In this document: piece by piece, positions 1 through 64,000 of the stretch
Layout of the letters: each line of letters begins with the position of its first letter
Numbering within the stretch: position 1 is the stretch's first letter
NCBI RefSeq assembly: GCF_029541745.1
Contig: NZ_CP089746.1
Coordinates: 4,349,559 to 4,413,558, forward strand
DNA: 64,000 nucleotides
Origin: Streptomyces sp. LX-29
GTDB taxonomy: Bacteria > Actinomycetota > Actinomycetes > Streptomycetales > Streptomycetaceae
Reading direction: 5' to 3'
The notes under the pieces: generated by a model
Database searches by the model: none
What the model saw: only the letters and a program-made list of their open reading frames with translations
What the model was told of the DNA's origin: nothing
Program-made: the position numbers and the translations under genes

Positions 1-1
1 C

Positions 2-1579
2 CCGGACGGGAGCGTCGAGCCGGACACCGAGGCCGTGCCCCGCCACCAGGCGCTGGCCCGGCTCGGGCTGAAGGTCGCGCACCCCGAGGCCGCCCACCCG
101 CTGCTGGAGAAGCTCGGCGCGACCCCGGCCACCCCGCGGGCCGTGCTGACCACCCCTCAGGTGCGGGCCGCCGTCGCCGCCTCGCTCGACGACGAGGAGC
201 GCTGGGACGAGGCCGAGGACGGCCTGGACGCGTACGAGCTGGCGGAGACCGTGCTGGGGCTTGTGCGCGACGCCCAGCTGGCCCCCGGCGACGAGCCGTG
301 GCTGGCGGCGCTGGCGCTGCCGGACGACGAGGGCGAGCTGGCCCCCGCCGGTGAACTGGTCTTCCCGGGCAGCGACTTCGAATGGGTGATCCGCGAGGGC
401 GAACTGCCGCCGTGCGACCCGGAGCTCGCCGCCCGCTGGGGCGAGCAGCCGCTGGCGGCGGTCGGCGTGCTGGCCGGGTTCACCCTGGTGCGCGCCGCCG
501 ATGTGGTGCTGGACCCGGACGAGCTGGAGCCGCGGGACGGCGACTGGGCGGAGCCCGACGACGCGGGGCTGCTGGACGCGGTGGACGTGTGGTGCGAGGA
601 CGTCCTGGACCGGCTGCCGGAGAGCCCGGTGCCGCCGGTGGCCACCGAGCTCGTCGCCGTGCGGGACCTGGACCTGGTGGCCGACGACGCCTGGCCGCAG
701 GCGCTGGCGATGCTCGCCAAGCCGCCGCTGCGGGACGCGCTCACCACCCCGGTGCGGGTGCTGCTGCCGGACGGCACGACGGAGACGGTGCGCCCGTACA
801 CCGCCTGGTGGCTGCGCGGCCACCCGGTGCTGGAGGGGCGGCGGCCGGCCGGCCTGCGGGCGGCCGGGAGCGACCCACTGCTGGAGGGGCTGTACGAGCC
901 GGCGGACGCGACCGGCTTCGACGACGAGCAGGTGCTGCGCGCGCTGGGCGTGCGCACCTCGGTGGCGGCGCTGCTGGACGAGCCGGGCGGCGCGGCCGAA
1001 CTGCTGGCCCGGCTGGCCGACCCGGCCCGCGAGGTGACGGCCGCCCAGCTGCACGCCGTCTACGGGCTGCTGGCCGATCTCGACCCGGAGCAGGTCACCC
1101 TGCCGGACGAACTGCGGGCCGTGGTCGACGGCGAGGTGCGGGTGGTGGACGCGGCGGAGGCGCTGGTCGCCGACGCGCCGGACCTCCTTCCGCTGGCCGC
1201 CGGGCGGGCGCTGCTGCCGGTGCGGCCCGCGCGCGCGGCGGAGCTGGCGGAGCTGTTGCAGGTGCGGCGGTTGAGCGAGGCGTTCGCGCACGCCGCGGTG
1301 GACGGCGAGGGCGAGCTCCGGGAGGTCCCGGACGCGGTCCGAGTGCTGCTGCCGGGCGCGCCCGAGTCCTACGTCGAGCACGAGGAGCTCGTTGTCGACG
1401 GTGTCGCCCTCGACTGGCGGCGCACCCCCGACGGCGTGCTGCACGCCGCCACCCTCGAAGGCGTCGCCGCGGGGCTGGCCTGGGCGGCCGGCCACTGGCA
1501 CCGCCGCTTCGAGGCCGCGGCCCTTCTGGAGGACCCCACCCGCACCGAAGAGCTCTCCCGGGACCGCTGGTTCGACTGA
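2..1579 (+). CDS. C-terminal part of a very large acidic protein, possibly sacsin/Hsp90-like ATP-binding protein (5' end outside window)
   Basis: The reading frame is open to the left edge of the window, so the GTG at 35 is probably internal and about 525 C-terminal residues are visible. The visible part is acidic and rich in Leu, Ala, Asp and Glu. It is soluble, with no membrane segment and no signal peptide. There are several short conserved-looking stretches, such as a PYTAWWLRGHP motif near residue 270. Composition and length recall the C-terminal region of the very large actinobacterial proteins with an N-terminal sacsin/Hsp90-type ATPase fold, but that domain would lie upstream and cannot be seen. 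The family call is therefore inference. The gene faces the DUF574 methyltransferase tail to tail. The gap between them holds a short stem-loop and one copy of the dispersed hairpin repeat. Confidence 0.45.
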   Translation, partial: PDGSVEPDTEAVPRHQALARLGLKVAHPEAAHPLLEKLGATPATPRAVLTTPQVRAAVAASLDDEERWDEAEDGLDAYELAETVLGLVRDAQLAPGDEPWLAALALPDDEGELAPAGELVFPGSDFEWVIREGELPPCDPELAARWGEQPLAAVGVLAGFTLVRAADVVLDPDELEPRDGDWAEPDDAGLLDAVDVWCEDVLDRLPESPVPPVATELVAVRDLDLVADDAWPQALAMLAKPPLRDALTTPVRVLLPDGTTETVRPYTAWWLRGHPVLEGRRPAGLRAAGSDPLLEGLYEPADATGFDDEQVLRALGVRTSVAALLDEPGGAAELLARLADPAREVTAAQLHAVYGLLADLDPEQVTLPDELRAVVDGEVRVVDAAEALVADAPDLLPLAAGRALLPVRPARAAELAELLQVRRLSEAFAHAAVDGEGELREVPDAVRVLLPGAPESYVEHEELVVDGVALDWRRTPDGVLHAATLEGVAAGLAWAAGHWHRRFEAAALLEDPTRTEELSRDRWFD

Positions 1580-1667
1580 CCCACCGTCACAGCGGCGGAT
1601 CCACCCCCGGATCCGCCGCAACCCCGAGCCCACACCGCCGAGCCCACACCGCTGAGCTCTAGACGCC

Positions 1668-1703
1668 GAGGGGCCTCGCCCCCTCATCCGCCGCGACGGC
1701 GAG
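1668..1703. terminator. Stem-loop plus one dispersed-repeat core between convergent genes
   Basis: A six-base-pair stem (1668-1673 with 1680-1685, six-base loop) is followed by an exact copy of the 16-base core CCGCCGCGACGGCGAG at 1688-1703. The two flanking genes converge here, so a bidirectional terminator role is likely. A 15-base direct repeat (CCGAGCCCACACCGC) also lies at about 1624-1653. Confidence 0.4.
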
Positions 1704-1737
1704 AGCACCGTTCTCCACGGCCCCTCGCCGGGAGGCG

Positions 1738-2556
1738 TCACCGTTTGCGGGCCACCCCGGCGAACAGGTCGATCTTCGTCTTGGCGAGCTCTACCGGGTC
1801 CTTGTCGGGTTCCGGGCGCCAGCAGTGGGCCATCTGGACGCCGGGTTCGATCAGTTCCAGGCCGTCGAAGAAGCGGACGACCTGGTCGAGCGGGCGGCCG
1901 ACGACGGTCATGCCGCCCTTGCGGTAGAGCTCGGTGACCCGCTCGATGATCTTCGGATCGGAGCCGAGGGCGGTGTGGGAGAGGACGAGATAGCTGCCGG
2001 GCACGAGGGCGTCGACCAGCTCGGCGACGATGCCGTAGGGGTCGGCCTCGTCGGCGAAGAAATGCATCACGGCGTTGAGGGAGAGCGCCACGGGCCGGCT
2101 CAGATCGAGGGCCTCGCGCAGCTCGGGCGCCTCGACGATCGACCGCGGCCTGCCGAGATCGGCGTGGACGAAGGCGGTGCGGCCCTCGGGCGTGCTGCGC
2201 AACAGGGCGGTGGCGTAGGTGAGCACGATGGGGTCGTGGTCCACGTAGACGACTCTGGCGTCCGGGGCCAGACTCTGCGCGATCTGGTGGAGGTTGGGCT
2301 CCGTGGGGATGCCGGTGCCGACGTCGAGGAACTGTCGGATGCCGGCTTCGGCGGCGAGCCAGCGCGTGGCGCGTTGCATGAAGTCCCGGTTGGTCCGGGC
2401 GATCAGCCGGATCTCGGGCCAGACGGCGATGACGCCCTCGGCGGCCCGCTGGTCGACCTCGTAGTGGGTCTTGCCGCCCAGGTAGTAGTCGTACATCCGG
2501 GCGGAGTGCGGCTTGCTGGTGTCGATCTCTTCCGCGCGTAACCCGTAACTAGTCAT
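1738..2556 (-). CDS. SAM-dependent methyltransferase, DUF574 / PF04672 family
   Basis: The 272-residue protein has the hallmarks of the actinobacterial S-adenosylmethionine methyltransferase family PF04672. These are an N-terminal ARMYDYYLGGKTHYEVD segment (about residues 20-36), the SAM-binding LDVGTGIPTEPNLH motif (about 78-91), and an acidic VVYVDHDPIVL strand that would hold the ribose hydroxyls. The substrate is unknown. Members are abundant in Streptomyces and are often developmentally controlled. Codon 6 is TTA (complement of 2539-2541), the rare leucine codon read by the bldA tRNA. This predicts that translation is delayed until differentiation. The gene stands alone, convergent with the large gene to its left and divergent from the secreted protein to its right. 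Confidence 0.85.
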   Translation of the reverse strand: MTSYGLRAEEIDTSKPHSARMYDYYLGGKTHYEVDQRAAEGVIAVWPEIRLIARTNRDFMQRATRWLAAEAGIRQFLDVGTGIPTEPNLHQIAQSLAPDARVVYVDHDPIVLTYATALLRSTPEGRTAFVHADLGRPRSIVEAPELREALDLSRPVALSLNAVMHFFADEADPYGIVAELVDALVPGSYLVLSHTALGSDPKIIERVTELYRKGGMTVVGRPLDQVVRFFDGLELIEPGVQMAHCWRPEPDKDPVELAKTKIDLFAGVARKR

Positions 2557-2672
2557 GTTCGGAAGGCTACGTGAAAACCATGGTCAAGTTCGGCCCTGCT
2601 GAATCCTGTTGAGTATGGAGCTTCCGGGGCCGTTGTGAGTAATGCGTGAAGATCGTACTCTTGTTCTGCTCT

Positions 2673-2691
2673 GGCTTCGCGATGCGAAGCC
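2673..2691 (+). promoter_or_regulatory. 5' leader stem-loop before secreted protein gene
   Basis: A perfect eight-base-pair stem (GGCTTCGC / GCGAAGCC) with a three-base loop ends 22 bases before the ATG at 2714. It leaves the ribosome-binding GGGGGAA exposed just downstream. It could stabilise the mRNA or modulate initiation. No riboswitch class is recognised. Confidence 0.35.
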
Positions 2692-2713
2692 TCATCATTC
2701 TGTGGGGGAATAG

Positions 2714-3487
2714 ATGCGCAAGCGCACCTCGCTCGCCGTACTCACCGCCGCCTCGGCGGCGGTGGCCACCGTCGGACTCGCCGCCCCGGCGGCCCAGGCG
2801 GATGGTTACGGCGACACGGCGATCACCAAGGTGGTCGTCAACGGCGGCAAGAGCGTCGTCGTGGGCACCAGCGGTGCCAAGAAGTTCACGGTCTCGGTGA
2901 CGGCGAAGGACAACTCCGGCATCAAGAAGGCCGAGATCAACCTGCACGGCCCGGCGTCCGGTTTCGAGCAGCCGACCTCCAAGGTCACCTGCAAGGCGGA
3001 CAACGCCACCACCTCGACCTGCTCGGCCACCTTCGTGGTGGACCCGAAGGTCGACCTGTACGACAACAAGCTCGCCGGCACCTGGTACGTCTACGCGTGG
3101 GTGGACGCCGAGGACGGCGACTTCTACACGAGCGAGAAGGTCGGCTCCTTCAAGCTGCAGCGTGAGTCCAAGCTGACGGTCAACGCCTCCCCGGAGCCGG
3201 TGAAGAAGGGCAAGACCCTCACCGTCACCGGCAAGCTGACCCGCGCCCACTGGGACGTCTTCGGCGACAACAAGTGGGTCGCGCACGGCAACCAGTCCGT
3301 GAAGCTGGAGTTCCGCAAGAAGGGCGCCAAGACCTTCACCTCCGTCAAGACGGTGAAGAGCGCGTCCAACGGCGCCCTGAAGACGACGGTCAAGGCGTCG
3401 GCGGACGGCGACTGGCGCTTCAACTACGCCGGCAACACCAGCCACTCGGCGGTCGCCTCCGCGGTGGACTTCGTCGACGTGCGCTGA
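2714..3487 (+). CDS. Secreted protein with two predicted beta-sandwich domains
   Basis: The 257-residue protein starts at an ATG preceded by GGGGGAA. It opens with a classical Sec signal peptide: MRKR, then an Ala/Val-rich hydrophobic core, with likely cleavage after AAPAAQA at about residue 30. The mature part has a first domain of about 125 residues containing two Cys, plausibly a disulphide (CKADNATTSTC). The second domain of about 100 residues (KLTVNASPEPVKKGKTLTV onwards) looks like a bacterial Ig-like fold. The SVTAKDNSGIKKAEINL pattern is typical of surface Ig-like modules in Streptomyces. No catalytic motif is visible and the function is unknown. The gene ends at a strong hairpin shared with the convergent ATPase gene. 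Confidence 0.7.
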   Translation: MRKRTSLAVLTAASAAVATVGLAAPAAQADGYGDTAITKVVVNGGKSVVVGTSGAKKFTVSVTAKDNSGIKKAEINLHGPASGFEQPTSKVTCKADNATTSTCSATFVVDPKVDLYDNKLAGTWYVYAWVDAEDGDFYTSEKVGSFKLQRESKLTVNASPEPVKKGKTLTVTGKLTRAHWDVFGDNKWVAHGNQSVKLEFRKKGAKTFTSVKTVKSASNGALKTTVKASADGDWRFNYAGNTSHSAVASAVDFVDVR

Positions 3488-3506
3488 GACGCGCGCTGAG
3501 CTCAGC

Positions 3507-3526
3507 CCCCGGCCGCGCGGCCGGGG
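3507..3526. terminator. Bidirectional hairpin terminator
   Basis: A perfect eight-base-pair stem CCCCGGCC / GGCCGGGG with a four-base loop lies 19 bases after the secreted protein stop and just before the stop of the convergent P-type ATPase gene. There is no long T-tract, as is common in high-GC actinobacteria. Confidence 0.6.
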
Positions 3527-3530
3527 TGTC

Positions 3531-5921
<2,391 letters not shown>

Positions 5922-6008
5922 GTCTCCGACGGTACGGGGGGAATCGGGCCCTCACGCGCCGAATGGCGATACCCGCCCAGCGGCGATACGCCGCGCGGGC
6001 GCGGGGTT

Positions 6009-6272
6009 TCAGCCCTCGGTCGCCGGCTCACCCTGCGCGCGGCGGATGGCGGCGTCGCGCTTGCGGACGTACCAGATGCCGATGAGCCCGAGGCCGCCGC
6101 CGGCCAGGCAGGTCCAGAGCCACCAGAGGCGGTCGTGGTCGGAGAGCCAGCCGTAGAAGGGGAGCTGGGCGAGGAAGAGGAGGAACCAGAGCACGGTGCC
6201 GCCGATGATGGTGGCGACGACGTTGCCCTCCAGGGGCTCGGGGGCCTCGTGCTTGGGGGTCCACTTCGTCAT
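6009..6272 (-). CDS. DUF2530 small membrane protein
   Basis: This is an 87-residue protein with two predicted transmembrane helices (about residues 20-38 and 50-67) and a positively charged C-terminal tail (WYVRKRDAAIRRAQ). The opening KWTPKHEAPEPLEGN is typical of the actinobacterial DUF2530 family. Function is unknown. It is divergently arranged with the AzgA-type purine permease at 6625, an arrangement I believe is recurrent in actinomycetes. It may share the regulatory region between the two genes. Confidence 0.8.
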   Translation of the reverse strand: MTKWTPKHEAPEPLEGNVVATIIGGTVLWFLLFLAQLPFYGWLSDHDRLWWLWTCLAGGGLGLIGIWYVRKRDAAIRRAQGEPATEG

Positions 6273-6624
6273 GCGGACAGCTTACGGGGGAGCAGCCGTT
6301 GCCCCGGGCCGTGCGCGCGGGCGTACCGAGCGCGGACCGGGCGTACGGGCGTTCGGCCGGGCTGGACGCCCGGCGCGGGCACCCGCCCACACCCCTCGGC
6401 ACCACCCGTCGGCACTCGCCCCACCCCTCGGCACCCGCCCACACCCGTCGGCACGCGCCGGCTCCCACCCGGCCCGGAGCGTCTACGCGCGGAGATAGCG
6501 CCATTCGGCTTATGCATTCATACTGAATCGATCTGGGTCTGACTGGATTTCTTTGTCTGATCATCCAATCAGGCCCGGTTTCTTTTGCCCTGATTCCGAA
6601 GCTCCCCGCATCACGAGGTCATCC
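6273..6624. promoter_or_regulatory. Divergent intergenic region with short tandem repeats and two palindromes
   Basis: This 352-base gap has no gene. At about 6390-6465 there are four diverged copies of a CACCC(C/G)TCGGCAC unit. Closer to the permease is an AT-richer stretch with a 13-base palindrome ATTCA-TAC-TGAAT at 6516-6528 and a CTGAT-N6-ATCAG inverted repeat at 6557-6572. Both lie where a promoter/operator for the permease would be expected. No purine-riboswitch core is recognisable. Confidence 0.45.
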
Positions 6625-8097
6625 ATGTCCCCCTCCGCCACGGCTCCGGTCGACGCCAAGCAGCCCCCGCCGGAACCCGCACCGCCCGTCGGCCGGATGG
6701 ACGGGTTCTTCCGGATCACCGAGCGGGGGTCGACGGTCGCGCGCGAGATGCGTGGCGGTCTGGCGACGTTCTTCGCGATGGCCTACATCATCGTGCTGAA
6801 CCCGATCATCCTCGGGTCGGGCACGGACAAGTTCGGGCACCAGCTGGAGAACGGGGAGTTGGTCACCGCGACCGCCCTGATGGCGGGGCTGACCACGCTC
6901 CTCATGGGCGTCATCGGCAATGTGCCGATCGCGCTCGCGGCCGGGCTCGGCATCAACGCCGTGGTCGCGCTCCAGCTCGCGCCCCGGATGAGCTGGCCGG
7001 ACGCGATGGGCATGGTGGTCCTGGCGGGCCTGGTGCTGATGATCCTGGTCGCCTCGGGTCTGCGGCAGCGTGTGATGGACGCGATCCCGCGCGGGCTCCA
7101 GCGGGCGATCGCGATCGGCATCGGCCTGTTCATCGCGCTGATCGGCCTGGTCGACGCCGGCTTCGTGACCCGTAACCCGGACCGTGCGCACACCACCGTG
7201 CCGCTGGGGCTGGGCATCGACGGGCGGCTCCAGGGCTGGCCGGTGCTGGTCTTCGTGCTCGGTCTCGCCCTCACCTTCGTGCTGGTCGTCCGCAGGCAGC
7301 GCGGCGCGATCCTCATCGGCATCGTGGTCAGCGCCTCCTTCGCGATCATCCTCAACTCGCTGGCCACCATCCCGGACGAGGACTGGGGTCTGAGCGTCCC
7401 GCGGGTGCCGGACCAGGTGGTCGACACCCCGGACTTCGGCCTCATAGGCGACGTCAGTCTCTTCGGCGGCTTCCACGAGGTCGGCATCCTCACCGGCTGC
7501 CTCTTCGTCTTCACCGTGCTGCTGTCCGGCTTCTTCGACGCGATGGGCACCATCATCGGCGTCGGCGAGGAGGCCGGGCTGACCGACGAGCGCGGTCAGA
7601 TGCCGGGCATGGGGCGGATCCTGATGGTCGACGGCGTCGCCGTGGCCGGCGGCGGCTTCGGCTCCTCCTCGGCCAACACCTGTTTCGTGGAGTCCACGGC
7701 GGGCGTCGGCGAGGGCGCGCGGACCGGCCTCGCCAACATCATGACCGGCGGCCTCTTCCTGCTGGCGCTCGTCTTCACCCCGCTGGCGAAGGTGGTGCCC
7801 TCACAGGCCGCCACCCCGGCGCTGGTGGTCGTGGGCTTCCTGATCATGGCGGCCAACGTCAAGGAGATCGACTGGAACGACTCCACGATCGCCGTTCCGG
7901 CCTTCCTGACGATCATCTGCATGCCGTTCACGTACAGCATCACCAACGGCATCGGCGTGGGCGTGCTGGCCTTCATCCTGCTGCGGATCGCGGTCGGCCG
8001 GGCGCGGGAGATCCCCTGGCTGCTGAACGCCGTGGGGCTCTGCTTCCTGGTCTACTTCCTGCTCGACCCGATCGAGCAGCTGCTGGGAGTCCAGTAG
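6625..8097 (+). CDS. NCS2-family (AzgA-type) purine permease
   Basis: This 490-residue multi-pass membrane protein belongs to the AzgA branch of the NCS2 nucleobase transporters (guanine/hypoxanthine/adenine:H+ symport). The family signatures are GGLATFFAMAYIIVLNP near the N-terminus, AAGLGINAVVALQ in the third helix, and the substrate-site regions SSSANTCFVESTAGVGEGAR and TGLANIMTGGLF. The ATG at 6625 has a GAGGT ribosome site six to eight bases upstream. An upstream TTG at 6553 in frame lacks a good site and would add 24 atypical residues, so 6625 is preferred. About 12-13 transmembrane helices are expected. The exact purine cannot be told from the sequence. Confidence 0.88.
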   Translation: MSPSATAPVDAKQPPPEPAPPVGRMDGFFRITERGSTVAREMRGGLATFFAMAYIIVLNPIILGSGTDKFGHQLENGELVTATALMAGLTTLLMGVIGNVPIALAAGLGINAVVALQLAPRMSWPDAMGMVVLAGLVLMILVASGLRQRVMDAIPRGLQRAIAIGIGLFIALIGLVDAGFVTRNPDRAHTTVPLGLGIDGRLQGWPVLVFVLGLALTFVLVVRRQRGAILIGIVVSASFAIILNSLATIPDEDWGLSVPRVPDQVVDTPDFGLIGDVSLFGGFHEVGILTGCLFVFTVLLSGFFDAMGTIIGVGEEAGLTDERGQMPGMGRILMVDGVAVAGGGFGSSSANTCFVESTAGVGEGARTGLANIMTGGLFLLALVFTPLAKVVPSQAATPALVVVGFLIMAANVKEIDWNDSTIAVPAFLTIICMPFTYSITNGIGVGVLAFILLRIAVGRAREIPWLLNAVGLCFLVYFLLDPIEQLLGVQ

Positions 8098-8115
8098 CGG
8101 CGGCGACTCGGTACC

Positions 8116-8301
8116 TCAGGGGACCTCGCGGTAGAACCGCTCGGTCTCGTCGACGGCCGTCTTGAAACGTTCGTCGAAGTCATCGCGGATGAGCGTCCGG
8201 ACCACATAGTCCTGGACGCTCATTCCGCGTTTGGCGGCGTGCTGCCGGAGGCGCTCCAGCAGCTCCGTGTCTATCCGCAGGCTGAGCACTCTTGATCCCA
8301 T
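8116..8301 (-). CDS. Ribbon-helix-helix DNA-binding protein (CopG/Arc-like)
   Basis: The 61-residue protein has the classic ribbon-helix-helix pattern. The strand SRVLSLRIDTELLERLRQHA is followed by KRGMSVQDYVVRTLI, and then an acidic tail DDFDERFKTAVDETERFYREVP. Such proteins are often antitoxins, but I see no adjacent toxin gene on either strand. It therefore looks like an orphan regulator. It is convergent with the purine permease, with only 18 bases between stops. Confidence 0.75.
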   Translation of the reverse strand: MGSRVLSLRIDTELLERLRQHAAKRGMSVQDYVVRTLIRDDFDERFKTAVDETERFYREVP

Positions 8302-8394
8302 GCCGTCAGCCTCGCGGGGGCCCTACTTCACCGCGTCGGTTTCCGGTCGGTCCTCACTCGTTCGGGGGAGGGGGTGCCCTCCCGTTAACCCGGT

Positions 8395-8428
8395 TTCTTT
8401 AGGCGAGGTAATGAGTTATGCTAAAGAA
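8395..8428 (+). promoter_or_regulatory. Inverted repeat at the marR start: candidate autoregulatory operator
   Basis: A perfect eight-base inverted repeat TTCTTTAG ... CTAAAGAA (8395-8402 and 8421-8428) with an 18-base spacer spans the ribosome-binding GAGG and the ATG at 8418. It ends two bases before a second in-frame ATG at 8430. It is AT-rich against a GC-rich background. That fits MarR autoregulation or translational masking. Confidence 0.5.
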
Positions 8429-9026
8429 CATGCCGGATCTGTCCCCCCTTCCGCGACCGGCGGAGGAGTTCCCCGAGGAAGCGGTCGACCCCGACGAACG
8501 GGTCGGGGCCGAATCCGCCGCCCCGCAGGCGGCCGCCGACCGCCACGACGGACACCACGACGACCGTCATGACGACGCTCGTCATGACGAGCGACCCGCC
8601 GCGCGCGACGCCGACGCGGTCGCCGTGGACCAGCTGCGCTCCGCCGTGATGCGGCTGGGGCGGAGGCTGAAGCACCAGCGCGTGGACGAGTCGCTCAGCC
8701 CCACCGAGATGTCGGTGCTGGGCACCCTGGCGCGCTGTGGCTCGGCCACCCCCGGGGAGCTGGCCCGCAAGGAGCACGTCCAGCCGCCGTCGATGACCCG
8801 CATCGTGGCGCTGCTGGAGGCCAAGGGACTGGTCAGGCTGGAGCCGCACCCCGAGGACCGGCGCCAGAAGGTGGTGTCGCAGACCGAGCAGGCCGAGGCC
8901 ATGCTCGAAGAGAGCCGCCGCAAGCGCAACGCGTGGCTGGCCGAGCTGGTCGGGGAGCTGACCGAGGACGAGCGGGCGACGCTGCGCGCCGCCGCGCCCG
9001 TGCTGGAGAAGCTGGCGCACCTGTAG
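8418..9026 (+). CDS. MarR-family transcriptional regulator
   Basis: The 202-residue protein has a MarR winged helix-turn-helix in its C-terminal two thirds. The dimer helix is VDQLRSAVMRLGRRLKHQR, the recognition region is TPGELARKEHVQPPSMTRIV, and the wing is GLVRLEPHPEDRRQKVV. It is fused to an unusual N-terminal extension of about 70 residues, rich in His and Asp (RHDGHHDDRHDDARHDERP). The MFS exporter gene follows 78 bases downstream. Repression of that exporter, relieved by a small ligand, is the natural inference. A second ATG at 8430 is equally possible as the start. Confidence 0.85.
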   Translation: MLKNMPDLSPLPRPAEEFPEEAVDPDERVGAESAAPQAAADRHDGHHDDRHDDARHDERPAARDADAVAVDQLRSAVMRLGRRLKHQRVDESLSPTEMSVLGTLARCGSATPGELARKEHVQPPSMTRIVALLEAKGLVRLEPHPEDRRQKVVSQTEQAEAMLEESRRKRNAWLAELVGELTEDERATLRAAAPVLEKLAHL

Positions 9027-9104
9027 CACGCACAAGCACACGGCACACCGAGCACGGCTGGCAAGCGCAGCGCTTACCACCCGGTCCGAGGAGGCGAACG
9101 CACC

Positions 9105-10565
9105 TTGAGTACGGGACCCGGAGCAGACTCCGCACCCGCACCGAACCCCGACTCCCACCCCCACCCCCACCCCCACCCCCACCCCGACCCCGACGCCGGA
9201 TCGGACTCCGCCCGCGTCGGCACCCACCCGGATCTGACGAAGCGCTCCGCCGAGCCCGCCCCCCGCGGGATGTTCAGCTCGCTCAAGGTCCGCAACTACC
9301 GGCTCTTCGCCACCGGTGCCGTCATATCCAACACCGGCACCTGGATGTCCCGCATAGCCCAGGACTGGCTGGTCCTCAGCCTCACCGGATCCTCCGCCGC
9401 CGTGGGCATCACCACGGCCCTGCAGTTCCTGCCCATGCTGCTGTTCGGGCTCTACGGCGGCGTGATCGCCGACCGCTATCCCAAGCGGCGCATCCTGCTC
9501 ATGACCCAGTCGGCGCTCGGCGCCTGCGGCCTGGCGCTGGCCGCGCTCACCCTCAGCGGCCATGTGCAGGTCTGGCATGTGTACCTCTTCGCGTTCCTGC
9601 TCGGCCTGGTCACCGTGGTCGACAACCCGACCCGCCAGGCGTTCGTCGCGGAGATGGTCGGCCCCCAGGACCTGCGCAACGCGGTCAGCCTGAACTCCGC
9701 GAACTTCCAGTCCGCCCGGATGATCGGCCCGGCGATCGCCGGTGTCCTGATCACCGCCGTCGGCAGCGGCTGGGCCTTCCTGCTCAACGGCCTGTCCTTC
9801 GGCGCCCCGCTGATCGGCCTGCTGATGATGCGCCCCGCCGAGCTGCACAGGATGGAACGCGCACCGCGCGGCAAGGGCCAGCTGCGGGAGGGCCTGCGGT
9901 ACGTGGCCGGACGCCCCGAGCTGCTCTGGCCGATCGTCCTGGTCGGCCTGGTCGGCACCTTCGGCTACAACTTCCCGATCTGGCTGAGCGCCTTCGCCGA
10001 CGACGTCTTCCACGCCGGCCCCGGCACCTACGGCCTGCTCAACACCCTGATCGCGATCGGCTCGCTCACCGGCGCGCTGCTCGCCGCCCGGCGCGCGACC
10101 TCGCGGCTGCGGTTGATGGTCGGCGCGGCGCTGCTGTTCGGCGTCCTCCAGATGGCGGCGTCCCTGGCCCCGTCGTACTGGCTCTTCGCCGCGCTGATGG
10201 TCCCGATCGGCGTCTTCGGCCTGACCTTCCAGGTCACCGCCAACTCCAGCGTTCAGCTGGCCACCGATCCCGCGATGCGGGGCCGGGTGATGAGCCTGTT
10301 CATGATGGTCTTCGTCGGCGGCACCCCGCTGGGCGGCCCGCTGGTCGGCTGGCTGACCGACGCCTACGGCGCCCGCGTCGGCTTCCTCGTCGGCGGCACG
10401 GTCTCCGCCCTGTCGGCCCTCACCGTCGGCCTGGTCCTGATCCGACTGGGCGGCCTGCGGCTCCGCGTCGACCTGCGGCGCGGCGAGGGCGGCCGGCGCT
10501 TCGCCTTCGTGCCCAGGGACCCGGCACCCACGCCGGAGCCCGAGCGGGTGACGACGGCGGCCTGA
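9105..10565 (+). CDS. MFS exporter (MFS_3 / enterobactin-exporter-like)
   Basis: The 486-residue protein begins at TTG 9105, preceded by GGAGG. The first 55 residues are disordered and include four His-Pro dipeptides (SHPHPHPHPHPD) encoded by a CCCCAC hexamer run. A 12-helix major facilitator core follows: FSSLKVRNYRLFATGAVISN opens helix 1, GGVIADRYPKRRIL is the loop 2-3 signature, and DNPTRQAFVAEMVGPQDLRN is typical of the MFS_3 drug/siderophore exporters. The upstream MarR gene probably controls it. The substrate is unknown, with antibiotics or hydrophobic toxins the usual cargo of this branch. Confidence 0.85.
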   Translation: MSTGPGADSAPAPNPDSHPHPHPHPHPDPDAGSDSARVGTHPDLTKRSAEPAPRGMFSSLKVRNYRLFATGAVISNTGTWMSRIAQDWLVLSLTGSSAAVGITTALQFLPMLLFGLYGGVIADRYPKRRILLMTQSALGACGLALAALTLSGHVQVWHVYLFAFLLGLVTVVDNPTRQAFVAEMVGPQDLRNAVSLNSANFQSARMIGPAIAGVLITAVGSGWAFLLNGLSFGAPLIGLLMMRPAELHRMERAPRGKGQLREGLRYVAGRPELLWPIVLVGLVGTFGYNFPIWLSAFADDVFHAGPGTYGLLNTLIAIGSLTGALLAARRATSRLRLMVGAALLFGVLQMAASLAPSYWLFAALMVPIGVFGLTFQVTANSSVQLATDPAMRGRVMSLFMMVFVGGTPLGGPLVGWLTDAYGARVGFLVGGTVSALSALTVGLVLIRLGGLRLRVDLRRGEGGRRFAFVPRDPAPTPEPERVTTAA

Positions 10566-10788
10566 CCCGCGCGGCCCGCGCCCCGCGGCCCGCCCCCCCC
10601 GGTGTACGGGACGCCTGGAGCCCGCTTTGCCCGCTAGGGGCGTCCGCGTCCCTTGCCTGTCGGGCGCGGGCGCCGGTGGCCGCGCGCGGGTCCGGTGGCG
10701 CCCACCCGTTCCGCCCCGGCGGAACGACCGACGGCGCGAACGCCCGCGGACCGCGCCGCGTCGGCGTCCGGCGCGGGAGACTCGACGG

Positions 10789-11373
10789 GTGAGACTCTTC
10801 ACCGCGGTGATCCCGCCCCCGGAGGCCCTCGCCGAGCTCGCCGCCGAGTTCGACGTCCTGCGTCGGCTGCCCGACGCGGACCGGCTGCGTTGGACCGAGC
10901 GGGCGGGCTGGCACTTCACCCTCGCCTTCTACGGGGAGGTGGCCGAGGACATCGTCCCCGAGCTGCGCGAACGCCTCGCCCGTGCCGCCCACCGGGCCCG
11001 GCCGCACGAGCTGTGGCTGGCGGGCGGCGGGCGCTTCGGCAACCGGGTGCTGTGGGTCGGCGCCGACGGCGACCTCTGGCCGATGCGTAGCCTCGCCGAC
11101 GCCACGGCGGCCGCCGGTCGCCGGGCCGGTGCCGCCGTGGACGAGCACCGCCCCTACACCCCGCATCTGACCATCGCCCGCGGCCGCGGCCGGGGGCGTC
11201 ACTACCGGGGCGAGGTCGACCTGGTGCCCTTCGCCGCCGAGCTCCTCGACTTCGCCGGTGACCCCTGGACCGTCGAGGAGCTGTGTCTGGTCCGCAGCCA
11301 TCCGCCCACCCCGGGGGAGCGCGGGGCGCAGCCGCGCTACGAGACGATCGGGAGCTGGGCGCTGGGCCGCTGA
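10789..11373 (+). CDS. thpR: RNA 2',3'-cyclic phosphodiesterase (ThpR/LigT, 2H family)
   Basis: Starting at GTG 10789, the 194-residue product is the usual size for ThpR. It shows both catalytic His-X-Thr motifs of the 2H phosphoesterase superfamily: HFTLAF (His about 42) and HLTIAR (His about 126). The N-terminal MRLFTAVIPP is typical. The enzyme opens 2',3'-cyclic phosphate RNA ends. The longer frame beginning at 10627 is discarded because its leader is low-complexity Arg/Pro. A possible 28-codon membrane peptide gene follows. Confidence 0.85.
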   Translation: MRLFTAVIPPPEALAELAAEFDVLRRLPDADRLRWTERAGWHFTLAFYGEVAEDIVPELRERLARAAHRARPHELWLAGGGRFGNRVLWVGADGDLWPMRSLADATAAAGRRAGAAVDEHRPYTPHLTIARGRGRGRHYRGEVDLVPFAAELLDFAGDPWTVEELCLVRSHPPTPGERGAQPRYETIGSWALGR

Positions 11374-11395
11374 GCCGTCCGGTTAACCTCGAAGT

Positions 11396-11482
11396 GTGGA
11401 TCCCAAGACCAGAAACATGATCATGAGCGGTGGGCTCGTGTTGTTGCTCATCGTCGTGGCCGTGGCGGCGGCCTTCGGCTAG
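11396..11482 (+). CDS. Candidate 28-residue membrane peptide
   Basis: A short frame GTG...TAG starts 22 bases after thpR. It encodes a hydrophilic head (about MDPKTRNMIMSGG) followed by a single hydrophobic helix (LVLLLIVVAVAAAF). That is exactly the shape of the single-pass small membrane proteins common in Streptomyces. No strong ribosome site is visible (GTTAACCTCGAA precedes it). It may be a real small protein or a chance frame. I do not recognise a family. Confidence 0.45.
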   Translation: MDPKTRNMIMSGGLVLLLIVVAVAAAFG

Positions 11483-11599
11483 CCGCCCGCGACGGGGGCA
11501 TCGCCCGTGCCCGGCTCCGGGCCGAGCGCCGCCCCCGCCGCCTCACCGACCTATCGCCTCATCGCCTTCCCGTCCCACCGCCCCATGACAGCGGCCGCC

Positions 11600-12595
11600 T
11601 CACCAGGCGAACGCCTCCGGGGACTCCCCGGGCCCGGGGAAGATCTCGTCCAGTCCGGCCAGCAGCTCGGGGCCCAGCTCCAGCTCGACCGCCCGCAGCG
11701 CCGAGGCCAGCTGCTCGACCGTGCGCGGGCCGACGATCGGCCCGGTGACGCCCGGCCGGGTCAGCAGCCAGGCCAGCGCCACCTCGCCGGGCTCCAGGCC
11801 GTGCTTGTCCAGCAGGTCCTCGTAGGCCTGCACCTTCTCCCGCATCGCGGTGTCCCGCAGCGACGTCGCGCTGCGCCCCTCGGCGGTGCGCCCGGCCCCG
11901 CCCTCGCGTTCCTTACGGAGCGCGCCGCCCAGCAGCCCGCCGTGCAGCGGGGACCAGGGGATGACGCCGAGCCCGTACGCCCGCGCCGCCGGGATCACCT
12001 CCATCTCGGCCCGCCGCTCCGCCAGGTTGTACAGGCACTGCTCGCTCACCAGCCCGTACGAGCCGCGCCGCCGGGCCGTCTCGTTGGCCTGGGCGATGTG
12101 CCAGCCCGCGTGGTTGGAGGACCCCACGTAGAGGATCTTGCCCTGCTGCACCAGCACGTCGACGGCCTGCCAGATCTCCTCCCACGGCGTCGACCGGTCG
12201 ACGTGGTGGAACTGGTACAGGTCGATGTAGTCCGTCCCCAGCCGGCGCAGGCTGGCCTCCACCCCGCGCCGGATGTTCAGCGCCGAGAGCCTGTCCTCGT
12301 TGGGCCACGGCGCCCCCTCGACGCCCATGTTCCCGTACACCTTGGTCGCCAGGACGGTCTTCTCCCGTCGCCCGCCCCCCTTGGCGAACCAGCTCCCGAT
12401 GATCTTCTCGGTACGGCCCTTGTTCTCGCCCCAGCCGTAGACGTTCGCCGTGTCGAAGAAGTTGACCCCCGCCCCCAGCGCGGCGTCCATGATCGCGTGA
12501 CTGTCGGCCTCATCCGTCTGCGGACCGAAGTTCATCGTGCCGAGCACGAGTCGACTGACCTTGAGTCCGGTGCGTCCGAGCTGTGTGTACTCCAT
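11600..12595 (-). CDS. Aldo/keto reductase
   Basis: The 331-residue product is a (beta/alpha)8-barrel NADPH-dependent oxidoreductase of the AKR superfamily. The opening YTQLGRTGLKVSRLVLGTMN is canonical. The tetrad is represented by FDTANVYGWG (Asp and Tyr), ATKVYGN (Lys) and FHHVD (His). The NADP-binding end includes VGSSNHAGW and GPIVGPRT. It resembles the YajO/PdxI and general-stress AKR groups, and the substrate is unknown. It is transcribed alone, away from the ECF sigma factor gene. Confidence 0.9.
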   Translation of the reverse strand: MEYTQLGRTGLKVSRLVLGTMNFGPQTDEADSHAIMDAALGAGVNFFDTANVYGWGENKGRTEKIIGSWFAKGGGRREKTVLATKVYGNMGVEGAPWPNEDRLSALNIRRGVEASLRRLGTDYIDLYQFHHVDRSTPWEEIWQAVDVLVQQGKILYVGSSNHAGWHIAQANETARRRGSYGLVSEQCLYNLAERRAEMEVIPAARAYGLGVIPWSPLHGGLLGGALRKEREGGAGRTAEGRSATSLRDTAMREKVQAYEDLLDKHGLEPGEVALAWLLTRPGVTGPIVGPRTVEQLASALRAVELELGPELLAGLDEIFPGPGESPEAFAW

Positions 12596-12693
12596 GAACC
12601 CTTAGCCAACGGCTTGGAGTGCGCTCGAATCAAGGGTGCGCGCCGACCGACCGGCGCGGCGGGACGGCCGTGCGGTCGCGCGCCCGGGGGAGA

Positions 12694-12709
12694 TGTGACG
12701 GGAGTCACG
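12694..12709 (+). promoter_or_regulatory. Candidate Crp-binding site upstream of ECF sigma gene
   Basis: TGTGA-CGGGAG-TCACG matches the general CRP half-site layout and also the GTG-N6-GNCAC motif reported for Streptomyces Crp. It lies 48 bases upstream of the proposed sigma start, where a repressor or activator could act. Confidence 0.45.
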
Positions 12710-12756
12710 GGAAGTCGGTGGGTGGTGCCGAACAGCTCATGGAGGTGAGCACTCAA

Positions 12757-13413
12757 ATGCGTACCCGGGTACGGGCCGGGGATCCGAGCGCGTTCGCGGA
12801 GCTTTTCGACAGCTATGCCCGTGCGGTCTACAACCACGCCTTCCGGCTGACCGCCGACTGGTCGACGGCCGAGGACGTGATGGCCGCGACCTTCATGGAG
12901 GCGTGGCGGCTGCGCGACAGGGTGGAGCCCGAAGGCGGCTCCCTGCGGCCCTGGTTGCTGGGCATCGCCACCAACACCGCGCGCAACCAGTACCGGAGCA
13001 ACCGGCGCTACCGGGCGGCGGCCAACGCCGCCGCGTCGGCCGAGCTGTCGGTGCCCGACCACGCCGACGAGGTGGCCGATCGGGTCGACGACCGGCGGCG
13101 CCTGGCGAAGGCCCTGACCGCCCTCGCCTCGCTGCGCAGGACGGAGCGCGAGGTGGTGGCGCTGTGCCTGGGGGAGGGCCTGGACTACGCGGCCGCGGCC
13201 GAGGCCCTCGGCATTCCGGTCGGCACCGTCGCCTCCCGCCTGTCCCGGGCCCGCCGGAAGCTCCGGGCGCTCGCGGCCGACGAACCGGCCGGCCCGGCCG
13301 CCGCGCCGGCGCCGAAACTCATCCGCGGAAAACGGGAAGGCGGCCTTTCGGGCCGACAGACAAGAGGCGATCACGCCCATGTGGTCCGGCCTGCGCAGGG
13401 AGGAAACCGATGA
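12757..13413 (+). CDS. ECF-type RNA polymerase sigma factor
   Basis: The 218-residue protein has sigma region 2 at residues about 10-60 (FAELFDSYARAVYNHAFRLT, then STAEDVMAATFMEAWR) and region 4 at about 125-175 (LRRTEREVVALCLGEGLDYA, IPVGTVASRLSRARRKLRA). The ATG at 12757 is chosen because GGAGGTGA sits eight bases upstream. An ATG at 12739 would overlap that site. The C-terminal 40 residues beyond region 4 are a basic tail. Its stop overlaps the start of the next gene (ATGA), so the two are translationally coupled. The downstream membrane protein is probably its regulator. Confidence 0.9.
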   Translation: MRTRVRAGDPSAFAELFDSYARAVYNHAFRLTADWSTAEDVMAATFMEAWRLRDRVEPEGGSLRPWLLGIATNTARNQYRSNRRYRAAANAAASAELSVPDHADEVADRVDDRRRLAKALTALASLRRTEREVVALCLGEGLDYAAAAEALGIPVGTVASRLSRARRKLRALAADEPAGPAAAPAPKLIRGKREGGLSGRQTRGDHAHVVRPAQGGNR

Positions 13414-14510
13414 ACGCGAACACGTCCGGGCAGCGTCCTGCCGAGTGGGAAGAGGGCGCGCGGCTGCTGTCGCAGACGACGCGTGACCTGCCCGCGGGCC
13501 GTCACCGGTTCCACAAGGAGCAACTGATGGCCCAGATTCAGCGGGAACAGCGTACGGAGACGGCGGCCCCGGCCCCGGCGAGGACACGGCGCTTCCGGCT
13601 GCCGCGCCCGGCGATCGCCCTGCCCGCCATCGCCGCCGCCCTGGCCGGGACGGTCGTCGCCGTCCTGGCGATGCCCGGTGACAACGGAGCCGGCGCGGGA
13701 GGCGGCGGCCTCGCCACCGGACCGGCCCTGACCACCCCGGTCGGCGCCGCGACCACCAACGGGGTGCCGCAGCTGCTCGACCGGATCTCCCTGGCGGCGG
13801 CCGACGAGCCCCACCCGGTCGTGCGGCCCGGCCAGTACATCTACGTCGAGTCCCAGACGGCGGAGACCTTCCCCAGGACGGTCGGCGACAAGACCACCCT
13901 GGTCAGCCACGCGCTGCACCGCCGCCAGATCTGGACCTCTCCGGACGGCACCAAGGGCTGGCTGATCGACCCGGGCGTCAACGAGGACCCCGAGGGAGAG
14001 ACCCTGAGCCTCCCCGACGAGCTGGGCAACGCCCCGAAGGCCGGCCTGAACTCCCCCTCGTACGACTACCTGGCCAAGCTCACCACCGACCCCGACAAGC
14101 TGCTCGCCAAGATCTACGAGGAGACCAGGGGCATGGGCAACTCCCCGGACCAGCAGGCGTTCACCACCATCGGTGATCTGCTCAACGAGAGCTACCCGCC
14201 CGCGGAGCTGTACCCGGCGCTGTTCAAGGCGGCCGCGAAGATCCCCGGAGTCGTCGTCGTGAAGGACGCGGTGGACGCGGTGGGCCGGCACGGGGTGGCG
14301 GTGGCCCGGTTGGACGAGCACGGCGGCCAGCGCGAGGAATGGATCTTCGACCGGAAGACCCATGTCTTCCTGGGCAAGCGCACCGTTCAGGTGAAGGGGA
14401 ACAGCGGGGAGGACGGCGTGATCAAGCCCGGCACGGTCACCGGCACCAGCGCCGTCACGTACCGGGCCATCGTGGACGGCATCAAGCGCACCCCGTCCCA
14501 GGCGGACTGA
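13410..14510 (+). CDS. CU044_5270-type membrane-anchored partner of the ECF sigma factor
   Basis: The 366-residue protein overlaps the sigma gene by four bases. It has a cytoplasmic N-terminus of about 65 residues (RPAEWEEGARLLSQTTRDLP). One transmembrane helix follows (about 67-88, AIALPAIAAALAGTVVAVLAM), and then a large extracytoplasmic domain with YIYVESQTAETFP and RREIWTSPDGTKGW-like segments. This layout matches the actinobacterial CU044_5270 family, regularly encoded next to ECF sigma factors. It is presumed to act as an anti-sigma or envelope-sensing partner. No zinc-binding HxxxCxxC is present, so it is not a classical ZAS anti-sigma. Confidence 0.75.
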   Translation: MNANTSGQRPAEWEEGARLLSQTTRDLPAGRHRFHKEQLMAQIQREQRTETAAPAPARTRRFRLPRPAIALPAIAAALAGTVVAVLAMPGDNGAGAGGGGLATGPALTTPVGAATTNGVPQLLDRISLAAADEPHPVVRPGQYIYVESQTAETFPRTVGDKTTLVSHALHRRQIWTSPDGTKGWLIDPGVNEDPEGETLSLPDELGNAPKAGLNSPSYDYLAKLTTDPDKLLAKIYEETRGMGNSPDQQAFTTIGDLLNESYPPAELYPALFKAAAKIPGVVVVKDAVDAVGRHGVAVARLDEHGGQREEWIFDRKTHVFLGKRTVQVKGNSGEDGVIKPGTVTGTSAVTYRAIVDGIKRTPSQAD

Positions 14511-14690
14511 CGCACCCGCGGGCTGACGGGCCCTGGGCTGACGCGCCTTCGGAGGAGCGCGCCCCGCACCGGCGTGTGACGGCCGGCCCCGATCTCCGGG
14601 AGCCGGCCGTCCCGCCGCGGCTCGGGACTTCGCCCCGGGGATCGGTTTCGGAACCGCTCGGACGCGACAGGGCCGCATATCTTTGAGGGC

Positions 14691-15749
14691 ATGCGTGCGC
14701 TCCTCACCTCGCTCGGCGTGGCCGGGCTGATCGGCCTCGGGCTGACCGCCGTCGCCCCCGCCGCCGTCGCCGACGACTCCCCGTCCTCGTTCACGATCGA
14801 GGACCCGAAGATCACGGAGTCCAGTGGGCTGGCGGCCAGCCGGGTGCACCCGGGGGTGTACTGGACGCACAACGACAGCGACGACGGCCCGTACATCTAC
14901 GCCGTGGACAGCAGGACGGGCCGCGTCGTGGCCACCGTCACGATGCGCGGGATCGGTGATCCGCGCGACGTGGAGGCGATCTCGATCGGGCCGGACGGCG
15001 ATGTCTACGTGGGTGACATCGGGGACAACCTGAACGGCACCTGGCCCAAGGTGTGGATCTACCGCTTCCCGGAGCCGAAGCAGCTGCGGGACGTGACGGT
15101 GAAGGCGACGCAGTTCACGGTGCGGTACGAGGACGGACCGCGTGACGCGGAGGCGCTGATGGTGCACCCGGTGACCGGCCGGGTGTACATCGCCAGCAAG
15201 AGCCAGGACAAGGGCCGGCTGTACGCGGGGCCGGAGCGGCTGTCGACCTCGGGGGAGAACGTCTTCCGCCGGGTGATGGACCTCGGCGACTGGGGCTTCG
15301 ACAAGGGCGTGACGGACGGCGCCTTCTCGCCGGACGGCAGCCGGCTGGTGCTGCGCGGCTATATCTCGGTGGTGGAGTACCGCTGGAAGAAGGACGGGAA
15401 GCCCACGCCGCTGGAGCAGTCGCCGCCGATGCCGTTCCTGCGGCAGGGGGAGTCGGTCACCTTCACCCCGGACGGCGGCACGCTGATGTACGGGTCGGAG
15501 GGTGAGCGGAGCCCGGTGAAGGCCAAGGAGCTCGACGGCGAGCTGCTGCCGGACGCGACGGCGAAGGCGCGGGAGCAGGGCGACGACGGCAAGGGCGGCG
15601 GCGGCTCCGAGTCGGACGACGGCGGCTCGGGCGGCGGCGACGACCGCAGCGTCCTGGTGGGCGCGCTGGCGGTCGGCGCGCTCGCGCTGGTGTTCTTCGG
15701 AGCGCGGGGCAAGGGGAAGGGGAAGGGCAAGCGGCGCGCCGGCGACTGA
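14691..15749 (+). CDS. Surface-anchored WD40-like beta-propeller protein
   Basis: The 352-residue product begins with a signal peptide (about 28 residues, ending APAAVADD). A beta-propeller-like region follows, with repeated YVGDIGDN, IYAVDSRTGRVV and DGAFSPDGSRLVLRG elements. A Gly/Ser/Asp linker then leads to one C-terminal hydrophobic helix (about 315-335) and a KGKGKGKRR stop-transfer tail. This is the architecture of a cell-envelope protein tethered at its C-terminus, not an LPXTG sortase substrate. Function is unknown. It is convergent with the F420/FMN oxidoreductase, with a hairpin between them. Confidence 0.75.
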   Translation: MRALLTSLGVAGLIGLGLTAVAPAAVADDSPSSFTIEDPKITESSGLAASRVHPGVYWTHNDSDDGPYIYAVDSRTGRVVATVTMRGIGDPRDVEAISIGPDGDVYVGDIGDNLNGTWPKVWIYRFPEPKQLRDVTVKATQFTVRYEDGPRDAEALMVHPVTGRVYIASKSQDKGRLYAGPERLSTSGENVFRRVMDLGDWGFDKGVTDGAFSPDGSRLVLRGYISVVEYRWKKDGKPTPLEQSPPMPFLRQGESVTFTPDGGTLMYGSEGERSPVKAKELDGELLPDATAKAREQGDDGKGGGGSESDDGGSGGGDDRSVLVGALAVGALALVFFGARGKGKGKGKRRAGD

Positions 15750-15759
15750 CCTGGTCACG

Positions 15760-15778
15760 CCGCCCGCCTGACGGGCGG
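15760..15778. terminator. Bidirectional hairpin terminator
   Basis: A perfect seven-base-pair stem CCGCCCG / CGGGCGG with a five-base loop fills the 32-base gap between the convergent genes ending at 15749 and 15782. Confidence 0.6.
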
Positions 15779-15781
15779 GGG

Positions 15782-16237
15782 CTAGAACATGCCCGTACCG
15801 CCGCCCTCGATCGTCCGTTCGTCCTCGGCGAGCAGCCGCACCTCGTAGTGGAGGGTCCGGTCACGCTTGAGCCGGTGGGCCAGCGGCACGAGGAGGCCGT
15901 GGGTGAGCGGGTACTTGCGGGTCAGACACCGGGCGGCGTGCCGGTCCTCGCCGCCGCCCTGCGCGAGCAGATGGACATGGGCCTTGACCGAAGGCCCCGT
16001 CGCCCTGCCGCGCAGGGTGGACGGCGCGAGCTCCACCCGGGGGTTGTTCCGCATCCGCCGTGCCTTCCAGGCGTGGCCGAAGGTGCGGATGTACGCGTGG
16101 TCCCCCTCCACCGCGATGTTCACCGGCGTGCCGACGGGCGTGCCGTCCCGCTTGTAGGTGGTGAGCAGCACGGCGTACTGCTTCTTGAAGCGGGAGATGG
16201 TGGGCGGGGGACCCGGTGGTGGCTGCGCGGTCGTCAT
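15782..16237 (-). CDS. PPOX-class F420/FMN-dependent oxidoreductase
   Basis: The 151-residue split-barrel protein has the motifs of PPOX-class deazaflavin-dependent enzymes: FKKQYAVLLTTYKRDGTPVGTPVNI, YIRTFGHAWKARRMRNNPRVEL, and a C-terminal RTLHYEVRLL. It probably reduces a small organic substrate with F420H2 or FMNH2. The start at 16237 is the only sensible one, but its GGAGGT is directly against the ATG. A 12-base palindrome (CCTCCATGGAGG, 16239-16250) covers that sequence, so initiation may be weak or regulated. It follows serC by 40 bases on the same strand and may be co-transcribed with it. Confidence 0.8.
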   Translation of the reverse strand: MTTAQPPPGPPPTISRFKKQYAVLLTTYKRDGTPVGTPVNIAVEGDHAYIRTFGHAWKARRMRNNPRVELAPSTLRGRATGPSVKAHVHLLAQGGGEDRHAARCLTRKYPLTHGLLVPLAHRLKRDRTLHYEVRLLAEDERTIEGGGTGMF

Positions 16238-16277
16238 ACCTCCATGGAGGCACAGAAACCGCGGTTGTACGACTGCG

Positions 16278-17405
<1,128 letters not shown>

Positions 17406-17613
17406 CTAATCCGTTCGAACTCCGGTGTCGGTAGCGCGTCCAGTCGATGAGACGTGTTTCGCGCCTGTTCGAGACGGCGACGACCTCGGGAAACGTCGGG
17501 AAACGTCGACCTACGGTCGGATGATCTTGCGTGACCTCTCACCGTATCGCTCGATAACCACACCGGAGGGCCCGAGCGGCCGAAGACAGCGGACGAGGAA
17601 AGCAGGGAGACGC

Positions 17614-17844
17614 GTGAGCAGCGAGCGCGCACTGGTGCGGTGGGTCGTCGGGGCGGCGACGACGGCGGTGGCGACGGCCTCGGCGGTGGGGCTGTCGGCG
17701 GGGGCGGCACACGCCGACGAGTACCCGAAGGACTCGCACAACGGGGCGCGCTTCGCGGTGGTCAACACCGGTCAGATCGACGACCCGATGGAGGACGTGC
17801 TGGAGCACTTCCTCCTCTGGGGCGACGGCTACACCTGGGACTGA
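17614..17844 (+). CDS. Small secreted protein
   Basis: The 76-residue product starts at GTG 17614 behind GGGAG. Its signal peptide is LVRWVVGAATTAVATASAVG with a cleavage site after GAAHA at about residue 34. The mature peptide is only about 42 residues. It is acidic and ends DPMEDVLEHFLLWGDGYTWD. It has no cysteines and no recognised family. Similar tiny secreted proteins next to serC seem familiar from streptomycetes, but the role is unknown. A strong hairpin follows at 17891-17927. Confidence 0.65.
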   Translation: MSSERALVRWVVGAATTAVATASAVGLSAGAAHADEYPKDSHNGARFAVVNTGQIDDPMEDVLEHFLLWGDGYTWD

Positions 17845-17871
17845 TCCCGGGACCGGCCCTGGAGCGGATCC

Positions 17872-17927
17872 GGGGCCGGACCCGGGTTCCGGGGCCGGAC
17901 CCGGGTTCCGGGTCCGGGTCCGGCCCC
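17872..17927 (+). terminator. Tandem 19-bp repeat forming a strong hairpin
   Basis: GGGGCCGGACCCGGGTTCC occurs twice in tandem (17872-17890, 17891-17909). The second copy pairs perfectly over 14 bases with 17914-17927. It lies 47 bases after the small secreted protein stop, consistent with a terminator. A second near-perfect inverted repeat (17980-17993 with 18003-18016) sits just before the next gene start. Confidence 0.5.
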
Positions 17928-18028
17928 GGGGTCGGCGGCCGACGGCCGGCGTGGTCCACCGCCGTCGTCCCCGACAGGATCCACCGTCGTCCCCGGCGTG
18001 ACGGGGTCGACGGTGGACACTGGGACCC

Positions 18029-21000
18029 ATGGCGGATCACGGTGGTCTCAACGATCGCGACGATCGCGGGAAACGTGGGGAGAGCGGGGAGCGTGAGGCG
18101 CGCGCGGAGCGCGCGGGGCACGGCCCCGACAGCGATCCGCCTCATGAGCCGCCCCCTGAGCGGTCCTGGGAGCGGCCCCGGGAGCGGCCCCGGGAGCCGG
18201 TGCCCCCGCCGACCCGCGGGCCGGGGCCCGCGCCGACCCGGGGACCGACCCGCGGGCCGGGGCCCGAGCCGGCGCCCGAGGCGATCCGTGAGCTGAGTCG
18301 GGCGCTGCGTCAGGTCGTCCACGGCGAGGTCGAGTTCGATCCGTCCAGCCGGGCGCTGATGACCATGGACGCCTCCAACTACCGTCGGGTGCCCGTCGGA
18401 GTCGTCGCGCCGCGCGACGCCGACGACGTCGCCGCGGCGCTCGCCGTCTGCCGGGAGCACGGGACGCCGGTGGTGGCGCGCGGCGCCGGGACCTCGATCG
18501 CCGGGCAGGCCACCGGCACCGGGGTGGTGCTGGACTTCACCCGGCACATGCGCCGCCTGCTGTCCCTCGACCCCGCCGCACACACCGCGGTCGTCCAGCC
18601 CGGGGTGGTGCTGGACGAGCTGCGCGCGGCGGCCGCCGGCCACGGGCTGACCTTCGGCCCGGACCCCTCGACGCACAGCCGCTGCACCCTCGGCGGGATG
18701 ATCGGCAACAACGCCTGCGGCGCGCACTCGGTGGCCTGGGGCACCACCGCCGACAACGTCCTCGCGCTGGAGGTGATCGACGGAGCGGGTGCGGTGCTGC
18801 GGCTCGCCCGCGGCCGGGAGGCGTGGGACGCCCTGCCGGCGCGGCTCCGCGACGGGCTGCGCGCCCTGGTCGACGGCGACCTCGCCCTGCTGCGCACCGG
18901 CTTCCCCGACCTCCCGCGCCGCATCTCCGGCTATGCGCTGGACGCGCTGCTGCCCGAGCGCGGCCCCGACCCGGCCCGCGCCTTCACCGGCAGCGAGGGC
19001 ACGCTGGCGGTGTTGACGGAGGCGACCGTGCGGCTGGTCCCGGCGCCCGCCCACCGCGCGCTGGCGGTGCTCGGATACGCCGACGAGAGCGCCGCCGCCG
19101 ACGCCGCGCACACCCTGCTGCCGTACGGCCCGCTGACCGTGGAGGGCATGGCCGCCGACCTGGTCGGGGCCGCCGCCCCCGAGGGAGCGCCGGCCCGGAT
19201 CGGCCCGCCCGGCGGCCGCCCCGCCCTGCCGCGCGGCGGTGCCTGGCTCTTCGTGGAGGTCGGCGGGGAGAGCGCCGCCGAGGCGCGGGCGCGCGCCGAG
19301 GAGCTGGTGCGCGGCGCCGCCGCCGGCACCACCGGCAGCGCCGTCCTCACCGACCCGGCCGCGCGTCGCGCGCTGTGGCGGGTGCGCGAGGACGCCGCCG
19401 GCACCGCGACCCGGATGCCCGACGGCAGCGAGGCGTGGCCCGGCTGGGAGGACTGCGCGGTGCCGCCCGCCCGGCTCGGCGGCTATCTGCGGGACTTCCG
19501 CGCCCTGCTGTCCCAGCACGGACTGCGCGGCACGCCGTACGGGCACTTCGGCGACGGCTGCATCCACGCCCGCATCGACTTCGACCTGCTGGGCGCCGAG
19601 GGCGTGCGGCGCTTCCGCGCCTTCTCCACCGACCTGGCCGACCTGGTCGTCGCGCACGGCGGCTCGCTGTCCGGGGAGCACGGCGACGGGCTGGCCCGCG
19701 CGGAGCTGCTGCCGCGGATGTACGGGGCCCCGATGGTCGCCCTCTTCGAGCGGTTCAAGGACCTGTGGGACCCGGCCGGCCTGCTCAACCCCGGCGTCCT
19801 GGCCCGCCCCCGCCCGCTCGACGCGAACCTGCGCTTCGCGGTGCTGCCCACCCGCCCGGTGGACGTCGCCTTCGGCTATCCGCAGGACGGCGGCGACTTC
19901 GCGGCCGCGGTGCGTCGCTGCGTGGGCGTGGCCAAGTGCCGTACGACGACGGCCGTGGCGGGCGGCGGGGTGATGTGCCCCTCGTACCGCGCGACCCGCG
20001 AGGAGCGGCACTCCACCCGCGGCCGCGCCCGGCTGCTGCACGAGATGCTGGCGGGCGAGGTGGTGACGGACGGCTGGCGCTCGCCCGAGGTGCGCGAGGC
20101 GCTCGACCTGTGCCTGGCCTGCAAGGGTTGCCGCAGCGACTGCCCGGTCGGCGTCGACATGGCCACCTACAAGGCGGAGTTCCTGCACCACCACTACGCG
20201 GGCCGGCTCCGGCCCGCCGCCCACTACACGATGGGCCGGCTGCCCCGGTGGCTGCGGGCCGCCGCAGCGCTGCGGGCGGCTCCGGTCCTCAACGGGCTGG
20301 CGCGCACGCCGCTTTCGGCCGTGGCCAGGCGGCTGGGCGGCATCGCCCCGGAGCGGGACCTCCCCGAGCTGCCGCCGGAGCCCTTCACCCGCTGGCTCGC
20401 CCGCCGGGACCGGGAGCGCTACGGCAAGAGCACCCGGATCTACTCCACCAGCGAGACCGTCCTGCTGTGGCCGGACACCTTCACCAACCACCTGTCCCCG
20501 TCGGTCGGCCGGGCCGCCGTACGGGTCTTCGAGGCCGCCGGACGGCACGTCGTGCTGCCCCTGCCCACCCCCAAGCCGGTGTGCTGCGGCCTGACGTACG
20601 TCTCGACCGGCCAGCTCGACCGGGCCCGCGCGGTGATGCGACGCACCCTGGACCGCGTCAGCCCCTTCCTCGGGACGCCGCTGACCGTGCTGGAACCCAG
20701 CTGCGCGGCCACCCTCCGCACCGACCTGCCCGAACTGCTCCCCGACGACCCGCGCGCCGCCGAACTGGCCGCCTCGGTGCGGACCTTCGCGCAGACCCTG
20801 GAGGAGTCCGCGCCCGACTGGGAGCCGCCGCGCCTCGACCGGCCGGTCGTCGGCCAGACCCACTGCCACCAGCACGCCGTTCTCGGCGACGCCGCGGAGC
20901 GCCGGCTGCGCGAGCGGGTGGGGCTGACCGGCGAGCTCAGCGGCGGCTGCTGCGGGCTGGCCGGCAACTTCGGCTTCGAGCGCGGCCACTACGAGGTCTC

Positions 21001-21157
21001 GGTCGCCTGCGCCGAGGAGGCGCTGCTGCCCTCGGTGCGGGCCGCGCCGCCCGACGCCGCCGTCCTCGCCGACGGCTTCTCCTGCCGCACCCAGCTCGAC
21101 CAGCTCGCGGGGCGGCGGGCGCGTCACCTGGCGGAGGTGCTGGCGGAGGCGCTGTAG
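18029..21157 (+). CDS. Giant FAD-linked oxidase / Fe-S dehydrogenase fusion (D-2-hydroxyacid dehydrogenase, YdiJ-like)
   Basis: The 1042-residue protein fuses two parts. The N-terminal flavoprotein half has a PCMH FAD-binding domain with VPVGVVAPRDADDVAAALAV, the pyrophosphate loop VARGAGTSIAGQATGTGVV, GGMIGNNACGAHS, and the C-terminal cap GHFGDGCIHARIDFD. The C-terminal half is GlpC/LldE-like. It has CLACKGCRSDCPVGVDMATYK for a [4Fe-4S] cluster, an upstream VAKCRTTTAVAGGGVMCPSY, and two CCG motifs (PVCCGLTYVS, GGCCGLAGNFGFERGHYEVS). E. coli YdiJ, of similar size and order, oxidises D-2-hydroxyglutarate, so a D-2-hydroxyacid is the likely substrate. The first 80 residues are a disordered Arg/Pro/Glu extension. 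The gene stands alone. Confidence 0.9.
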   Translation: MADHGGLNDRDDRGKRGESGEREARAERAGHGPDSDPPHEPPPERSWERPRERPREPVPPPTRGPGPAPTRGPTRGPGPEPAPEAIRELSRALRQVVHGEVEFDPSSRALMTMDASNYRRVPVGVVAPRDADDVAAALAVCREHGTPVVARGAGTSIAGQATGTGVVLDFTRHMRRLLSLDPAAHTAVVQPGVVLDELRAAAAGHGLTFGPDPSTHSRCTLGGMIGNNACGAHSVAWGTTADNVLALEVIDGAGAVLRLARGREAWDALPARLRDGLRALVDGDLALLRTGFPDLPRRISGYALDALLPERGPDPARAFTGSEGTLAVLTEATVRLVPAPAHRALAVLGYADESAAADAAHTLLPYGPLTVEGMAADLVGAAAPEGAPARIGPPGGRPALPRGGAWLFVEVGGESAAEARARAEELVRGAAAGTTGSAVLTDPAARRALWRVREDAAGTATRMPDGSEAWPGWEDCAVPPARLGGYLRDFRALLSQHGLRGTPYGHFGDGCIHARIDFDLLGAEGVRRFRAFSTDLADLVVAHGGSLSGEHGDGLARAELLPRMYGAPMVALFERFKDLWDPAGLLNPGVLARPRPLDANLRFAVLPTRPVDVAFGYPQDGGDFAAAVRRCVGVAKCRTTTAVAGGGVMCPSYRATREERHSTRGRARLLHEMLAGEVVTDGWRSPEVREALDLCLACKGCRSDCPVGVDMATYKAEFLHHHYAGRLRPAAHYTMGRLPRWLRAAAALRAAPVLNGLARTPLSAVARRLGGIAPERDLPELPPEPFTRWLARRDRERYGKSTRIYSTSETVLLWPDTFTNHLSPSVGRAAVRVFEAAGRHVVLPLPTPKPVCCGLTYVSTGQLDRARAVMRRTLDRVSPFLGTPLTVLEPSCAATLRTDLPELLPDDPRAAELAASVRTFAQTLEESAPDWEPPRLDRPVVGQTHCHQHAVLGDAAERRLRERVGLTGELSGGCCGLAGNFGFERGHYEVSVACAEEALLPSVRAAPPDAAVLADGFSCRTQLDQLAGRRARHLAEVLAEAL

Positions 21158-21164
21158 GGAGCGC

Positions 21165-21195
21165 GGGGCGGGCCCGGGGTGTCCGGGCCCGCCCC
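21165..21195. terminator. Strong bidirectional hairpin terminator
   Basis: A perfect 13-base-pair stem (GGGGCGGGCCCGG with its complement) and five-base loop sits eight bases after the FAD/Fe-S gene. It precedes the end of the convergent ABC permease gene. Confidence 0.75.
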
Positions 21196-21208
21196 GGCGC
21201 GCGGTCGC

Positions 21209-22102
21209 TCAGCTGCTCAGCCGCTGGAACCTCCGTACCGCCAGCGGCAGGAAGACGACGGTGAGCGCGAGCGGCCAGACCACCGACATCAGCAGCGCGT
21301 GCTGCTCCACCCAGCTGTCGCCGCCCGGCAGCGGGTTGCCGAAGAGGTCCCGGATGGCGTTGGCGGTGGAGGAGACCGGGTTCCACAGGGCGATGGCGCC
21401 CAGCCAGTCCGGCATCATCGAGGGCGGGGTGAAGACGCTGGAGATCATCCCGAAGGGGAGGGCGACGGCGAAGAGGTTCCCCGCGGTCTCCTGGTTGGGG
21501 ACCAGCAGACCGAGCAGAACGCCCACCCAGATCAGGGAGAAGCGGAGCAGCAGCAGGAGCGCGAAGCCGGCGAGGGTGGCGAGCGGGCCGTTGCCGGGGC
21601 GCCAGCCGATGGCGAGCGCGATCGCCGTCATCACCAGGAGGTCGACGGCCGCGCCGATCACGTCGGAGACGCCGCGCCCGCTGACCACCGCCGACGGCGC
21701 CATCGGCATGGAGCGGAAGCGGTCCATGACCCCGCGCTCCTTGGCCACCGCGATCATGACGGCCGTGGTCATGAAGCCGTTGGCCATCGTCATGGCGAAC
21801 ATGCCGGGCAGGGCGTAGTCCTCGTAGTCGGCGCCGTCGCCCACCTTCATGGCGCTGCCGAAGACATAGACGAACAGCAGCACCGAGACCACCGGGACGC
21901 CCAGTTGCCAGGCGATGTTGGCCGGCTGCCGGACCAGGTGGGTGAGCTCGGTGCGGACGATGGTCAGGCAGTCCGTCACCGCCCAGTAGGCGCGGCGTCG
22001 GAGCGTCTCCTCGGCCGGGTCCGGGGCGGCCAGGCGTCGGATCTCCTCGTCCCGCGCCGCGGCGACCTGGGGTTCCGTGTCCTCGATCTCCATGGTGCTC
22101 AT
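21209..22102 (-). CDS. ABC-2 type exporter permease (DrrB-like)
   Basis: The 297-residue membrane protein has six predicted helices and the ABC-2 family pattern: [32 protein letters not shown] at the first helix, [23 protein letters not shown] before the third, and [12 protein letters not shown]. It is the membrane half of a daunorubicin-resistance-like exporter. Its ATG at 22102 overlaps the stop of the ATP-binding gene (ATGA), so the two are coupled. Cargo is unknown. The divergent TetR gene beyond the pair probably controls them. Confidence 0.88.
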
Positions 22103-23277
22103 GCGGCCACCTCCGCGTCCCGCGCCGTCGTGCCCCGATTCCCGGTCTTCCGTGTCGCCGTCTGCCGGCCCGCGGCGTCGCCGCCCGTGGTGTCCTGGCC
22201 CGCGGTTTCGCCGTCCGGGGCGTCGTCGGCCGTGGTGCCCTCGCCCGCGGCGCCGCCGTTCGCAGCGCCGCCGTTCGTGGTGTCCCGGCCCGTCGTGTCG
22301 CCGTCCGCCCTGTCCTGGTCCGTCCGTTTGCCGGTCAGCCGCAGGAACACCTCGTCCAGCGTCGGTCGCCGCAGCGCGATGTCCTCGACGGCGATCCGCT
22401 CGTCCCGCAGCGTCCGGGCGACCTCGGTCAGCGCGGCCACCCGGTCGGCCACCGGAGCCGTGACCCGCCGGTTCTCGTGGTCGGCGGAGGGCCGGGCGGC
22501 CCCGTCCGCCGCCACCCGGGCCACCGTCCGGAGCGCCTTCGGCACATCGGCGGGGTCCCGCACCACGACCTCGATCTGGTCGCCGCCGATCGCCTGCTTG
22601 AGTCCGTCCGGGGTGTCGTCGGCGATCTTCCGGCCGCGGTCGAGAACCGCGATCCGGTCCGCCAGCTGATCGGCCTCGTCCAGGTACTGCGTGGTGAGCA
22701 GCACCGTGGTGCCGCCCGCGACCAGTGAACGCACCGCCTCCCACACCTCGTTGCGGGCGCGTGGGTCGAGCCCGGTGGTCGGCTCGTCGAGGAAGAGCAC
22801 CTGAGGGGCGAGGATCATGCTCGCGGCCAGGTCGAGTCGGCGGCGCATGCCGCCGCTGTACTCCTTGGCGCCCTTGTCGGCGGCGTCCGTGAGCGAGAAC
22901 CGCTCCAGCAGCTCGTCCGCGCGCCGCCGGGCCTGCCGCTTGTCCAGGTGGAACAGCCGCCCGAACATCGTCAGGTTCTGCCGCCCGGTCATGAGCTCGT
23001 CGACCGCCGGGTGCTGCCCCGTCAGCCCGATGCTCCGGCGCACCTGCCGCGGCTGGCGCGCGACGTCGAACCCCGCCACCACGGCGCGCCCGCCGTCCGG
23101 CCGCAGCAGCGTGGCCAGGATCCGCACCGCCGTGGTCTTGCCCGCGCCGTTGGGCCCGAGCAGCCCGCAGACCGTGCCGTGCGGGACGTCGAGGTCGAAG
23201 CCGTCGAGCGCCGCCCGGTCTCCGTACCGCTTCAGCAGTCCTTCGGTGAGAACCGCGCTGTCGTTCCTCGGGGCCAC
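22099..23277 (-). CDS. ABC exporter ATP-binding protein (DrrA-like)
   Basis: The 392-residue ATPase has Walker [13 protein letters not shown] (about 40-51), a Q-loop around [14 protein letters not shown], signature [12 protein letters not shown], Walker [12 protein letters not shown] and the H-loop region [17 protein letters not shown] DrrA-type C-terminal segment ends at [18 protein letters not shown]. About 70 further residues form a Thr/Gly/Ala/Asp-rich tail built from degenerate short repeats, unusual for the family. Starts at GTG 23277. The gene faces the TetR gene across a perfect 16-base inverted repeat that very likely is the repressor operator. Confidence 0.92.
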
Positions 23278-23291
23278 CCGGCCACCCCCAT

Positions 23292-23341
23292 AACTGAGTA
23301 CGGTGTATGCAGATCGCTCGCAGCGTACACCGTACTCAGTT
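23292..23341. promoter_or_regulatory. TetR operator between drrAB-like exporter and tetR
   Basis: Perfect 16-base arms (23292-23307 AACTGAGTACGGTGTA and 23326-23341) are separated by 18 bases. Each arm edge also contains a smaller palindrome of the form GTAC-N3-GTA(C/T): 23298-23308 and 23325-23335. This suggests two dimer sites back to back. The position between divergent exporter and TetR starts is typical of autoregulated TetR operators. Confidence 0.75.
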
Positions 23342-23369
23342 GTCGGGCCAGGGTTACGATGACCGGGAG

Positions 23370-24137
23370 ATGACCACCGAACACAGCGGAAGCGGCGATG
23401 TGTCCCGCAGCCTGGAGCTGCTCTGGGGCACCGGAGAGCGAGCCACCCGCGGCCCCAAGCCCGGGCTCGACCTGTCCCGGATCGTGGCCACCGCCGTGCG
23501 GATCGCCGACGCGGAGGGCCTGGCCGCCGTCTCCATGCGCCGGCTCTCCACCGAGCTCGGCGTCGGCACGATGTCGCTCTACCGCTACATCCCCGGCAAG
23601 GCCGAGCTGCTCGATCTGATGATCGACCACGTCAACGGGGTCGGCGCCGGGTCCGAGGGGGTGCCGCAGGGCTGGCGCGCCACGATGGAGCACGTGGCGC
23701 GCGGCATCTGGGACCTCTACCACCGCCACCCCTGGCTGATCCACGTCGACCAGGGCCGTCCCATCCTCGGCCCCAACGCCATGGACGGGCTGGAGTTCGC
23801 CATGCGCGGCCTGGACGGGATCGGGCTCGGCGACCGCGAGATGATCAATGTGCTCGTGGTCATCGACGGCTTCGTCAGCGGCGTCGCCCGCAGCTTCCTC
23901 AACGCGGCGATGGCGGAGCAGCGGACCGGTGTCAGCACCGAGGAGTTCTGGAGCGCCCAGGCGCCGGTGCTGGAGAAGGCCGTCACCTCCGGGCGCTATC
24001 CGGTCCAGGCCAGGATGACGATGGACGCCTTCGCCGGCACCGGCGAGGAGGTCTTCGAGCTGGGGCTGCGCAGCCTGCTCGACGGCCTGGAGGGGGTCAT
24101 CGCCGGTCGGGCGGAGGGCGGACGGCGCGACGCCTGA
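23370..24137 (+). CDS. TetR/AcrR-family repressor of the adjacent ABC exporter
   Basis: The 255-residue protein has an N-terminal TetR helix-turn-helix (LSRIVATAVRIADAEGLAAVSMRRLSTELGVGTMSLYRYIPGKAEL across about residues 33-78, read in pieces). The larger C-terminal ligand domain is of the TetR_C tetracycline-repressor-like type (GWRATMEHVARGIWDLYHRHPWL). The longer frame from 23307 would begin inside the operator, so ATG 23370 is preferred. Its GGGAG touches the ATG, so a GTG at about 23400 is an alternative. It is divergent from the DrrAB-like exporter, which it probably represses until the exporter substrate binds. Confidence 0.88.
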   Translation: MTTEHSGSGDVSRSLELLWGTGERATRGPKPGLDLSRIVATAVRIADAEGLAAVSMRRLSTELGVGTMSLYRYIPGKAELLDLMIDHVNGVGAGSEGVPQGWRATMEHVARGIWDLYHRHPWLIHVDQGRPILGPNAMDGLEFAMRGLDGIGLGDREMINVLVVIDGFVSGVARSFLNAAMAEQRTGVSTEEFWSAQAPVLEKAVTSGRYPVQARMTMDAFAGTGEEVFELGLRSLLDGLEGVIAGRAEGGRRDA

Positions 24138-24190
24138 GCGCGCCCGCACCCTCGACTCCCCCTCGAACGGGCGGAGTTCACGCGGCCGAA

Positions 24191-24212
24191 AATCATGCAA
24201 GCACGCTTGATT
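24191..24212 (+). promoter_or_regulatory. 22-bp palindrome: candidate operator of the atu-like operon
   Basis: AATCATGCAAGC-ACGCTTGATT pairs at eight of its eleven symmetrical positions and contains a CAAG-N4-CTTG core. It lies 70 bases before the first operon gene. The layout recalls operators bound by TetR regulators of acyl-CoA catabolism. The TetR encoded at the end of the operon is the natural candidate ligand-responsive repressor. Confidence 0.5.
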
Positions 24213-24281
24213 GTTTCCCGTTCCGGTGCCACCCTCGGCTCCCGGTGAGGTCCGCGCAAGGCCCTACGAGGGGAGCGAGCG

Positions 24282-25088
24282 TTGTCCCAGGCGCATGTCG
24301 TACTCGGTGATCTCCGGGACGAGAGCGAGGAGTTGGAGGCTCTCGTGGTGGCGGCCGGGGAGGAGGCGTGGACCACGGCGACCCCCGCCCCCGGCTGGAC
24401 CGTCGCCCACCAGATCGCCCACCTCGTCTGGACCGACGAACGGGCCGTGCAGTCGGTGACCGACCCGGACGGGTTCGCGCGGGACGCCGCGGAGGGGCTC
24501 GCCGTGGCCGACGTCTTCGTGGACCGGGCGGCCCGGGAGATCGCCCAGGCGAGCCCGGCCGAGCTGCTGCGACGCTGGCGGGCGAGCCGGTCCCGGGTCC
24601 AGGAGACGCTGGCCCGGGTGGCGCCGGGCGTCCGGCTGCCGTGGTACGGGCCGCCGCTGAGCGCGGCGGGGATGGCCACCGGCCGGATGATGGAGACCTG
24701 GGCGCACGGCGAGGACATCGCGGACGCGCTGGGCGTACGCCGCGCGCCGACCGGGCGGCTGCGGCATGTGGCGCGGATCGGGGTGCGCGCCCGGGACCAC
24801 GCCTTCACCACGCGCGGACTCACCCCGCCCGCCGAGGAGTTCCGGGTCGAACTCGTCGCTCCCGACGGGGAGCTGTGGGTGTACGGCCCCGAGGACGCCC
24901 GCCAGCGGGTCACCGGCCCCGCCCTGGACTTCTGCCTCCTCGCGGTCCAGCGCGCCCACCGCGCCGACCTGGCGCTGCGCGCCGAAGGGCCCGACGCCGA
25001 ACGGTGGTTGGACATCGCCCAGGCGTTCGCCGGCCCCTCGGGCGAGGGCCGGGCGCCCTCTGGTGCCGCGCCCGGGACCCCGGCGTGA
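24282..25088 (+). CDS. TIGR03084-family DinB/maleylpyruvate-isomerase-like protein
   Basis: The 268-residue protein starts at TTG 24282 behind GGGGAG. It has the helical mycothiol-dependent maleylpyruvate isomerase/DinB fold: TPAPGWTVAHQIAHLVWTDE with a candidate metal-binding His, then METWAHGEDIADALG with a second His, and a C-terminal SCP-like domain. The TIGR03084 family recurs as the first gene of this AtuA/acyl-CoA carboxylase operon in Streptomyces. It may handle a thiol or metal in the pathway, but its reaction is unknown. Its stop overlaps the AtuA start (GTGA). Confidence 0.8.
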   Translation: MSQAHVVLGDLRDESEELEALVVAAGEEAWTTATPAPGWTVAHQIAHLVWTDERAVQSVTDPDGFARDAAEGLAVADVFVDRAAREIAQASPAELLRRWRASRSRVQETLARVAPGVRLPWYGPPLSAAGMATGRMMETWAHGEDIADALGVRRAPTGRLRHVARIGVRARDHAFTTRGLTPPAEEFRVELVAPDGELWVYGPEDARQRVTGPALDFCLLAVQRAHRADLALRAEGPDAERWLDIAQAFAGPSGEGRAPSGAAPGTPA

Positions 25089-27178
25089 GCTGGTCGCGGT
25101 CGTCGCGGTCTTCGTGGTCGGGGAACCCCGACGCGGGGTCCGAGCCGGGGCGGGCGGGGGGAGCGGCGGGATCCACGGACCCCGGGCCGGCCGCGCGGCG
25201 CGCCTCGCGGCCGGCGCCGCCCGCGGGCGCGCCGAAGTCCCCGGACCCCGGGCCCGCGGGGCGGAGCGTCCCCCGGGCGGGCGGCGTCTTCGAGCGGGGC
25301 CCGAAGGCGCCGCGGTTATCGAGCGGCCCGCCGCCCGCGGGTCCCGGGCGCCCGCCCCGGGGCGCGCCGCCGTCGCGGGACGCCTCACCGCCGTACGCGC
25401 GACCGCCGGTCGCCGGTGAGCCGGCGTACGGGACCTCGCCCGCGGAGGGGCCCTCCTCACAGGGGCCGGCGGACGCCCCCGGCCCGCTGCGGATCGGCAA
25501 CGCCTCCGGCTTCTACGGCGACCGCTTCGACGCGCTGCGCGAGATGCTCACCGGCGGCCCGCTCGACGTGCTGACCGGGGACTACCTCGCCGAACTGACC
25601 ATGCTCATCCTCGGCCGAGACCGGCTGAAGGACCCGTCCCGCGGCTATGCGACCACCTTCCTCGGGCAGTTGGAGGAGGGGCTGGGGCTCGCCGTGGAGC
25701 GCGGGGTGCGGATCGTCGCCAACGCGGGCGGCCTCAACCCGGCCGGACTGGCCGAGGCGGTGCGCGCGCTGGCCGACCGGCTCGGCATCCCGGTGCGGGT
25801 CGCGCACGTCGAGGGCGACGACCTGCTGGCACGGGGCGGCTGGGGGCAGGGCGTGCTGAGCGCCCACGCCTATCTGGGCGGGGCCGGGATCGCGGCCTGT
25901 CTCCGGGCCGGGGCGGACATCGTGGTGACCGGCCGGGTCACCGACGCGGCGCTCGTCACCGGCCCCGCCGCCGCGCACTTCGGCTGGGCGCCGGACGACT
26001 GGCACGCCCTGGCGGGCGCGGTCGTCGCCGGGCACGTGCTGGAGTGCGGAGCCCAGGCCACCGGCGGCAACTACGCCTTCTTCCGGGAACACCTCCCGGA
26101 GCACGACCTCCGCCGCCCCGGCTTCCCGCTCGCCGAGCTGTACGCCGACGGCTCGGCGATCATCACCAAACACCCCGGCACCGGCGGCGCGGTCACCGTC
26201 GGCACCGTCACCGCCCAACTGCTCTACGAGACGTCCGGCGCGCGCTACGCCGGGCCGGACGTCACCGCCCGGCTGGACACCGTGCGGCTGACCCGGCAGG
26301 GCCCCGACCGGGTGCGCGTCGACGGGGCGCGCGGCGAGCCCCCGCCCCCGGAGCTCAAGGTCGGGCTCAACCGGCTCGGCGGCTGGCGCAACGAGGTCAC
26401 CTTCGTGCTGACCGGCCTGGACATCGAGGCGAAGGCGGCGCTCGTGCGAGCGCAGATGGACGACGCCCTGTCCCGCCGCCCGCCCGCCGAGACGAGCTGG
26501 ACCCTGGCCCGCACCGACCACCCCGACGCGGCCGTGCAGGAGGAGGCGTCCGCGCTGCTGCGGCTGGTCGTCCGCGACCCGGACCCGGACGCGGTGGGGC
26601 GGGCCGTCAGCGGCGCCGCCGTGGAGCTGGCCCTCTCCGGCTACCCCGGCTTCCACCTCACCGCCCCGCCCGGCAAGGGCGCCCCGTACGGGGTCTTCGA
26701 GGCCGCGTACGTCGAGGCCGGCGCCGTGCCGCACACCGCGGTGCTGCCGGACGGGGAGCGCGTCGCCGTCGCCCCGGCCCCCGACCACCGGCCGCTGCTC
26801 GCCGTCGACGAGCCGCCGCTTCCCCCGCCGCTGCCGCCCGGGCCCAGCCGCCGCGCCCCGCTCGGCCTGGTCGCCGGGGCGCGCAGCGGTGACAAGGGCG
26901 GCTCGGCCAACGTGGGCGTCTGGGTCCGCGACGAGGACGCCTGGCGCTGGCTGGCGCACACCCTCACCGTGGACCGCTTCCGCGCGCTGCTGCCGGAGAC
27001 GGCACCCTTCGCCGTCGTCCGTCATGTGCTGCCGAACCTCCGGGCGCTGAACTTCACCGTCGACGGGCTGCTGGGCGACGGCGTCGCCGCACAGGCCCGC
27101 TTCGACCCGCAGGCCAAGGCCGTGGGGGAGTGGCTGCGCTCCCGCCACCTGGAGATACCGGAGGTGCTGCTGCCATGA
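25085..27178 (+). CDS. AtuA-family acyclic terpene utilization protein
   Basis: The 697-residue protein has the AtuA core from about residue 134 (PLRIGNASGFYGDRFDALRE), including NAGGLNPAGLAEAV, VTGRVTDAALVTGPAAAHFGW and GTGGAVTVGTVTAQLLYE. A C-terminal AtuA-like domain follows (LVAGARSGDKGGSANVGVWV). AtuA is essential for acyclic terpene degradation in Pseudomonas, but its reaction is not established. The GTG at 25085 overlaps the previous stop. No ATG, GTG or TTG follows in frame before the core, so the first about 133 Pro/Arg/Gly-rich residues seem to be translated. Codon 78 of that extension is TTA (25316-25318), which implies bldA dependence. The stop overlaps the next start (ATGA). Confidence 0.85.
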   Translation: MSWSRSSRSSWSGNPDAGSEPGRAGGAAGSTDPGPAARRASRPAPPAGAPKSPDPGPAGRSVPRAGGVFERGPKAPRLSSGPPPAGPGRPPRGAPPSRDASPPYARPPVAGEPAYGTSPAEGPSSQGPADAPGPLRIGNASGFYGDRFDALREMLTGGPLDVLTGDYLAELTMLILGRDRLKDPSRGYATTFLGQLEEGLGLAVERGVRIVANAGGLNPAGLAEAVRALADRLGIPVRVAHVEGDDLLARGGWGQGVLSAHAYLGGAGIAACLRAGADIVVTGRVTDAALVTGPAAAHFGWAPDDWHALAGAVVAGHVLECGAQATGGNYAFFREHLPEHDLRRPGFPLAELYADGSAIITKHPGTGGAVTVGTVTAQLLYETSGARYAGPDVTARLDTVRLTRQGPDRVRVDGARGEPPPPELKVGLNRLGGWRNEVTFVLTGLDIEAKAALVRAQMDDALSRRPPAETSWTLARTDHPDAAVQEEASALLRLVVRDPDPDAVGRAVSGAAVELALSGYPGFHLTAPPGKGAPYGVFEAAYVEAGAVPHTAVLPDGERVAVAPAPDHRPLLAVDEPPLPPPLPPGPSRRAPLGLVAGARSGDKGGSANVGVWVRDEDAWRWLAHTLTVDRFRALLPETAPFAVVRHVLPNLRALNFTVDGLLGDGVAAQARFDPQAKAVGEWLRSRHLEIPEVLLP

Positions 27179-28773
27179 CCGTCCTGGTCTCCGCGCTGGA
27201 CCCGGCGAGCCCCGACCACGCCGCCCGCCGCGCCGCGATGCTCGACCGGCTCGCCGAGATCGACGCCGAGCACGCCAAGGCGCTCGCCGGGGGCGGCGAG
27301 AAGTACACGACCCGGCACCGGGAGCGCGGCAAGCTGCTGGCCCGCGAGCGGATCGAGCTGCTGCTGGACCCCGACACCCCGTTCCTGGAGCTGTCGCCGC
27401 TCGCCGCCTGGGGCAGCGACCACCCCGTCGGCGCCTCCGTCGTCACCGGCGTCGGCACCGTCGAGGGCGTCGAGTGCCTGATCACCGCCAACGACCCGAC
27501 GGTGCGCGGCGGCGCCAGCAACCCCTGGACGCTGAAGAAGGTGCTGCGCGCCAACGAGATCGCCCGCGCCAACCGACTGCCGCTGATCAGCCTGGTCGAG
27601 TCCGGCGGCGCCGACCTGCCCTCCCAGAAGGAGATCTTCATCCCCGGCGGGGCGCTCTTCCGCGACCTCACCCGGCTCTCCGCCGCCGGCATCCCCACCC
27701 TGGCCGTCGTCTTCGGCAACTCCACCGCCGGCGGCGCCTACGTCCCCGGCATGTCCGACCACGTGATCATGGTCGCTGAGCGGGCCAAGGTCTTCCTCGG
27801 CGGCCCGCCGCTGGTGAGGATGGCCACCGGGGAGGAGAGCGACGACGAGTCGCTGGGCGGCGCGGAGATGCACGCCCGCACCTCCGGGCTGGCCGACTAC
27901 TTCGCGCTGGACGAGCTCGACGCGCTGCGCCAGGCGCGCCGCGTCGTCGCCCGCCTCAACCGGCGCAAGGCGCACCCCGATCCGGGCCCGGCCGAGCCGC
28001 CGGCGTACGACCCGGAGGAGCTGCTGGGCATCGTGCCCGCCGACCTCAAGGCCCCCTTCGACCCGCGCGAGGTCATCGCCCGGATCGTCGACGGCTCGGA
28101 CTTCGACGAGTTCAAACCGTTGTACGGGCCGAGCCTGACCACCGGCTGGGCGCGGCTGCACGGCTATCCGGTGGGCGTCCTCGCCAACGCGCAGGGCGTG
28201 CTGTTCAGCCAGGAGTCCCAGAAGGCCGCCCAGTTCATCCAGCTCGCCAACCAGCGCGACGTCCCGCTGGTCTTCCTGCACCACACCACCGGCTACATGG
28301 TCGGCAAGGAGTACGAGCAGGGCGGCATCATCAAGCACGGCGCGATGATGATCAACGCGGTGGCCAACTCCCGCGTCCCCCATCTGTCCGTCCTCATCGG
28401 CGCCTCCTACGGCGCCGGCCACTACGGCATGTGCGGCCGCGCCTTCGACCCCCGCTTCCTCTTCGCCTGGCCCAGCGCCAAGTCGGCCGTGATGGGGCCG
28501 CAGCAGCTCGCCGGGGTGCTGTCGATCGTCGCCCGCGCCTCCGCCGCCGCCAAGGGCCGACCGTACGACGAGGAGGCCGACGCCGGGCTGCGCGCCATGG
28601 TGGAGCGCCAGATCGAGTCCGAGTCGCTGCCGCTGTTCCTCTCCGGCCGGCTCTACGACGACGGGGTCATCGACCCCCGCGACACCCGCACCGTGCTGGG
28701 GCTGTGCCTGTCCGCGATCCACACCGCACCGGTCGAGGGCGCCCGCGGCGGCTTCGGCGTCTTCCGGATGTGA
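27175..28773 (+). CDS. Acyl-CoA carboxylase carboxyltransferase (beta) subunit, AtuC/MccB-like
   Basis: The 532-residue carboxyltransferase has both crotonase-fold halves. Its motifs include KYTTRHRERGKLLARERIEL, NDPTVRGGASNPWTLKK, GNSTAGGAYVPGMSDH, FLGGPPLVRMATGEESDDES, GILFSQESQKAAQF-like residues and GYMVGKEYEQGGIIKHGAKM-like segments, then SYGAGHYGMCGRAFDPRF. This resembles methylcrotonyl-/geranyl-CoA carboxylase beta subunits more than propionyl-CoA ones. It overlaps atuA by four bases. With the biotin subunit downstream it should carboxylate a beta-methyl-branched unsaturated acyl-CoA. Confidence 0.9.
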   Translation: MTVLVSALDPASPDHAARRAAMLDRLAEIDAEHAKALAGGGEKYTTRHRERGKLLARERIELLLDPDTPFLELSPLAAWGSDHPVGASVVTGVGTVEGVECLITANDPTVRGGASNPWTLKKVLRANEIARANRLPLISLVESGGADLPSQKEIFIPGGALFRDLTRLSAAGIPTLAVVFGNSTAGGAYVPGMSDHVIMVAERAKVFLGGPPLVRMATGEESDDESLGGAEMHARTSGLADYFALDELDALRQARRVVARLNRRKAHPDPGPAEPPAYDPEELLGIVPADLKAPFDPREVIARIVDGSDFDEFKPLYGPSLTTGWARLHGYPVGVLANAQGVLFSQESQKAAQFIQLANQRDVPLVFLHHTTGYMVGKEYEQGGIIKHGAMMINAVANSRVPHLSVLIGASYGAGHYGMCGRAFDPRFLFAWPSAKSAVMGPQQLAGVLSIVARASAAAKGRPYDEEADAGLRAMVERQIESESLPLFLSGRLYDDGVIDPRDTRTVLGLCLSAIHTAPVEGARGGFGVFRM

Positions 28774-28782
28774 GGGACCATC

Positions 28783-30735
28783 GTGATCTCTTCCGTGCTC
28801 GTCGCCAACCGGGGCGAGATCGCCCGTCGGATCTTCCGCACCTGCCGCGAACTGGGCATCGCCACCGTCGCCGTCTACTCCGACCCGGACGCCGGGGCGC
28901 CGCACGTGCGGGAGGCCGACGCGGCGGTGCGGCTGCCGGGCGCCGCGGCCGCCGACACCTACCTCCGCGCCGACCTGCTGGTGAAGGCGGCGCTCGCGGC
29001 GGGCGCCGACGCCGTCCACCCCGGCTACGGATTCCTCTCCGAGAACGCGGAGTTCGCGCGGGCGGTGACCGCCGCCGGGCTGCGGTGGATCGGGCCGCCC
29101 GCCGAAGCGATCGAGGCCATGGCCTCCAAGACCCGCGCCAAGGAGCTCATGGCCCGGTGCGGGGTGCCGCTGCTCGCTCCGCTGGATCCGGAGCGGGTCA
29201 CCGCCGAGCGGCTGCCGGTGCTGGTCAAGGCCGCGGCGGGCGGCGGCGGGCGCGGGATGCGCGTGGTGCGCGAGCTCGCGGCGCTGCCCGCGGAGGTCGC
29301 CTCCGCGGCCGCGGAGGCCGCGGCCGCCTTCGGGGACGGCGAGGTCTTCGTGGAGCCGTATGTGGAGCGCGGCCGCCATGTCGAGGTGCAGATCCTCGCC
29401 GACGCCGTCGGTACCACCTGGGCGCTGGGCACCCGTGACTGTTCTCTCCAGCGCCGCCACCAGAAGGTGATCGAGGAGGCCCCGGCGCCGGGGCTGGCCG
29501 AGGAGCTCCGCGAGACGCTGCACGGCGCGGCGGTGGCGGCGGCGCGCGCCATCGGCTACGTGGGCGCGGGCACCGTCGAGTTCCTGGTGACGGCCGACGG
29601 CCGGCCGTACTTCCTGGAGATGAACACCCGGCTCCAGGTCGAACACCCGGTGACCGAGGCGGTGTTCCGCCTCGACCTGGTGGCGCTGCAACTGCGGATC
29701 GCGGAGGGCGAACCGCTGCCCGCAACACCGCCGCCGCCCGCCGGGCACGCGGTGGAGGCGCGGCTGTACGCGGAGGACCCGGCGCGCGGGTGGGCGCCGC
29801 AGGCGGGGCCGTTGTACGCGTTCTCCGTGCCGGGTGGCTCGGCCGCGGCGCCACGGGTCGACGCCGGCTATGCCGACGGGGACGTGATCGGCACCCACTA
29901 CGACCCGATGCTGGCCAAGGTCATCGTGTGGGCCCCCACCCGTGCCGAGGCGGTGCGCCGGCTCGCGCACGCCCTGGAGCGGGCCCGTATCCACGGCCCG
30001 GTCACCAACCGCGACCTCCTCGTCCGCTCGCTGCGTCACCCGGACTTCCTGGCCGCCCGGGTGGACACCGGCTTCTACGGCCGGCATCTGGCGGAGCTCA
30101 CCGCCCCGGACGCCGACGACCGGCCGGTCCGGCTCGCGGCGCTGGCCGCCGCGCTGGCGGACGCCGCGGGGCGGGGACGCGCCGGCGGGCTCCCGGCCCG
30201 GCTCGGGGGCTGGCGGAACCTCCCCTCCCAGCCGCAGCGCAGGAGCTACCGCCATGAGCCGGGTGGGGATGGATACGAGGTCCGTTACCGCGTGACTCGT
30301 CAGGGGCCGGTCCCGGAGGACCTTCAGGGGGTGGCGGTGGTCGGCATCGCGTCCGACGGGGTCACCCTCGAAGTCGACGGCGTGGTACGGAACTTCCGGG
30401 TCTCGACCTACGGGGACCGGGTGTACGTGGACACCGCCACCGGCTCGTACGCCCTCACCGCCCTGCCCCGTTTCCCGGACCCCGAGGACCGCGTCGAGCC
30501 CGGCTCGCTGCTGGCGCCCATGCCGGGCGCCGTGGTGCGGATCGCGGAGGGGCTGGCCGAGGGGGATCGGGTGACGGCCGGGCAGCCGCTGCTGTGGCTG
30601 GAGGCCATGAAGATGGAACACAAGATCACCGCACCCGCCGACGGCGTCCTCGCCGCGCTGCACGCGACCCCCGGCCGGCAGGTCGAGGTCGGCGCGCTGC
30701 TGGCGGTGGTGGTGCCGGAGCGAGACGAGACGTGA
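28783..30735 (+). CDS. Biotin-dependent acyl-CoA carboxylase alpha subunit (biotin carboxylase + BCCP), AtuF/MccA-like
   Basis: The 650-residue protein has a biotin carboxylase N-domain (VLVANRGEIARRIFRTCREL), an ATP-grasp domain (VKAAAGGGGRGMRVVR; EMNTRLQVEHPVTEAV catalytic region) and a biotin carboxylase C-domain. The C-terminal biotinyl domain carries LWLEAMKMEHKI, with biotinylated Lys about 610. A region of about 100 residues between them includes the BT-like linker typical of MccA. The GTG start is nine bases after the beta subunit stop. It pairs with the preceding beta subunit for carboxylation of a branched enoyl-CoA. Confidence 0.92.
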   Translation: MISSVLVANRGEIARRIFRTCRELGIATVAVYSDPDAGAPHVREADAAVRLPGAAAADTYLRADLLVKAALAAGADAVHPGYGFLSENAEFARAVTAAGLRWIGPPAEAIEAMASKTRAKELMARCGVPLLAPLDPERVTAERLPVLVKAAAGGGGRGMRVVRELAALPAEVASAAAEAAAAFGDGEVFVEPYVERGRHVEVQILADAVGTTWALGTRDCSLQRRHQKVIEEAPAPGLAEELRETLHGAAVAAARAIGYVGAGTVEFLVTADGRPYFLEMNTRLQVEHPVTEAVFRLDLVALQLRIAEGEPLPATPPPPAGHAVEARLYAEDPARGWAPQAGPLYAFSVPGGSAAAPRVDAGYADGDVIGTHYDPMLAKVIVWAPTRAEAVRRLAHALERARIHGPVTNRDLLVRSLRHPDFLAARVDTGFYGRHLAELTAPDADDRPVRLAALAAALADAAGRGRAGGLPARLGGWRNLPSQPQRRSYRHEPGGDGYEVRYRVTRQGPVPEDLQGVAVVGIASDGVTLEVDGVVRNFRVSTYGDRVYVDTATGSYALTALPRFPDPEDRVEPGSLLAPMPGAVVRIAEGLAEGDRVTAGQPLLWLEAMKMEHKITAPADGVLAALHATPGRQVEVGALLAVVVPERDET

Positions 30736-30872
30736 GGCGCCGGGCCAGGGGAAAGAGTGCTCTGCCGACCCGTGTTGGGGCGATCCCCCGTGAATATACG
30801 GTCCAGGAGCCCTACCCCGGAGGCCCACGGCGCCGCCCCGCACAGCGTCACAGCAACCGAGGAGGAGCCACC

Positions 30873-32036
30873 GTGAGCATCAGCATCGGCATCACCGAGC
30901 ACAACGACCTCCGCACCGCCGTCGCCGCCCTCGGCGCGCGCTACGGCCGCGACTACTTCCTCACCAGCACCCGCGAGGGCGGGCACACCGACGAACTGTG
31001 GGCCGAAGCCGGCAAGCTCGGCTTCATCGGCGTCAACCTGCCGGAGGCGTACGGCGGCGGGGGCGCGGGCATCGCCGAGCTGGCGATCGTCCTGGAGGAG
31101 CTGGGCACCGCCGGCTGCCCGCTGCTCCTTATGGTCGTCTCGCCCGCCATCTGCGGGACCGTGATCGCCCGCTACGGCACCGAGGAGCAGCGGCGGCGCT
31201 GGCTGCCGGGCATCGCCGACGGTCGCATCCGGATGGCCTTCGGCATCACCGAGCCGGACGCCGGCTCCAACGCGCACCGGATCACCACCACCGCCCGACG
31301 GGCCCCGGACGGCGGCTGGCTGCTCAGCGGCCGCAAGGTGTTCGTGTCCGGGGTGGACGCCGCCGACGCCACGATGATCGTCGGCCGTACCGCGGACGCC
31401 CGCACCGGCACCCTGAAGCCCTGCCTGTTCATCGTCCCGCGCCAGACCCCGGGCTTCTCCCACCACCGCATCCCGATGGAACTGACCGCTCCGGAGAAGC
31501 AGTTCGAGCTGGTCATGGACGAGGTGCGGCTCCCCGCGGACGCGCTGGTGGGCGACGAGGACGCGGGGCTGGACCAGCTCTTCGCCGGGCTCAACCCGGA
31601 GCGGGTCATGACGGCCGCCTTCGCCATCGGGCTGGGCCGCTACGCGCTGGGTCGGGCGGTGGAGTACGCCCGCACCCGCCAGGTGTGGAAGCAGCCCATC
31701 GGCGCCCACCAGGCCATCGCCCACCCGCTGGCGCAGGCCCACATCGACCTTGAGCTGGCCCGGCTGATGACGGAGAAGGCGGCCCGGCTCTTCGACGCGG
31801 GCGACGACGCGGGCGCGGGCGAGGCCGCCAACATGGCGAAGTACGCGGCGGCGGAGGCGGCGGTGAAAGCCGTCGACCAGGCCGTGCACACCCTCGGCGG
31901 CAACGGATTGACCACGGAGTTCGGCCTCGCCTCGCTGGTCACGGCGGCCCGGGTGACCCGGATCGCGCCGGTCAGCCGGGAGATGATCCTCAACTATGTG
32001 TCGCACCAGACGCTCGGGCTCCCCAAGTCGTACTGA
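30873..32036 (+). CDS. Acyl-CoA dehydrogenase, AtuD-like
   Basis: The 387-residue flavoenzyme starts at GTG 30873 behind GAGGAGGAG. Its motifs are LGFIGVNLPEAYGGGGAGIAE, the FAD-binding MAFGITEPDAGSNAHRI and VFVSGVDAADATMIVGR, and the C-terminal VHTLGGNGLTTEFGL. It should introduce the alpha-beta double bond in an acyl-CoA before carboxylation, as citronellyl-CoA dehydrogenase AtuD does in Pseudomonas. It is separated from the carboxylase by 137 bases with an AT-richer patch (GTGAATATACGG, about 30790-30801), so an internal promoter is possible. Confidence 0.9.
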   Translation: MSISIGITEHNDLRTAVAALGARYGRDYFLTSTREGGHTDELWAEAGKLGFIGVNLPEAYGGGGAGIAELAIVLEELGTAGCPLLLMVVSPAICGTVIARYGTEEQRRRWLPGIADGRIRMAFGITEPDAGSNAHRITTTARRAPDGGWLLSGRKVFVSGVDAADATMIVGRTADARTGTLKPCLFIVPRQTPGFSHHRIPMELTAPEKQFELVMDEVRLPADALVGDEDAGLDQLFAGLNPERVMTAAFAIGLGRYALGRAVEYARTRQVWKQPIGAHQAIAHPLAQAHIDLELARLMTEKAARLFDAGDDAGAGEAANMAKYAAAEAAVKAVDQAVHTLGGNGLTTEFGLASLVTAARVTRIAPVSREMILNYVSHQTLGLPKSY

Positions 32037-32164
32037 GCGCATCGCGTCTGTCGAGTGTTGTCGAGTGCGCCGCTTGCGCGAAACGGCCGGGACGGTCCAT
32101 ACACAGCCTTACGAAAGCGCCGTATCCGTCGACCGTCGAACCGCCGACACCCGAGGAGCGAGCC

Positions 32165-33823
32165 ATGGTGTTCCGGAGCGATTACCCCGCCGTCCCGCCC
32201 GTCGATGAACCCATCCACGACGCCGTACTCGGCCGCGCCGCCGAGTACGGCGAGCGACCCGCGCTGATCGACGGGCTGGACGGCACCGTCGTCAGCTACG
32301 CCCGGCTCGACCACGACACCCGCCGCCTCGCCGCCGCGCTCGCCGACGCCGGGGTGCGCAAGGGGGATGTGGTCGCGCTGCACAGTCCCAACTCCATCGT
32401 CTACCCGATGGTCTGCTACGGCGTCACCCGCACCGGCGCCGCGCTCACCCCCGTCCATCCTTTGGCCACCGCCGCCGAGTTCGCCGCGCAGCTGCGCGAC
32501 TCGCGGGCGACATGGATCATCACGGTGGCCGCCCTGCTGGAGGTGGCCCGGCAGGCGGCCGAGCAGGTGGGCGGGGTACGGGAGATCTTCCTCTGCGACC
32601 GGGCGCCCGGCCACCGGTCGGTACGGGACATGCTGGAGTGCACCGCCCCGGAGCCGGTGGTGGAGATCGATCCGGGCGTGGACATCGCGGTGCTGCCCTA
32701 CTCCTCGGGCACCACCGGAGTCCCCAAGGGAGTGATGCTCACCCATCGCAGCATCGCCACCAACCTCGCGCAGCTCGACGCCGTGATCCCCGCCGACCCC
32801 GACGACAGCCTGCTGGCCGTGCTGCCGTTCTTCCACATCTACGGACTGACGGCGCTGATGAACGCCCCGCTGCGCAACGGCAGCAGTGTGATCGTGCTGC
32901 CCCGCTTCGATCTGGAGCAGTTCCTCGGCGCCGTCGAGAAACACCGGGTGACCGCGCTGTACGTGGCCCCGCCCATCGTGCTGGCGCTCGCCAAGCACCC
33001 GGCCGTACCCCACCGCGACCTCTCCTCGCTGCGGTACGTGATGTGCTCGGCCGCGCCGCTGGACGCCGAACTGGCGGCTGCCTGCGCCCGCCGGCTGAAC
33101 ATGCCACGGGTCCTCCAGGCGTACGGCATGACCGAGCTGTCGCCGTGCTCGCACTGCGTGCCCCGGTACGCCGAGGAGGTGCCGCCCGGCACGGTCGGCA
33201 AGCTGCTGCCCGACACCGAGATGCGGATCGTCGCGGTGGACGGCGGCGGCCGCGAGCTGGGCGTCGGCGAGACCGGCGAACTCTGGATGCGCGGACCGCA
33301 GGTGATGAAGGGCTACCTGGGCCGCGCCTCCGAGACCGCCGCCATGGTGGACGCCGACGGCTGGCTGCACACCGGCGACGTCGGCCGGATCGACACGGAG
33401 GGGTGGGTGTACATCGTCGACCGGGTCAAGGAGCTGATCAAGTACAAGGGCTACCAGGTCGCCCCCGCCGAACTGGAGGCCGTCCTGCTCGGCCACGAGG
33501 ACGTCGCCGACGCCGTCGTGGTCGGGGTGCCCGACGCCGACGGCAACGAGATCCCCAAGGCGTACGTCGTGCCCCGCCCCGGGGCCGAGATCGGCGAGGC
33601 CGAACTGATCACCTATGTCGCCGGGCAGGTGGCGCCGTACAAGAAGGTCCGTCGCGTGGAGTTCACCACCGTCGTCCCGCGCTCCGCCGCCGGCAAGATC
33701 CTGCGTCGCGAGCTGCGCGCCCGGGAGCGCGCGATAAGCGAGGTGACCTGTGATGTGACGGGCGACGCGCCCGGCGGGGTGACGAGCGACGCGCCCGGCG
33801 AGGGGAGCCCGATGGCTCCGTAA
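32165..33823 (+). CDS. Acyl-CoA ligase of the AMP-binding family (4-coumarate-CoA-ligase-like)
   Basis: The 552-residue enzyme carries the AMP-binding loop LPYSSGTTGVPKGVMLTH (about 177-194). It also has QAYGMTELSP, GELWMRGPQVMKGYLG, the hinge GWLHTGDVGRID with VDRVKELIKYKGYQVAPAEL, and the catalytic Lys in RSAAGKILRREL (about 511). It would activate the free acid substrate to its CoA thioester, entering the operon pathway. A short C-terminal extension holds a duplicated VT-DAPG motif. A tandem TGTCGAGTG pair lies upstream (32049-32067). Confidence 0.9.
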   Translation: MVFRSDYPAVPPVDEPIHDAVLGRAAEYGERPALIDGLDGTVVSYARLDHDTRRLAAALADAGVRKGDVVALHSPNSIVYPMVCYGVTRTGAALTPVHPLATAAEFAAQLRDSRATWIITVAALLEVARQAAEQVGGVREIFLCDRAPGHRSVRDMLECTAPEPVVEIDPGVDIAVLPYSSGTTGVPKGVMLTHRSIATNLAQLDAVIPADPDDSLLAVLPFFHIYGLTALMNAPLRNGSSVIVLPRFDLEQFLGAVEKHRVTALYVAPPIVLALAKHPAVPHRDLSSLRYVMCSAAPLDAELAAACARRLNMPRVLQAYGMTELSPCSHCVPRYAEEVPPGTVGKLLPDTEMRIVAVDGGGRELGVGETGELWMRGPQVMKGYLGRASETAAMVDADGWLHTGDVGRIDTEGWVYIVDRVKELIKYKGYQVAPAELEAVLLGHEDVADAVVVGVPDADGNEIPKAYVVPRPGAEIGEAELITYVAGQVAPYKKVRRVEFTTVVPRSAAGKILRRELRARERAISEVTCDVTGDAPGGVTSDAPGEGSPMAP

Positions 33824-33838
33824 GCGCCGCCCGTCCCG

Positions 33839-33866
33839 CCGCCGGCGCGCCCGGTCGCGCCGGCGG
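33839..33866 (+). terminator. Perfect hairpin inside the operon
   Basis: An 11-base-pair perfect stem CCGCCGGCGCG / CGCGCCGGCGG with a six-base loop fills the 80-base gap between the ligase and hydratase genes. It could attenuate downstream expression or stabilise the upstream mRNA end. Confidence 0.55.
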
Positions 33867-33903
33867 TGCCCGTACCCACCCGAGAAGGGAGTCCGACCAC
33901 CCC

Positions 33904-34683
33904 ATGACCGACGCCCCGGCCCCGTCCCCCGACGCCGCCCCGACCCCGCTGGTGCGGACCACGCACGAGCGGGGGCTGACCACCCTCACCCTCGACTCGC
34001 CGCACAACCGCAACGCGCTCTCCGCCCGGCTGGTCGCCGAGCTGCGCGCGGCGCTGGCGGCGGCGGCCGAGGACCCGGGCACCCGCGCGGTGCTGCTCAC
34101 CCACACCGGGAACACCTTCTGCGCCGGCGCCGACCTGCGAGAGCCCCGCCCCACCGGCCCGCTCGACCTGGTGGCGCTGCTGCGCGCCATCGTGGAGCTG
34201 CCCAAGCCGGTGGTGGCCCGGGTGACCGGGCACGTCCGGGCGGGCGGGCTGGGGCTGCTGGGCGCCTGCGACATCTCGGCGGCCGGGCCCGCCGCGAGCT
34301 TCGCCTTCACCGAGGCCCGGCTGGGGCTGGCCCCGGCGGTGATCTCGCTGCCCCTGCTGCCGCGCCTGGACGCCCGGGCCGCCGCCCGCTACTACCTCAC
34401 CGGGGAGCGCTTCGACGCGGCGGAGGCGGCCCGTATCGGCCTCGTCACCCTCGCCGACGGCGACCCGGACCAGGCGCTGGCCCCGGTCCTGGACGGGCTC
34501 CGCCGCGGCTCCCCACAGGGCCTGGCCGCCTCCAAGCGGCTGACCACGGAGGGGGTGCTACGCGCCTTCGACCGGGACGCGGAGCGCTATGCCGAGCGGT
34601 CGGCGGAGCTCTTCGGCTCCGCCGAGGCGGGCGAGGGCATGCGGGCCTTCCTGGAACGGAGGGACCCGTGGTGGGCGGAGTGA
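33904..34683 (+). CDS. Enoyl-CoA hydratase/isomerase family protein, AtuE-like
   Basis: The 259-residue crotonase-fold protein has the oxyanion-hole elements HNRNALSARLV and NTFCAGADLREP, then GHVRAGGLGLLGACDISAAG and FAFTEARLGLAPAVIS. It would hydrate the carboxylated enoyl-CoA, as isohexenyl-glutaconyl-CoA hydratase AtuE or methylglutaconyl-CoA hydratase does. An ATG start after a GAAGGGAG-like site is clear. The last 16 bases overlap the start of the TetR gene. Confidence 0.88.
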   Translation: MTDAPAPSPDAAPTPLVRTTHERGLTTLTLDSPHNRNALSARLVAELRAALAAAAEDPGTRAVLLTHTGNTFCAGADLREPRPTGPLDLVALLRAIVELPKPVVARVTGHVRAGGLGLLGACDISAAGPAASFAFTEARLGLAPAVISLPLLPRLDARAAARYYLTGERFDAAEAARIGLVTLADGDPDQALAPVLDGLRRGSPQGLAASKRLTTEGVLRAFDRDAERYAERSAELFGSAEAGEGMRAFLERRDPWWAE

Positions 34684-35315
34684 GGGCCACCGCGCCGGGC
34701 GGCCGTACGGCGAGCCCGCCCAAACAGGACCGCAGCCGCGCCACCCGACGGCGGCTGCTGTCCGCGGCCGTGGCCTGCCTGGCCGAACACGGCTGGGCGG
34801 GCTCCACGGTCGCGGCGGTCGCCGAGCGGGCCGGAGTCTCCCGCGGGGCGGCGCAGCACCACTTCCCGACCCGCGAGGACCTCTTCACGGCGGCGGTGGA
34901 GCAGGTCGCGGAGGAACGGCAGGAGGCGCTCAAGGCCCTGGCCGCCAAGCTGCCGCCGGCCGGCTCCGTCGCCCGCACCCGCACCATCGTCGAGGCCCTC
35001 GTCGACCTCTACACCGGCCCGCTCTTCCGCGCCGCCCTCCAGCTGTGGGTCGCCGCCTCCCACGAGGAACAGCTCGCCGCCCGCGTCGCCGCCCTGGAGG
35101 CCCGGATCGGCCGCGAGACCCATCGCACGGCCCTGGAGCTCCTGGGCGCCGACGAGGGCGTCCCCGGCGTCCGCGAGACCGTCCAGGGCCTCCTGGACAT
35201 GGCCCGCGGCCTCGGCCTCGCCAACCTCCTCACCGACGACACCCCCCGCCGCACCCGCGTCATCACCGAGTGGTCCCGCCTCCTGGACACCGCCCTACCC
35301 CCACCCCCACCCTGA
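34668..35315 (+). CDS. TetR-family regulator of the acyl-CoA/terpene operon (AtuR-like position)
   Basis: The 215-residue protein starts at GTG 34668 with GGAGGG ideally spaced, overlapping the hydratase by 16 bases. The TetR helix-turn-helix is RSRATRRRLLSAAVACLAEHG through STVAAVAERAGVSRGAAQHHFPTREDLF (about 22-70). The C-terminal part is an acyl-CoA-regulator-like helical ligand domain. Its place at the end of the operon makes it the likely repressor acting on the palindrome at 24191-24212, with a pathway acyl-CoA as inducer. That link is inference. Confidence 0.88.
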   Translation: MVGGVRATAPGGRTASPPKQDRSRATRRRLLSAAVACLAEHGWAGSTVAAVAERAGVSRGAAQHHFPTREDLFTAAVEQVAEERQEALKALAAKLPPAGSVARTRTIVEALVDLYTGPLFRAALQLWVAASHEEQLAARVAALEARIGRETHRTALELLGADEGVPGVRETVQGLLDMARGLGLANLLTDDTPRRTRVITEWSRLLDTALPPPPP

Positions 35316-36084
35316 GCAGCCAGCTCGCGACCGGGGACCCGCCTCAGCGCCGCGCGCTTCGCTCGGGGAGCGCGGGGCCGTGGGAGCGGTGGCACGCCCC
35401 CACATCCGACGGCGAGTAGCCCGGCGGTGGTGTCCGGCGGTGCCGAACAAGCCGCAACCGGCTGGGGGACGGGGGTGCGCCGCGCCGCGCGCCCCCGCGG
35501 TCGGGGGCGTGGGGGCGGTGGTACGCCCCCACATTCCGCCGCGACGGCGAGAAGCCCCACGGCGGTGTCCGGCGGTGCCGAACAAGCCGCAACCGGCTGG
35601 GGGACGGGGGTGCGCCGAGCGCCGCGCGTCCCGCTCGGGATGTGGGGGCGGTGGCACGCCCCCACATCTCGCCGCGACGGCGAGAAGCCCGGCGGCGGTG
35701 TCCGGCGGTGCCGAACAAGCCGCAACCGGCTGGGGGACGGGGGTGCGCCGAGCGCCGCGCGTCCCGCTCGGGGCGTGGGGGCGGTGGCACGCCCCCACAT
35801 CTCGCCGCGACGGCGAGAAGCCCCACGGCGGTGTCCGGCGGTGCCGAAATGCCCGCAACCGGCGCGGGAACGGGCGTGGCTCTCGCTCGGGGGCGTGGGG
35901 GCGGTGGCACGCTCCCCCACATCCCGCCGCGACGGCGAGGAGCCCCACGGTGGTGTCCGGCGGTGCCGAACGACCGCAACCATCCCGCCGACCGGATCGG
36001 CACCCGCACTCGCGGGCAGACGCAACCCGCCCAGCCCGCCGCAGGCACCCGCAGGCAGGGGCACACGCCCCCCGACGTCGACCC
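35316..36084. repeat. Gene-free 769-base region with five tandem ~130-bp repeat units
   Basis: No gene is supported here. Five tandem units begin at 35380, 35509, 35642, 35775 and 35895 (spacings 129, 133, 133 and 120 bases) and end near 35985. Each holds a perfect hairpin GTGGGGGCG-N6-CGCCCCCAC (diverged in the first and last), a second hairpin built on the CGCCGCGACGGCGAG core, and the segment GTCCGGCGGTGCCGAAC. The flanking genes (TetR and citrate synthase) converge here. Open frames through the array are by-products of the repeat. The unit length and the lack of spacers exclude CRISPR. Confidence 0.85.
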
Positions 36085-37185
36085 CTAGCGGGAGGCGCCC
36101 CCGTAGCCGGCGATGTCGCGCGGGCTGCGCGCGCCCGGGCCCACGTAGCGGGCCGACGGCCGGACCAGTCGGCCCGTCCGCTTCTGCTCCAGGATGTGCG
36201 CGCTCCAACCGGCGGTGCGGGCGCAGGTGAACATCGAGGTGAACATGTGGGCGGGGACCTCGGCGAAGTCGAGCACGATGGCGGCCCAGAACTCCACGTT
36301 GGTGGCGAGCACCCGGTCCGGCCGCCGGTTGTGCAGCTCCTCGAGGGCGGCCCGCTCCAGGGCCTCGGCCACCTCGAAGCGCGGGGCGCCGAGCTCCTTG
36401 GCCGTGCGCCGCAGCACCCGGGCGCGCGGGTCCTCCGCGCGGTAGACGCGGTGGCCGAAGCCCATGAGCCGCTCGCCGCGGTCGAGGGCGCTCCTCACGT
36501 ACGCGACCGCGTCGCCCGTGCGCTCGATCTCCTCGATCATGCCGAGCACGCGGGACGGCGCGCCGCCGTGCAGCGGGCCGGACATGGCGCCGACGGCGCC
36601 GGAGAGCGCGGCGGAGACATCGGCGCCGGTGGAGGCGATGACGCGGGCGGTGAAGGTGGACGCGTTCATGCCGTGCTCGGCGGCGGAGGTCCAGTAGGCG
36701 TCGACGGCGGCGACGTGCCGCGGGTCGGGCTCGCCGCGCCAGCGCCGCATGAACCGCTCCACCACGGTCTCGGCCTTGTCGATCTCCCGCTGGGGCACCA
36801 TCGGCAGACCCTGCCCGCGGGCCGACTGGGCGACGTAGGAGAGCGCCATCACGGCGGCCCGTGCCAGGTCCTCGCGGGCCTGCTCGGCGTCGATGTCCAG
36901 GAGCGGTTTGAGGCCCCAGACGGGCGCCAGCATGGCGAGCGCGGACTGCACATCGACCCGGATGTCACCGGAGTGCACCGGGATGGGGAAGGGCTCGGCC
37001 GGCGGCAGACCGGGATCGAAGGCGCCGTCGACCAGCAGGCCCCACACGTTCCCGAAGGAGACGTGACCCACCAGGTCCTCGATGTCGACGCCCCGGTAGC
37101 GGAGCGCGCCGCCCTCCTTGTCGGGTTCGGCGATCTCCGTCTCGAACGCGATGACTCCTTCGAGCCCAGGCACGAAGTCGGACAT
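36085..37185 (-). CDS. Citrate synthase 2 (citrate/2-methylcitrate synthase family)
   Basis: The 366-residue enzyme condenses oxaloacetate with an acyl-CoA. Motifs are LEGVIAFETEIAEPDKEGGALRYRGVDIEDLV at the N-terminus, SGPLHGGAPSRVLGM with the catalytic His, and MGFGHRVYRAEDPRA (second His). A C-terminal Asp region VEFWAAIVLDFAEVPAHMFT is also present. This is the shorter second citrate synthase of streptomycetes, usually encoded next to pdxH as here. Whether it is a true citrate synthase or a methylcitrate synthase cannot be told from sequence. It diverges from pdxH. Confidence 0.9.
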   Translation of the reverse strand: MSDFVPGLEGVIAFETEIAEPDKEGGALRYRGVDIEDLVGHVSFGNVWGLLVDGAFDPGLPPAEPFPIPVHSGDIRVDVQSALAMLAPVWGLKPLLDIDAEQAREDLARAAVMALSYVAQSARGQGLPMVPQREIDKAETVVERFMRRWRGEPDPRHVAAVDAYWTSAAEHGMNASTFTARVIASTGADVSAALSGAVGAMSGPLHGGAPSRVLGMIEEIERTGDAVAYVRSALDRGERLMGFGHRVYRAEDPRARVLRRTAKELGAPRFEVAEALERAALEELHNRRPDRVLATNVEFWAAIVLDFAEVPAHMFTSMFTCARTAGWSAHILEQKRTGRLVRPSARYVGPGARSPRDIAGYGGASR

Positions 37186-37523
37186 CAGGCGGCTCCTCGT
37201 GATGTGGTCGACATGAAGCGGTCGACAGTCGACTAAAAGCGGCTCAATCGGCTTCTTGACGGGTGTACCCGGGTCTTGCGGTGCTTTTCGGTTACCCCGG
37301 TGATGCCCCGTGCGGGGAGGGGCTCATCCTGCCCCGGCGCACGGCGGCGGGAGCCGCACGGCCACAGTGGACCAGCACAAGATTTTGCGCGGTCGGGCAG
37401 CAGCGGGGAAGGGTGAGAAGCGGCACACCGTGCCATTTGGGCCGGAGGGGTTACGCGCGTCGGCCCCGAGGGAAGGCCGATACCGTCCCCTGTCGTCACC
37501 CGGGGATGCTGCAAGATAAGCGC
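37186..37523. promoter_or_regulatory. Divergent promoter region between citrate synthase 2 and pdxH
   Basis: This 338-base gap has no convincing gene. It holds a GGTCGACA pair (37206-37213, 37220-37227) next to the citrate synthase start, a TTGACG at 37256-37261, and GATACC near 37478 that could be a -10 for pdxH. No operator of known type stands out. Confidence 0.35.
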
Positions 37524-38273
37524 GTGCCTCACGACGACTCCCACGACGTCCCCCGCCACGATTCTCCCGTCCCGCACGACTCCGCGCCCGACCGGCCCGA
37601 CTCGCTCGCCGGCTACACGCTCGACCCGGCCGCGATGCGCAAGCACTACCGGACCGAGGGGCTGGCCGAGGCCGATCTGGCCGCCACCCCGTTCGAGGAG
37701 TTCACCCGCTGGTTCGCGCAGACGGTGCGCAGCGGGCTGCCGGAGCCGAACGCGATGGTCGTCTCGACGGCGGACGCGGCGGGCCGGCCCAGCTCTCGCA
37801 CGGTGCTGATGAAGTCGTATGACGACCGCGGCTTCGTCTTCTACACCAACTACGACTCCCGCAAGGGCCGGGACCTGGCGGCGAACCCGTATGTCTCGCT
37901 GCTCTTCCCCTGGCACCCGCTGGCCCGCCAGGTGGTGGTGACGGGCGTGGCCGAGCGCACCGGGCGCGATGAGACGGCGGCCTACTTCCGCACCCGCCCG
38001 CACGGCTCCCAGCTGGGAGCGTGGGCCAGCCCGCAGTCCACGGTGATCGGCTCCAGGGAGGAGCTGGACCAGCTCTACGTGGACCTGGCGGACCGCTATC
38101 CGCCGGGCGAGCAGGTCCCGGTGCCGCCGCAGTGGGGCGGCTTCCGGGTGATCCCGGAGACGGTGGAGTTCTGGCAGGGACGAGAGAACCGGCTGCACGA
38201 CCGACTCCGGTACGTGCGCGTCACGGGCGGCGAGGGCGACCAGGGCTGGCGCGTGGAGCGGCTCTGCCCGTAG
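37524..38273 (+). CDS. pdxH: Pyridoxamine 5'-phosphate oxidase
   Basis: The 249-residue FMN enzyme makes pyridoxal phosphate from pyridoxamine or pyridoxine phosphate. It has [20 protein letters not shown], the FMN-binding [44 protein letters not shown], and the C-terminal [16 protein letters not shown] signature. The N-terminal 30 residues are a His/Asp/Pro-rich extension ([18 protein letters not shown]). GTG 37524 is preferred. ATG 37506 in frame would add six residues. Both lack a strong ribosome site. Confidence 0.93.
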
Positions 38274-38786
38274 CGGACCGCAGGGTCGGCGGCGGGGCCC
38301 ATCAGGCGGGGCCCATCGCGCAGGGACCGTCGGGCAGGGCCCATCCGGCGGGGCCGGCCGCCGGGCCCGTTGGGCGCGGCTGGTTCGCCGTCGGCCGCCC
38401 GGCGGGGCCGCGCACGCAGACGACCCGCGAGCTCAGTCCCTCGCACCGGCTGGTGCGAGGGGCCGGCCGGACGTACCGGCGAGCCCGCGGGTCGGGTGAC
38501 TGCTGGGAATTGGACCGGCGACTACCGCCGGTACCGCGCAAGAGCGCGACGACGGGCCGTCAGCCCGCAGCCACCTCACGCGTCCGGTTGCCATACATCT
38601 GCCGAACCACCTCCCTTCTCGTGTACCTCACACACTAGGAACCCCTCCGCGCCCGCACAACCGAATTTCTGGCGGGCAACGATTTCGGCGAACCCCGTGT
38701 GGCACGCGTCACGTTCGAGTTCAATAGCCCGACGTGCAGCAGATGCAGCCGCAGCCGCGGACCGCGCGTACAGCAGGGGGTGTCGG
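38274..38786. other. 513-base intergenic region with GGGCCCATC repeats and a perfect hairpin
   Basis: No gene is supported. Near 38293-38345 a GGGCCCATC motif recurs three times at 20-40-base spacing. At 38440-38459 is a perfect eight-base stem CTCGCACC / GGTGCGAG with a four-base loop. The final 140 bases are AT-richer and contain TTCGAGTTCAATAGCC (about 38714-38729), a promoter-like patch closely resembling the one before the hydrolase at 43448-43460. Confidence 0.5.
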
Positions 38787-40439
38787 GTGACCGCTCCGCA
38801 ACGTTCCGAACCCGCCCGGTCGAAGCCGACGACGGCACTGGCCGCGGAAGCGGCCCCGCCGCCACCGGAACCCGATCGCGGCGACCGCTCCGACCGCCCC
38901 GACTCCGTACTGCTCGCGGCCCTGCTCGACGGCATGGACGCCGCGCTCTGCGCCTTCGACGCGGAGGGCACGGTCACCCACTGGAACCGCGAGGCGGAGC
39001 GCATCCTGGGCTGGACCGCGGCCGAGGCGGTCGGCCGCCGGGGGATCACCGGGTGGGCGGCGCGGCCCGCCGACGCCCGCGAGGTGGAGGCGCGGCTGAT
39101 GGGCGCGATGAGCGCCGCCGGCCGCCAGGTGCACGAGTTCGCACTGCTCACCAAGGAGGGCAACCGGGTCCTGGTGCGCACCCAGACGTCGGTCGTGCAG
39201 GGCCCGGGGGGCCGGCCGGCGGGGGTGTACTGCGCGTTCAGCGAGGTGCACGCCCAGATCGACCTGGAGCGTTCCATCGCGCTGAGCGAGACGCTGCTGG
39301 ACGACGCCTCGTGGGGGGTGATCGTCGTCGACGCCGACCTGCGGCCGGCGGTGGTCAACGACCATGCCGCGCGGGCGCTGCGGACCGGCCGTACGGCGCT
39401 GCTCGGGCGCCCGCTGGGCGATGTCCTGGCGCAGGGCGTGGAGGAGGCGGAGAGCGCCCTCCAACACGTCCTGGCCGAGGGCACGCCGCCCGCGCCGGCC
39501 GAGATGTGGGTGACACTGCGTGCCAGGGGCGGCGGCGGGGACGCGGGCGAGAACGACGGCCCCGGGACGGGGACCGGCTCCGGTACCGGGGCCGGTTCCA
39601 TGAGCGGGGAGCGCGAGCTGGAGCGCCGCTGCTGGCGCAGCGGGTTCCTGCGGCTGGCCTCACCGCTCGCCGAGGAGCCGGCGCCGCTCGGGGTGGCCTG
39701 GATCTTCGTGGACGTGACCGACGCCAAGCAGGCCGAGCAGGAGAGCTCGCGGTTGCGCTTCCGCAGCAACCAGCTGCACCGCGCGGCGCGCGCCGCCGCC
39801 GAGTGCGAGGACCCGGTGGAGGCGGCCACCGTGCAGTTGGACTTCGCGCTGGCGGGCTTCGCGGACCATGCGCTGATCGACCTGGTCTGGGAGCCGCCCG
39901 CCGTTCCGCCGGCTGTCGCGCGGCGCGGCGGGCCGGACGCCCCCGGCGCCTCCCCGACCGTCGGCGGGACGATGGACGGCGGCCTGGCCGGGCTGGCGGG
40001 CGGCGGCTCCGCCGGGCTGCCGGACCCCACCGGTCCGGTGCGGTTGGTGCGGACGGCCGCGACGCCCGCCGGCGCGAGCGGGCTGAGCCCCTGCCCCTGT
40101 CAGCCGGTGCTCTCGGGCGGCATTCCGGTCGCCTATATCGAGGGCCACCCGGCGCTCCAGGCCGCCGAGCGCTGCGGTTCGGTGCGGGCCAGCTCGGGGC
40201 GGATGGAGGGCGCCGCCGCCGCGCAGTGGGCGGCCACCCGCAAGTGGCCGGAGGGCACCGCGCACGGCCTGTGCTCGGTGCTCCGCAGCCGGGGCCGCAC
40301 GCTGGGCGTGGCCACCTTCCTGCGCGGACCGAGCCGCCGCCCCTTCGACCGCTCGGACGCGGCGTACGCCGAGGACGTGTCCGTACGGGTGGCGGCCGCC
40401 CTGGACCTGGCGCGCCAGCTGGGCGGGCTGAGGAGCTGA
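38787..40439 (+). CDS. PAS-domain sensor-like protein with GAF-like C-terminal domain
   Basis: The 550-residue soluble protein starts at GTG 38787 with AGGGGG six bases upstream. A first PAS domain lies at about 45-160 (LLDGMDAALCAFDAEGTVTHWNREAERILGWTAAEAVGR). A second PAS-like domain follows at about 170-300 (LLDDASWGVIVVDADLRPAVVNDHAARALRTGR), interrupted by a Gly/Thr/Ser-rich linker. The C-terminal GAF-like domain carries CPCQPVLSGGIPVAYIEGHP and ends RSDAAYAEDVSVRVAAALDLARQ. No kinase, phosphatase or cyclase output domain is present, so it may sense and pass signals by protein contact. Confidence 0.8.
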   Translation: MTAPQRSEPARSKPTTALAAEAAPPPPEPDRGDRSDRPDSVLLAALLDGMDAALCAFDAEGTVTHWNREAERILGWTAAEAVGRRGITGWAARPADAREVEARLMGAMSAAGRQVHEFALLTKEGNRVLVRTQTSVVQGPGGRPAGVYCAFSEVHAQIDLERSIALSETLLDDASWGVIVVDADLRPAVVNDHAARALRTGRTALLGRPLGDVLAQGVEEAESALQHVLAEGTPPAPAEMWVTLRARGGGGDAGENDGPGTGTGSGTGAGSMSGERELERRCWRSGFLRLASPLAEEPAPLGVAWIFVDVTDAKQAEQESSRLRFRSNQLHRAARAAAECEDPVEAATVQLDFALAGFADHALIDLVWEPPAVPPAVARRGGPDAPGASPTVGGTMDGGLAGLAGGGSAGLPDPTGPVRLVRTAATPAGASGLSPCPCQPVLSGGIPVAYIEGHPALQAAERCGSVRASSGRMEGAAAAQWAATRKWPEGTAHGLCSVLRSRGRTLGVATFLRGPSRRPFDRSDAAYAEDVSVRVAAALDLARQLGGLRS

Positions 40440-40521
40440 GCGCCTGGGCCGCCGAGTGGCGGACCGGCGGCGGTGGGCGTGCCCCGGCGGGTGGGGCGCG
40501 CCTCCGCGGCAGCCGGGTCGG

Positions 40522-41277
40522 CTACCGCCGGTAGAAGATCCGGTCGGCGTACTCCGCCATGACCCGTCCGTTCCACTCGTGGCCGCCGTCCACGTTGCCG
40601 GAGCGGAGCATCGGCGGGTCGATGCCGCGCGCGGCGAGCTCGCCCGCCGCCGTCGCCACCACGGCCTGCATCAGCGCGCTGGTCACGACCGTGGAGGCGG
40701 GGCCGAAGGGAGAGCCGATCCCCTCGGCGGTCAGCTCGGCGTCGCCGAGCGGGATCTTGGTGTCGAGGACCAGGTCGCAGTGGTCCTTGAGGAAGGTTCC
40801 GGAGGAGTGCCGGGACGTGGTGCCGGTCGCGTACACCAGCGACGTCACGCCGATCACCTTCAGCCCGAGCGCCCGCGCGTTCCGCGCCATCTCCACGGGC
40901 AGCGTGTTGCGCCCGGAGAGCGAGATGATGATCAGCAGGTCGCCGGCCTCGACCGGGCTGGTGTCCAGCACGGCGCCCGCCAGCCCGTCCACCCGCTCCA
41001 GCGCGCTGCCGAGCGTGGCGGGTACGACATCGATGCCGACCACGCCGGGCACAGGGAGGAGATTCATCAGGGCCAGCCCGCCCGCGCGGTAGACGACATC
41101 CTGAGCGGGCAGCGAGGAGTGTCCGGCGCCGAAGGTGAACAGCCGGCCTCCGGCGACCACGGTGTCGGCGATCATCGCCCCCGCGGCGGCGATGCGCTCG
41201 GCCTCCTCGTCCCGGACCCGCTGGAGCAGGCCGATGGCCGCGTCGAAGTACTGCCCGGCCAACTTGGGGTCGCTCAT
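40522..41277 (-). CDS. SIS-domain protein (UPF0309 family)
   Basis: The 251-residue protein has one sugar isomerase (SIS) domain. GGRLFTFGAGHSSLPAQDVVYRAGG is the phosphosugar-binding start, and DLLIIISLSGRNTLPVEMARNARALG is the classic Ser-rich loop. It matches the UPF0309 family, well conserved in streptomycetes next to the DmdR1-type iron regulator. It may bind or isomerise an amino-sugar phosphate (for example of the N-acetylglucosamine type), but no reaction is known. It is divergent from the iron regulator gene. Confidence 0.88.
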   Translation of the reverse strand: MSDPKLAGQYFDAAIGLLQRVRDEEAERIAAAGAMIADTVVAGGRLFTFGAGHSSLPAQDVVYRAGGLALMNLLPVPGVVGIDVVPATLGSALERVDGLAGAVLDTSPVEAGDLLIIISLSGRNTLPVEMARNARALGLKVIGVTSLVYATGTTSRHSSGTFLKDHCDLVLDTKIPLGDAELTAEGIGSPFGPASTVVTSALMQAVVATAAGELAARGIDPPMLRSGNVDGGHEWNGRVMAEYADRIFYRR

Positions 41278-41447
41278 CGGCGCGGTGCCCTTTCCGTCTC
41301 CGTGGGTGCGTACGCTGGGTGGCGCGGATCACGTTGCGGTCTGGACCATCCGTCTGTCAATACGGAGTGCCGCTCTGGACCCCGTTGTCGGTGGGATGCG
41401 TCAGAATTAACGGCAGGGCCACCGCACGACACCATCGAGGGGCACGC

Positions 41448-42140
41448 ATGTCCGGACTCATCGACACGACGGAGATGTATCTCCGCACCATCCTCGAGCT
41501 GGAAGAGGAGGGTGTGGTCCCCATGCGGGCCCGCATCGCGGAGCGGCTCGACCAGAGTGGTCCGACGGTCAGCCAGACGGTGGCGCGGATGGAGCGCGAC
41601 GGGCTGGTCCAAGTGGCCGGCGACCGCCATCTGGAGCTGACGGACGAGGGCCGCCGGCTGGCCACGCGCGTGATGCGCAAGCACCGGCTGGCCGAGTGCC
41701 TGCTGGTCGACGTCATCGGCCTGGAGTGGGAGCAGGTGCACGCCGAGGCGTGCCGTTGGGAGCACGTGATGAGCGAGGCGGTGGAGCGCCGCGTGCTGGA
41801 GCTGCTGCGCCACCCCACCGAGTCGCCGTACGGCAACCCGATCCCCGGCCTGGAGGAGCTCGGCGAGAAGGCCGAGGCCGACCCGTTCCTGGACGAGTCC
41901 ATGGTCAGCCTCACCGAGCTGGACCCGGGCACCGAGGGCAAGACCGTGGTCGTGCGCCGCATCGGCGAGCCGATCCAGATGGACGCCCAGCTGATGTACA
42001 CGCTGCGGCGCGCCGGCATCCAGCCCGGCTCGGTCGTCAGCGTGACGGAGTCCGCGGGCGGCGTGCTCGTGGGCAGCAGCGGCGAGTCGGCCGAGCTGGA
42101 GCCCGAGATCGCCTCCCACGTCTTCGTGGCCAAGCGCTAG
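41448..42140 (+). CDS. dmdR1: DtxR/IdeR-family iron-dependent repressor (DmdR1-like)
   Basis: The 230-residue regulator starts at ATG 41448 behind GAGGGG. It has an N-terminal winged helix (DTTEMYLRTILELEEEGVVP, RLDQSGPTVSQTVARMERDG), a dimerisation domain and a C-terminal SH3-like domain. The known DtxR metal ligands are all present at matching positions: Met10, His79, Glu83, His98, Cys102, Glu105 and His106, with Glu174 and Gln177 corresponding to DtxR Glu170 and Gln173. It should bind Fe2+ and repress siderophore and iron-uptake genes. Neighbourhood and sequence resemble S. coelicolor dmdR1. A long antisense frame covers the gene (see findings). Confidence 0.92.
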   Translation: MSGLIDTTEMYLRTILELEEEGVVPMRARIAERLDQSGPTVSQTVARMERDGLVQVAGDRHLELTDEGRRLATRVMRKHRLAECLLVDVIGLEWEQVHAEACRWEHVMSEAVERRVLELLRHPTESPYGNPIPGLEELGEKAEADPFLDESMVSLTELDPGTEGKTVVVRRIGEPIQMDAQLMYTLRRAGIQPGSVVSVTESAGGVLVGSSGESAELEPEIASHVFVAKR

Positions 42141-42167
42141 CCGCCGTCTCACGGGTGCGGCTCTTAC

Positions 42168-42240
42168 GGCCGCACGCTGCGGGGCGGCATTCTGCTCTAC
42201 CGTGCGCGGGTTTCGTTTCGCGCCTGCGGCGCACTGCGGC
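42168..42240 (+). repeat. Left 73-bp inverted repeat of the 42.2-kb element
   Basis: Aligns without gaps to the reverse complement of 42652-42724 with 59 of 73 positions identical. Shared blocks include GCGGGGCGGCATTC and TTCGCGCCTGCGGCGCAC versus CTCGCGCCTACGGCGCAC. The two arms bound a 411-base interior. Confidence 0.8.
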
Positions 42241-42327
42241 CAGCGGTGGAGCGGAGGGGCGGGCCTGGCGCCGTGGCCGGCTGCTGCCGGGTGACCATCC
42301 CCGGCCGCGCCGGGCGCGGCGTATCCG

Positions 42328-42378
42328 TTCGCAGGATCGCTTGATGTAGCGCAAGTACTCCGGCAACCGATTCTGCGA
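42328..42378 (+). repeat. 51-bp structured direct repeat, copy 1
   Basis: Shares 46 of 51 bases with copy 2 (90 bases downstream). Its ends are self-complementary: TCGCAGGATCG pairs with CGATTCTGCGA over 11 positions with one G-T wobble. Inside is a smaller CTTG...CAAG stem. One end-stem change in copy 2 keeps pairing through a wobble. Confidence 0.8.
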
Positions 42379-42417
42379 CGCACACTGCATCCGCGTGCCG
42401 GGCGCAGGAGGTGTCTC

Positions 42418-42468
42418 TTCGCAGGATTGCTTGATGCGGAGCAAGTACTCCGACAACCGATTCTGCGA
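42418..42468 (+). repeat. 51-bp structured direct repeat, copy 2
   Basis: Second copy of the 51-base unit, with ends TCGCAGGATTG and CGATTCTGCGA and an inner TTGCT...AGCAA stem. It differs from copy 1 at five positions. Confidence 0.8.
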
Positions 42469-42651
42469 GGGGTATCCGCGCCCGCGCCGCGAGACACGGG
42501 CTGTACGGGTGACGTGGCCTGACTTACCGGCCGTATGAGAGGAACACGGGCCTGAGCCGCGGCGGCTGGTCGTTCGTCGGCCAACCGGTCACCGGTCACC
42601 GGGGCGTCGGACGGCGACGGCGCCGCGGCCGCCTCCCTCCTTCCCGTTGGT

Positions 42652-42724
42652 GCCGCTGTGCGCCGTAGGCGCGAGACGAGAGCCGCGGTCGGCCGGGCCG
42701 AATGCCGCCCCGCGGCGCGCAGCC
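42652..42724 (-). repeat. Right 73-bp inverted repeat of the 42.2-kb element
   Basis: Reverse-complement partner of 42168-42240 at 59 of 73 positions. In one reading direction both arms encode a similar peptide (AVRRRRET...GRAECRPA). The repeat may therefore descend from duplicated coding or from a mobile-element end. Confidence 0.8.
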
Positions 42725-43167
42725 GCACGATGGCAGCCGCACGACTTCGCGGCCGCACGACCTCGCAGCCGCGGGGCCCGCGGAGCGGGGGCGCAGCGAC
42801 GGGCAAGTTCACCCTATTCGGCCGAGTTTCCCCCGCGACCTGCGGCATCGGGGCGCCTACCGGGCGGAGTTGTCGGAAATCGAGCGGGCCGGGCCCGGGC
42901 GTGCCACTCTGTCGCTGACGCATATGCGTACGGACGCATAAGTGCGCGGACGCGCAGGGGGCGCGATGGGCCCATGGGGCGAGGCGGTGGGCGCGGCTGA
43001 CACGGCGGGCGGGTTGCGAGGGTTCGCCGTGGCCGCCGGTGTCGGCGGCGTGCCGGCCGGGCGCGGGTCCCGGGCGGTCGGGCGAGGACGCATACGTGGG
43101 CGACGCGCCGGGAGTGCGGCGCGGCGGCCACTGGACGGCGGCAGCGGCCACGGCGGGCCCGCATGGC

Positions 43168-43203
43168 GCGGGGCCCCGGCGGCCTGCGCCGCCGGGGCCC
43201 CGC
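43168..43203 (+). terminator. Orphan 16-bp perfect hairpin with pyrimidine/T-rich tail
   Basis: Bases 43168-43183 pair perfectly with 43188-43203 around a four-base CTGC loop. The downstream strand runs TCCCC...CACTTTTCCCCTC. It looks like a factor-independent terminator on the plus strand, yet no coding gene ends nearby. It may end a non-coding transcript. Confidence 0.55.
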
Positions 43204-43438
43204 CTCCCCATGTCCCCCCACTTTTCCCCTCATTGCCTCCGGCGGCAGGGCCCGCTGTGCAGCGCACCCTCCCACCGGAGGCGGTGGCGACCCAAAGCCC
43301 CGAGCTCTCAGGGTCTGCCCTGGCGGACCCCCTTCCCCAAGTGGTCCGCCTCCCGCTCCTTGTCTCCCCATGGCGGAGGGGCCCAATCCTCTTAGCCGGT
43401 CACTCAAACGAGGGGTGTTACGCGCCAAAAGCCTTTGT

Positions 43439-43454
43439 TCGAATACGAGTTCGA
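43439..43454 (+). promoter_or_regulatory. LexA-box-like sequence before the alpha/beta hydrolase gene
   Basis: TCGAAT-ACGA-GTTCGA matches the actinobacterial SOS box TCGAAC-N4-GTTCGA at 11 of 12 fixed positions. It lies 35 bases before the ATG at 43489 and overlaps a GATAGC that could be part of the -10. Confidence 0.45.
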
Positions 43455-43488
43455 TAGCCTGAGTCGGTCAGAGACAGTCGAGAGGCGA

Positions 43489-44379
43489 ATGGGGGTGCCA
43501 GGACCCATGGTGCGGCGCATCAACGTCATCGGAGCCGGCAGCGTACGGCTCGCTGCCTGGGAGTTCACCGACCCGCCCAAACCGGCGGGCGGCGACCAAG
43601 CGGAGGCCCACCGCTCCGGAGTCCTGCTGTTGCACGGGCTCATGGGTCGCGCCTCGCACTGGGCGGAGACCGCCCGCTGGCTCGCCACCCGACATCGCGC
43701 GGTCGCCTTGGACCAGCGTGGCCATGGGCGCAGCGACAAGCCCGCTGACGGCCCGTATACGCGGGAGGCGTACGTGGCCGACGCCGAATGCGCCGTGGAG
43801 CGGCTCGGTCTCGCCCCCGTCACCCTGATCGGCCACTCCATGGGCGCCCTCACCGCCTGGCAGCTCGCCGCCCGGCGCCCCGATCTCGTGCGGGCCCTGG
43901 TCATCGCCGATATGCGGGCCTCCGCCCTCGGTGCCGCGTCCCAGCGCGAGTGGGCGGACTGGTTCCGGTCCTGGCCGCTGCCGTTCGCCACGCTCGCCGA
44001 CGTCCGCAGGTGGTTCGGGGAGGACGACCCCTGGCTGGAGCGTCCCAACCCGTCCCGGGGTGAGTTCTTCGCGGAGGTGATGACCGAGCGCGCCGACGGA
44101 TGGCGCCCCGTCTTCTCCCGCCGCCAGATGCTCACCTCCCGTGAGACCTGGGTGCATGACGCGCACTGGGAGGAGCTCGCCCTGGTCGAGTGCCCGACCC
44201 TGGTCATCCGCGGCCTGGACGGCGAGCTCGGGCGGGCCGAGGCCCAGGAGATGGTCCGCGTCCTCCCGCGCGGGCAGTATGCCGAGGTGCCGGACGCGGG
44301 CCATCTGCTCCACTACGACCAGCCGGAGGGCTGGCGCCGCGAGGTCGAGTCGTTCCTGGCGGCGGCGGTGCCGGCGTAG
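43489..44379 (+). CDS. Alpha/beta hydrolase
   Basis: The 296-residue hydrolase has LLLHGLMGRASHW (oxyanion region), DQRGHGRSDKPAD, the nucleophile elbow GHSMGALTAWQLAA with Ser, an acidic residue in VIRGLDGELGR, and the catalytic His in VPDAGHLLHYDQPEGW. It is therefore likely catalytically competent. Relatives cleave esters, epoxides or C-C bonds, so the substrate is unknown. ATG 43489 has GAGAGG close upstream. ATG 43507 is the alternative. The gene is preceded by a LexA-box-like site. Confidence 0.88.
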   Translation: MGVPGPMVRRINVIGAGSVRLAAWEFTDPPKPAGGDQAEAHRSGVLLLHGLMGRASHWAETARWLATRHRAVALDQRGHGRSDKPADGPYTREAYVADAECAVERLGLAPVTLIGHSMGALTAWQLAARRPDLVRALVIADMRASALGAASQREWADWFRSWPLPFATLADVRRWFGEDDPWLERPNPSRGEFFAEVMTERADGWRPVFSRRQMLTSRETWVHDAHWEELALVECPTLVIRGLDGELGRAEAQEMVRVLPRGQYAEVPDAGHLLHYDQPEGWRREVESFLAAAVPA

Positions 44380-44398
44380 CGGCGGCGCGCCCGACGGC

Positions 44399-44416
44399 CG
44401 GACCCGGCGGGGTCCG
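44399..44416 (+). terminator. Hairpin terminator after hydrolase
   Basis: A seven-base-pair stem CGGACCC / GGGTCCG with a four-base loop lies 20 bases after the hydrolase stop. Confidence 0.5.
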
Positions 44417-44522
44417 ACCCTGTGACAGCGTCGCCCGCCGGACGCCCCCGGCACCCGCGGCGCGCGCCGCCACCTCCCCAGTCGCCCCTGTCCGTCGAAC
44501 GGGTGACGTACTGTTCACTCCG

Positions 44523-44569
44523 CTGCCGTGCTGACGGCAGTGTCGGTCGCCTCGCTGACGTGCGAGGCG
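44523..44569 (+). promoter_or_regulatory. Two consecutive perfect stem-loops in the leader of the 44596 gene
   Basis: CTGCCGT-GCTG-ACGGCAG (44523-44540) is followed eight bases later by CGCCTCGC-TGACGT-GCGAGGCG (44548-44569). The second ends 26 bases before the ATG. The pair looks like a structured 5' untranslated leader, though no known riboswitch class is recognised. Confidence 0.45.
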
Positions 44570-44595
44570 TGTGTGAAGAAAGGGACAACGGGGCC

Positions 44596-45444
44596 ATGGG
44601 GGTTCGGGACAGACTGCGCGGTTTCGGCGATGCGGTGACCTCGGCGGCGACCACGGCGGGCAAGGACCTCGTGAACCGCGCCAGCCAGGCCGGCCGCGGT
44701 GGGGCCACGGCCTCCGGCGACTGGGTGCACGGCGTTCTCGGTGCGCTGCCCGCTCCGGCGGCGCCCGCCGTGGAGCAGTGGGAGTTCTCGCTGGGCGCCC
44801 TGGTGTGCCGCCATCCGCGGGTGCCCGCCATCACCGCGAAGGCGCTGCGCTCGCTGGACGGCATCGGCGCGCTGCGCTTCGGCCCCGAGTCGGTGGGCTT
44901 CGACGGCGAGGACATCCCGTGGGACAAGGTGGTGCGGATCCAGCTGCACAACGCCTTCGCCGCCATGACCACCGACGCGCTGGACAACGAGGTCGACCGG
45001 GTCCGCGAGCTGCTGCCGCCGATCCCCGGCCGCAAGTGGGCGGTCACCAAGGTCGTCGAGGGTCTGGCCGCGGTCGTGCTGGCCTCCGTGGAGCAGGCCG
45101 CCGACGAGCGCCTGGACGCGGTCAACGTGGCCTGTGAGATCACCTACCGCGGCGGCATGCTCGGTCGAGAGAAGACGCTGCGCGCCAACCTCTTCACCAC
45201 CGCGCTCCTGGCCCACCAGGCCGACGTCGCGTACAGCCTGGTGGTCACCGCCCAGGCCAAGGGTGTGCCGGTGCTGCCCGCCGACCCCGGCGCGCTCAGC
45301 GTGGAGATGGCCGAGCGGGTGCGCGCGCTGCGCGCGCGCACGGACACGGTGGCGGCCGAGCTCCAGGCGGAGCGAGAGGACGACGGACAGCCGGGCCCGT
45401 CGGCCCTGCCGGGCCAGCAGGGCCACCCGGGCCAGCCCGCCTGA
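44596..45444 (+). CDS. Conserved-looking soluble protein of unknown function
   Basis: I do not recognise this 282-residue protein. It starts MGVRDRLRGFGDAVTSAATTAG, with an amphipathic, Ala/Gly-rich N-terminal 55 residues that could contact a membrane or coil. A compact mixed alpha/beta region follows (about 60-240) containing FSLGALVCRHPRVPAITAKA and GRKWAVTKVVEGLAAVVLA. The C-terminus is a disordered Gly/Pro/Gln tail with a PGQQGHPGQPA repeat. There is no signal peptide and no catalytic motif. Expression may be controlled by the two leader stem-loops. Confidence 0.65.
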   Translation: MGVRDRLRGFGDAVTSAATTAGKDLVNRASQAGRGGATASGDWVHGVLGALPAPAAPAVEQWEFSLGALVCRHPRVPAITAKALRSLDGIGALRFGPESVGFDGEDIPWDKVVRIQLHNAFAAMTTDALDNEVDRVRELLPPIPGRKWAVTKVVEGLAAVVLASVEQAADERLDAVNVACEITYRGGMLGREKTLRANLFTTALLAHQADVAYSLVVTAQAKGVPVLPADPGALSVEMAERVRALRARTDTVAAELQAEREDDGQPGPSALPGQQGHPGQPA

Positions 45445-45724
45445 GCTCGGCGCCGCGACCGGTGCGGACCAGGGCGGAGCAGGCGGTCCAGGCCCTCAAG
45501 GCGGTCCACGCGGTCCCAGGCCGTTAAGGCGGACCCGGGCGCGGTGGGTGGGGCAACGGCTCCGCCCACCCTCCCGAAAAAGATCGATTCCGCATTCACC
45601 AGCGCCTTTCCGGCTCGATCTCGCTATTCGGCCTTCCCGCGGTCTTCGTGTGAATGCAGAAGTCCGGTGATGCTAAGGTTTTCGATTGTGTGACCGATTG
45701 CATCTCGTATACGGGGGAGATTGC

Positions 45725-46081
45725 GTGAAAATTCAACACAAATTTTCGATAGTGGCGGTTTCGGTCGCGCTGAGCTTCGGCGGCGTGGTCGCGATGGCGC
45801 CCACCGCCTCCGCCGTCAACTCCTCGGCCTGTCGCTTCAATTCGCCCGATGTGAACGTCAAGGTCGACTCCACCGGGGCCCGACTGCGCAGCGGCCCGGG
45901 GAAGCGGTACGCCTCCAAGGGCGTGCTCACCAAGGGTGATTCCTTCCGCTACTGGTGCCGCACGGGCGGCATGAAGGACTACGACAAGAGCTGGTCCTAC
46001 GGAAAGATCCTCAAGCGCACCAAGTCGGGGATCCCGGCGGGCACCCGCGGCTGGGTCTACAGCAGATATCTCGATATGTGA
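45725..46081 (+). CDS. Small secreted SH3-like domain protein
   Basis: The 118-residue product starts at GTG 45725 behind GGGGGAGA. Its signal peptide of about 33 residues ends ASAVNSS. The mature part resembles a bacterial SH3 (type 3) domain: VDSTGARLRSGPGKRYASKGVL, then FRYWCR and GTRGWVYSRYLDM. Two Cys residues probably form a disulphide. Such domains bind cell-wall peptides. The upstream 140 bases and early codons are clearly more AT-rich than the neighbours, so the gene may be a recent arrival or simply carry an AT-rich promoter. Confidence 0.75.
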   Translation: MKIQHKFSIVAVSVALSFGGVVAMAPTASAVNSSACRFNSPDVNVKVDSTGARLRSGPGKRYASKGVLTKGDSFRYWCRTGGMKDYDKSWSYGKILKRTKSGIPAGTRGWVYSRYLDM

Positions 46082-46106
46082 CCGCATATCGTTGCGTCGA
46101 ATGCCG

Positions 46107-46190
46107 GCCCCCGCCGGCCCGGTGAAACCGCATCACTTCTCCAACCGATGCGAGAGGTTGGGAAGTGCGGACTCACGGGCCGGCGGGGGC
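46107..46190. terminator. Long bipartite hairpin between convergent genes
   Basis: An outer perfect 15-base-pair stem (46107-46121 with 46176-46190, GCCCCCGCCGGCCCG) encloses a second imperfect stem (CCGCA..CTTCTCCAACC with GGTTGGGAAGTGCGG). It occupies nearly all of the gap between the SH3 protein and ABC permease stops, so it is probably a bidirectional terminator. Confidence 0.7.
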
Positions 46191-46199
46191 TCGGTGTCG

Positions 46200-47855
46200 T
46201 CACCCCTTGGTGACGGCCGTCAGGATCTCCGGGAGACGCGCCGCCGCCCGGGGCGCGGCCAGCCGCAGTCCCGCCTCGGCCACCCCGTAGCCGTACGCCA
46301 CGCCCAGCGGCAGCACCGTCCACAGCCAGTCATCGGCACCCGCCTGGTGCAGCCAGACGGTCAGCGCGATCAGCGGCGCGCAGATCAGCACGCCCGCGAC
46401 CATCCCGCCCAGGACGGAGAGGGCCGCGATGCCGTTCTGGCCGGGCGCGACGTTCTTGAAGCCGCTGTCCTGCGGGATGGTGTACGCGTAGTACACGGAG
46501 GAGAAGGCTCCGGTGGCGATCAGCGCGCCCGTGAGTGCCAGGGTCAGCCCCAGCGCCTCCGGGAAGGCCGCCCAGTCCTGCGTCAGGGCCGCCGAGCCCA
46601 GCACCACCAGCGTCGCGTACGGCAGCGCCACCAGGCCCAGCGCCAGCGCCCGCCCGCGCAGCTCCAGATAGGCGTCGCGCGGCGTGGAGATGGTCTGGGT
46701 GACCATCCAGAAGGCGGAGTGGTCCTGACCGAACTGGTTGTACATCTGAAGGCCCATGAGCCCCGTCGCCCAGCACGCCGCGTAGATGCTGCCGGTGCCC
46801 TGGAGCACGGTGACCACCGGGACCAGGATGCCGACGGCCAGCCCCGACACCCATCCGGCCTTGGACTTCGGGTCCCGCCAGGCGTAGCGCAGGGTGCGGA
46901 GCGCGGCGACGCCGGTGCGGTCCGCCGGCAGCAGCCCGGCCAGCCCGCCGGACGCCTCTCCGGTGCCCCGCCGGCCCGGCTCCGCCGCCTGGAGGGTGGC
47001 CGAGTCGGGCGAGCTCATCAGCCGGGTCAGGGAACGCGCCCACCACCACAGCAGCAGCACCAGCGCGGCGGCCGACAGCGCGAGTTGGCCGAGGGCGGCC
47101 CCGTACGCACCCTCCCCGGCTCGCCAGACCGCGTCGATCGCGGAGGCGGGCGGCACCCAGCGCAGCACCTCGGCGGCGGGCGTCAGACTCTCCAGGCCGC
47201 CCTCGCCGGAGAGCTTCTGCCAGCCCAGGTTCACGAACTGGGCGCCGATCGCGATGAACAGACCGCTGAGCAGGGCGAGATCGCGTCCCTTGCGGCTGGT
47301 GAGCAGCCGTACGTTGGCGGTCGCCACGGCCCGCGCCAGCGCGACGCAGACCAGCAGGACGAGGGGCACGGCGACGACCCCGACGGCCACGGCCGCCCCG
47401 CCGTGCGCCACGCTGACCACCGAGCCGGCCGCCAGCGTCAGCGTGAACAGCGGGCCGATGCCGATCAGCGAGGAGAGCAGCAGCGCCACGACCAGCGGGC
47501 GCGGCCGCAGCGGCAGCATCACCAGCCGGGTCGGATCCAGCGTCTCGTCCCCGCTGGAGAAGAACAGCGGCATCACGGCCCAGCCGAGCGCCATGAGCGC
47601 GGTGAGGCAGACCACCAGCGCCTCGGCGTGGTCCACGCCGCGCAGCAGGATCAGCCCCAGCAGTTGGAGGGCGGCGAAGAGCGCCGTGAAGACGAGCGAG
47701 GAGATATACGCGGCGCGCCGGCCCGAGGACATGCGCAGGCCGTTGACCAGCAGGGACAGCTTGAGTCTGGCGAAGACCGGGATGGTGGTGCGGGCCGTGA
47801 CCGGTCGGGCCCGGCCGGCCGCGCCCGGCGCGGGGGTCGGGGCGAGGGCGCTCAT
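46200..47855 (-). CDS. ABC exporter permease subunit
   Basis: The 551-residue protein has about 12 predicted membrane helices in two groups. The linker contains SSPDSATLQAAEPGRRGTGE. No nucleotide-binding domain is present. The adjacent ATPase overlaps it (ATGA at 47852-47855), so the two form one exporter. Segments such as RLKLSLLVNGLRMSSGRRAAYI and YNQFGQDHSAFWMVTQTIST are typical of the large actinobacterial ABC-2-like permeases. Substrate is unknown. Confidence 0.85.
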   Translation of the reverse strand: MSALAPTPAPGAAGRARPVTARTTIPVFARLKLSLLVNGLRMSSGRRAAYISSLVFTALFAALQLLGLILLRGVDHAEALVVCLTALMALGWAVMPLFFSSGDETLDPTRLVMLPLRPRPLVVALLLSSLIGIGPLFTLTLAAGSVVSVAHGGAAVAVGVVAVPLVLLVCVALARAVATANVRLLTSRKGRDLALLSGLFIAIGAQFVNLGWQKLSGEGGLESLTPAAEVLRWVPPASAIDAVWRAGEGAYGAALGQLALSAAALVLLLWWWARSLTRLMSSPDSATLQAAEPGRRGTGEASGGLAGLLPADRTGVAALRTLRYAWRDPKSKAGWVSGLAVGILVPVVTVLQGTGSIYAACWATGLMGLQMYNQFGQDHSAFWMVTQTISTPRDAYLELRGRALALGLVALPYATLVVLGSAALTQDWAAFPEALGLTLALTGALIATGAFSSVYYAYTIPQDSGFKNVAPGQNGIAALSVLGGMVAGVLICAPLIALTVWLHQAGADDWLWTVLPLGVAYGYGVAEAGLRLAAPRAAARLPEILTAVTKG

Positions 47856-48652
47856 CGGGCGTCGCCGCCCAACCAGTCCAGGTCCTGCCCGGCGGCCTGG
47901 TCGCCCGCGCCCACCAGCTCCAGGAAGGCGGCCTGGAGGGTGGGGGCGTCACCCCGTACGACCTCCAGCGGGCCCTGGGCGCGGATGCGACCGGTGGCCA
48001 TCACCGCCACCCAGTCGCACAGCGACTCGACCAGCTCCATCACATGGCTGGAGAAGACGACGGTGGCGCCCGAGGCGGTGTAGCGCTCCAGCACCCTGCG
48101 GATGGTCTGCGCCGACACCGGGTCCACGCCCTCGAACGGCTCGTCCAGGAAGAGGACTTCGGGGTTGTGTAGCAGGGCGGCGGCGAGCCCGATCTTCTTC
48201 CGCATGCCGGTGGAGTAGTCGACGATCAGTTTGTGCTGGGAGCCCGCCAGGTCCATCACGTCCAGCAGCTGGGTGGCGCGCTTGTCCACCTCGTCGCCGG
48301 GCAGTCCGCGCAGCCGCCCCATATAGCTGAGCAGTTCCCGTCCGGAGAGCCGGTCGAACAGCCGCAGCCCCTCCGGCAGCACGCCGATGCGCGACTTCAC
48401 CTCGACCGGGTCCTGCCACACGTCGTGGCCGACGATCTCGACGCTGCCGGAGTCGGGCCGCAGCAGCCCGGTGACCATGGAGAGCGTGGTGGTCTTGCCC
48501 GCGCCGTTGGGGCCGACCAGGCCGATGAACTGGCCGGCGGGCAGCTCCAGATCGATGCCCGCGACGGCGACCTGTTCGCCGAATCGTTTCCACAGCCCCG
48601 ATATGCGGACGGCGGCCCGGCGGCCCGATGTCTCCTGCGTCTCCCGCGTCAT
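47852..48652 (-). CDS. ABC exporter ATP-binding subunit
   Basis: The 266-residue ATPase has Walker [17 protein letters not shown]-loop GVLPEGLRLFDRLSG, a YSTGMRKKIGLAAAL signature (Thr replaces the usual Gly after Ser, as in many ABC-2 ATPases), Walker B VLFLDEPFEGVD and the H-loop VVFSSHVMELVE. ATG 48652 is preferred, and an upstream extension to 48712 looks non-coding. It forms an exporter with the overlapping downstream permease. Confidence 0.9.
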   Translation of the reverse strand: MTRETQETSGRRAAVRISGLWKRFGEQVAVAGIDLELPAGQFIGLVGPNGAGKTTTLSMVTGLLRPDSGSVEIVGHDVWQDPVEVKSRIGVLPEGLRLFDRLSGRELLSYMGRLRGLPGDEVDKRATQLLDVMDLAGSQHKLIVDYSTGMRKKIGLAAALLHNPEVLFLDEPFEGVDPVSAQTIRRVLERYTASGATVVFSSHVMELVESLCDWVAVMATGRIRAQGPLEVVRGDAPTLQAAFLELVGAGDQAAGQDLDWLGGDAR

Positions 48653-48787
48653 GTGTGCTGAGCCCTTCGACGTGCGCGCGGGGGCTCCGGCGCGGGCCCC
48701 CGTCCGCAGCACACCATACGGCCGGAGGACGCCTGCTGTTGGCGGGGGCGGCGACCTCCCGGGGCGGCCGGGCGAGGTGACGGGAGC

Positions 48788-49453
48788 TCAGCGGCCGCGG
48801 GCCGCGGAGGCTTCCCTTCCGCAGGCGTACGCCAGGGCGCTGACCAGCTCCACCGCGTCCGGCAGCCAGCGGTTGGCGGCGGTGGGCTGACGCGCCCACT
48901 GCACCGATCCGCGCGAGCCCACCCGGGTCGGCGGCGCCGCCACGTAGGCGCCCTCGCCGTGCGCCACCAGGTCGATCGAGGCCGGCGGCCAGCCCAGCTT
49001 GCGCACCAGGTCGGGGACCTTGGGGGCGGCGCCCGGCAGCACGAAGAAGAGCATCCGGCGGTCCGGGGTGGAGGTGATGGGCCCGAGCTCGACGTTCATC
49101 CGCTCCATCCGGGCCAGCGCCAGACAGCCGGCGCTCTCCGGCACGTCCAGCGCGTCGAAGGTGCGGCCGGTCGGCAACAGGATCGAGGCGCGCGGAGTCC
49201 TGCCCCACACCCGGCGGGCGGCCACGGCGCTGCCGGTGGCCTGGGCGGCCCAGTCCGGTCGGGAGGGGTGGGCGCCGGGGGCGGGACAGTCCAGGGATCC
49301 GCACGAGCAGCGCTCCATGCCCCCGTCGGCCTCCAGCCAGGTGCCGGGGAACACGTCCCAGTGGCGCTGCTCGGCATAGCGCACGGCGGCGTCCAGCATG
49401 CGCTCGCCGCGCTGCTTGGGGATCTGCGGAGTCTCTGTCACGGTCACGCCCAT
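48788..49453 (-). CDS. Bifunctional DNA primase/polymerase-like (Prim-Pol domain) protein
   Basis: The 221-residue protein looks like the N-terminal Prim-Pol domain alone: ERMLDAAVRYAEQRHWDVFPGTWLEA. A Cys-rich CSCGSLDCPAPGAHP patch follows, then RASILLPTGRTFDALDVPE with the acidic site residues. There is no helicase part, unlike plasmid and phage replication enzymes, so chromosomal copies may have a regulatory or repair role. ATG 49453 has GGAAG upstream. A TTG at 49492 is an alternative. The gene diverges from the HTH/TPR regulator. Confidence 0.75.
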   Translation of the reverse strand: MGVTVTETPQIPKQRGERMLDAAVRYAEQRHWDVFPGTWLEADGGMERCSCGSLDCPAPGAHPSRPDWAAQATGSAVAARRVWGRTPRASILLPTGRTFDALDVPESAGCLALARMERMNVELGPITSTPDRRMLFFVLPGAAPKVPDLVRKLGWPPASIDLVAHGEGAYVAAPPTRVGSRGSVQWARQPTAANRWLPDAVELVSALAYACGREASAARGR

Positions 49454-49811
49454 GGTTTCTTCCACGTGTCTCTCAACTTTCGCCTGCCCCAAGGGTTACG
49501 GCTTTCCACCAGGTCAGGAGGGGAGCGCCGACAGGTCATGCGGGGCGCATGGATGCATGGACGGGGGCGCGTGCCCGGGCGCGGCGCGGTGAGCGGGTAA
49601 CCACCTTCAGTGACGGGGGACCGAAGCGCCCGCCGACCGTACCGCAGACCCCGGGTGGACTCGGAGAAACCCGTCCGAAGCGCAAGCACGACGCGGATGC
49701 ACGTTGCGGGTGAATACGGGCAAGTCTTGCATTCCCCGTATATCCGCTGGGCATTGATCACCAGGGTACGCGTTCGTCGTGAACGCTTCAGCAGTCACAG
49801 GGGGTAGAGCC
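49454..49811. promoter_or_regulatory. Divergent intergenic region with a nested palindrome
   Basis: No gene is supported in these 358 bases. At 49714-49741 the arms ATACGGG and CCCGTAT enclose a perfect 11-base palindrome GCAAG-T-CTTGC (49720-49730). It lies 70 bases before the HTH/TPR regulator, so it is a candidate autoregulatory operator. Confidence 0.45.
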
Positions 49812-51200
49812 ATGGCCGCTAGGCCGCTCGTGGCGCGACAACCGAACGAACGGTTGCAGGCGCTCATTCAGGAAGCCGGCTGCTCCAACGCCGGCCTGGC
49901 CCGCCGCGTGAACATGTGCGGCGCCGAGCACGGACTCGATCTGCGCTACGACAAGACGTCGGTCGCCCGCTGGCTGCGCGGCCAGCAGCCGCGGGGGCGG
50001 GCGCCGGGCATCATCGCCGAAGCCCTCGGCCGCAAGCTCGGGCGCACCGTCACCATCGACGAGATCGGCATGGCCAACGGCAAGAACCTCGCCTCGGGCG
50101 TGGGCATGCAGTTCTCGCCCACCGTCCTCGGCGCCATCGAGCAGGTCTGCGAGCTGTGGCGCAGCGACGTCGGCCGGCGCGACTTCCTGAGCGGCTCGAC
50201 CGTCGCCGCCTCGGCGCTGGTGGAGCCCAGTCGGGACTGGCTGATCACCGGCCCGGACGCCCAGGTCGCGCGGACGGCCGGGGCACGGGTGGGGATCTCC
50301 GACGTGGCCGCGGTGCGGGCCACCACCGAGGCGATCGTGGAGCTCGACCACCGCTACGGCAGCGGGCATGTGCGGCCGGTGGTCGTCCACTATCTGAACA
50401 GTGTGGTCTCCGGTCTGCTGGCCGGCTCCTACCGGGAGTCGGTGGGGCGTGAACTCTTCGCGGCCGTCTCCCGGTTGACCGAGCTGGCCGGCTACATGGC
50501 CGTCGACACCGGCCAGCCGGGTCTCGCACAGCGCTACTACATCCAGGCCCTGCGGCTGGCGCAGGCCGCCGGCGACCGTGGATACGGTGGATATGTGCTG
50601 GCCGCGAGCATGAGCCACCTCGCCGCACAGTTGGGAAACCCGCGCGAGATCGCGCAGTTGGCGAAGGCCGCCCAGGAGGGCGCCCGCGGTCAGGTGCCGC
50701 CCCGCGCGGAGGCGATGTTCCACGCGGCGGAGGCCCGCGGGCACGCCCTGCTCGGCGACGCGCGCGCCTGTCAGCTGGCCAGCGGTCGCTCCATGGACGC
50801 CCTGGAGCGTGCCGACGGCCGCCCCGACTCGGGCGACGAGCCGCCCTGGATCCGCCACTTCGACCACGCGTACCTCGCCGACGAACTGGCGCACTGTCAC
50901 CGCGACCTGGGCCAGGCCGAGCTCGCCCGGCGGCGCGCCCAGGAGGCGTTGGACGGCCACCCGGAGGGTCGGGTGCGACGCCGGGCCATCGGGCTGTTGT
51001 TGCTGGCCACGGCCCATGTGCAGCGGCGTGAGGTGGAGCAGGCGTGCCACACCGGCGGGCGCGCGGTGGACCTCCTCGGCCAACTGCGGTCCAACCGCGG
51101 GGCGGAGTACCTCGACGACTTCCAGCAGCGCCTGGAGCCCTATCGCGACGAGCCGTCGGTGCGTGAGTTCGGCGCCCGCCTGGAGGTGCAGGCGGCCTGA
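49812..51200 (+). CDS. HTH plus tetratricopeptide-repeat transcriptional regulator
   Basis: The 462-residue protein has an N-terminal lambda-repressor-like HTH (NERLQALIQEAGCSNAGLARRV, then KTSVARWLRGQQPRGRAPGIIAEALGRKLG). The remainder is helical repeats of TPR type (AQRYYIQALRLAQAAGDRGYGGYVLAASMSHLA and similar). This architecture is shared with NsdA-like and other Streptomyces regulators of sporulation and antibiotic production, but I cannot assign an orthologue. ATG 49812 has GGGGTAGAG upstream. A nested palindrome in the divergent promoter region may be its own operator. Confidence 0.8.
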   Translation: MAARPLVARQPNERLQALIQEAGCSNAGLARRVNMCGAEHGLDLRYDKTSVARWLRGQQPRGRAPGIIAEALGRKLGRTVTIDEIGMANGKNLASGVGMQFSPTVLGAIEQVCELWRSDVGRRDFLSGSTVAASALVEPSRDWLITGPDAQVARTAGARVGISDVAAVRATTEAIVELDHRYGSGHVRPVVVHYLNSVVSGLLAGSYRESVGRELFAAVSRLTELAGYMAVDTGQPGLAQRYYIQALRLAQAAGDRGYGGYVLAASMSHLAAQLGNPREIAQLAKAAQEGARGQVPPRAEAMFHAAEARGHALLGDARACQLASGRSMDALERADGRPDSGDEPPWIRHFDHAYLADELAHCHRDLGQAELARRRAQEALDGHPEGRVRRRAIGLLLLATAHVQRREVEQACHTGGRAVDLLGQLRSNRGAEYLDDFQQRLEPYRDEPSVREFGARLEVQAA

Positions 51201-51345
51201 TCCCGGGACGAACGGGGGAGAAGGGAACGACCCCGGCGCCTCGCGCCGGGGGGCGCCCCCTGCGGGTGGGGGATGTGCCTGTCGCGCGGAGTGACCCGGT
51301 AGCGTGGCCCGTCGATTCCGTACCCGCACAGCCCTAGGAGTCCCG

Positions 51346-53274
51346 GTGACGCAGAGCGGACAGGGAAACGATCCGCAGCTCCCCGCGGTCCCGCCCGCCC
51401 ACGAGGGCGTCGTGCTGCCCGCCCACGGCGACCAGTGGGGCCAGGGCCAGCAGCAGGCGGCCCCGGCCGGCGGTCAGCCCTGGGGACAGCCATGGGGCCC
51501 GCAGGCCGCGCAGCAGCCGCCGGCCCAGCCGCAGCCGTACGGACAGCAGCAGCCCGCGGCGCAGCCGCCGCAGCAGCCCGCGGCCTACGGCTACCCGCCC
51601 CAGCAGGCCGGCGGCTACGGCTATCCGCCGCAGCACGCCGGAGGGTACGGGTATCCGCCGGAGCAGGCGGGCGGTTACGGCTACCCGCCCCAGCAGGCGG
51701 GCGGTTACGGCTATCCGCCCCAGCACGCCGGAGGGTACGGATACCCGCAGCCGGCGCAGCCCCAGCAGCCCCCGCAGCAACCGGCGCCGCCGAACCCCGC
51801 GCAGCCCTCCCCGCCGCCGTACGCGTCCCAGCAGCCGTACGTCCCGCAGCAGCCGGCGCAGCCGCAGCCGCCCGCGTATGGCCAGCAGCCGTCCGCGTAC
51901 GGCCAGCAGCCGCCCGCGGCACCCCAGCCGGGCCCGCCGCCGGTGGCGCCCGCGGAGTCGACCACCGTGCTGCGCCCCGTGCCGTCCGCGGGGCCGACGC
52001 CGCCCGCGGCGCCCGGAGCGCCGGGCATGGGTGACGCGACCCAGGTGATACCCCCCGTGGCGCCGATGGACATATCCGCGGCCCCGACGGCCGCCATGCC
52101 CGCGGTGCCCTCCGCCCCCACCCCGGGCGCCGACGGCGACGCGACGCAGCTGATCCCCCCGGTCGGGGCGTCCGGCCCCGGCGGGATGCCGCTGCCCCCC
52201 GGCAACGCCCCCGCGGTCCCCACCCCGTCCGCCTCCGTGCCGCTGCCGCCGGAGCGCCGTCGAGAGGCGCCCGCGGAGTCCACCACGGTGCTGCGCCCGG
52301 TCCGCGCGGACGGCCCGCCGCCGCCCGGGGGTGCGGCGCCGGCGCCCGGCGCCGCGGAGGAGACCACGGTGCTGCCCGGCCCGATCCCGGCCGCCGGCGG
52401 CACCACGCCGCAGCCCGGCGGGGCCCCGTTCGCGGTCCGGCCCGGGCGGCCGGGGGAACGGCAGCCGCCCATGGAGTTCGACGGACTCTTCCGGGACGGC
52501 GCCGCGCCGGCGGCCCCGGAGCGGCCCGACTCCACCCAGCAGCTCCCGGTCTTCGACGACCGGATGGACCTGGACCCGCCGGGCGCCGGGCGCGGCACCG
52601 GGCGCCGGGACGCCGAGCCCCGGCGCGGCCTCTCGCGCGGTGCGCTGATCGGCATCGTGGTGGCGGGCTGCGCGGTCGCCGGGCTGGCGGCGGGTGCCCT
52701 GCTCAGCGGCGGGGACGAGAGCGGCGACGACGACAAGAAGAGCGTCAACGCGAGCTCCCAGCCGTCCGTGGAGGAGAAGGAGCCGGCGCCCAAGGAGAGC
52801 GCCTCGCCCACCGCCGACCCGGTCGAGGCGCAGGCGAAGGCGCTGGACACGCTGCTCGCGGACAGCAACGACAGCCGTGCCTCGGTGATCGCCGCCGTGG
52901 AGAACATCAAGACCTGCAAGAGCCTGGGCACCGCGGCCAGCGATCTGCGCACGGCCGCGCAGCAGCGCAACAACCTGGTGACCCGGCTGGGCCAGATCTC
53001 CGTGGACAAGCTGCCCAACCACACCCAGCTCACCGAGCAGCTCAACAAGGCGTGGAAGGCCTCGGCGTCGGCTGACAACCACTACGCGGCCTGGGCCAAT
53101 CAGGTCGCCGGGAAGAAGGGCTGCCACAAGGGCAAGGCGCGCAGGACCGGCCAGGTCGCCCTCGCCGAGCAGGCCAGCGTCCAGGCGACCCAGGCCAAGA
53201 CCAAGGCCGCGGACCTGTGGAACCCGATCGCCAGGAAGTACACGCTGACCGAGCGCCGCAAGGAACAGCTGTGA
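51346..53274 (+). CDS. Pro/Gln-rich single-pass membrane protein with GGYGYPP repeats and TTVL motifs
   Basis: The 642-residue protein starts at GTG 51346 behind AGGAG. The first 430 residues are a disordered cytoplasmic region. It contains at least five near-identical decapeptides (GGYGYPPQQA-type, about residues 83-128, from 30-base DNA repeats) and six short Thr motifs (ESTTVLRPV twice, DATQVIPPV, DATQLIPPV, EETTVLPGP, DSTQQLPVF). One transmembrane helix at about 432-455 (ALIGIVVAGCAVAGLAAGALL) leads to an extracellular helical domain of about 180 residues with two Cys. The Thr motifs resemble FHA-binding phosphosites of Ser/Thr kinases, which is inference. Its stop abuts the stop of the convergent lipoprotein gene. 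Confidence 0.75.
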   Translation: MTQSGQGNDPQLPAVPPAHEGVVLPAHGDQWGQGQQQAAPAGGQPWGQPWGPQAAQQPPAQPQPYGQQQPAAQPPQQPAAYGYPPQQAGGYGYPPQHAGGYGYPPEQAGGYGYPPQQAGGYGYPPQHAGGYGYPQPAQPQQPPQQPAPPNPAQPSPPPYASQQPYVPQQPAQPQPPAYGQQPSAYGQQPPAAPQPGPPPVAPAESTTVLRPVPSAGPTPPAAPGAPGMGDATQVIPPVAPMDISAAPTAAMPAVPSAPTPGADGDATQLIPPVGASGPGGMPLPPGNAPAVPTPSASVPLPPERRREAPAESTTVLRPVRADGPPPPGGAAPAPGAAEETTVLPGPIPAAGGTTPQPGGAPFAVRPGRPGERQPPMEFDGLFRDGAAPAAPERPDSTQQLPVFDDRMDLDPPGAGRGTGRRDAEPRRGLSRGALIGIVVAGCAVAGLAAGALLSGGDESGDDDKKSVNASSQPSVEEKEPAPKESASPTADPVEAQAKALDTLLADSNDSRASVIAAVENIKTCKSLGTAASDLRTAAQQRNNLVTRLGQISVDKLPNHTQLTEQLNKAWKASASADNHYAAWANQVAGKKGCHKGKARRTGQVALAEQASVQATQAKTKAADLWNPIARKYTLTERRKEQL

Positions 53275-54627
53275 TCAGCCGTCGCGCCGCTCCAGGGTCT
53301 TCGTCACGTTGACGAAGCCGTCACGGACCGCCACCAGCCTGCCGCCCCGGACCACCTGATAGGTGACGTCGGCGTTCACGATCCGCGGGTAGGCGGGCAC
53401 GGCCAGCAGGTCGCCGTAGCCCCAGCGCAGCTTCGGGGTCAGGCCGCCGGTGTCGACGGCGTGGCCCCGGTCCAGGGCCCGCTTGACCGCGCGGGCGTCG
53501 ATGTCGTCGGGGTCCAGGGACATCAGCACCGAGCGGAGCACGGTGTAGGCGATCCAGGTGGTCTGCGAGCCGGGGTCGGCGGTGTCGATCCGGTCGTCGT
53601 CGAAGGCGTACTCCGTCACCACGCGGTGCATGGCGCGCCAGCCGGGGTCGTCGGCGGCCGGGTACCAGCCGGTGGCGTACGCGCCCTCCAGGGCGCTGTC
53701 CTTGCCGCCGGTGCTGTCCACCAGGGACTGCCGGACGCTGCCGAGGACGGAGGCGATGCGCACCTTCGGCGTGCCGTCCTGGAGCCGCCGGAAGGAGTCG
53801 AAGAACGTGTTGGTGCGCTTGCCGAGGGCGGCGGTGACGCAGGCGCGTCCGGAGGCGCCGCCGGAGAGCGCGCCGGCCCCGTCCGCCGTCGTGCCGCCGG
53901 TGCCGCCGCCCAGACCGTCCAGCGCGCGCCGGGCCTGCGTGGTGTAGTCGGAGGCGTCCTCGGGGGCGCGGATGTCCTGGGCGGGCCGGCGGCCGCCGGC
54001 CCGCAGCCCCGCGTCGAGCAGCCGCGGCAGCTCGTCGCCGGCGATGGTGTCGGGACGCACCAGGGAGACGTGGTCGCAGACGGACGCCAACTGCCGTCCG
54101 TTCCCGGCGAGCAGCGCCGCCTGGCCACCGTTGACGGGATAGGAGAAGGGGCTGGAGAACTCGTCCTCGGAGAGGCCGTAGCCGCCTATGTAGGGGATGC
54201 CGGCGACCTCCAGCGGGCCCATGAAGGAGCGGCCGTACTGGCTGTAGGAGCCGACGACGGCGACGGCCTTCGCATCGGCGGCCTGGTCGGCGCAGCGCGC
54301 GGCCTGCACCGTGTCGTTGCGCTCGTTGCAGGTGATGACCTTGAGCTTGCGGCCGTGGATGCCACCGTTGTCGTTGACCCAGCGGACGTACGCCTGCGCC
54401 ATGGCCGGCATGCCCGGCATGTTGGTCGCCGCGGTGGCCTCGGGGGCCCAGGTCATGACGACGATGGGGGAGTCGTCGGAGGAGGAGGCGGAGCCGGGGA
54501 GCGCGCCGCACCCGGCGAGTGCCGCGGCGCCGAGCGTCGTGCCCAGCGCCAGCGTGGCCCTGGTGCGGAGGGAGCGGGAGGCCGTGGTGCGGCGGGGGCG
54601 GGAGAGGGGGCGTCGCCGTCCGGTCAT
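53275..54627 (-). CDS. ABC-type substrate-binding lipoprotein (branched-chain amino acid/LivK-like fold)
   Basis: The 450-residue protein starts at ATG 54627. A basic N-region with twin arginines (RPRRTTASRSLRTR) leads to a hydrophobic segment and a lipobox LAGC with lipidated Cys40. The mature protein is a periplasmic-binding-protein type 1 domain: MAQAYVRWVNDNGGIHGRKL, VVGSYSQYGRSFMGPLEVAGIPYIGG, and GWYPAADDPGWRAM. No permease or ATPase genes are adjacent, so it may be an orphan sensor or receptor. Its stop codon directly abuts that of the convergent membrane-protein gene. Confidence 0.82.
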   Translation of the reverse strand: MTGRRRPLSRPRRTTASRSLRTRATLALGTTLGAAALAGCGALPGSASSSDDSPIVVMTWAPEATAATNMPGMPAMAQAYVRWVNDNGGIHGRKLKVITCNERNDTVQAARCADQAADAKAVAVVGSYSQYGRSFMGPLEVAGIPYIGGYGLSEDEFSSPFSYPVNGGQAALLAGNGRQLASVCDHVSLVRPDTIAGDELPRLLDAGLRAGGRRPAQDIRAPEDASDYTTQARRALDGLGGGTGGTTADGAGALSGGASGRACVTAALGKRTNTFFDSFRRLQDGTPKVRIASVLGSVRQSLVDSTGGKDSALEGAYATGWYPAADDPGWRAMHRVVTEYAFDDDRIDTADPGSQTTWIAYTVLRSVLMSLDPDDIDARAVKRALDRGHAVDTGGLTPKLRWGYGDLLAVPAYPRIVNADVTYQVVRGGRLVAVRDGFVNVTKTLERRDG

Positions 54628-54798
54628 GCCCAGCGAGTCTGCTGTTCGACCAGGAACGCCCTTGCTCTGGAAAGCCGACGCGAGGTGACCGCGGGGTGAA
54701 TTGCGGGGGCTCCATCGCTCGCATTTGTGAAGAACGTACGATCGGTCATCGTGCAAGGTTCGGAGAAGTCTTCCCGTCGCGGCCGTCGCTCGACCACC

Positions 54799-55248
54799 AT
54801 GGGCGCCATGCCGCTCAATGACATGCCGTGGTGGCGCTGGCGCAGCAATGCGCGCTCGGCGCTGCACATGCTCTCCGACCCGGTCTTCCAGCGGGAGTGC
54901 TGGCTGACCGGCCAGGACGGGTACGGGGACGTGACCGACGCCGTCTACCGCCTGGTCGAGGACACCTGGCTGGACAACTGGTCCGCCGAGAAGTACGTGG
55001 GGACCATATTCCGAGACGCGGAGGAGGCGGTCCTGGTCGACGCCGCCGTGCTGCGGGTGTTGCGGATCCTGCACCAGGTCGGCGCGGACGCCCCGGTGTC
55101 GGCGTATCTGGAGCACCCCGGGTGGCCGGAGGTGGTCGCCGCGGCGCGCGACGCCCATGTGCGGCTCGCGACGAACGACGGGGAGGACCCGAACCTGCCC
55201 CCGGCGTCCTTGCAGGTTCTGGCCATGATGACCAGAACGTTTCTGTGA
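54799..55248 (+). CDS. SCO4402-family conserved protein
   Basis: The 149-residue protein contains MPLNDMPWWRWRSNARSALH, TDAVYRLVEDTWLDNWSAEK and IFRDAEEAVLVDAAVLRVLR, which I recognise as the Streptomyces SCO4402 family of unknown function. It is encoded just upstream of purU, as in S. coelicolor. It is likely all-helical and cytoplasmic, with no membrane segment. No ribosome site precedes ATG 54799. A TACGAT -10-like box at 54737-54742 would place a transcript start at or next to an in-frame GTG at 54751, so a leaderless longer form is possible. Confidence 0.8.
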   Translation: MGAMPLNDMPWWRWRSNARSALHMLSDPVFQRECWLTGQDGYGDVTDAVYRLVEDTWLDNWSAEKYVGTIFRDAEEAVLVDAAVLRVLRILHQVGADAPVSAYLEHPGWPEVVAAARDAHVRLATNDGEDPNLPPASLQVLAMMTRTFL

Positions 55249-55277
55249 GCTTTACGGATGTGCGACGCTATGGAGTC

Positions 55278-56162
55278 ATGACCGACCCGCGCTCCGCCGC
55301 CTCTGAACCCGCCTCTGACCAGTACGTTCTCATCCTGTCCTGTCCGGACAAGCAGGGCATCGTGCACGCGGTGTCCAGCTTTCTGTTCATGACCGGTTGC
55401 AACATCGAGGACAGCCAGCAGTTCTGCGACCGCGACACGGGTCTCTTCTTCATGCGGGTGCACTTCCGCGCGGAGTCCCCGGTGCGGCTGGAGAGCCTGC
55501 GGGCGAGCTTCGCCGCGGTGGGCGAGTCGTTCCAGATGGACTGGCAGATCCACGAGGCCGAGCAGAAGATGCGGATCCTGCTCATGGTCTCGAAGTTCGG
55601 CCACTGCCTGAACGACCTGCTCTTCCGGGCCCGGATCGGAGCGCTGCCGGTGGAGATCGCCGCCGTCGTCTCCAACCACACCGACTTCGCCGAGCTCGTC
55701 GGCTCGTACGGCGTCCCGTTCCACCACCTCCCGGTCACCAAGGACACCAAGGCGGAGGCCGAGGCGCGGCTGCTGGAGATCGTCCGCGAGGAGCGGATCG
55801 AGCTGGTGGTGCTGGCCCGCTATATGCAGGTGCTCTCCGACAGCCTCTGCAAGGAGCTCTCCGGGAAGATCATCAACATCCACCACTCCTTCCTGCCGAG
55901 CTTCAAGGGCGCCAAGCCCTACCACCAGGCGCACGCGCGCGGGGTGAAGCTGATCGGTGCCACCGCGCACTACGTGACCGCGGACCTGGACGAGGGGCCG
56001 ATCATCGAGCAGGAGGTCGAGCGGGTCGGCCACGAGCTCACCCCGGACCAGCTGGTCGCCGTCGGCCGGGACGTGGAGTGCCAGGCGCTGGCCCGCGCGG
56101 TGAAGTGGCACAGCGAGCGCCGGGTGCTGCTCAACGGGCACCGCACGGTGATCTTCTCCTGA
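55278..56162 (+). CDS. purU: Formyltetrahydrofolate deformylase
   Basis: The 294-residue enzyme hydrolyses 10-formyltetrahydrofolate to formate and tetrahydrofolate, balancing one-carbon pools. It has an N-terminal ACT domain (YVLILSCPDKQGIVHAVSSF, NIEDSQQFCDRDTGLFFMR) and a C-terminal formyltransferase fold with MRILLMVSKFGHCLNDLLFR. The catalytic triad regions are IINIHHSFLPSFKGAKPYHQ (Asn, His) and TADLDEGPIIEQE (Asp). A hairpin overlaps its stop codon. Confidence 0.95.
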   Translation: MTDPRSAASEPASDQYVLILSCPDKQGIVHAVSSFLFMTGCNIEDSQQFCDRDTGLFFMRVHFRAESPVRLESLRASFAAVGESFQMDWQIHEAEQKMRILLMVSKFGHCLNDLLFRARIGALPVEIAAVVSNHTDFAELVGSYGVPFHHLPVTKDTKAEAEARLLEIVREERIELVVLARYMQVLSDSLCKELSGKIINIHHSFLPSFKGAKPYHQAHARGVKLIGATAHYVTADLDEGPIIEQEVERVGHELTPDQLVAVGRDVECQALARAVKWHSERRVLLNGHRTVIFS

Positions 56163-56177
56163 CCCCTCGGCGGGGTC
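56161..56177 (+). terminator. Hairpin overlapping the purU stop
   Basis: GACCCC-TCGGC-GGGGTC forms a six-base-pair stem that starts inside the stop codon. The following 120 bases contain several degenerate GTCTCGCGCCGGGC units but no gene. Confidence 0.45.
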
Positions 56178-56328
56178 GGGGCCCGGGTCGTCGCCCGGCG
56201 GCGCCGGACCACGCCGCCTCGCGTCTCGCGCCGGGCATCTGGCCGTCTCGCGCCGGGCGTCCCGCCATCTGGCCGTCTCGCCGTCTCGCCGTCACGGCGG
56301 AACGGTGGGGCGTGCCGCCCGGCCGCGG

Positions 56329-57915
56329 TCACATACGGGACAGGGCCGCCGAGGTGAGCAGGACGTCGCGGACCGCCTCGGGATCGCCCGCCGCGCCGGC
56401 GGCGGCGTCCCGCGGGTCCACGTGCCCGGCCATCAGCTGGTGGAAGGCGTCCAGGTCCATGGCGATGTGCGCCACCTGACGCTCCGGTCCAGCGACCGCC
56501 GCGGGTGAGTCGAGAGGGATGTACCAGCGGCCGCCGCCGCTCCCCTCGACCTCCAGACACAGCGCGCGCCCCGGCCTGCCCGCCTCCACCAGCTCCCTGG
56601 GCGGGGCGGCCAGCCCGGCCCGGCGGCGCTCGGCCAGGGCGCCGGGCAGCTTTTCCACCCAGAAGCCGATCATCTCGTGCAGATGGTCGGCAGCCGGCGG
56701 CTCGTACGGATAGCTGACGGCGTCCGCGATGTCCCCGGCGTGCACCCAGCACTCCAGGGCGCGGTCGAGGAACGAGTCGCGCATCGGCAGCCGGACGTCG
56801 CCGAACGGCACCGAGAGCTCGGTGCCCCCGCGACCGGCGAGGGAGACGTTCCGCACCATCGCGTGGGCCTGCTTCCGCCAGGGGCCGCGGATGGCGTCGG
56901 GTGCGGCCGAGGCGCCGCCGTACGGGCCCGCGCGGTCCGCGCCGTCGCGGGCCCTGGTCGGCCTCGGGCGGCCGCCGGACGGCTCCGGGGGATCGCGCTG
57001 CCATATCGCCGCGGTGCGCTCCATCGGGTGGTCGGGGGCGCCCGGGCCGAGCGGATCGGGCATGCCGAGGGCCGAGGCGAGGATCCCGTCGACCGCCATG
57101 AGGTGGGCGATCACCCCGGCGACGGTGGTGGCGCGGGCGACGGTCCGCTCGCCGTCGAACCAGCGCAGCCGCACCTCGGCGCGCCACTCGGCCGGGCCGA
57201 AGTCGCGCAGCAGCGCGTCCAGCCGGGCGGCCTCCGTGTCGAAGACGGTGGCCCACTCGGGCACCGGAACACGCGGCGGACGGCGCACGAGACAGCCCTC
57301 CAGGACCCGGCTGCGGAGCCGGGGGTCCAGGTCGAGGCTCTCCTCGGTGCGCAGCAGCGCGACGGCCTCGCGCAGCCGCAGCGCCTCCTCGGCGCACGGC
57401 ACACAGTCGTTCAGGTGTGCCTCCACGGCGGCGGTCTCCTCCGCCGAGCAGGCGGCCAGCGCCCAGGCGCCGAGCAGCGACCTGAGCACGTCGTGCGAGG
57501 GCTGCCGGCCGTGCGGGGGCGACTGCCCACGCCGCGCCTCCTCGGCGGTCGCGCCGCCGGACGCCGATGCCGCCGGGCGCGCCGGGTCCGATGCCTCCTT
57601 CGCAGTGGTGGGCCGCTCGCCCCGGGCGCCGGCGGGCGTCCCACCAGGGGTCGCGCCCTCCATCGTCGGTTCCGGCGGAGCCGGTTCGTCGAGCCGACTG
57701 TCGCCGTCGTCGGCGGCCGGCGGGGGTGGTGCCATCCGCGGCCGGCCGCCGGGTCCGCTCCGGTCGGCGCTGTTTCCGGCCCCGCCGAAGCCGTCGTACC
57801 GGTCGAAGCCCTTGAAGCCCTTGAAGCCCTTGAAGCTCTGGAATCCCTTGAAGCCGTCGAACCTGTCGAATCCGTCGAACCCGTCGAAGCGATCCGGTCC
57901 TCCGGGGCCGCTCAC
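56329..57915 (-). CDS. Zinc-finger anti-sigma factor fused to a maleylpyruvate-isomerase/DinB-like domain
   Basis: The 528-residue protein overlaps the sigma gene by four bases. The first 45 residues are extraordinary Phe/Asp/Gly/Lys repeats (FDGFDGFDRFDGFKGF...) from 9-base DNA repeats. A long Pro/Gly/Ala linker follows. A zf-HC2 module then starts near residue 145 (LLGAWALAACSAEETAAVEAHLNDCVPCAEEALRL), with the HxxxCxxC pattern of ZAS anti-sigma factors. The rest is a mycothiol-dependent maleylpyruvate isomerase N-domain (VAGVIAHLMAVDGILASALG, ALECWVHAGDIADAV). It probably holds the adjacent sigma factor inactive, perhaps in response to thiol redox state (inference). Confidence 0.8.
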   Translation of the reverse strand: MSGPGGPDRFDGFDGFDRFDGFKGFQSFKGFKGFKGFDRYDGFGGAGNSADRSGPGGRPRMAPPPPAADDGDSRLDEPAPPEPTMEGATPGGTPAGARGERPTTAKEASDPARPAASASGGATAEEARRGQSPPHGRQPSHDVLRSLLGAWALAACSAEETAAVEAHLNDCVPCAEEALRLREAVALLRTEESLDLDPRLRSRVLEGCLVRRPPRVPVPEWATVFDTEAARLDALLRDFGPAEWRAEVRLRWFDGERTVARATTVAGVIAHLMAVDGILASALGMPDPLGPGAPDHPMERTAAIWQRDPPEPSGGRPRPTRARDGADRAGPYGGASAAPDAIRGPWRKQAHAMVRNVSLAGRGGTELSVPFGDVRLPMRDSFLDRALECWVHAGDIADAVSYPYEPPAADHLHEMIGFWVEKLPGALAERRRAGLAAPPRELVEAGRPGRALCLEVEGSGGGRWYIPLDSPAAVAGPERQVAHIAMDLDAFHQLMAGHVDPRDAAAGAAGDPEAVRDVLLTSAALSRM

Positions 57916-58496
57916 AGCGACCGCCCATAGCCGGGCGGTGTGGACGGGGAGTGCGCGGCGCTCACGTTCGCCGAGGACAGCAGCTGGAGGCCCAGCCGCA
58001 GGCGGCGTCGCGCCTCGTCCTCGGTGACGCCGAGCGCCTCGGCGGCCTGCCGGTAGTCGCGGCGCTGGAAGTAGGCGAGCTCCAGGGCGGCGCGCAGCGG
58101 CGCGGGCATGGAGGTGCGGATGTAGTCCGCGCGGGCCGCGGCGGAGGCGTCGCGGATCTTCGCTTCGACCTGCTCCTGCGCGGCCTCGCAGTCGTCGTCT
58201 ATCAGGGCGGCCTCGTGCTCGCGCAGCCGTCGCACGGCGGCGCGGTGGGTGAGGGTGGCGACCCAGGAGCGCAGCGAGCCCTGCTTGGGGTCGTAGGCGT
58301 CCGGGTTCTCCCAGATGTGGCCGAACACCTCGCGTGTGATGCGGTTGGCGCCGCGCTCGTCGTCGAGCACCCGATAGGCGAGGTGGTGGACGAGGGAGGC
58401 GAAGCGGTCATAGAGCTCGCCCAGCGCCGCGGCCTCACCGCGGGCGAGGCGCTGCTGCATCTTGCGGTCCCAACGGGGCGGTGTGTCGTGCGCCAT
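57912..58496 (-). CDS. ECF-type RNA polymerase sigma factor
   Basis: The 194-residue sigma factor has region 2 (LGELYDRFASLVHHLAYRVL, ITREVFGHIWENPDAYDPKQ, LRSWVATLTHRAAVRRLREH) and region 4 (ALELAYFQRRDYRQAAEALG, VTEDEARRRLRLGLQLLSS). It is coupled to the downstream zinc-finger anti-sigma gene through an ATGA-type overlap. Its divergent neighbour is a STAS protein gene. A 21-base tandem duplication lies 35 bases upstream. Confidence 0.88.
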   Translation of the reverse strand: MAHDTPPRWDRKMQQRLARGEAAALGELYDRFASLVHHLAYRVLDDERGANRITREVFGHIWENPDAYDPKQGSLRSWVATLTHRAAVRRLREHEAALIDDDCEAAQEQVEAKIRDASAAARADYIRTSMPAPLRAALELAYFQRRDYRQAAEALGVTEDEARRRLRLGLQLLSSANVSAAHSPSTPPGYGRSL

Positions 58497-58868
58497 GCGG
58501 CCCCCATCCCTGTCGTCCCCCGGCCGCGCGGGCCCCGGCCATGGTCTGGTTGGCCCCGGCCATGGTCTGGTTGGTCATGACCATTGTTCCCAGCCCCGCA
58601 TCGAATGTAGTGCGGACAGGGGACAACACGCCCCTGTTTGGGGCAATGTGGCTCATGATCACGGCTGCGGGTGGTATTGGGGCGATCACTTTACGCAGGA
58701 TTGGTGGGAGGGGCGGCGCTGGTGGGGCATAAGGTCACTCGTGCGGGTGGTGCCACGGCGTGTTTCACGGGGGATGGGGCGGGCAGCCGCATCTGGGAAC
58801 GGGAAGTTCCGATTGGCGCGGGCTGGCGACGGGATCCGACCGGCGATCGAGCGAAGGGCATCGGACGC
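58497..58868. promoter_or_regulatory. Divergent promoter region with a 21-bp tandem duplication
   Basis: A 372-base gap without a gene between the sigma and STAS genes. The sequence GGCCCCGGCCATGGTCTGGTT occurs twice in perfect tandem (58531-58551, 58552-58572), upstream of the sigma gene. The middle of the gap is AT-richer (58590-58700) and is the likely promoter area. No ECF promoter consensus was confidently placed. Confidence 0.5.
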
Positions 58869-59243
58869 GTGACGTTGAAGGTGATGGAGGGCGAGCGGGG
58901 TGAGTGGGTCGTGTTCCAGGTCGCCGGCGAGCTGGACCTGGTGACCTCCCCGGCGGTTCGGCAGCATGTGCACAAGGCGGTGGCCCGTGGTCGGCACGCC
59001 GTGGTCCTCGACCTCTCCGAGGTCCGCTTCTGCGACTCCAGCGGGGTCGGCGTGCTGATAGCCGCCCGTCGCCTCATGCGCTCCTGCTCCGGCCGGCTCC
59101 GGCTGATCCTCCCGGCCCAGGGCGCCCGCGACGGCTCGCATGTGAACCGCGTCCTCGCGGCCCTCGGCGTCCGTCGCCTCTTCGACGTCTACCCGGATCT
59201 GGCCGCTGCCACGACGAGCACGGCGGGGCCGCTCTCAGCGTGA
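58869..59243 (+). CDS. STAS-domain anti-sigma factor antagonist
   Basis: The 124-residue protein has the STAS fold of SpoIIAA/BldG-type antagonists: VVFQVAGELDLVTSPAVRQH, then VVLDLSEVRFCDSSGVGVLI with the phosphorylatable Ser at 57 or 58. It would bind and release an anti-sigma kinase when dephosphorylated. No kinase (SpoIIAB/RsbW-like) gene is adjacent. GTG 58869 is chosen, with AAGGG upstream. A longer frame from 58671 adds an atypical extension. It converges with the histidine kinase gene across an array of repeats. Confidence 0.88.
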   Translation: MTLKVMEGERGEWVVFQVAGELDLVTSPAVRQHVHKAVARGRHAVVLDLSEVRFCDSSGVGVLIAARRLMRSCSGRLRLILPAQGARDGSHVNRVLAALGVRRLFDVYPDLAAATTSTAGPLSA

Positions 59244-59806
59244 CCGCCTCCCGGCGAGGGGCCGTCGACCGGGCCGTGCTCGCGTACACCGCAGGCGCCT
59301 TCGCCCCACCGCGACGGGGGCCCGGCGATGGGGTCCGGCGGTGCCGAGCTCGGCGTGACCGGCGCGTTCCTCCCGCCGCGACGGCGGGATGCCCGACGAT
59401 GGGGTCTCACCGCGCCCGTTCGAGGGGTGACCGCCTCCCCGTGAGGAGGCGTGGCCGGCACGTTCGTCCCGCCGCGACGGCGGGATGCCCGACGGCGGAG
59501 TCCGGCGGTGCCGAGCTCACCCGTGCCCGTTCGAGGGGCGACCGCCTCCCGGCGAGGAGGCGTGGACGGCACCTTCCTCCCGCCGCGACGGCGGGATGCC
59601 CGACGGCGGAGTCCGGCGGTGCCGAGCTCACCCCGGCCCGAGAAACCCACCGCCTACCCGCACGGCCACCCGCAGGGCCCCGCACGGCCACCCGCAGGGC
59701 CCCGCACGGCCACCCGCAGGCCCCGCACGGGCACCCGCAGGGCCCCGCACGGGCACCCGCACGGGCACACGAGCACCCACAAGGCCCCCCGCAAGGGCAC
59801 CCGCGG
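59244..59806. repeat. 563-base gene-free region: three dispersed-repeat units and a 22-bp tandem array
   Basis: No gene is supported. Three units start with CCGCCGCGACGGCGGG at 59373, 59469 and 59580. Two of them are followed by GATGCCCGACGGCGGAGTCC and GGCGGTGCCGAGCTC, clearly related to the array at 35.4-36.0 kb. At 59659-59767 about five tandem copies of a 22-base unit (CGCACGGCCACCCGCAGGGC plus CC) follow. The flanking genes converge here. Confidence 0.8.
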
Positions 59807-61159
59807 TCAGCGGGTCCCGCTGGGGAAGACCGCCAGGACCTGGAAGCCCCCCTCGGGCGTGGCGCCGGCGTCCAGCGTGCCGCCCAGCAGTTGTGCCCGC
59901 TCCCGCAGCCCCACCAGCCCGTGGCCCCCGCCGGGGAGCTCGGGGGCCGGGGCGGTCGCGTCGGGCGGTCCGTTGCGGATCTCGACCCGCAGCCCCGGTC
60001 CCTCGGCGTGGGTGTCGCAGATCCGCACCCGCACCCGCGCGCCGGGGGCGTGCTTGCGGACGTTGGTGAGCGCCTCCTGGACGGTGCGGAAGGCCGCCCG
60101 CTCGACGGCCTCCGGGCGTGCCGTGCCGTCGGTGGCCTCCGGGGTGTACTCGGCCTCGTAGTCGACGTCGAGCGCGCTCACCTCGATCAGGTGCGGCAGG
60201 TCGGCGAGGCGCGGCTGCGGGGTGAGGTCGGCGCCGTCGCCGCTGGCCGCGCGCAGGATGCCGACCATGTGGCGCAGCTCGTCGAGGGTGCGCACGGCCA
60301 GCTCGCGTATCGTGCGGGCGCCCTCGCGCGCCTTGGGGTCGGCGGAGCTGATCTGCACCGCCCCGGCCTGCAGGCTGATCAGGCTGACCTGGTGGGCGAC
60401 GACGTCGTGCATCTCGCGCGCGAGCCGCGCCCGCTCGGTGCCGACCACCTGGGAGGCGAGCAGCTCGTCGGCGTGCCGGCGGGAGCGGGTGAGCTCGTCG
60501 AGCCGGGCGGCCAGCTCGCCGCGGGTGCGGACCAGCAGCCCGAGCGCGATGGGTGCGATGGCGGTGACGCACGAGTCCATCAGGGTGAGCGTGTTCTCGC
60601 GGTACGCGGTGGGGTCCAGGTCCGACACCGGCCACGGGACGAAGTGCGCGGCGGCCAGCAGCGGGGCGCACATGCCGAGCAGCAGCGGGCCCGAGCGGCG
60701 CACGGCGACGGTGTAGAGCGCGATCATGGGCGCGAACCACACATAGCCGATGAGGATCCCCGGCAGGGTGGTCAGGAAGACCGTGAGCGGCAGCCGCCGG
60801 CGCAGCAGCAGCGCGCCGGCCGCGAGCAGCGACACATTGAGTTCGAGGCCGAGCTCGACGCCGTTGACCAGCAGCGCGTCGGCGACGGCGGTCAGGAACG
60901 GGAGCAGCAGCAGCGCCCAGTGCGCGACCCGGTGGCGGGGTGACCGGGCGGGCCGGGCGGCGGGCGCGGGCTCCGGGGTGTGGGCACCGGTGGGCTCGGG
61001 CAACCACGCCCGGCTCTGGCGCGGCGCCAGCGGGAGCCGCCCGCCGCGGCGCTGGACCTGGCGGGGGACGCGGGGCGTTCCTTTCGGCACCAACCGAGCG
61101 ACGGCCTGCTGGGGGCCGCGGAGGCTCGCGCGCGCCGCGCGGAGCGGTCTCGCGATCAC
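59807..61159 (-). CDS. Sensor histidine kinase (HisKA_3 / NarL-type partner)
   Basis: The 450-residue protein has a disordered basic N-terminus and then about five membrane helices (residues about 78-205). The HisKA_3 dimer/phosphoacceptor motif LAREMHDVVAHQVSLISLQA follows, and then a HATPase with TVQEALTNVRKHAPGARV (N-box) and PGGGHGLVGLRERAQLLGG (G-box). It is the sensor of the response regulator it overlaps (GTGA at 61156-61159). The signal is unknown. It belongs to the abundant actinobacterial family of kinases with short sensor loops. Confidence 0.9.
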   Translation of the reverse strand: MIARPLRAARASLRGPQQAVARLVPKGTPRVPRQVQRRGGRLPLAPRQSRAWLPEPTGAHTPEPAPAARPARSPRHRVAHWALLLLPFLTAVADALLVNGVELGLELNVSLLAAGALLLRRRLPLTVFLTTLPGILIGYVWFAPMIALYTVAVRRSGPLLLGMCAPLLAAAHFVPWPVSDLDPTAYRENTLTLMDSCVTAIAPIALGLLVRTRGELAARLDELTRSRRHADELLASQVVGTERARLAREMHDVVAHQVSLISLQAGAVQISSADPKAREGARTIRELAVRTLDELRHMVGILRAASGDGADLTPQPRLADLPHLIEVSALDVDYEAEYTPEATDGTARPEAVERAAFRTVQEALTNVRKHAPGARVRVRICDTHAEGPGLRVEIRNGPPDATAPAPELPGGGHGLVGLRERAQLLGGTLDAGATPEGGFQVLAVFPSGTR

Positions 61160-61896
61160 CGGACGCCGCCGCTGGGCGGGCGCTCGGCGACGGGCTGCCG
61201 TCCCCCGGCGGGGAGCGGTCCCCCGGCGGAGGCCGGTCCGGCGACCGGCGGGCGGCCGGCGACCAGTCCCGCGCGGTCGGCGACGATGGCCGCCTGGACG
61301 CGGTTGAGGCCGCCCAGCTTGCCGAGGACCGCGCGGACGTGGTCCTTGACGGTGCTCGGGGCCAGACCCATCCGCTCGGCGATCTGAGGGTTGGGGAGGC
61401 CCTCGCCGAGCAGCGCGAGCACCTCGCGCTCGCGCGGGGTGAGGGCCCGCACCGCGGCGGAGGCGGTGGCCTCGGCCTCGGCGGCGAGGAAGCCGCCGAT
61501 GACGGCGCGGGTGACCCCCGGGTCCAGGACGCTGCCGCCCTGGGCGAGCGTGCGCACGGCCCGGACCAGCTGCTCCGGGTCGGTGTCCTTGAGGAGGAAG
61601 CCGGCGGCTCCCGCGCGCAGCGCGGCGGCGAGGTACTCCTGCACGTCGAAGGTCGTCAGCATGGCGATGGCCGGGGGGTCGGGCTTGGCGCGCAGCCGCC
61701 GTAGCACCGTCAGCCCGTCCACCTCGGGCATCCGGATGTCCAGCAGCACCACATCGGGCGCGCAGCGCTGCACCGTGGCGACCGCTTCGGCGCCGGAGCA
61801 GTCCGCGACCACCTCGATGTCCTGGGCCGTGCCCAGGATCAGCCGCAGTCCGGACCTGACGAGCTGCTCGTCGTCCACCACAGCAACACGGATCAC
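61156..61896 (-). CDS. LuxR/NarL-type response regulator
   Basis: The 246-residue regulator has a receiver domain with IRVAVVDDEQLVRSGLRLIL (acidic pocket), the phosphorylated Asp in DVVLLDIRMPEVDGLTVLR, and Lys in FLLKDTDPEQL. A C-terminal LuxR HTH follows (LTPREREVLALLGEGLPNPQ, MGLAPSTVKDHVRAVLGKLG). A Pro/Gly/Ala tail of about 35 residues follows the HTH. GTG 61896 with GGGAG upstream is the start. It is translationally coupled to the kinase and diverges from the DUF4344 lipoprotein gene. Confidence 0.92.
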   Translation of the reverse strand: MIRVAVVDDEQLVRSGLRLILGTAQDIEVVADCSGAEAVATVQRCAPDVVLLDIRMPEVDGLTVLRRLRAKPDPPAIAMLTTFDVQEYLAAALRAGAAGFLLKDTDPEQLVRAVRTLAQGGSVLDPGVTRAVIGGFLAAEAEATASAAVRALTPREREVLALLGEGLPNPQIAERMGLAPSTVKDHVRAVLGKLGGLNRVQAAIVADRAGLVAGRPPVAGPASAGGPLPAGGRQPVAERPPSGGVR

Positions 61897-62065
61897 CCGC
61901 CGCTCCCTACTCCTCAGCCGCCTCAGCGGTCGTTGTCCAAGAGTGCCCCACCGGTCCGGCATGTGGAGTAGCCCCCTCCGTCCTCTCGGGGGGAGCACCC
62001 CCGCCGACCGGCGGGGGTAAGCCGAGACCAGCGGCGGATTCCGCCCCGGACCGCTACCCGGCAGA

Positions 62066-62992
62066 GTGCCTCACATGCTGCACCATCCTGCGGGAGTCCT
62101 CAGGATCCCCGCACGTTCCACGCGACGCCGCGCCTCTGTGCGCACGCTGGCCGCTCTCGCGGCCGCAGGTGTCGTCACGGGACTGATAGCGGGGTGCAGC
62201 ACACAGTCACAGGCCGCCGCGCCCCCCACACGCGGCGGCCTGTCGACTGCGTACGGACCGGCCAAGGGCGGCGGCCAGGAGCGGGCGCGGGACTTCCTGC
62301 GGACGCGACGACTGCTGGAGCACGTGGCCGGGCGGCTGGGCGACCGGCTGCGGTTGCCACCGCGGGTCGAGATCGCGCTCACCGGCCGCTCGTGCGGCAG
62401 CTCGGACGTCGCGTACGACCCGGAGAAGGGGCGGGTGGAGCTGTGTTACGAGTTCGTCGACGAGGTGCGGGAGCTCTTCGAGGACGAGGCCGCGGGTTCG
62501 GACGCCGCCGGCTCGGTTGACGCGGACGCGGAGGGGGCGTCCGCGGCCCGGGTCGCGGACGCCGTCGCGGACAAGACGGCGGGAGTGGTCACCGAGACGC
62601 TGTACCACGAGGTGGCGCACGCGCTCATCGACCGGCTGGAGCTGCCGATCGTCGGGCGCGAGGAGGATGTCGCGGACCAGTTCGCGGCGTTCAACCTGAT
62701 CCCCCAGGGATCCGCGGGCCGCGCGGCGGTGTTGGCGGCGGCCGAGAACTACGCGCTCTACGCCGAGCAGACCGACCCGCGGGACATCGACTTCGCCGAC
62801 GAACACCTCCCCGACGCCTCCCGTGCGGCCAACTACCGCTGTTACGTCTACGGCTCCGCGCCCCGGTCCCACGACGACCTCGTCGACGGCGAGCTTCTGA
62901 CCAAGGCTCGCGCCGAGTTGTGCGAGGACGAGTACGCGGACCTGAGGCGCGGTTGGGGCGAGCTGCTCGCCCCGTACGAGACCGCCCGCTGA
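62066..62992 (+). CDS. DUF4344-family putative metallopeptidase lipoprotein
   Basis: The 308-residue protein starts at GTG 62066. A basic N-region is followed by a hydrophobic helix ending in the lipobox LIAGC (Cys44), so it should be lipid-anchored outside the membrane. The mature domain contains LYHEVAHALID with the zinc-binding HEVAH at residues 181-185, preceded by RVELCYEFVDEVRELF and followed by GREEDVADQFAAFNLI. This matches DUF4344. Substrates are unknown. The gene ends at a strong hairpin. Confidence 0.85.
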   Translation: MPHMLHHPAGVLRIPARSTRRRASVRTLAALAAAGVVTGLIAGCSTQSQAAAPPTRGGLSTAYGPAKGGGQERARDFLRTRRLLEHVAGRLGDRLRLPPRVEIALTGRSCGSSDVAYDPEKGRVELCYEFVDEVRELFEDEAAGSDAAGSVDADAEGASAARVADAVADKTAGVVTETLYHEVAHALIDRLELPIVGREEDVADQFAAFNLIPQGSAGRAAVLAAAENYALYAEQTDPRDIDFADEHLPDASRAANYRCYVYGSAPRSHDDLVDGELLTKARAELCEDEYADLRRGWGELLAPYETAR

Positions 62993-63020
62993 CCGGCCCC
63001 TTCGCGGGGGGAGGGGCCGG
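62993..63020 (+). terminator. Hairpin terminator after the metallopeptidase gene
   Basis: CCGGCCCCT (62993-63001) pairs perfectly with AGGGGCCGG (63012-63020) around a ten-base loop. It begins directly after the stop codon. Confidence 0.65.
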
Positions 63021-63071
63021 CCGGCGGGCGGTCGCCCACCGGCGTCGTGCGACGCCGGGTCGTTCGAGTGT

Positions 63072-63114
63072 CTCGCCGTCGCGGCGGAGGAGGGGTTCCC
63101 GCCGCGACGGCGAG
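63072..63114. repeat. Two dispersed-repeat cores in perfect inverted orientation
   Basis: CTCGCCGTCGCGGCGG at 63072-63087 pairs perfectly with CCGCCGCGACGGCGAG at 63099-63114 over an 11-base spacer. A third exact core lies at 63209-63224, and a one-mismatch core at 63283-63298. Confidence 0.75.
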
Positions 63115-64000
63115 CTGCCACGTCGCTGGAGGCCGCCGGGGCCGGCCCGACCGGGGCCGTTCGGCGCCCCCGCGCGTTCGGCCGCCGCCGGGCCGCGACG
63201 TGGAGTGTCTCGCCGTCGCGGCGGGGTGGGTTGCCGAACGGCGCGCGTGACACACGGTGCGCCCGGCGAGGAGGAGCCCGTCCCGCCGCGACGACGAGCG
63301 GATGCCCGGGGGAGTCGGTCGGGATCGGCGATCAGCGCACCCGACTTCGCCAGGGTCGGCGAGAGCGTTCCGGCGATGCCCCGGCCCGCCGAGCCCTGGG
63401 GAGGGCGCCATCGGCGCGATACCGGGGTCCGGGGCGCTGCCGGGCGGTGCCCACTTCTTGGGCGCGGGGCCGGCTGACGGCCCGGCCGCGGACGTACCCG
63501 GCACGGGCACCGCCGGCACGGGTGACACGAACGCCGCGGCGGGACCGTCCGGTGCCGGCGGCGAGAAAGGCGACCACCAAGGCGACCACCAAGGACATCC
63601 GGTCCGCTGCCAGACGAAGGCGGTGTGAGGGGCGGCACGCCGCGACCATCGGGCCTTCGAAGAGCCCGAAGACGTCCATCGGACAGCCGAACCCGGCGGT
63701 GAGCGGCATCGCCGCGGACAAGCCGACCAGCGGCGCGCTGAGCGACCGCCACACCGGGGCCCGGCGCGCCGCGCCAGCGCGGTGGAGCCGAAGGCCGGGA
63801 GCGGCGTGCCGGCCCGCGCGGAGGCCGCCTACGGCCCCGGGCGCGGTCACGGCGCGCGATCGGCGCGTTCCGCGGGACACCCTGCGAGGACGCACCGGGG
63901 CGTGGTGCCGGACTCCCCGCCGCGCACACCACCCGGGGGCCAGCTCGGCCTGGCGTGGCGGCCGGGGCCGGACGCCCGCCCCGTCCTCGGGCGGGGTGTC
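63115..64000. other. About 0.9 kb without a confident gene; possible decayed minus-strand gene
   Basis: Beyond the repeat cores nothing convincing is coded. On the minus strand between 63895 and about 63330, one frame holds a plausible hydrophobic stretch (MSLVVALVVAFLAAGTG) and then loses sense. A different frame continues with Pro/Gly-rich sequence (SPVPAVPVPGTSAAGPSAGP). This could be a frameshifted remnant of a small membrane or secreted protein, or chance. The window ends inside this region. Confidence 0.3.

What the first reader, a model, noticed from the sequence alone, without database searches (positions are those of the whole stretch)
42168..42724. 557-bp element with 73-bp inverted ends and two 51-bp structured repeats
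Arms 42168-42240 and 42652-42724 align ungapped at 59 of 73 bases in inverted orientation. Inside, two 51-base direct repeats (42328, 42418; 46 of 51 identical) each have 11-base self-complementary ends TCGCAG(G)AT-G / CGATTCTGCGA. One change between copies preserves pairing by wobble. No protein gene is evident. The layout fits a non-autonomous mobile element, a structured RNA locus or a site-specific recombination region beside the iron regulator.
Basis: seen in the sequence. Interest (0 to 1): 0.7.

Follow-up and report, generated by a model that had tools for sequence, protein, structure and literature searches.

The report
Dispersed palindromic DNA family in Streptomyces
The stretch beside the iron-regulator gene is one copy of a family of non-coding, mirror-image DNA elements scattered between genes of one Streptomyces lineage, which mostly stay in place over species time but have occasionally been gained, lost or had their middle flipped.

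Summary
Window 42139-42793 holds one of 8 arm-bearing copies of a non-coding family in an 8.23-Mb Streptomyces genome. The plan is constant: inverted arms of about 115 bp, each with a mini-palindrome usually headed CGTC, spacers, and a central palindromic core (here twice). Cores were found in 10 of 392 sampled Streptomyces genomes: this host, its near relative Streptomyces sp. SAJ15 and eight of the S. violaceusniger type. In that clade most named loci (72 of 98) share their site with another species, so the copies are old. They are not inert: three of the host's eight sites lack the element in SAJ15, arm number varies, and at 6 of 21 orthologous sites the core is inverted relative to its flanks, though never between genomes with flanks at least 97% identical. 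I found no gene inside, no target-site duplication, no autonomous partner, and no Rfam, plasmid or phage match. Best reading: an old, non-autonomous, BIME/MITE-like repeat, spread in a common ancestor and now mostly passively inherited, with occasional inversion by recombination between its arms. A functional RNA or protein-binding site is not excluded. New variant of a known kind.

The parts
42139..42793 (.). Segment present here and replaced by 406 unrelated bases in Streptomyces sp. SAJ15 (G058); contains the whole element; begins within the dmdR1 stop codon
   Evidence: Flanks match at 96% (left) and 90%, then 98% (right); homology stops at 42138 and resumes at 42794; no arm or core match in the SAJ15 locus
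42173..42285 (+). Left arm (inverted-repeat unit; mini-palindrome CGTTTCGCGCCTGCGGCGCA at 42214-42233)
   Evidence: Family arm profile, 69 bits; anchor at 42214
42321..42384 (+).
   Evidence: Core profile 59.9 bits, covariance model R1 70 bits; the window's copies were among the sequences both were built from
42411..42475 (+).
   Evidence: Core profile 67.5 bits, covariance model R1 81 bits, RNA fold z -5.3
42605..42721 (-). Right arm (inverted copy of the left arm; mini-palindrome at 42659-42678)
   Evidence: Family arm profile, 81 bits; anchor
41448..42140 (+). Neighbour: DmdR1-type iron-dependent repressor (not part of the element)
   Evidence: Pfam PF01325, PF02742
43435..44379 (+). Neighbour: alpha/beta hydrolase reading frame (not part of the element; start codon not settled)
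   Evidence: Pfam PF00561

Best explanation
This is one copy of an old, lineage-restricted family of non-coding, non-autonomous interspersed elements. Each is a large interrupted palindrome: a palindromic core of about 51-90 nt between inverted arms of about 115 bp. Inferred: the family spread in a common ancestor of this host and the S. violaceusniger clade, by some activity acting in trans on the arms or core. Shown: most sites have since been inherited by descent, with occasional gain or loss, tandem gain or loss of arms, and inversion of the interior. Inferred: the inversion comes from recombination between the inverted arms of one copy. It works like a BIME/MITE-type repeat rather than a gene, a riboswitch or a fast switch.
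For: Same plan in the intact copies: arm(+)-core-arm(-). 8 arm-bearing loci in the host; all 17 arm matches at up to 3 mismatches lie in those loci. Cores in 10 of 392 Streptomyces genomes and, in an even draw of 396 genomes of the phylum, only in the host. Host and SAJ15 group with the four violaceusniger-type genomes included in a SIS-dmdR1 tree (support 0.999, 15 genomes). 18, 19 or 21 orthologous sites depending on the test. In the four single-contig genomes no copy found lies within 1.3 Mb of an end. Presence/absence at the window site, L005 and L059. Arm number differs between orthologues. Both orientations at 6 of 21 sites, with spacers and core flipped together in the one case read in full. 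Arms of one element resemble each other more than re-paired arms: 0.691 against 0.661, 1 of 2000, 58 elements.
Against: No target-site duplication. No autonomous copy found: of 30 proteins beside elements 27 match other Pfam families and 3 none; beside 8 further arm loci the only transposase is an IS4-type gene at L321, about 0.7 kb outside a solitary arm and not between arms. At two of the three polymorphic host sites the relative carries other DNA (406 and 208 bp), not a clean empty site. Arms are better conserved than flanks at orthologous sites (0.838 against 0.744, 63 pairs), which could mean selection rather than passive decay.
Confidence: 0.58

Rival explanations
1. A protein-binding DNA site with a present function (nucleoid organisation, insulation or regulation): the nearly constant CTTGAT and TCAA half sites around GCAACTA/GCAAGTA are bound by a protein and the arms help loop the DNA.
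For: The core loop is the best conserved part of 112 aligned cores. Arms are more conserved than flanks. Positions are kept over species time. No copy found near the chromosome ends in four single-contig genomes.
Against: Much of the loop conservation was selected by my search pattern. 382 of 392 sampled Streptomyces genomes gave no match, and three of the host's eight sites lack the element in SAJ15. Core orientation shows no dependence on replichore in the violaceusniger-type genomes.
Confidence: 0.17
2. A structured RNA or terminator element at the ends of transcripts.
For: The window element folds with z -9.2. One core pair changes from G-C to U-A in two of ten copies. Tandem or convergent placement (52 of 63) outnumbers divergent (11 of 63).
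Against: No Rfam match. The named helices pair in 73% of cells against 49% when slid by one column, but the covariation score exceeds shuffles only slightly (0.141 against 0.127) and helices 1 and 2 are unpaired in about a third of cells. The palindrome folds equally as DNA. No T-tailed terminator and no sigma-70-like promoter in 42100-42850.
Confidence: 0.13
3. An invertible switch: a recombinase acting in trans on the arms flips the interior of many dispersed copies, as Mpi does in Bacteroides fragilis (recalled).
For: Core in both orientations at 6 of 21 orthologous sites; orientation calls have a margin of at least 29.6 bits over 160 cores. The arms carry a conserved dyad.
Against: No flips in 24 pairs with flanks at 97% identity or more (0 of 16 at 99.5% or more, probably the same genome twice, and 0 of 8 at 97-99.5%), and 0 of 6 sites shared by host and SAJ15, one of them judged on one flank. 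Fast switching would give about half. No recombinase was sought genome-wide.
Confidence: 0.06
4. A chance pile-up of repeats in GC-rich intergenic DNA.
For: Several of the short repeat pairs are of that kind.
Against: 200 shuffles never approached the observed repeats. The same plan recurs in 71 elements with both arms.
Confidence: 0.01

Closest known systems
CGTC-tagged REP repeats and their inverted dimers (Di Nocera et al. 2013, PMC3733652; passages seen)
   Same: Intergenic palindromes headed by CGTC, often as inverted pairs, with no dedicated transposase known; the paper even reports dimers placed within longer palindromes.
   Different: Here the stem is 5 bp with a 3-nt loop (8-9 bp and 4-5 nt in the paper), the repeat unit is about 115 bp, a separate conserved core sits between the units, and copy number is about 8-15. 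The paper lists five phyla for CGTC repeats; Actinobacteria is not among them.
REP/BIME elements with RAYT transposases (PMC2817692; passages seen)
   Same: Non-coding composite elements of inverted palindromic units spread through one lineage.
   Different: No GTAG-type head, no rayt gene beside any copy examined, far fewer copies.
MITEs (general knowledge)
   Same: Short, non-coding, inverted ends, presence/absence between relatives.
   Different: No target-site duplication, no related autonomous element found, arms amplified in tandem, conserved palindromic centre.
Invertible DNA elements (invertons; general knowledge)
   Same: Segment between inverted repeats found in both orientations.
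   Different: Inversion seen only between diverged genomes, no recombinase known, arms long and diverged.

Membership tests
CGTC-REP | CGTC head directly before a palindrome | tested here: met
   115 of 142 arms of 71 elements have CGTC, 16 have CGTT; the arms were found with a pattern holding CGTC at up to 5 substitutions. Two bases (TC) lie between head and stem
CGTC-REP | Stem of 8-9 bp, loop of 4-5 nt | tested here: not met
   Stem GCGCC/GGCGC of 5 bp, loop of 3 nt (tally); definition from PMC3733652
CGTC-REP | Inverted dimers predominate | tested here: met
   71 elements with arms in inverted orientation around a core; solitary arms exist too. Whether the pairing is head-to-head in the paper's sense was not tested
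REP/BIME with RAYT | GTAG-type head | tested here: not met
   Arm sequences
REP/BIME with RAYT | rayt gene flanked by the repeats | tested here: inconclusive
   None among 30 proteins beside elements or 19 more beside 8 further arm loci; no genome-wide search for Y1 transposases was made
MITE of a DDE transposon | Terminal inverted repeats | tested here: met
MITE of a DDE transposon | Target-site duplication of fixed length | tested here: not met
   Words of 3, 4, 5, 6 and 8 bases matched in at most 7 of 70 elements at any of 140 common offsets; none at the L005 indel. Uncertain element ends could hide one
MITE of a DDE transposon | Autonomous relative with the same ends | tested here: not met
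   Host arms occur only in the element loci; extra arms of G360, G384 and G165 that were fetched (8 loci) enclose no transposase; an IS4-type gene lies outside one solitary arm. Not all carriers were examined
Inverton | Segment between inverted repeats found in both orientations | tested here: met
   6 of 21 sites; extent read in full for L213 only
Inverton | Switching within a strain or between near-identical genomes | tested here: not met
   0 of 24 pairs at 97% flank identity or more; no reads were available
Inverton | Cognate recombinase | not tested
Structured RNA family | Match to a curated RNA family | tested here: not met
   Whole window at gathering score (one match, elsewhere); four other loci with copies at E up to 1
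Structured RNA family | Covariation supporting a helix beyond controls | tested here: inconclusive
Structured RNA family | Transcript | not testable with these tools
   No RNA-seq

The most novel reading that the evidence does not exclude
The copies form one dispersed, position-conserved system of invertible cis-elements in these Streptomyces, recognised in trans by a lineage-specific protein that binds the core and recombines or bridges the arms, and tied at several sites to XRE-DUF397 regulator pairs.
Probability: 0.08. Interest if true: 0.75.

Novelty: new variant of a known kind. Interest (0 to 1): 0.42.

Why it matters
Dispersed palindromic repeat families are described above all in gamma- and alpha-proteobacteria; the three REP papers looked into here do not mention Streptomyces. 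This family has an unusual composite plan, can be traced to orthologous sites across ten named genomes of the S. violaceusniger clade, and shows gains or losses and inversions that can be read from alignments. That makes it a usable case for asking whether such repeats are selfish relics or cis-acting chromosome elements. It also marks stretches that should be annotated as repeats rather than as spurious reading frames.

Tried and rejected
Exact 50-base pattern in genome and viral collections: no match, records of the host's own genome possibly left out. Link between core orientation and replichore: the host's arm-bearing copies up to 4.39 Mb are all on the + strand, but the single-contig violaceusniger-type genomes are mixed, so it was dropped. 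Target-site duplication: none; the 9-base overlap at L005 in the first alignment is chance extension, since the junctions read share no duplicated flank. Autonomous element: 8 loci with extra arms in G165, G360 and G384 were fetched. L318 has arms around a core-less interior of about 780 bp without a predicted gene; the others are solitary or same-direction arms, two with weak cores. L321 has an IS4-type transposase gene about 0.7 kb outside its one clear arm, which I take as chance. Plasmid or phage origin: no match for a violaceusniger-type copy or for the window's copy. Coding: the long mechanical frames crossing the region are not used as genes; no predicted gene spans the middle of any of 71 elements. 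Literature: searches listed no paper that, by title and start of abstract, describes this repeat, and the arm sequence is in no held paper.

Weak points in my own tests. One search used stricter filters and scored 11 candidates a genome, so weak or single copies could be missed. In one search flanks include coding sequence, the identity of the core (0.728) is depressed by inverted members, and the separate score for the inner motif failed (0 pairs). Pairs of orthologous loci are not independent. One edge of the orientation graph was inconsistent. In one search I gave 96 of the 97 full cores and 16 further ones from host and SAJ15.

Full report
What is there. No RNA family matches the stretch, and 42160-42730 folds much better than its shuffles.

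It is a family. A search of the host's own genome (one contig of 8,228,343 bases) with the core, then with a fuller copy and with the arm sequence, gave 8 loci that carry arms. At up to 3 mismatches there are 17 arms, against 0 for the reversed pattern, and all 17 fall in these 8 loci. Two loci, the window's and one near hemE (L004), have two cores in tandem; L059 has a single arm and a core. Two further core-like matches have no arm: 47 bits at 4,608,283 and 29 bits at 4,347,539.

Anatomy. From outside in: an arm of about 115 bp with a mini-palindrome such as CGTCTCGCGCCTTCGGCGC, a spacer, the core, a spacer, the inverted arm. The head is CGTC in 115 and CGTT in 16 of 142 arms. Arms may be repeated in tandem, 134-149 bp apart, 286 in L003 (L057 two and two, its SAJ15 orthologue L118 three and one; L004 one and a remnant, its orthologue L120 three and one). 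In the S. violaceusniger type the core is longer and ends in GGGGTACCCC, with CTTGAT, GCAACTA and TCAA nearly constant; the host type has GCAAGTA. At one orthologous site five elements carry CGCGCGCTTCGCGCG in place of GCGCCTTCGGCGC in both arms: stem bases changed together, and both arms changed together.

Distribution. A DNA search found matches in 6 of 295 Streptomyces genomes. The covariance model R2 found cores in 10 of 392. In an even draw of 396 genomes of the phylum only the host matched. The 19 stretches from outside Streptomyces have no arm match and at best an 18.7-bit core match. Distinct core sites, leaving out second-strand matches at the same place: 15 in G360, 14 in G384, 8 in G165, 11 in G055, 15 in G096. 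A tree of the SIS-dmdR1 stretch groups host and SAJ15 with the four violaceusniger-type genomes included (0.999; 15 genomes, one with a partial sequence), so one origin in their common ancestor is enough.

Old and placed. Of 98 named loci with a core, 72 fall into 18 groups that share both flanks between species, and 26 stand alone, some because the contig ends nearby. With further genomes and duplicates merged there are 21 such sites. Of the host's 8 arm-bearing loci, 5 have an element at the orthologous place in SAJ15, as has the core-only locus L116; for L058 the left flank differs. In the four single-contig genomes no copy found lies within 1.3 Mb of an end. No predicted gene spans the middle of any of 71 elements; of the 63 placed between two genes 31 are tandem, 21 convergent and 11 divergent, orthologues not merged.

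Gained or lost. At the window's site SAJ15 has dmdR1 at 99% identity but 406 unrelated bases in place of 42139-42793, and none of 13 other genomes has the element there. At the argR site (L005) the host has about 440 bases more: the SAJ15 sequence is continuous and no flanking bases are duplicated. At L059, 270 bases here face 208 unrelated bases there. None of the three SAJ15 loci has an arm or core match. At dmdR1 and at argR the junction falls in the stop codon (TAG here against TGA, and TAA against TAG). Insertion and deletion cannot be told apart with this sample.

Flipped. The core is asymmetric in its loop, so its direction can be read (margin at least 29.6 bits over 160 cores). Of 216 pairs of orthologous loci with both flanks matched, after merging near-identical genomes, 36 have the core in the opposite direction; 6 of 21 sites show both directions, two of which belong to one wider group. 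By flank identity: 0 of 8 at 97-99.5%, 4 of 25 at 95-97%, 9 of 55 at 92-95%, 17 of 63 at 88-92%, 6 of 65 below; the 16 pairs at 99.5% or more, probably the same genomes twice, show none. In L213 against L191 and L268 the spacers turn with the core, so there the interior between the arms has inverted. Between host and SAJ15 0 of 6 shared sites are flipped. This is slow inversion, as recombination between inverted arms would give, not phase variation.

Structure and constraint. On 112 cores the named helices pair in 73% of cells against 49% when slid by one column, but the covariation score exceeds shuffles only slightly (0.141 against 0.127). A two-sided change in two of ten early copies is real but rare. 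No T-tailed terminator or sigma-70-like promoter was found in 42100-42850. At orthologous sites aligned columns are identical in 83.8% for arms, 77.0% for spacers, 74.4% for flanks and 72.8% for cores, the last lowered by inverted members (63 pairs). Arms of one element resemble each other more than re-paired arms (0.691 against 0.661; 1 of 2000; 58 elements). These fit recombination between arms as well as selection.

Neighbours. They are diverse: DmdR1 and a hydrolase, ArgR, a DUF3000 protein, a LuxR-type and an IclR-type regulator, CobU and CobT-type enzymes, a prolyl-tRNA-synthetase-like protein, a thiolase and others. Of 30 scanned beside elements 27 match families other than transposases or recombinases and 3 match none. 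Of 19 more beside further arm loci one is an IS4-type transposase (L321), outside a solitary arm. At 7 of 19 violaceusniger-type sites a DUF5753-type XRE regulator lies within 1 kb in at least one member (three of the seven supplied the queries), and a DUF397-like motif within 2 kb at 5 of 19. This was noticed afterwards and the genomic background was not measured. XRE-DUF397 pairs are described as regulators in Streptomyces (PMC10364602, PMC6262351; search listing and start of abstract).

Comparison. The nearest described kind is the CGTC-tagged REP and its inverted dimers (PMC3733652, passages): the head and the inverted pairing agree, stem and loop length do not, and the core is extra. RAYT-linked REPs (PMC2817692, passages) differ in the head. 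PMC12306157 (passages) does not mention Streptomyces. I therefore do not file it as a CGTC-REP, a RAYT-linked REP or a MITE, but say that it works like such non-autonomous repeats.

Verdict. A real, lineage-restricted repeat family with an uncommon composite plan and a readable history; ordinary in kind, new in detail.

Noticed in passing
window 38415-38624, - strand: Match to Rfam RF02471 (Ms_IGR-5, an actinobacterial sRNA), 82.9 bits, within mechanical reading frames of the region.
   Followed up: no
window 42719-42764: Three short tandem copies of GCAGCCGCACGA-like units at the outer edge of the right arm.
   Followed up: no
L101, L094, L115, L114, L095, L133, L193 and orthologues: DUF5753-type XRE regulators within 1 kb of the core at 7 of 19 violaceusniger-type sites, with DUF397-like motifs within 2 kb at 5 of 19; no DUF397-like motif in the window or in 12 host and SAJ15 loci.
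   Followed up: partly
L058 and L122: The left flank of this copy does not match between host and SAJ15, and the distance from L002 to L058 is about 94 kb shorter in SAJ15, as if a large rearrangement ended at the element.
   Followed up: no
window 42138-42142 and L005 near 1761: At two polymorphic sites the junction with the element-less genome lies within the stop codon of the neighbouring gene, just after GCGCT in both.
   Followed up: no
L318 2026-2826: An element in G360 whose core is replaced by unrelated sequence between two arms about 780 bp apart.
   Followed up: partly
L319, L126, L131: Arms repeated in the same direction hundreds of bases or more apart, with a weak core or none found.
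   Followed up: partly
L321 356-1453: IS4-type transposase gene about 0.7 kb outside a solitary arm in G165.
   Followed up: partly
L320 1089-1823 and L324 2534-3268: A SLATT_2 effector-domain protein beside a solitary arm at what looks like the same site in G165 and G384, next to a purD-like gene.
   Followed up: no
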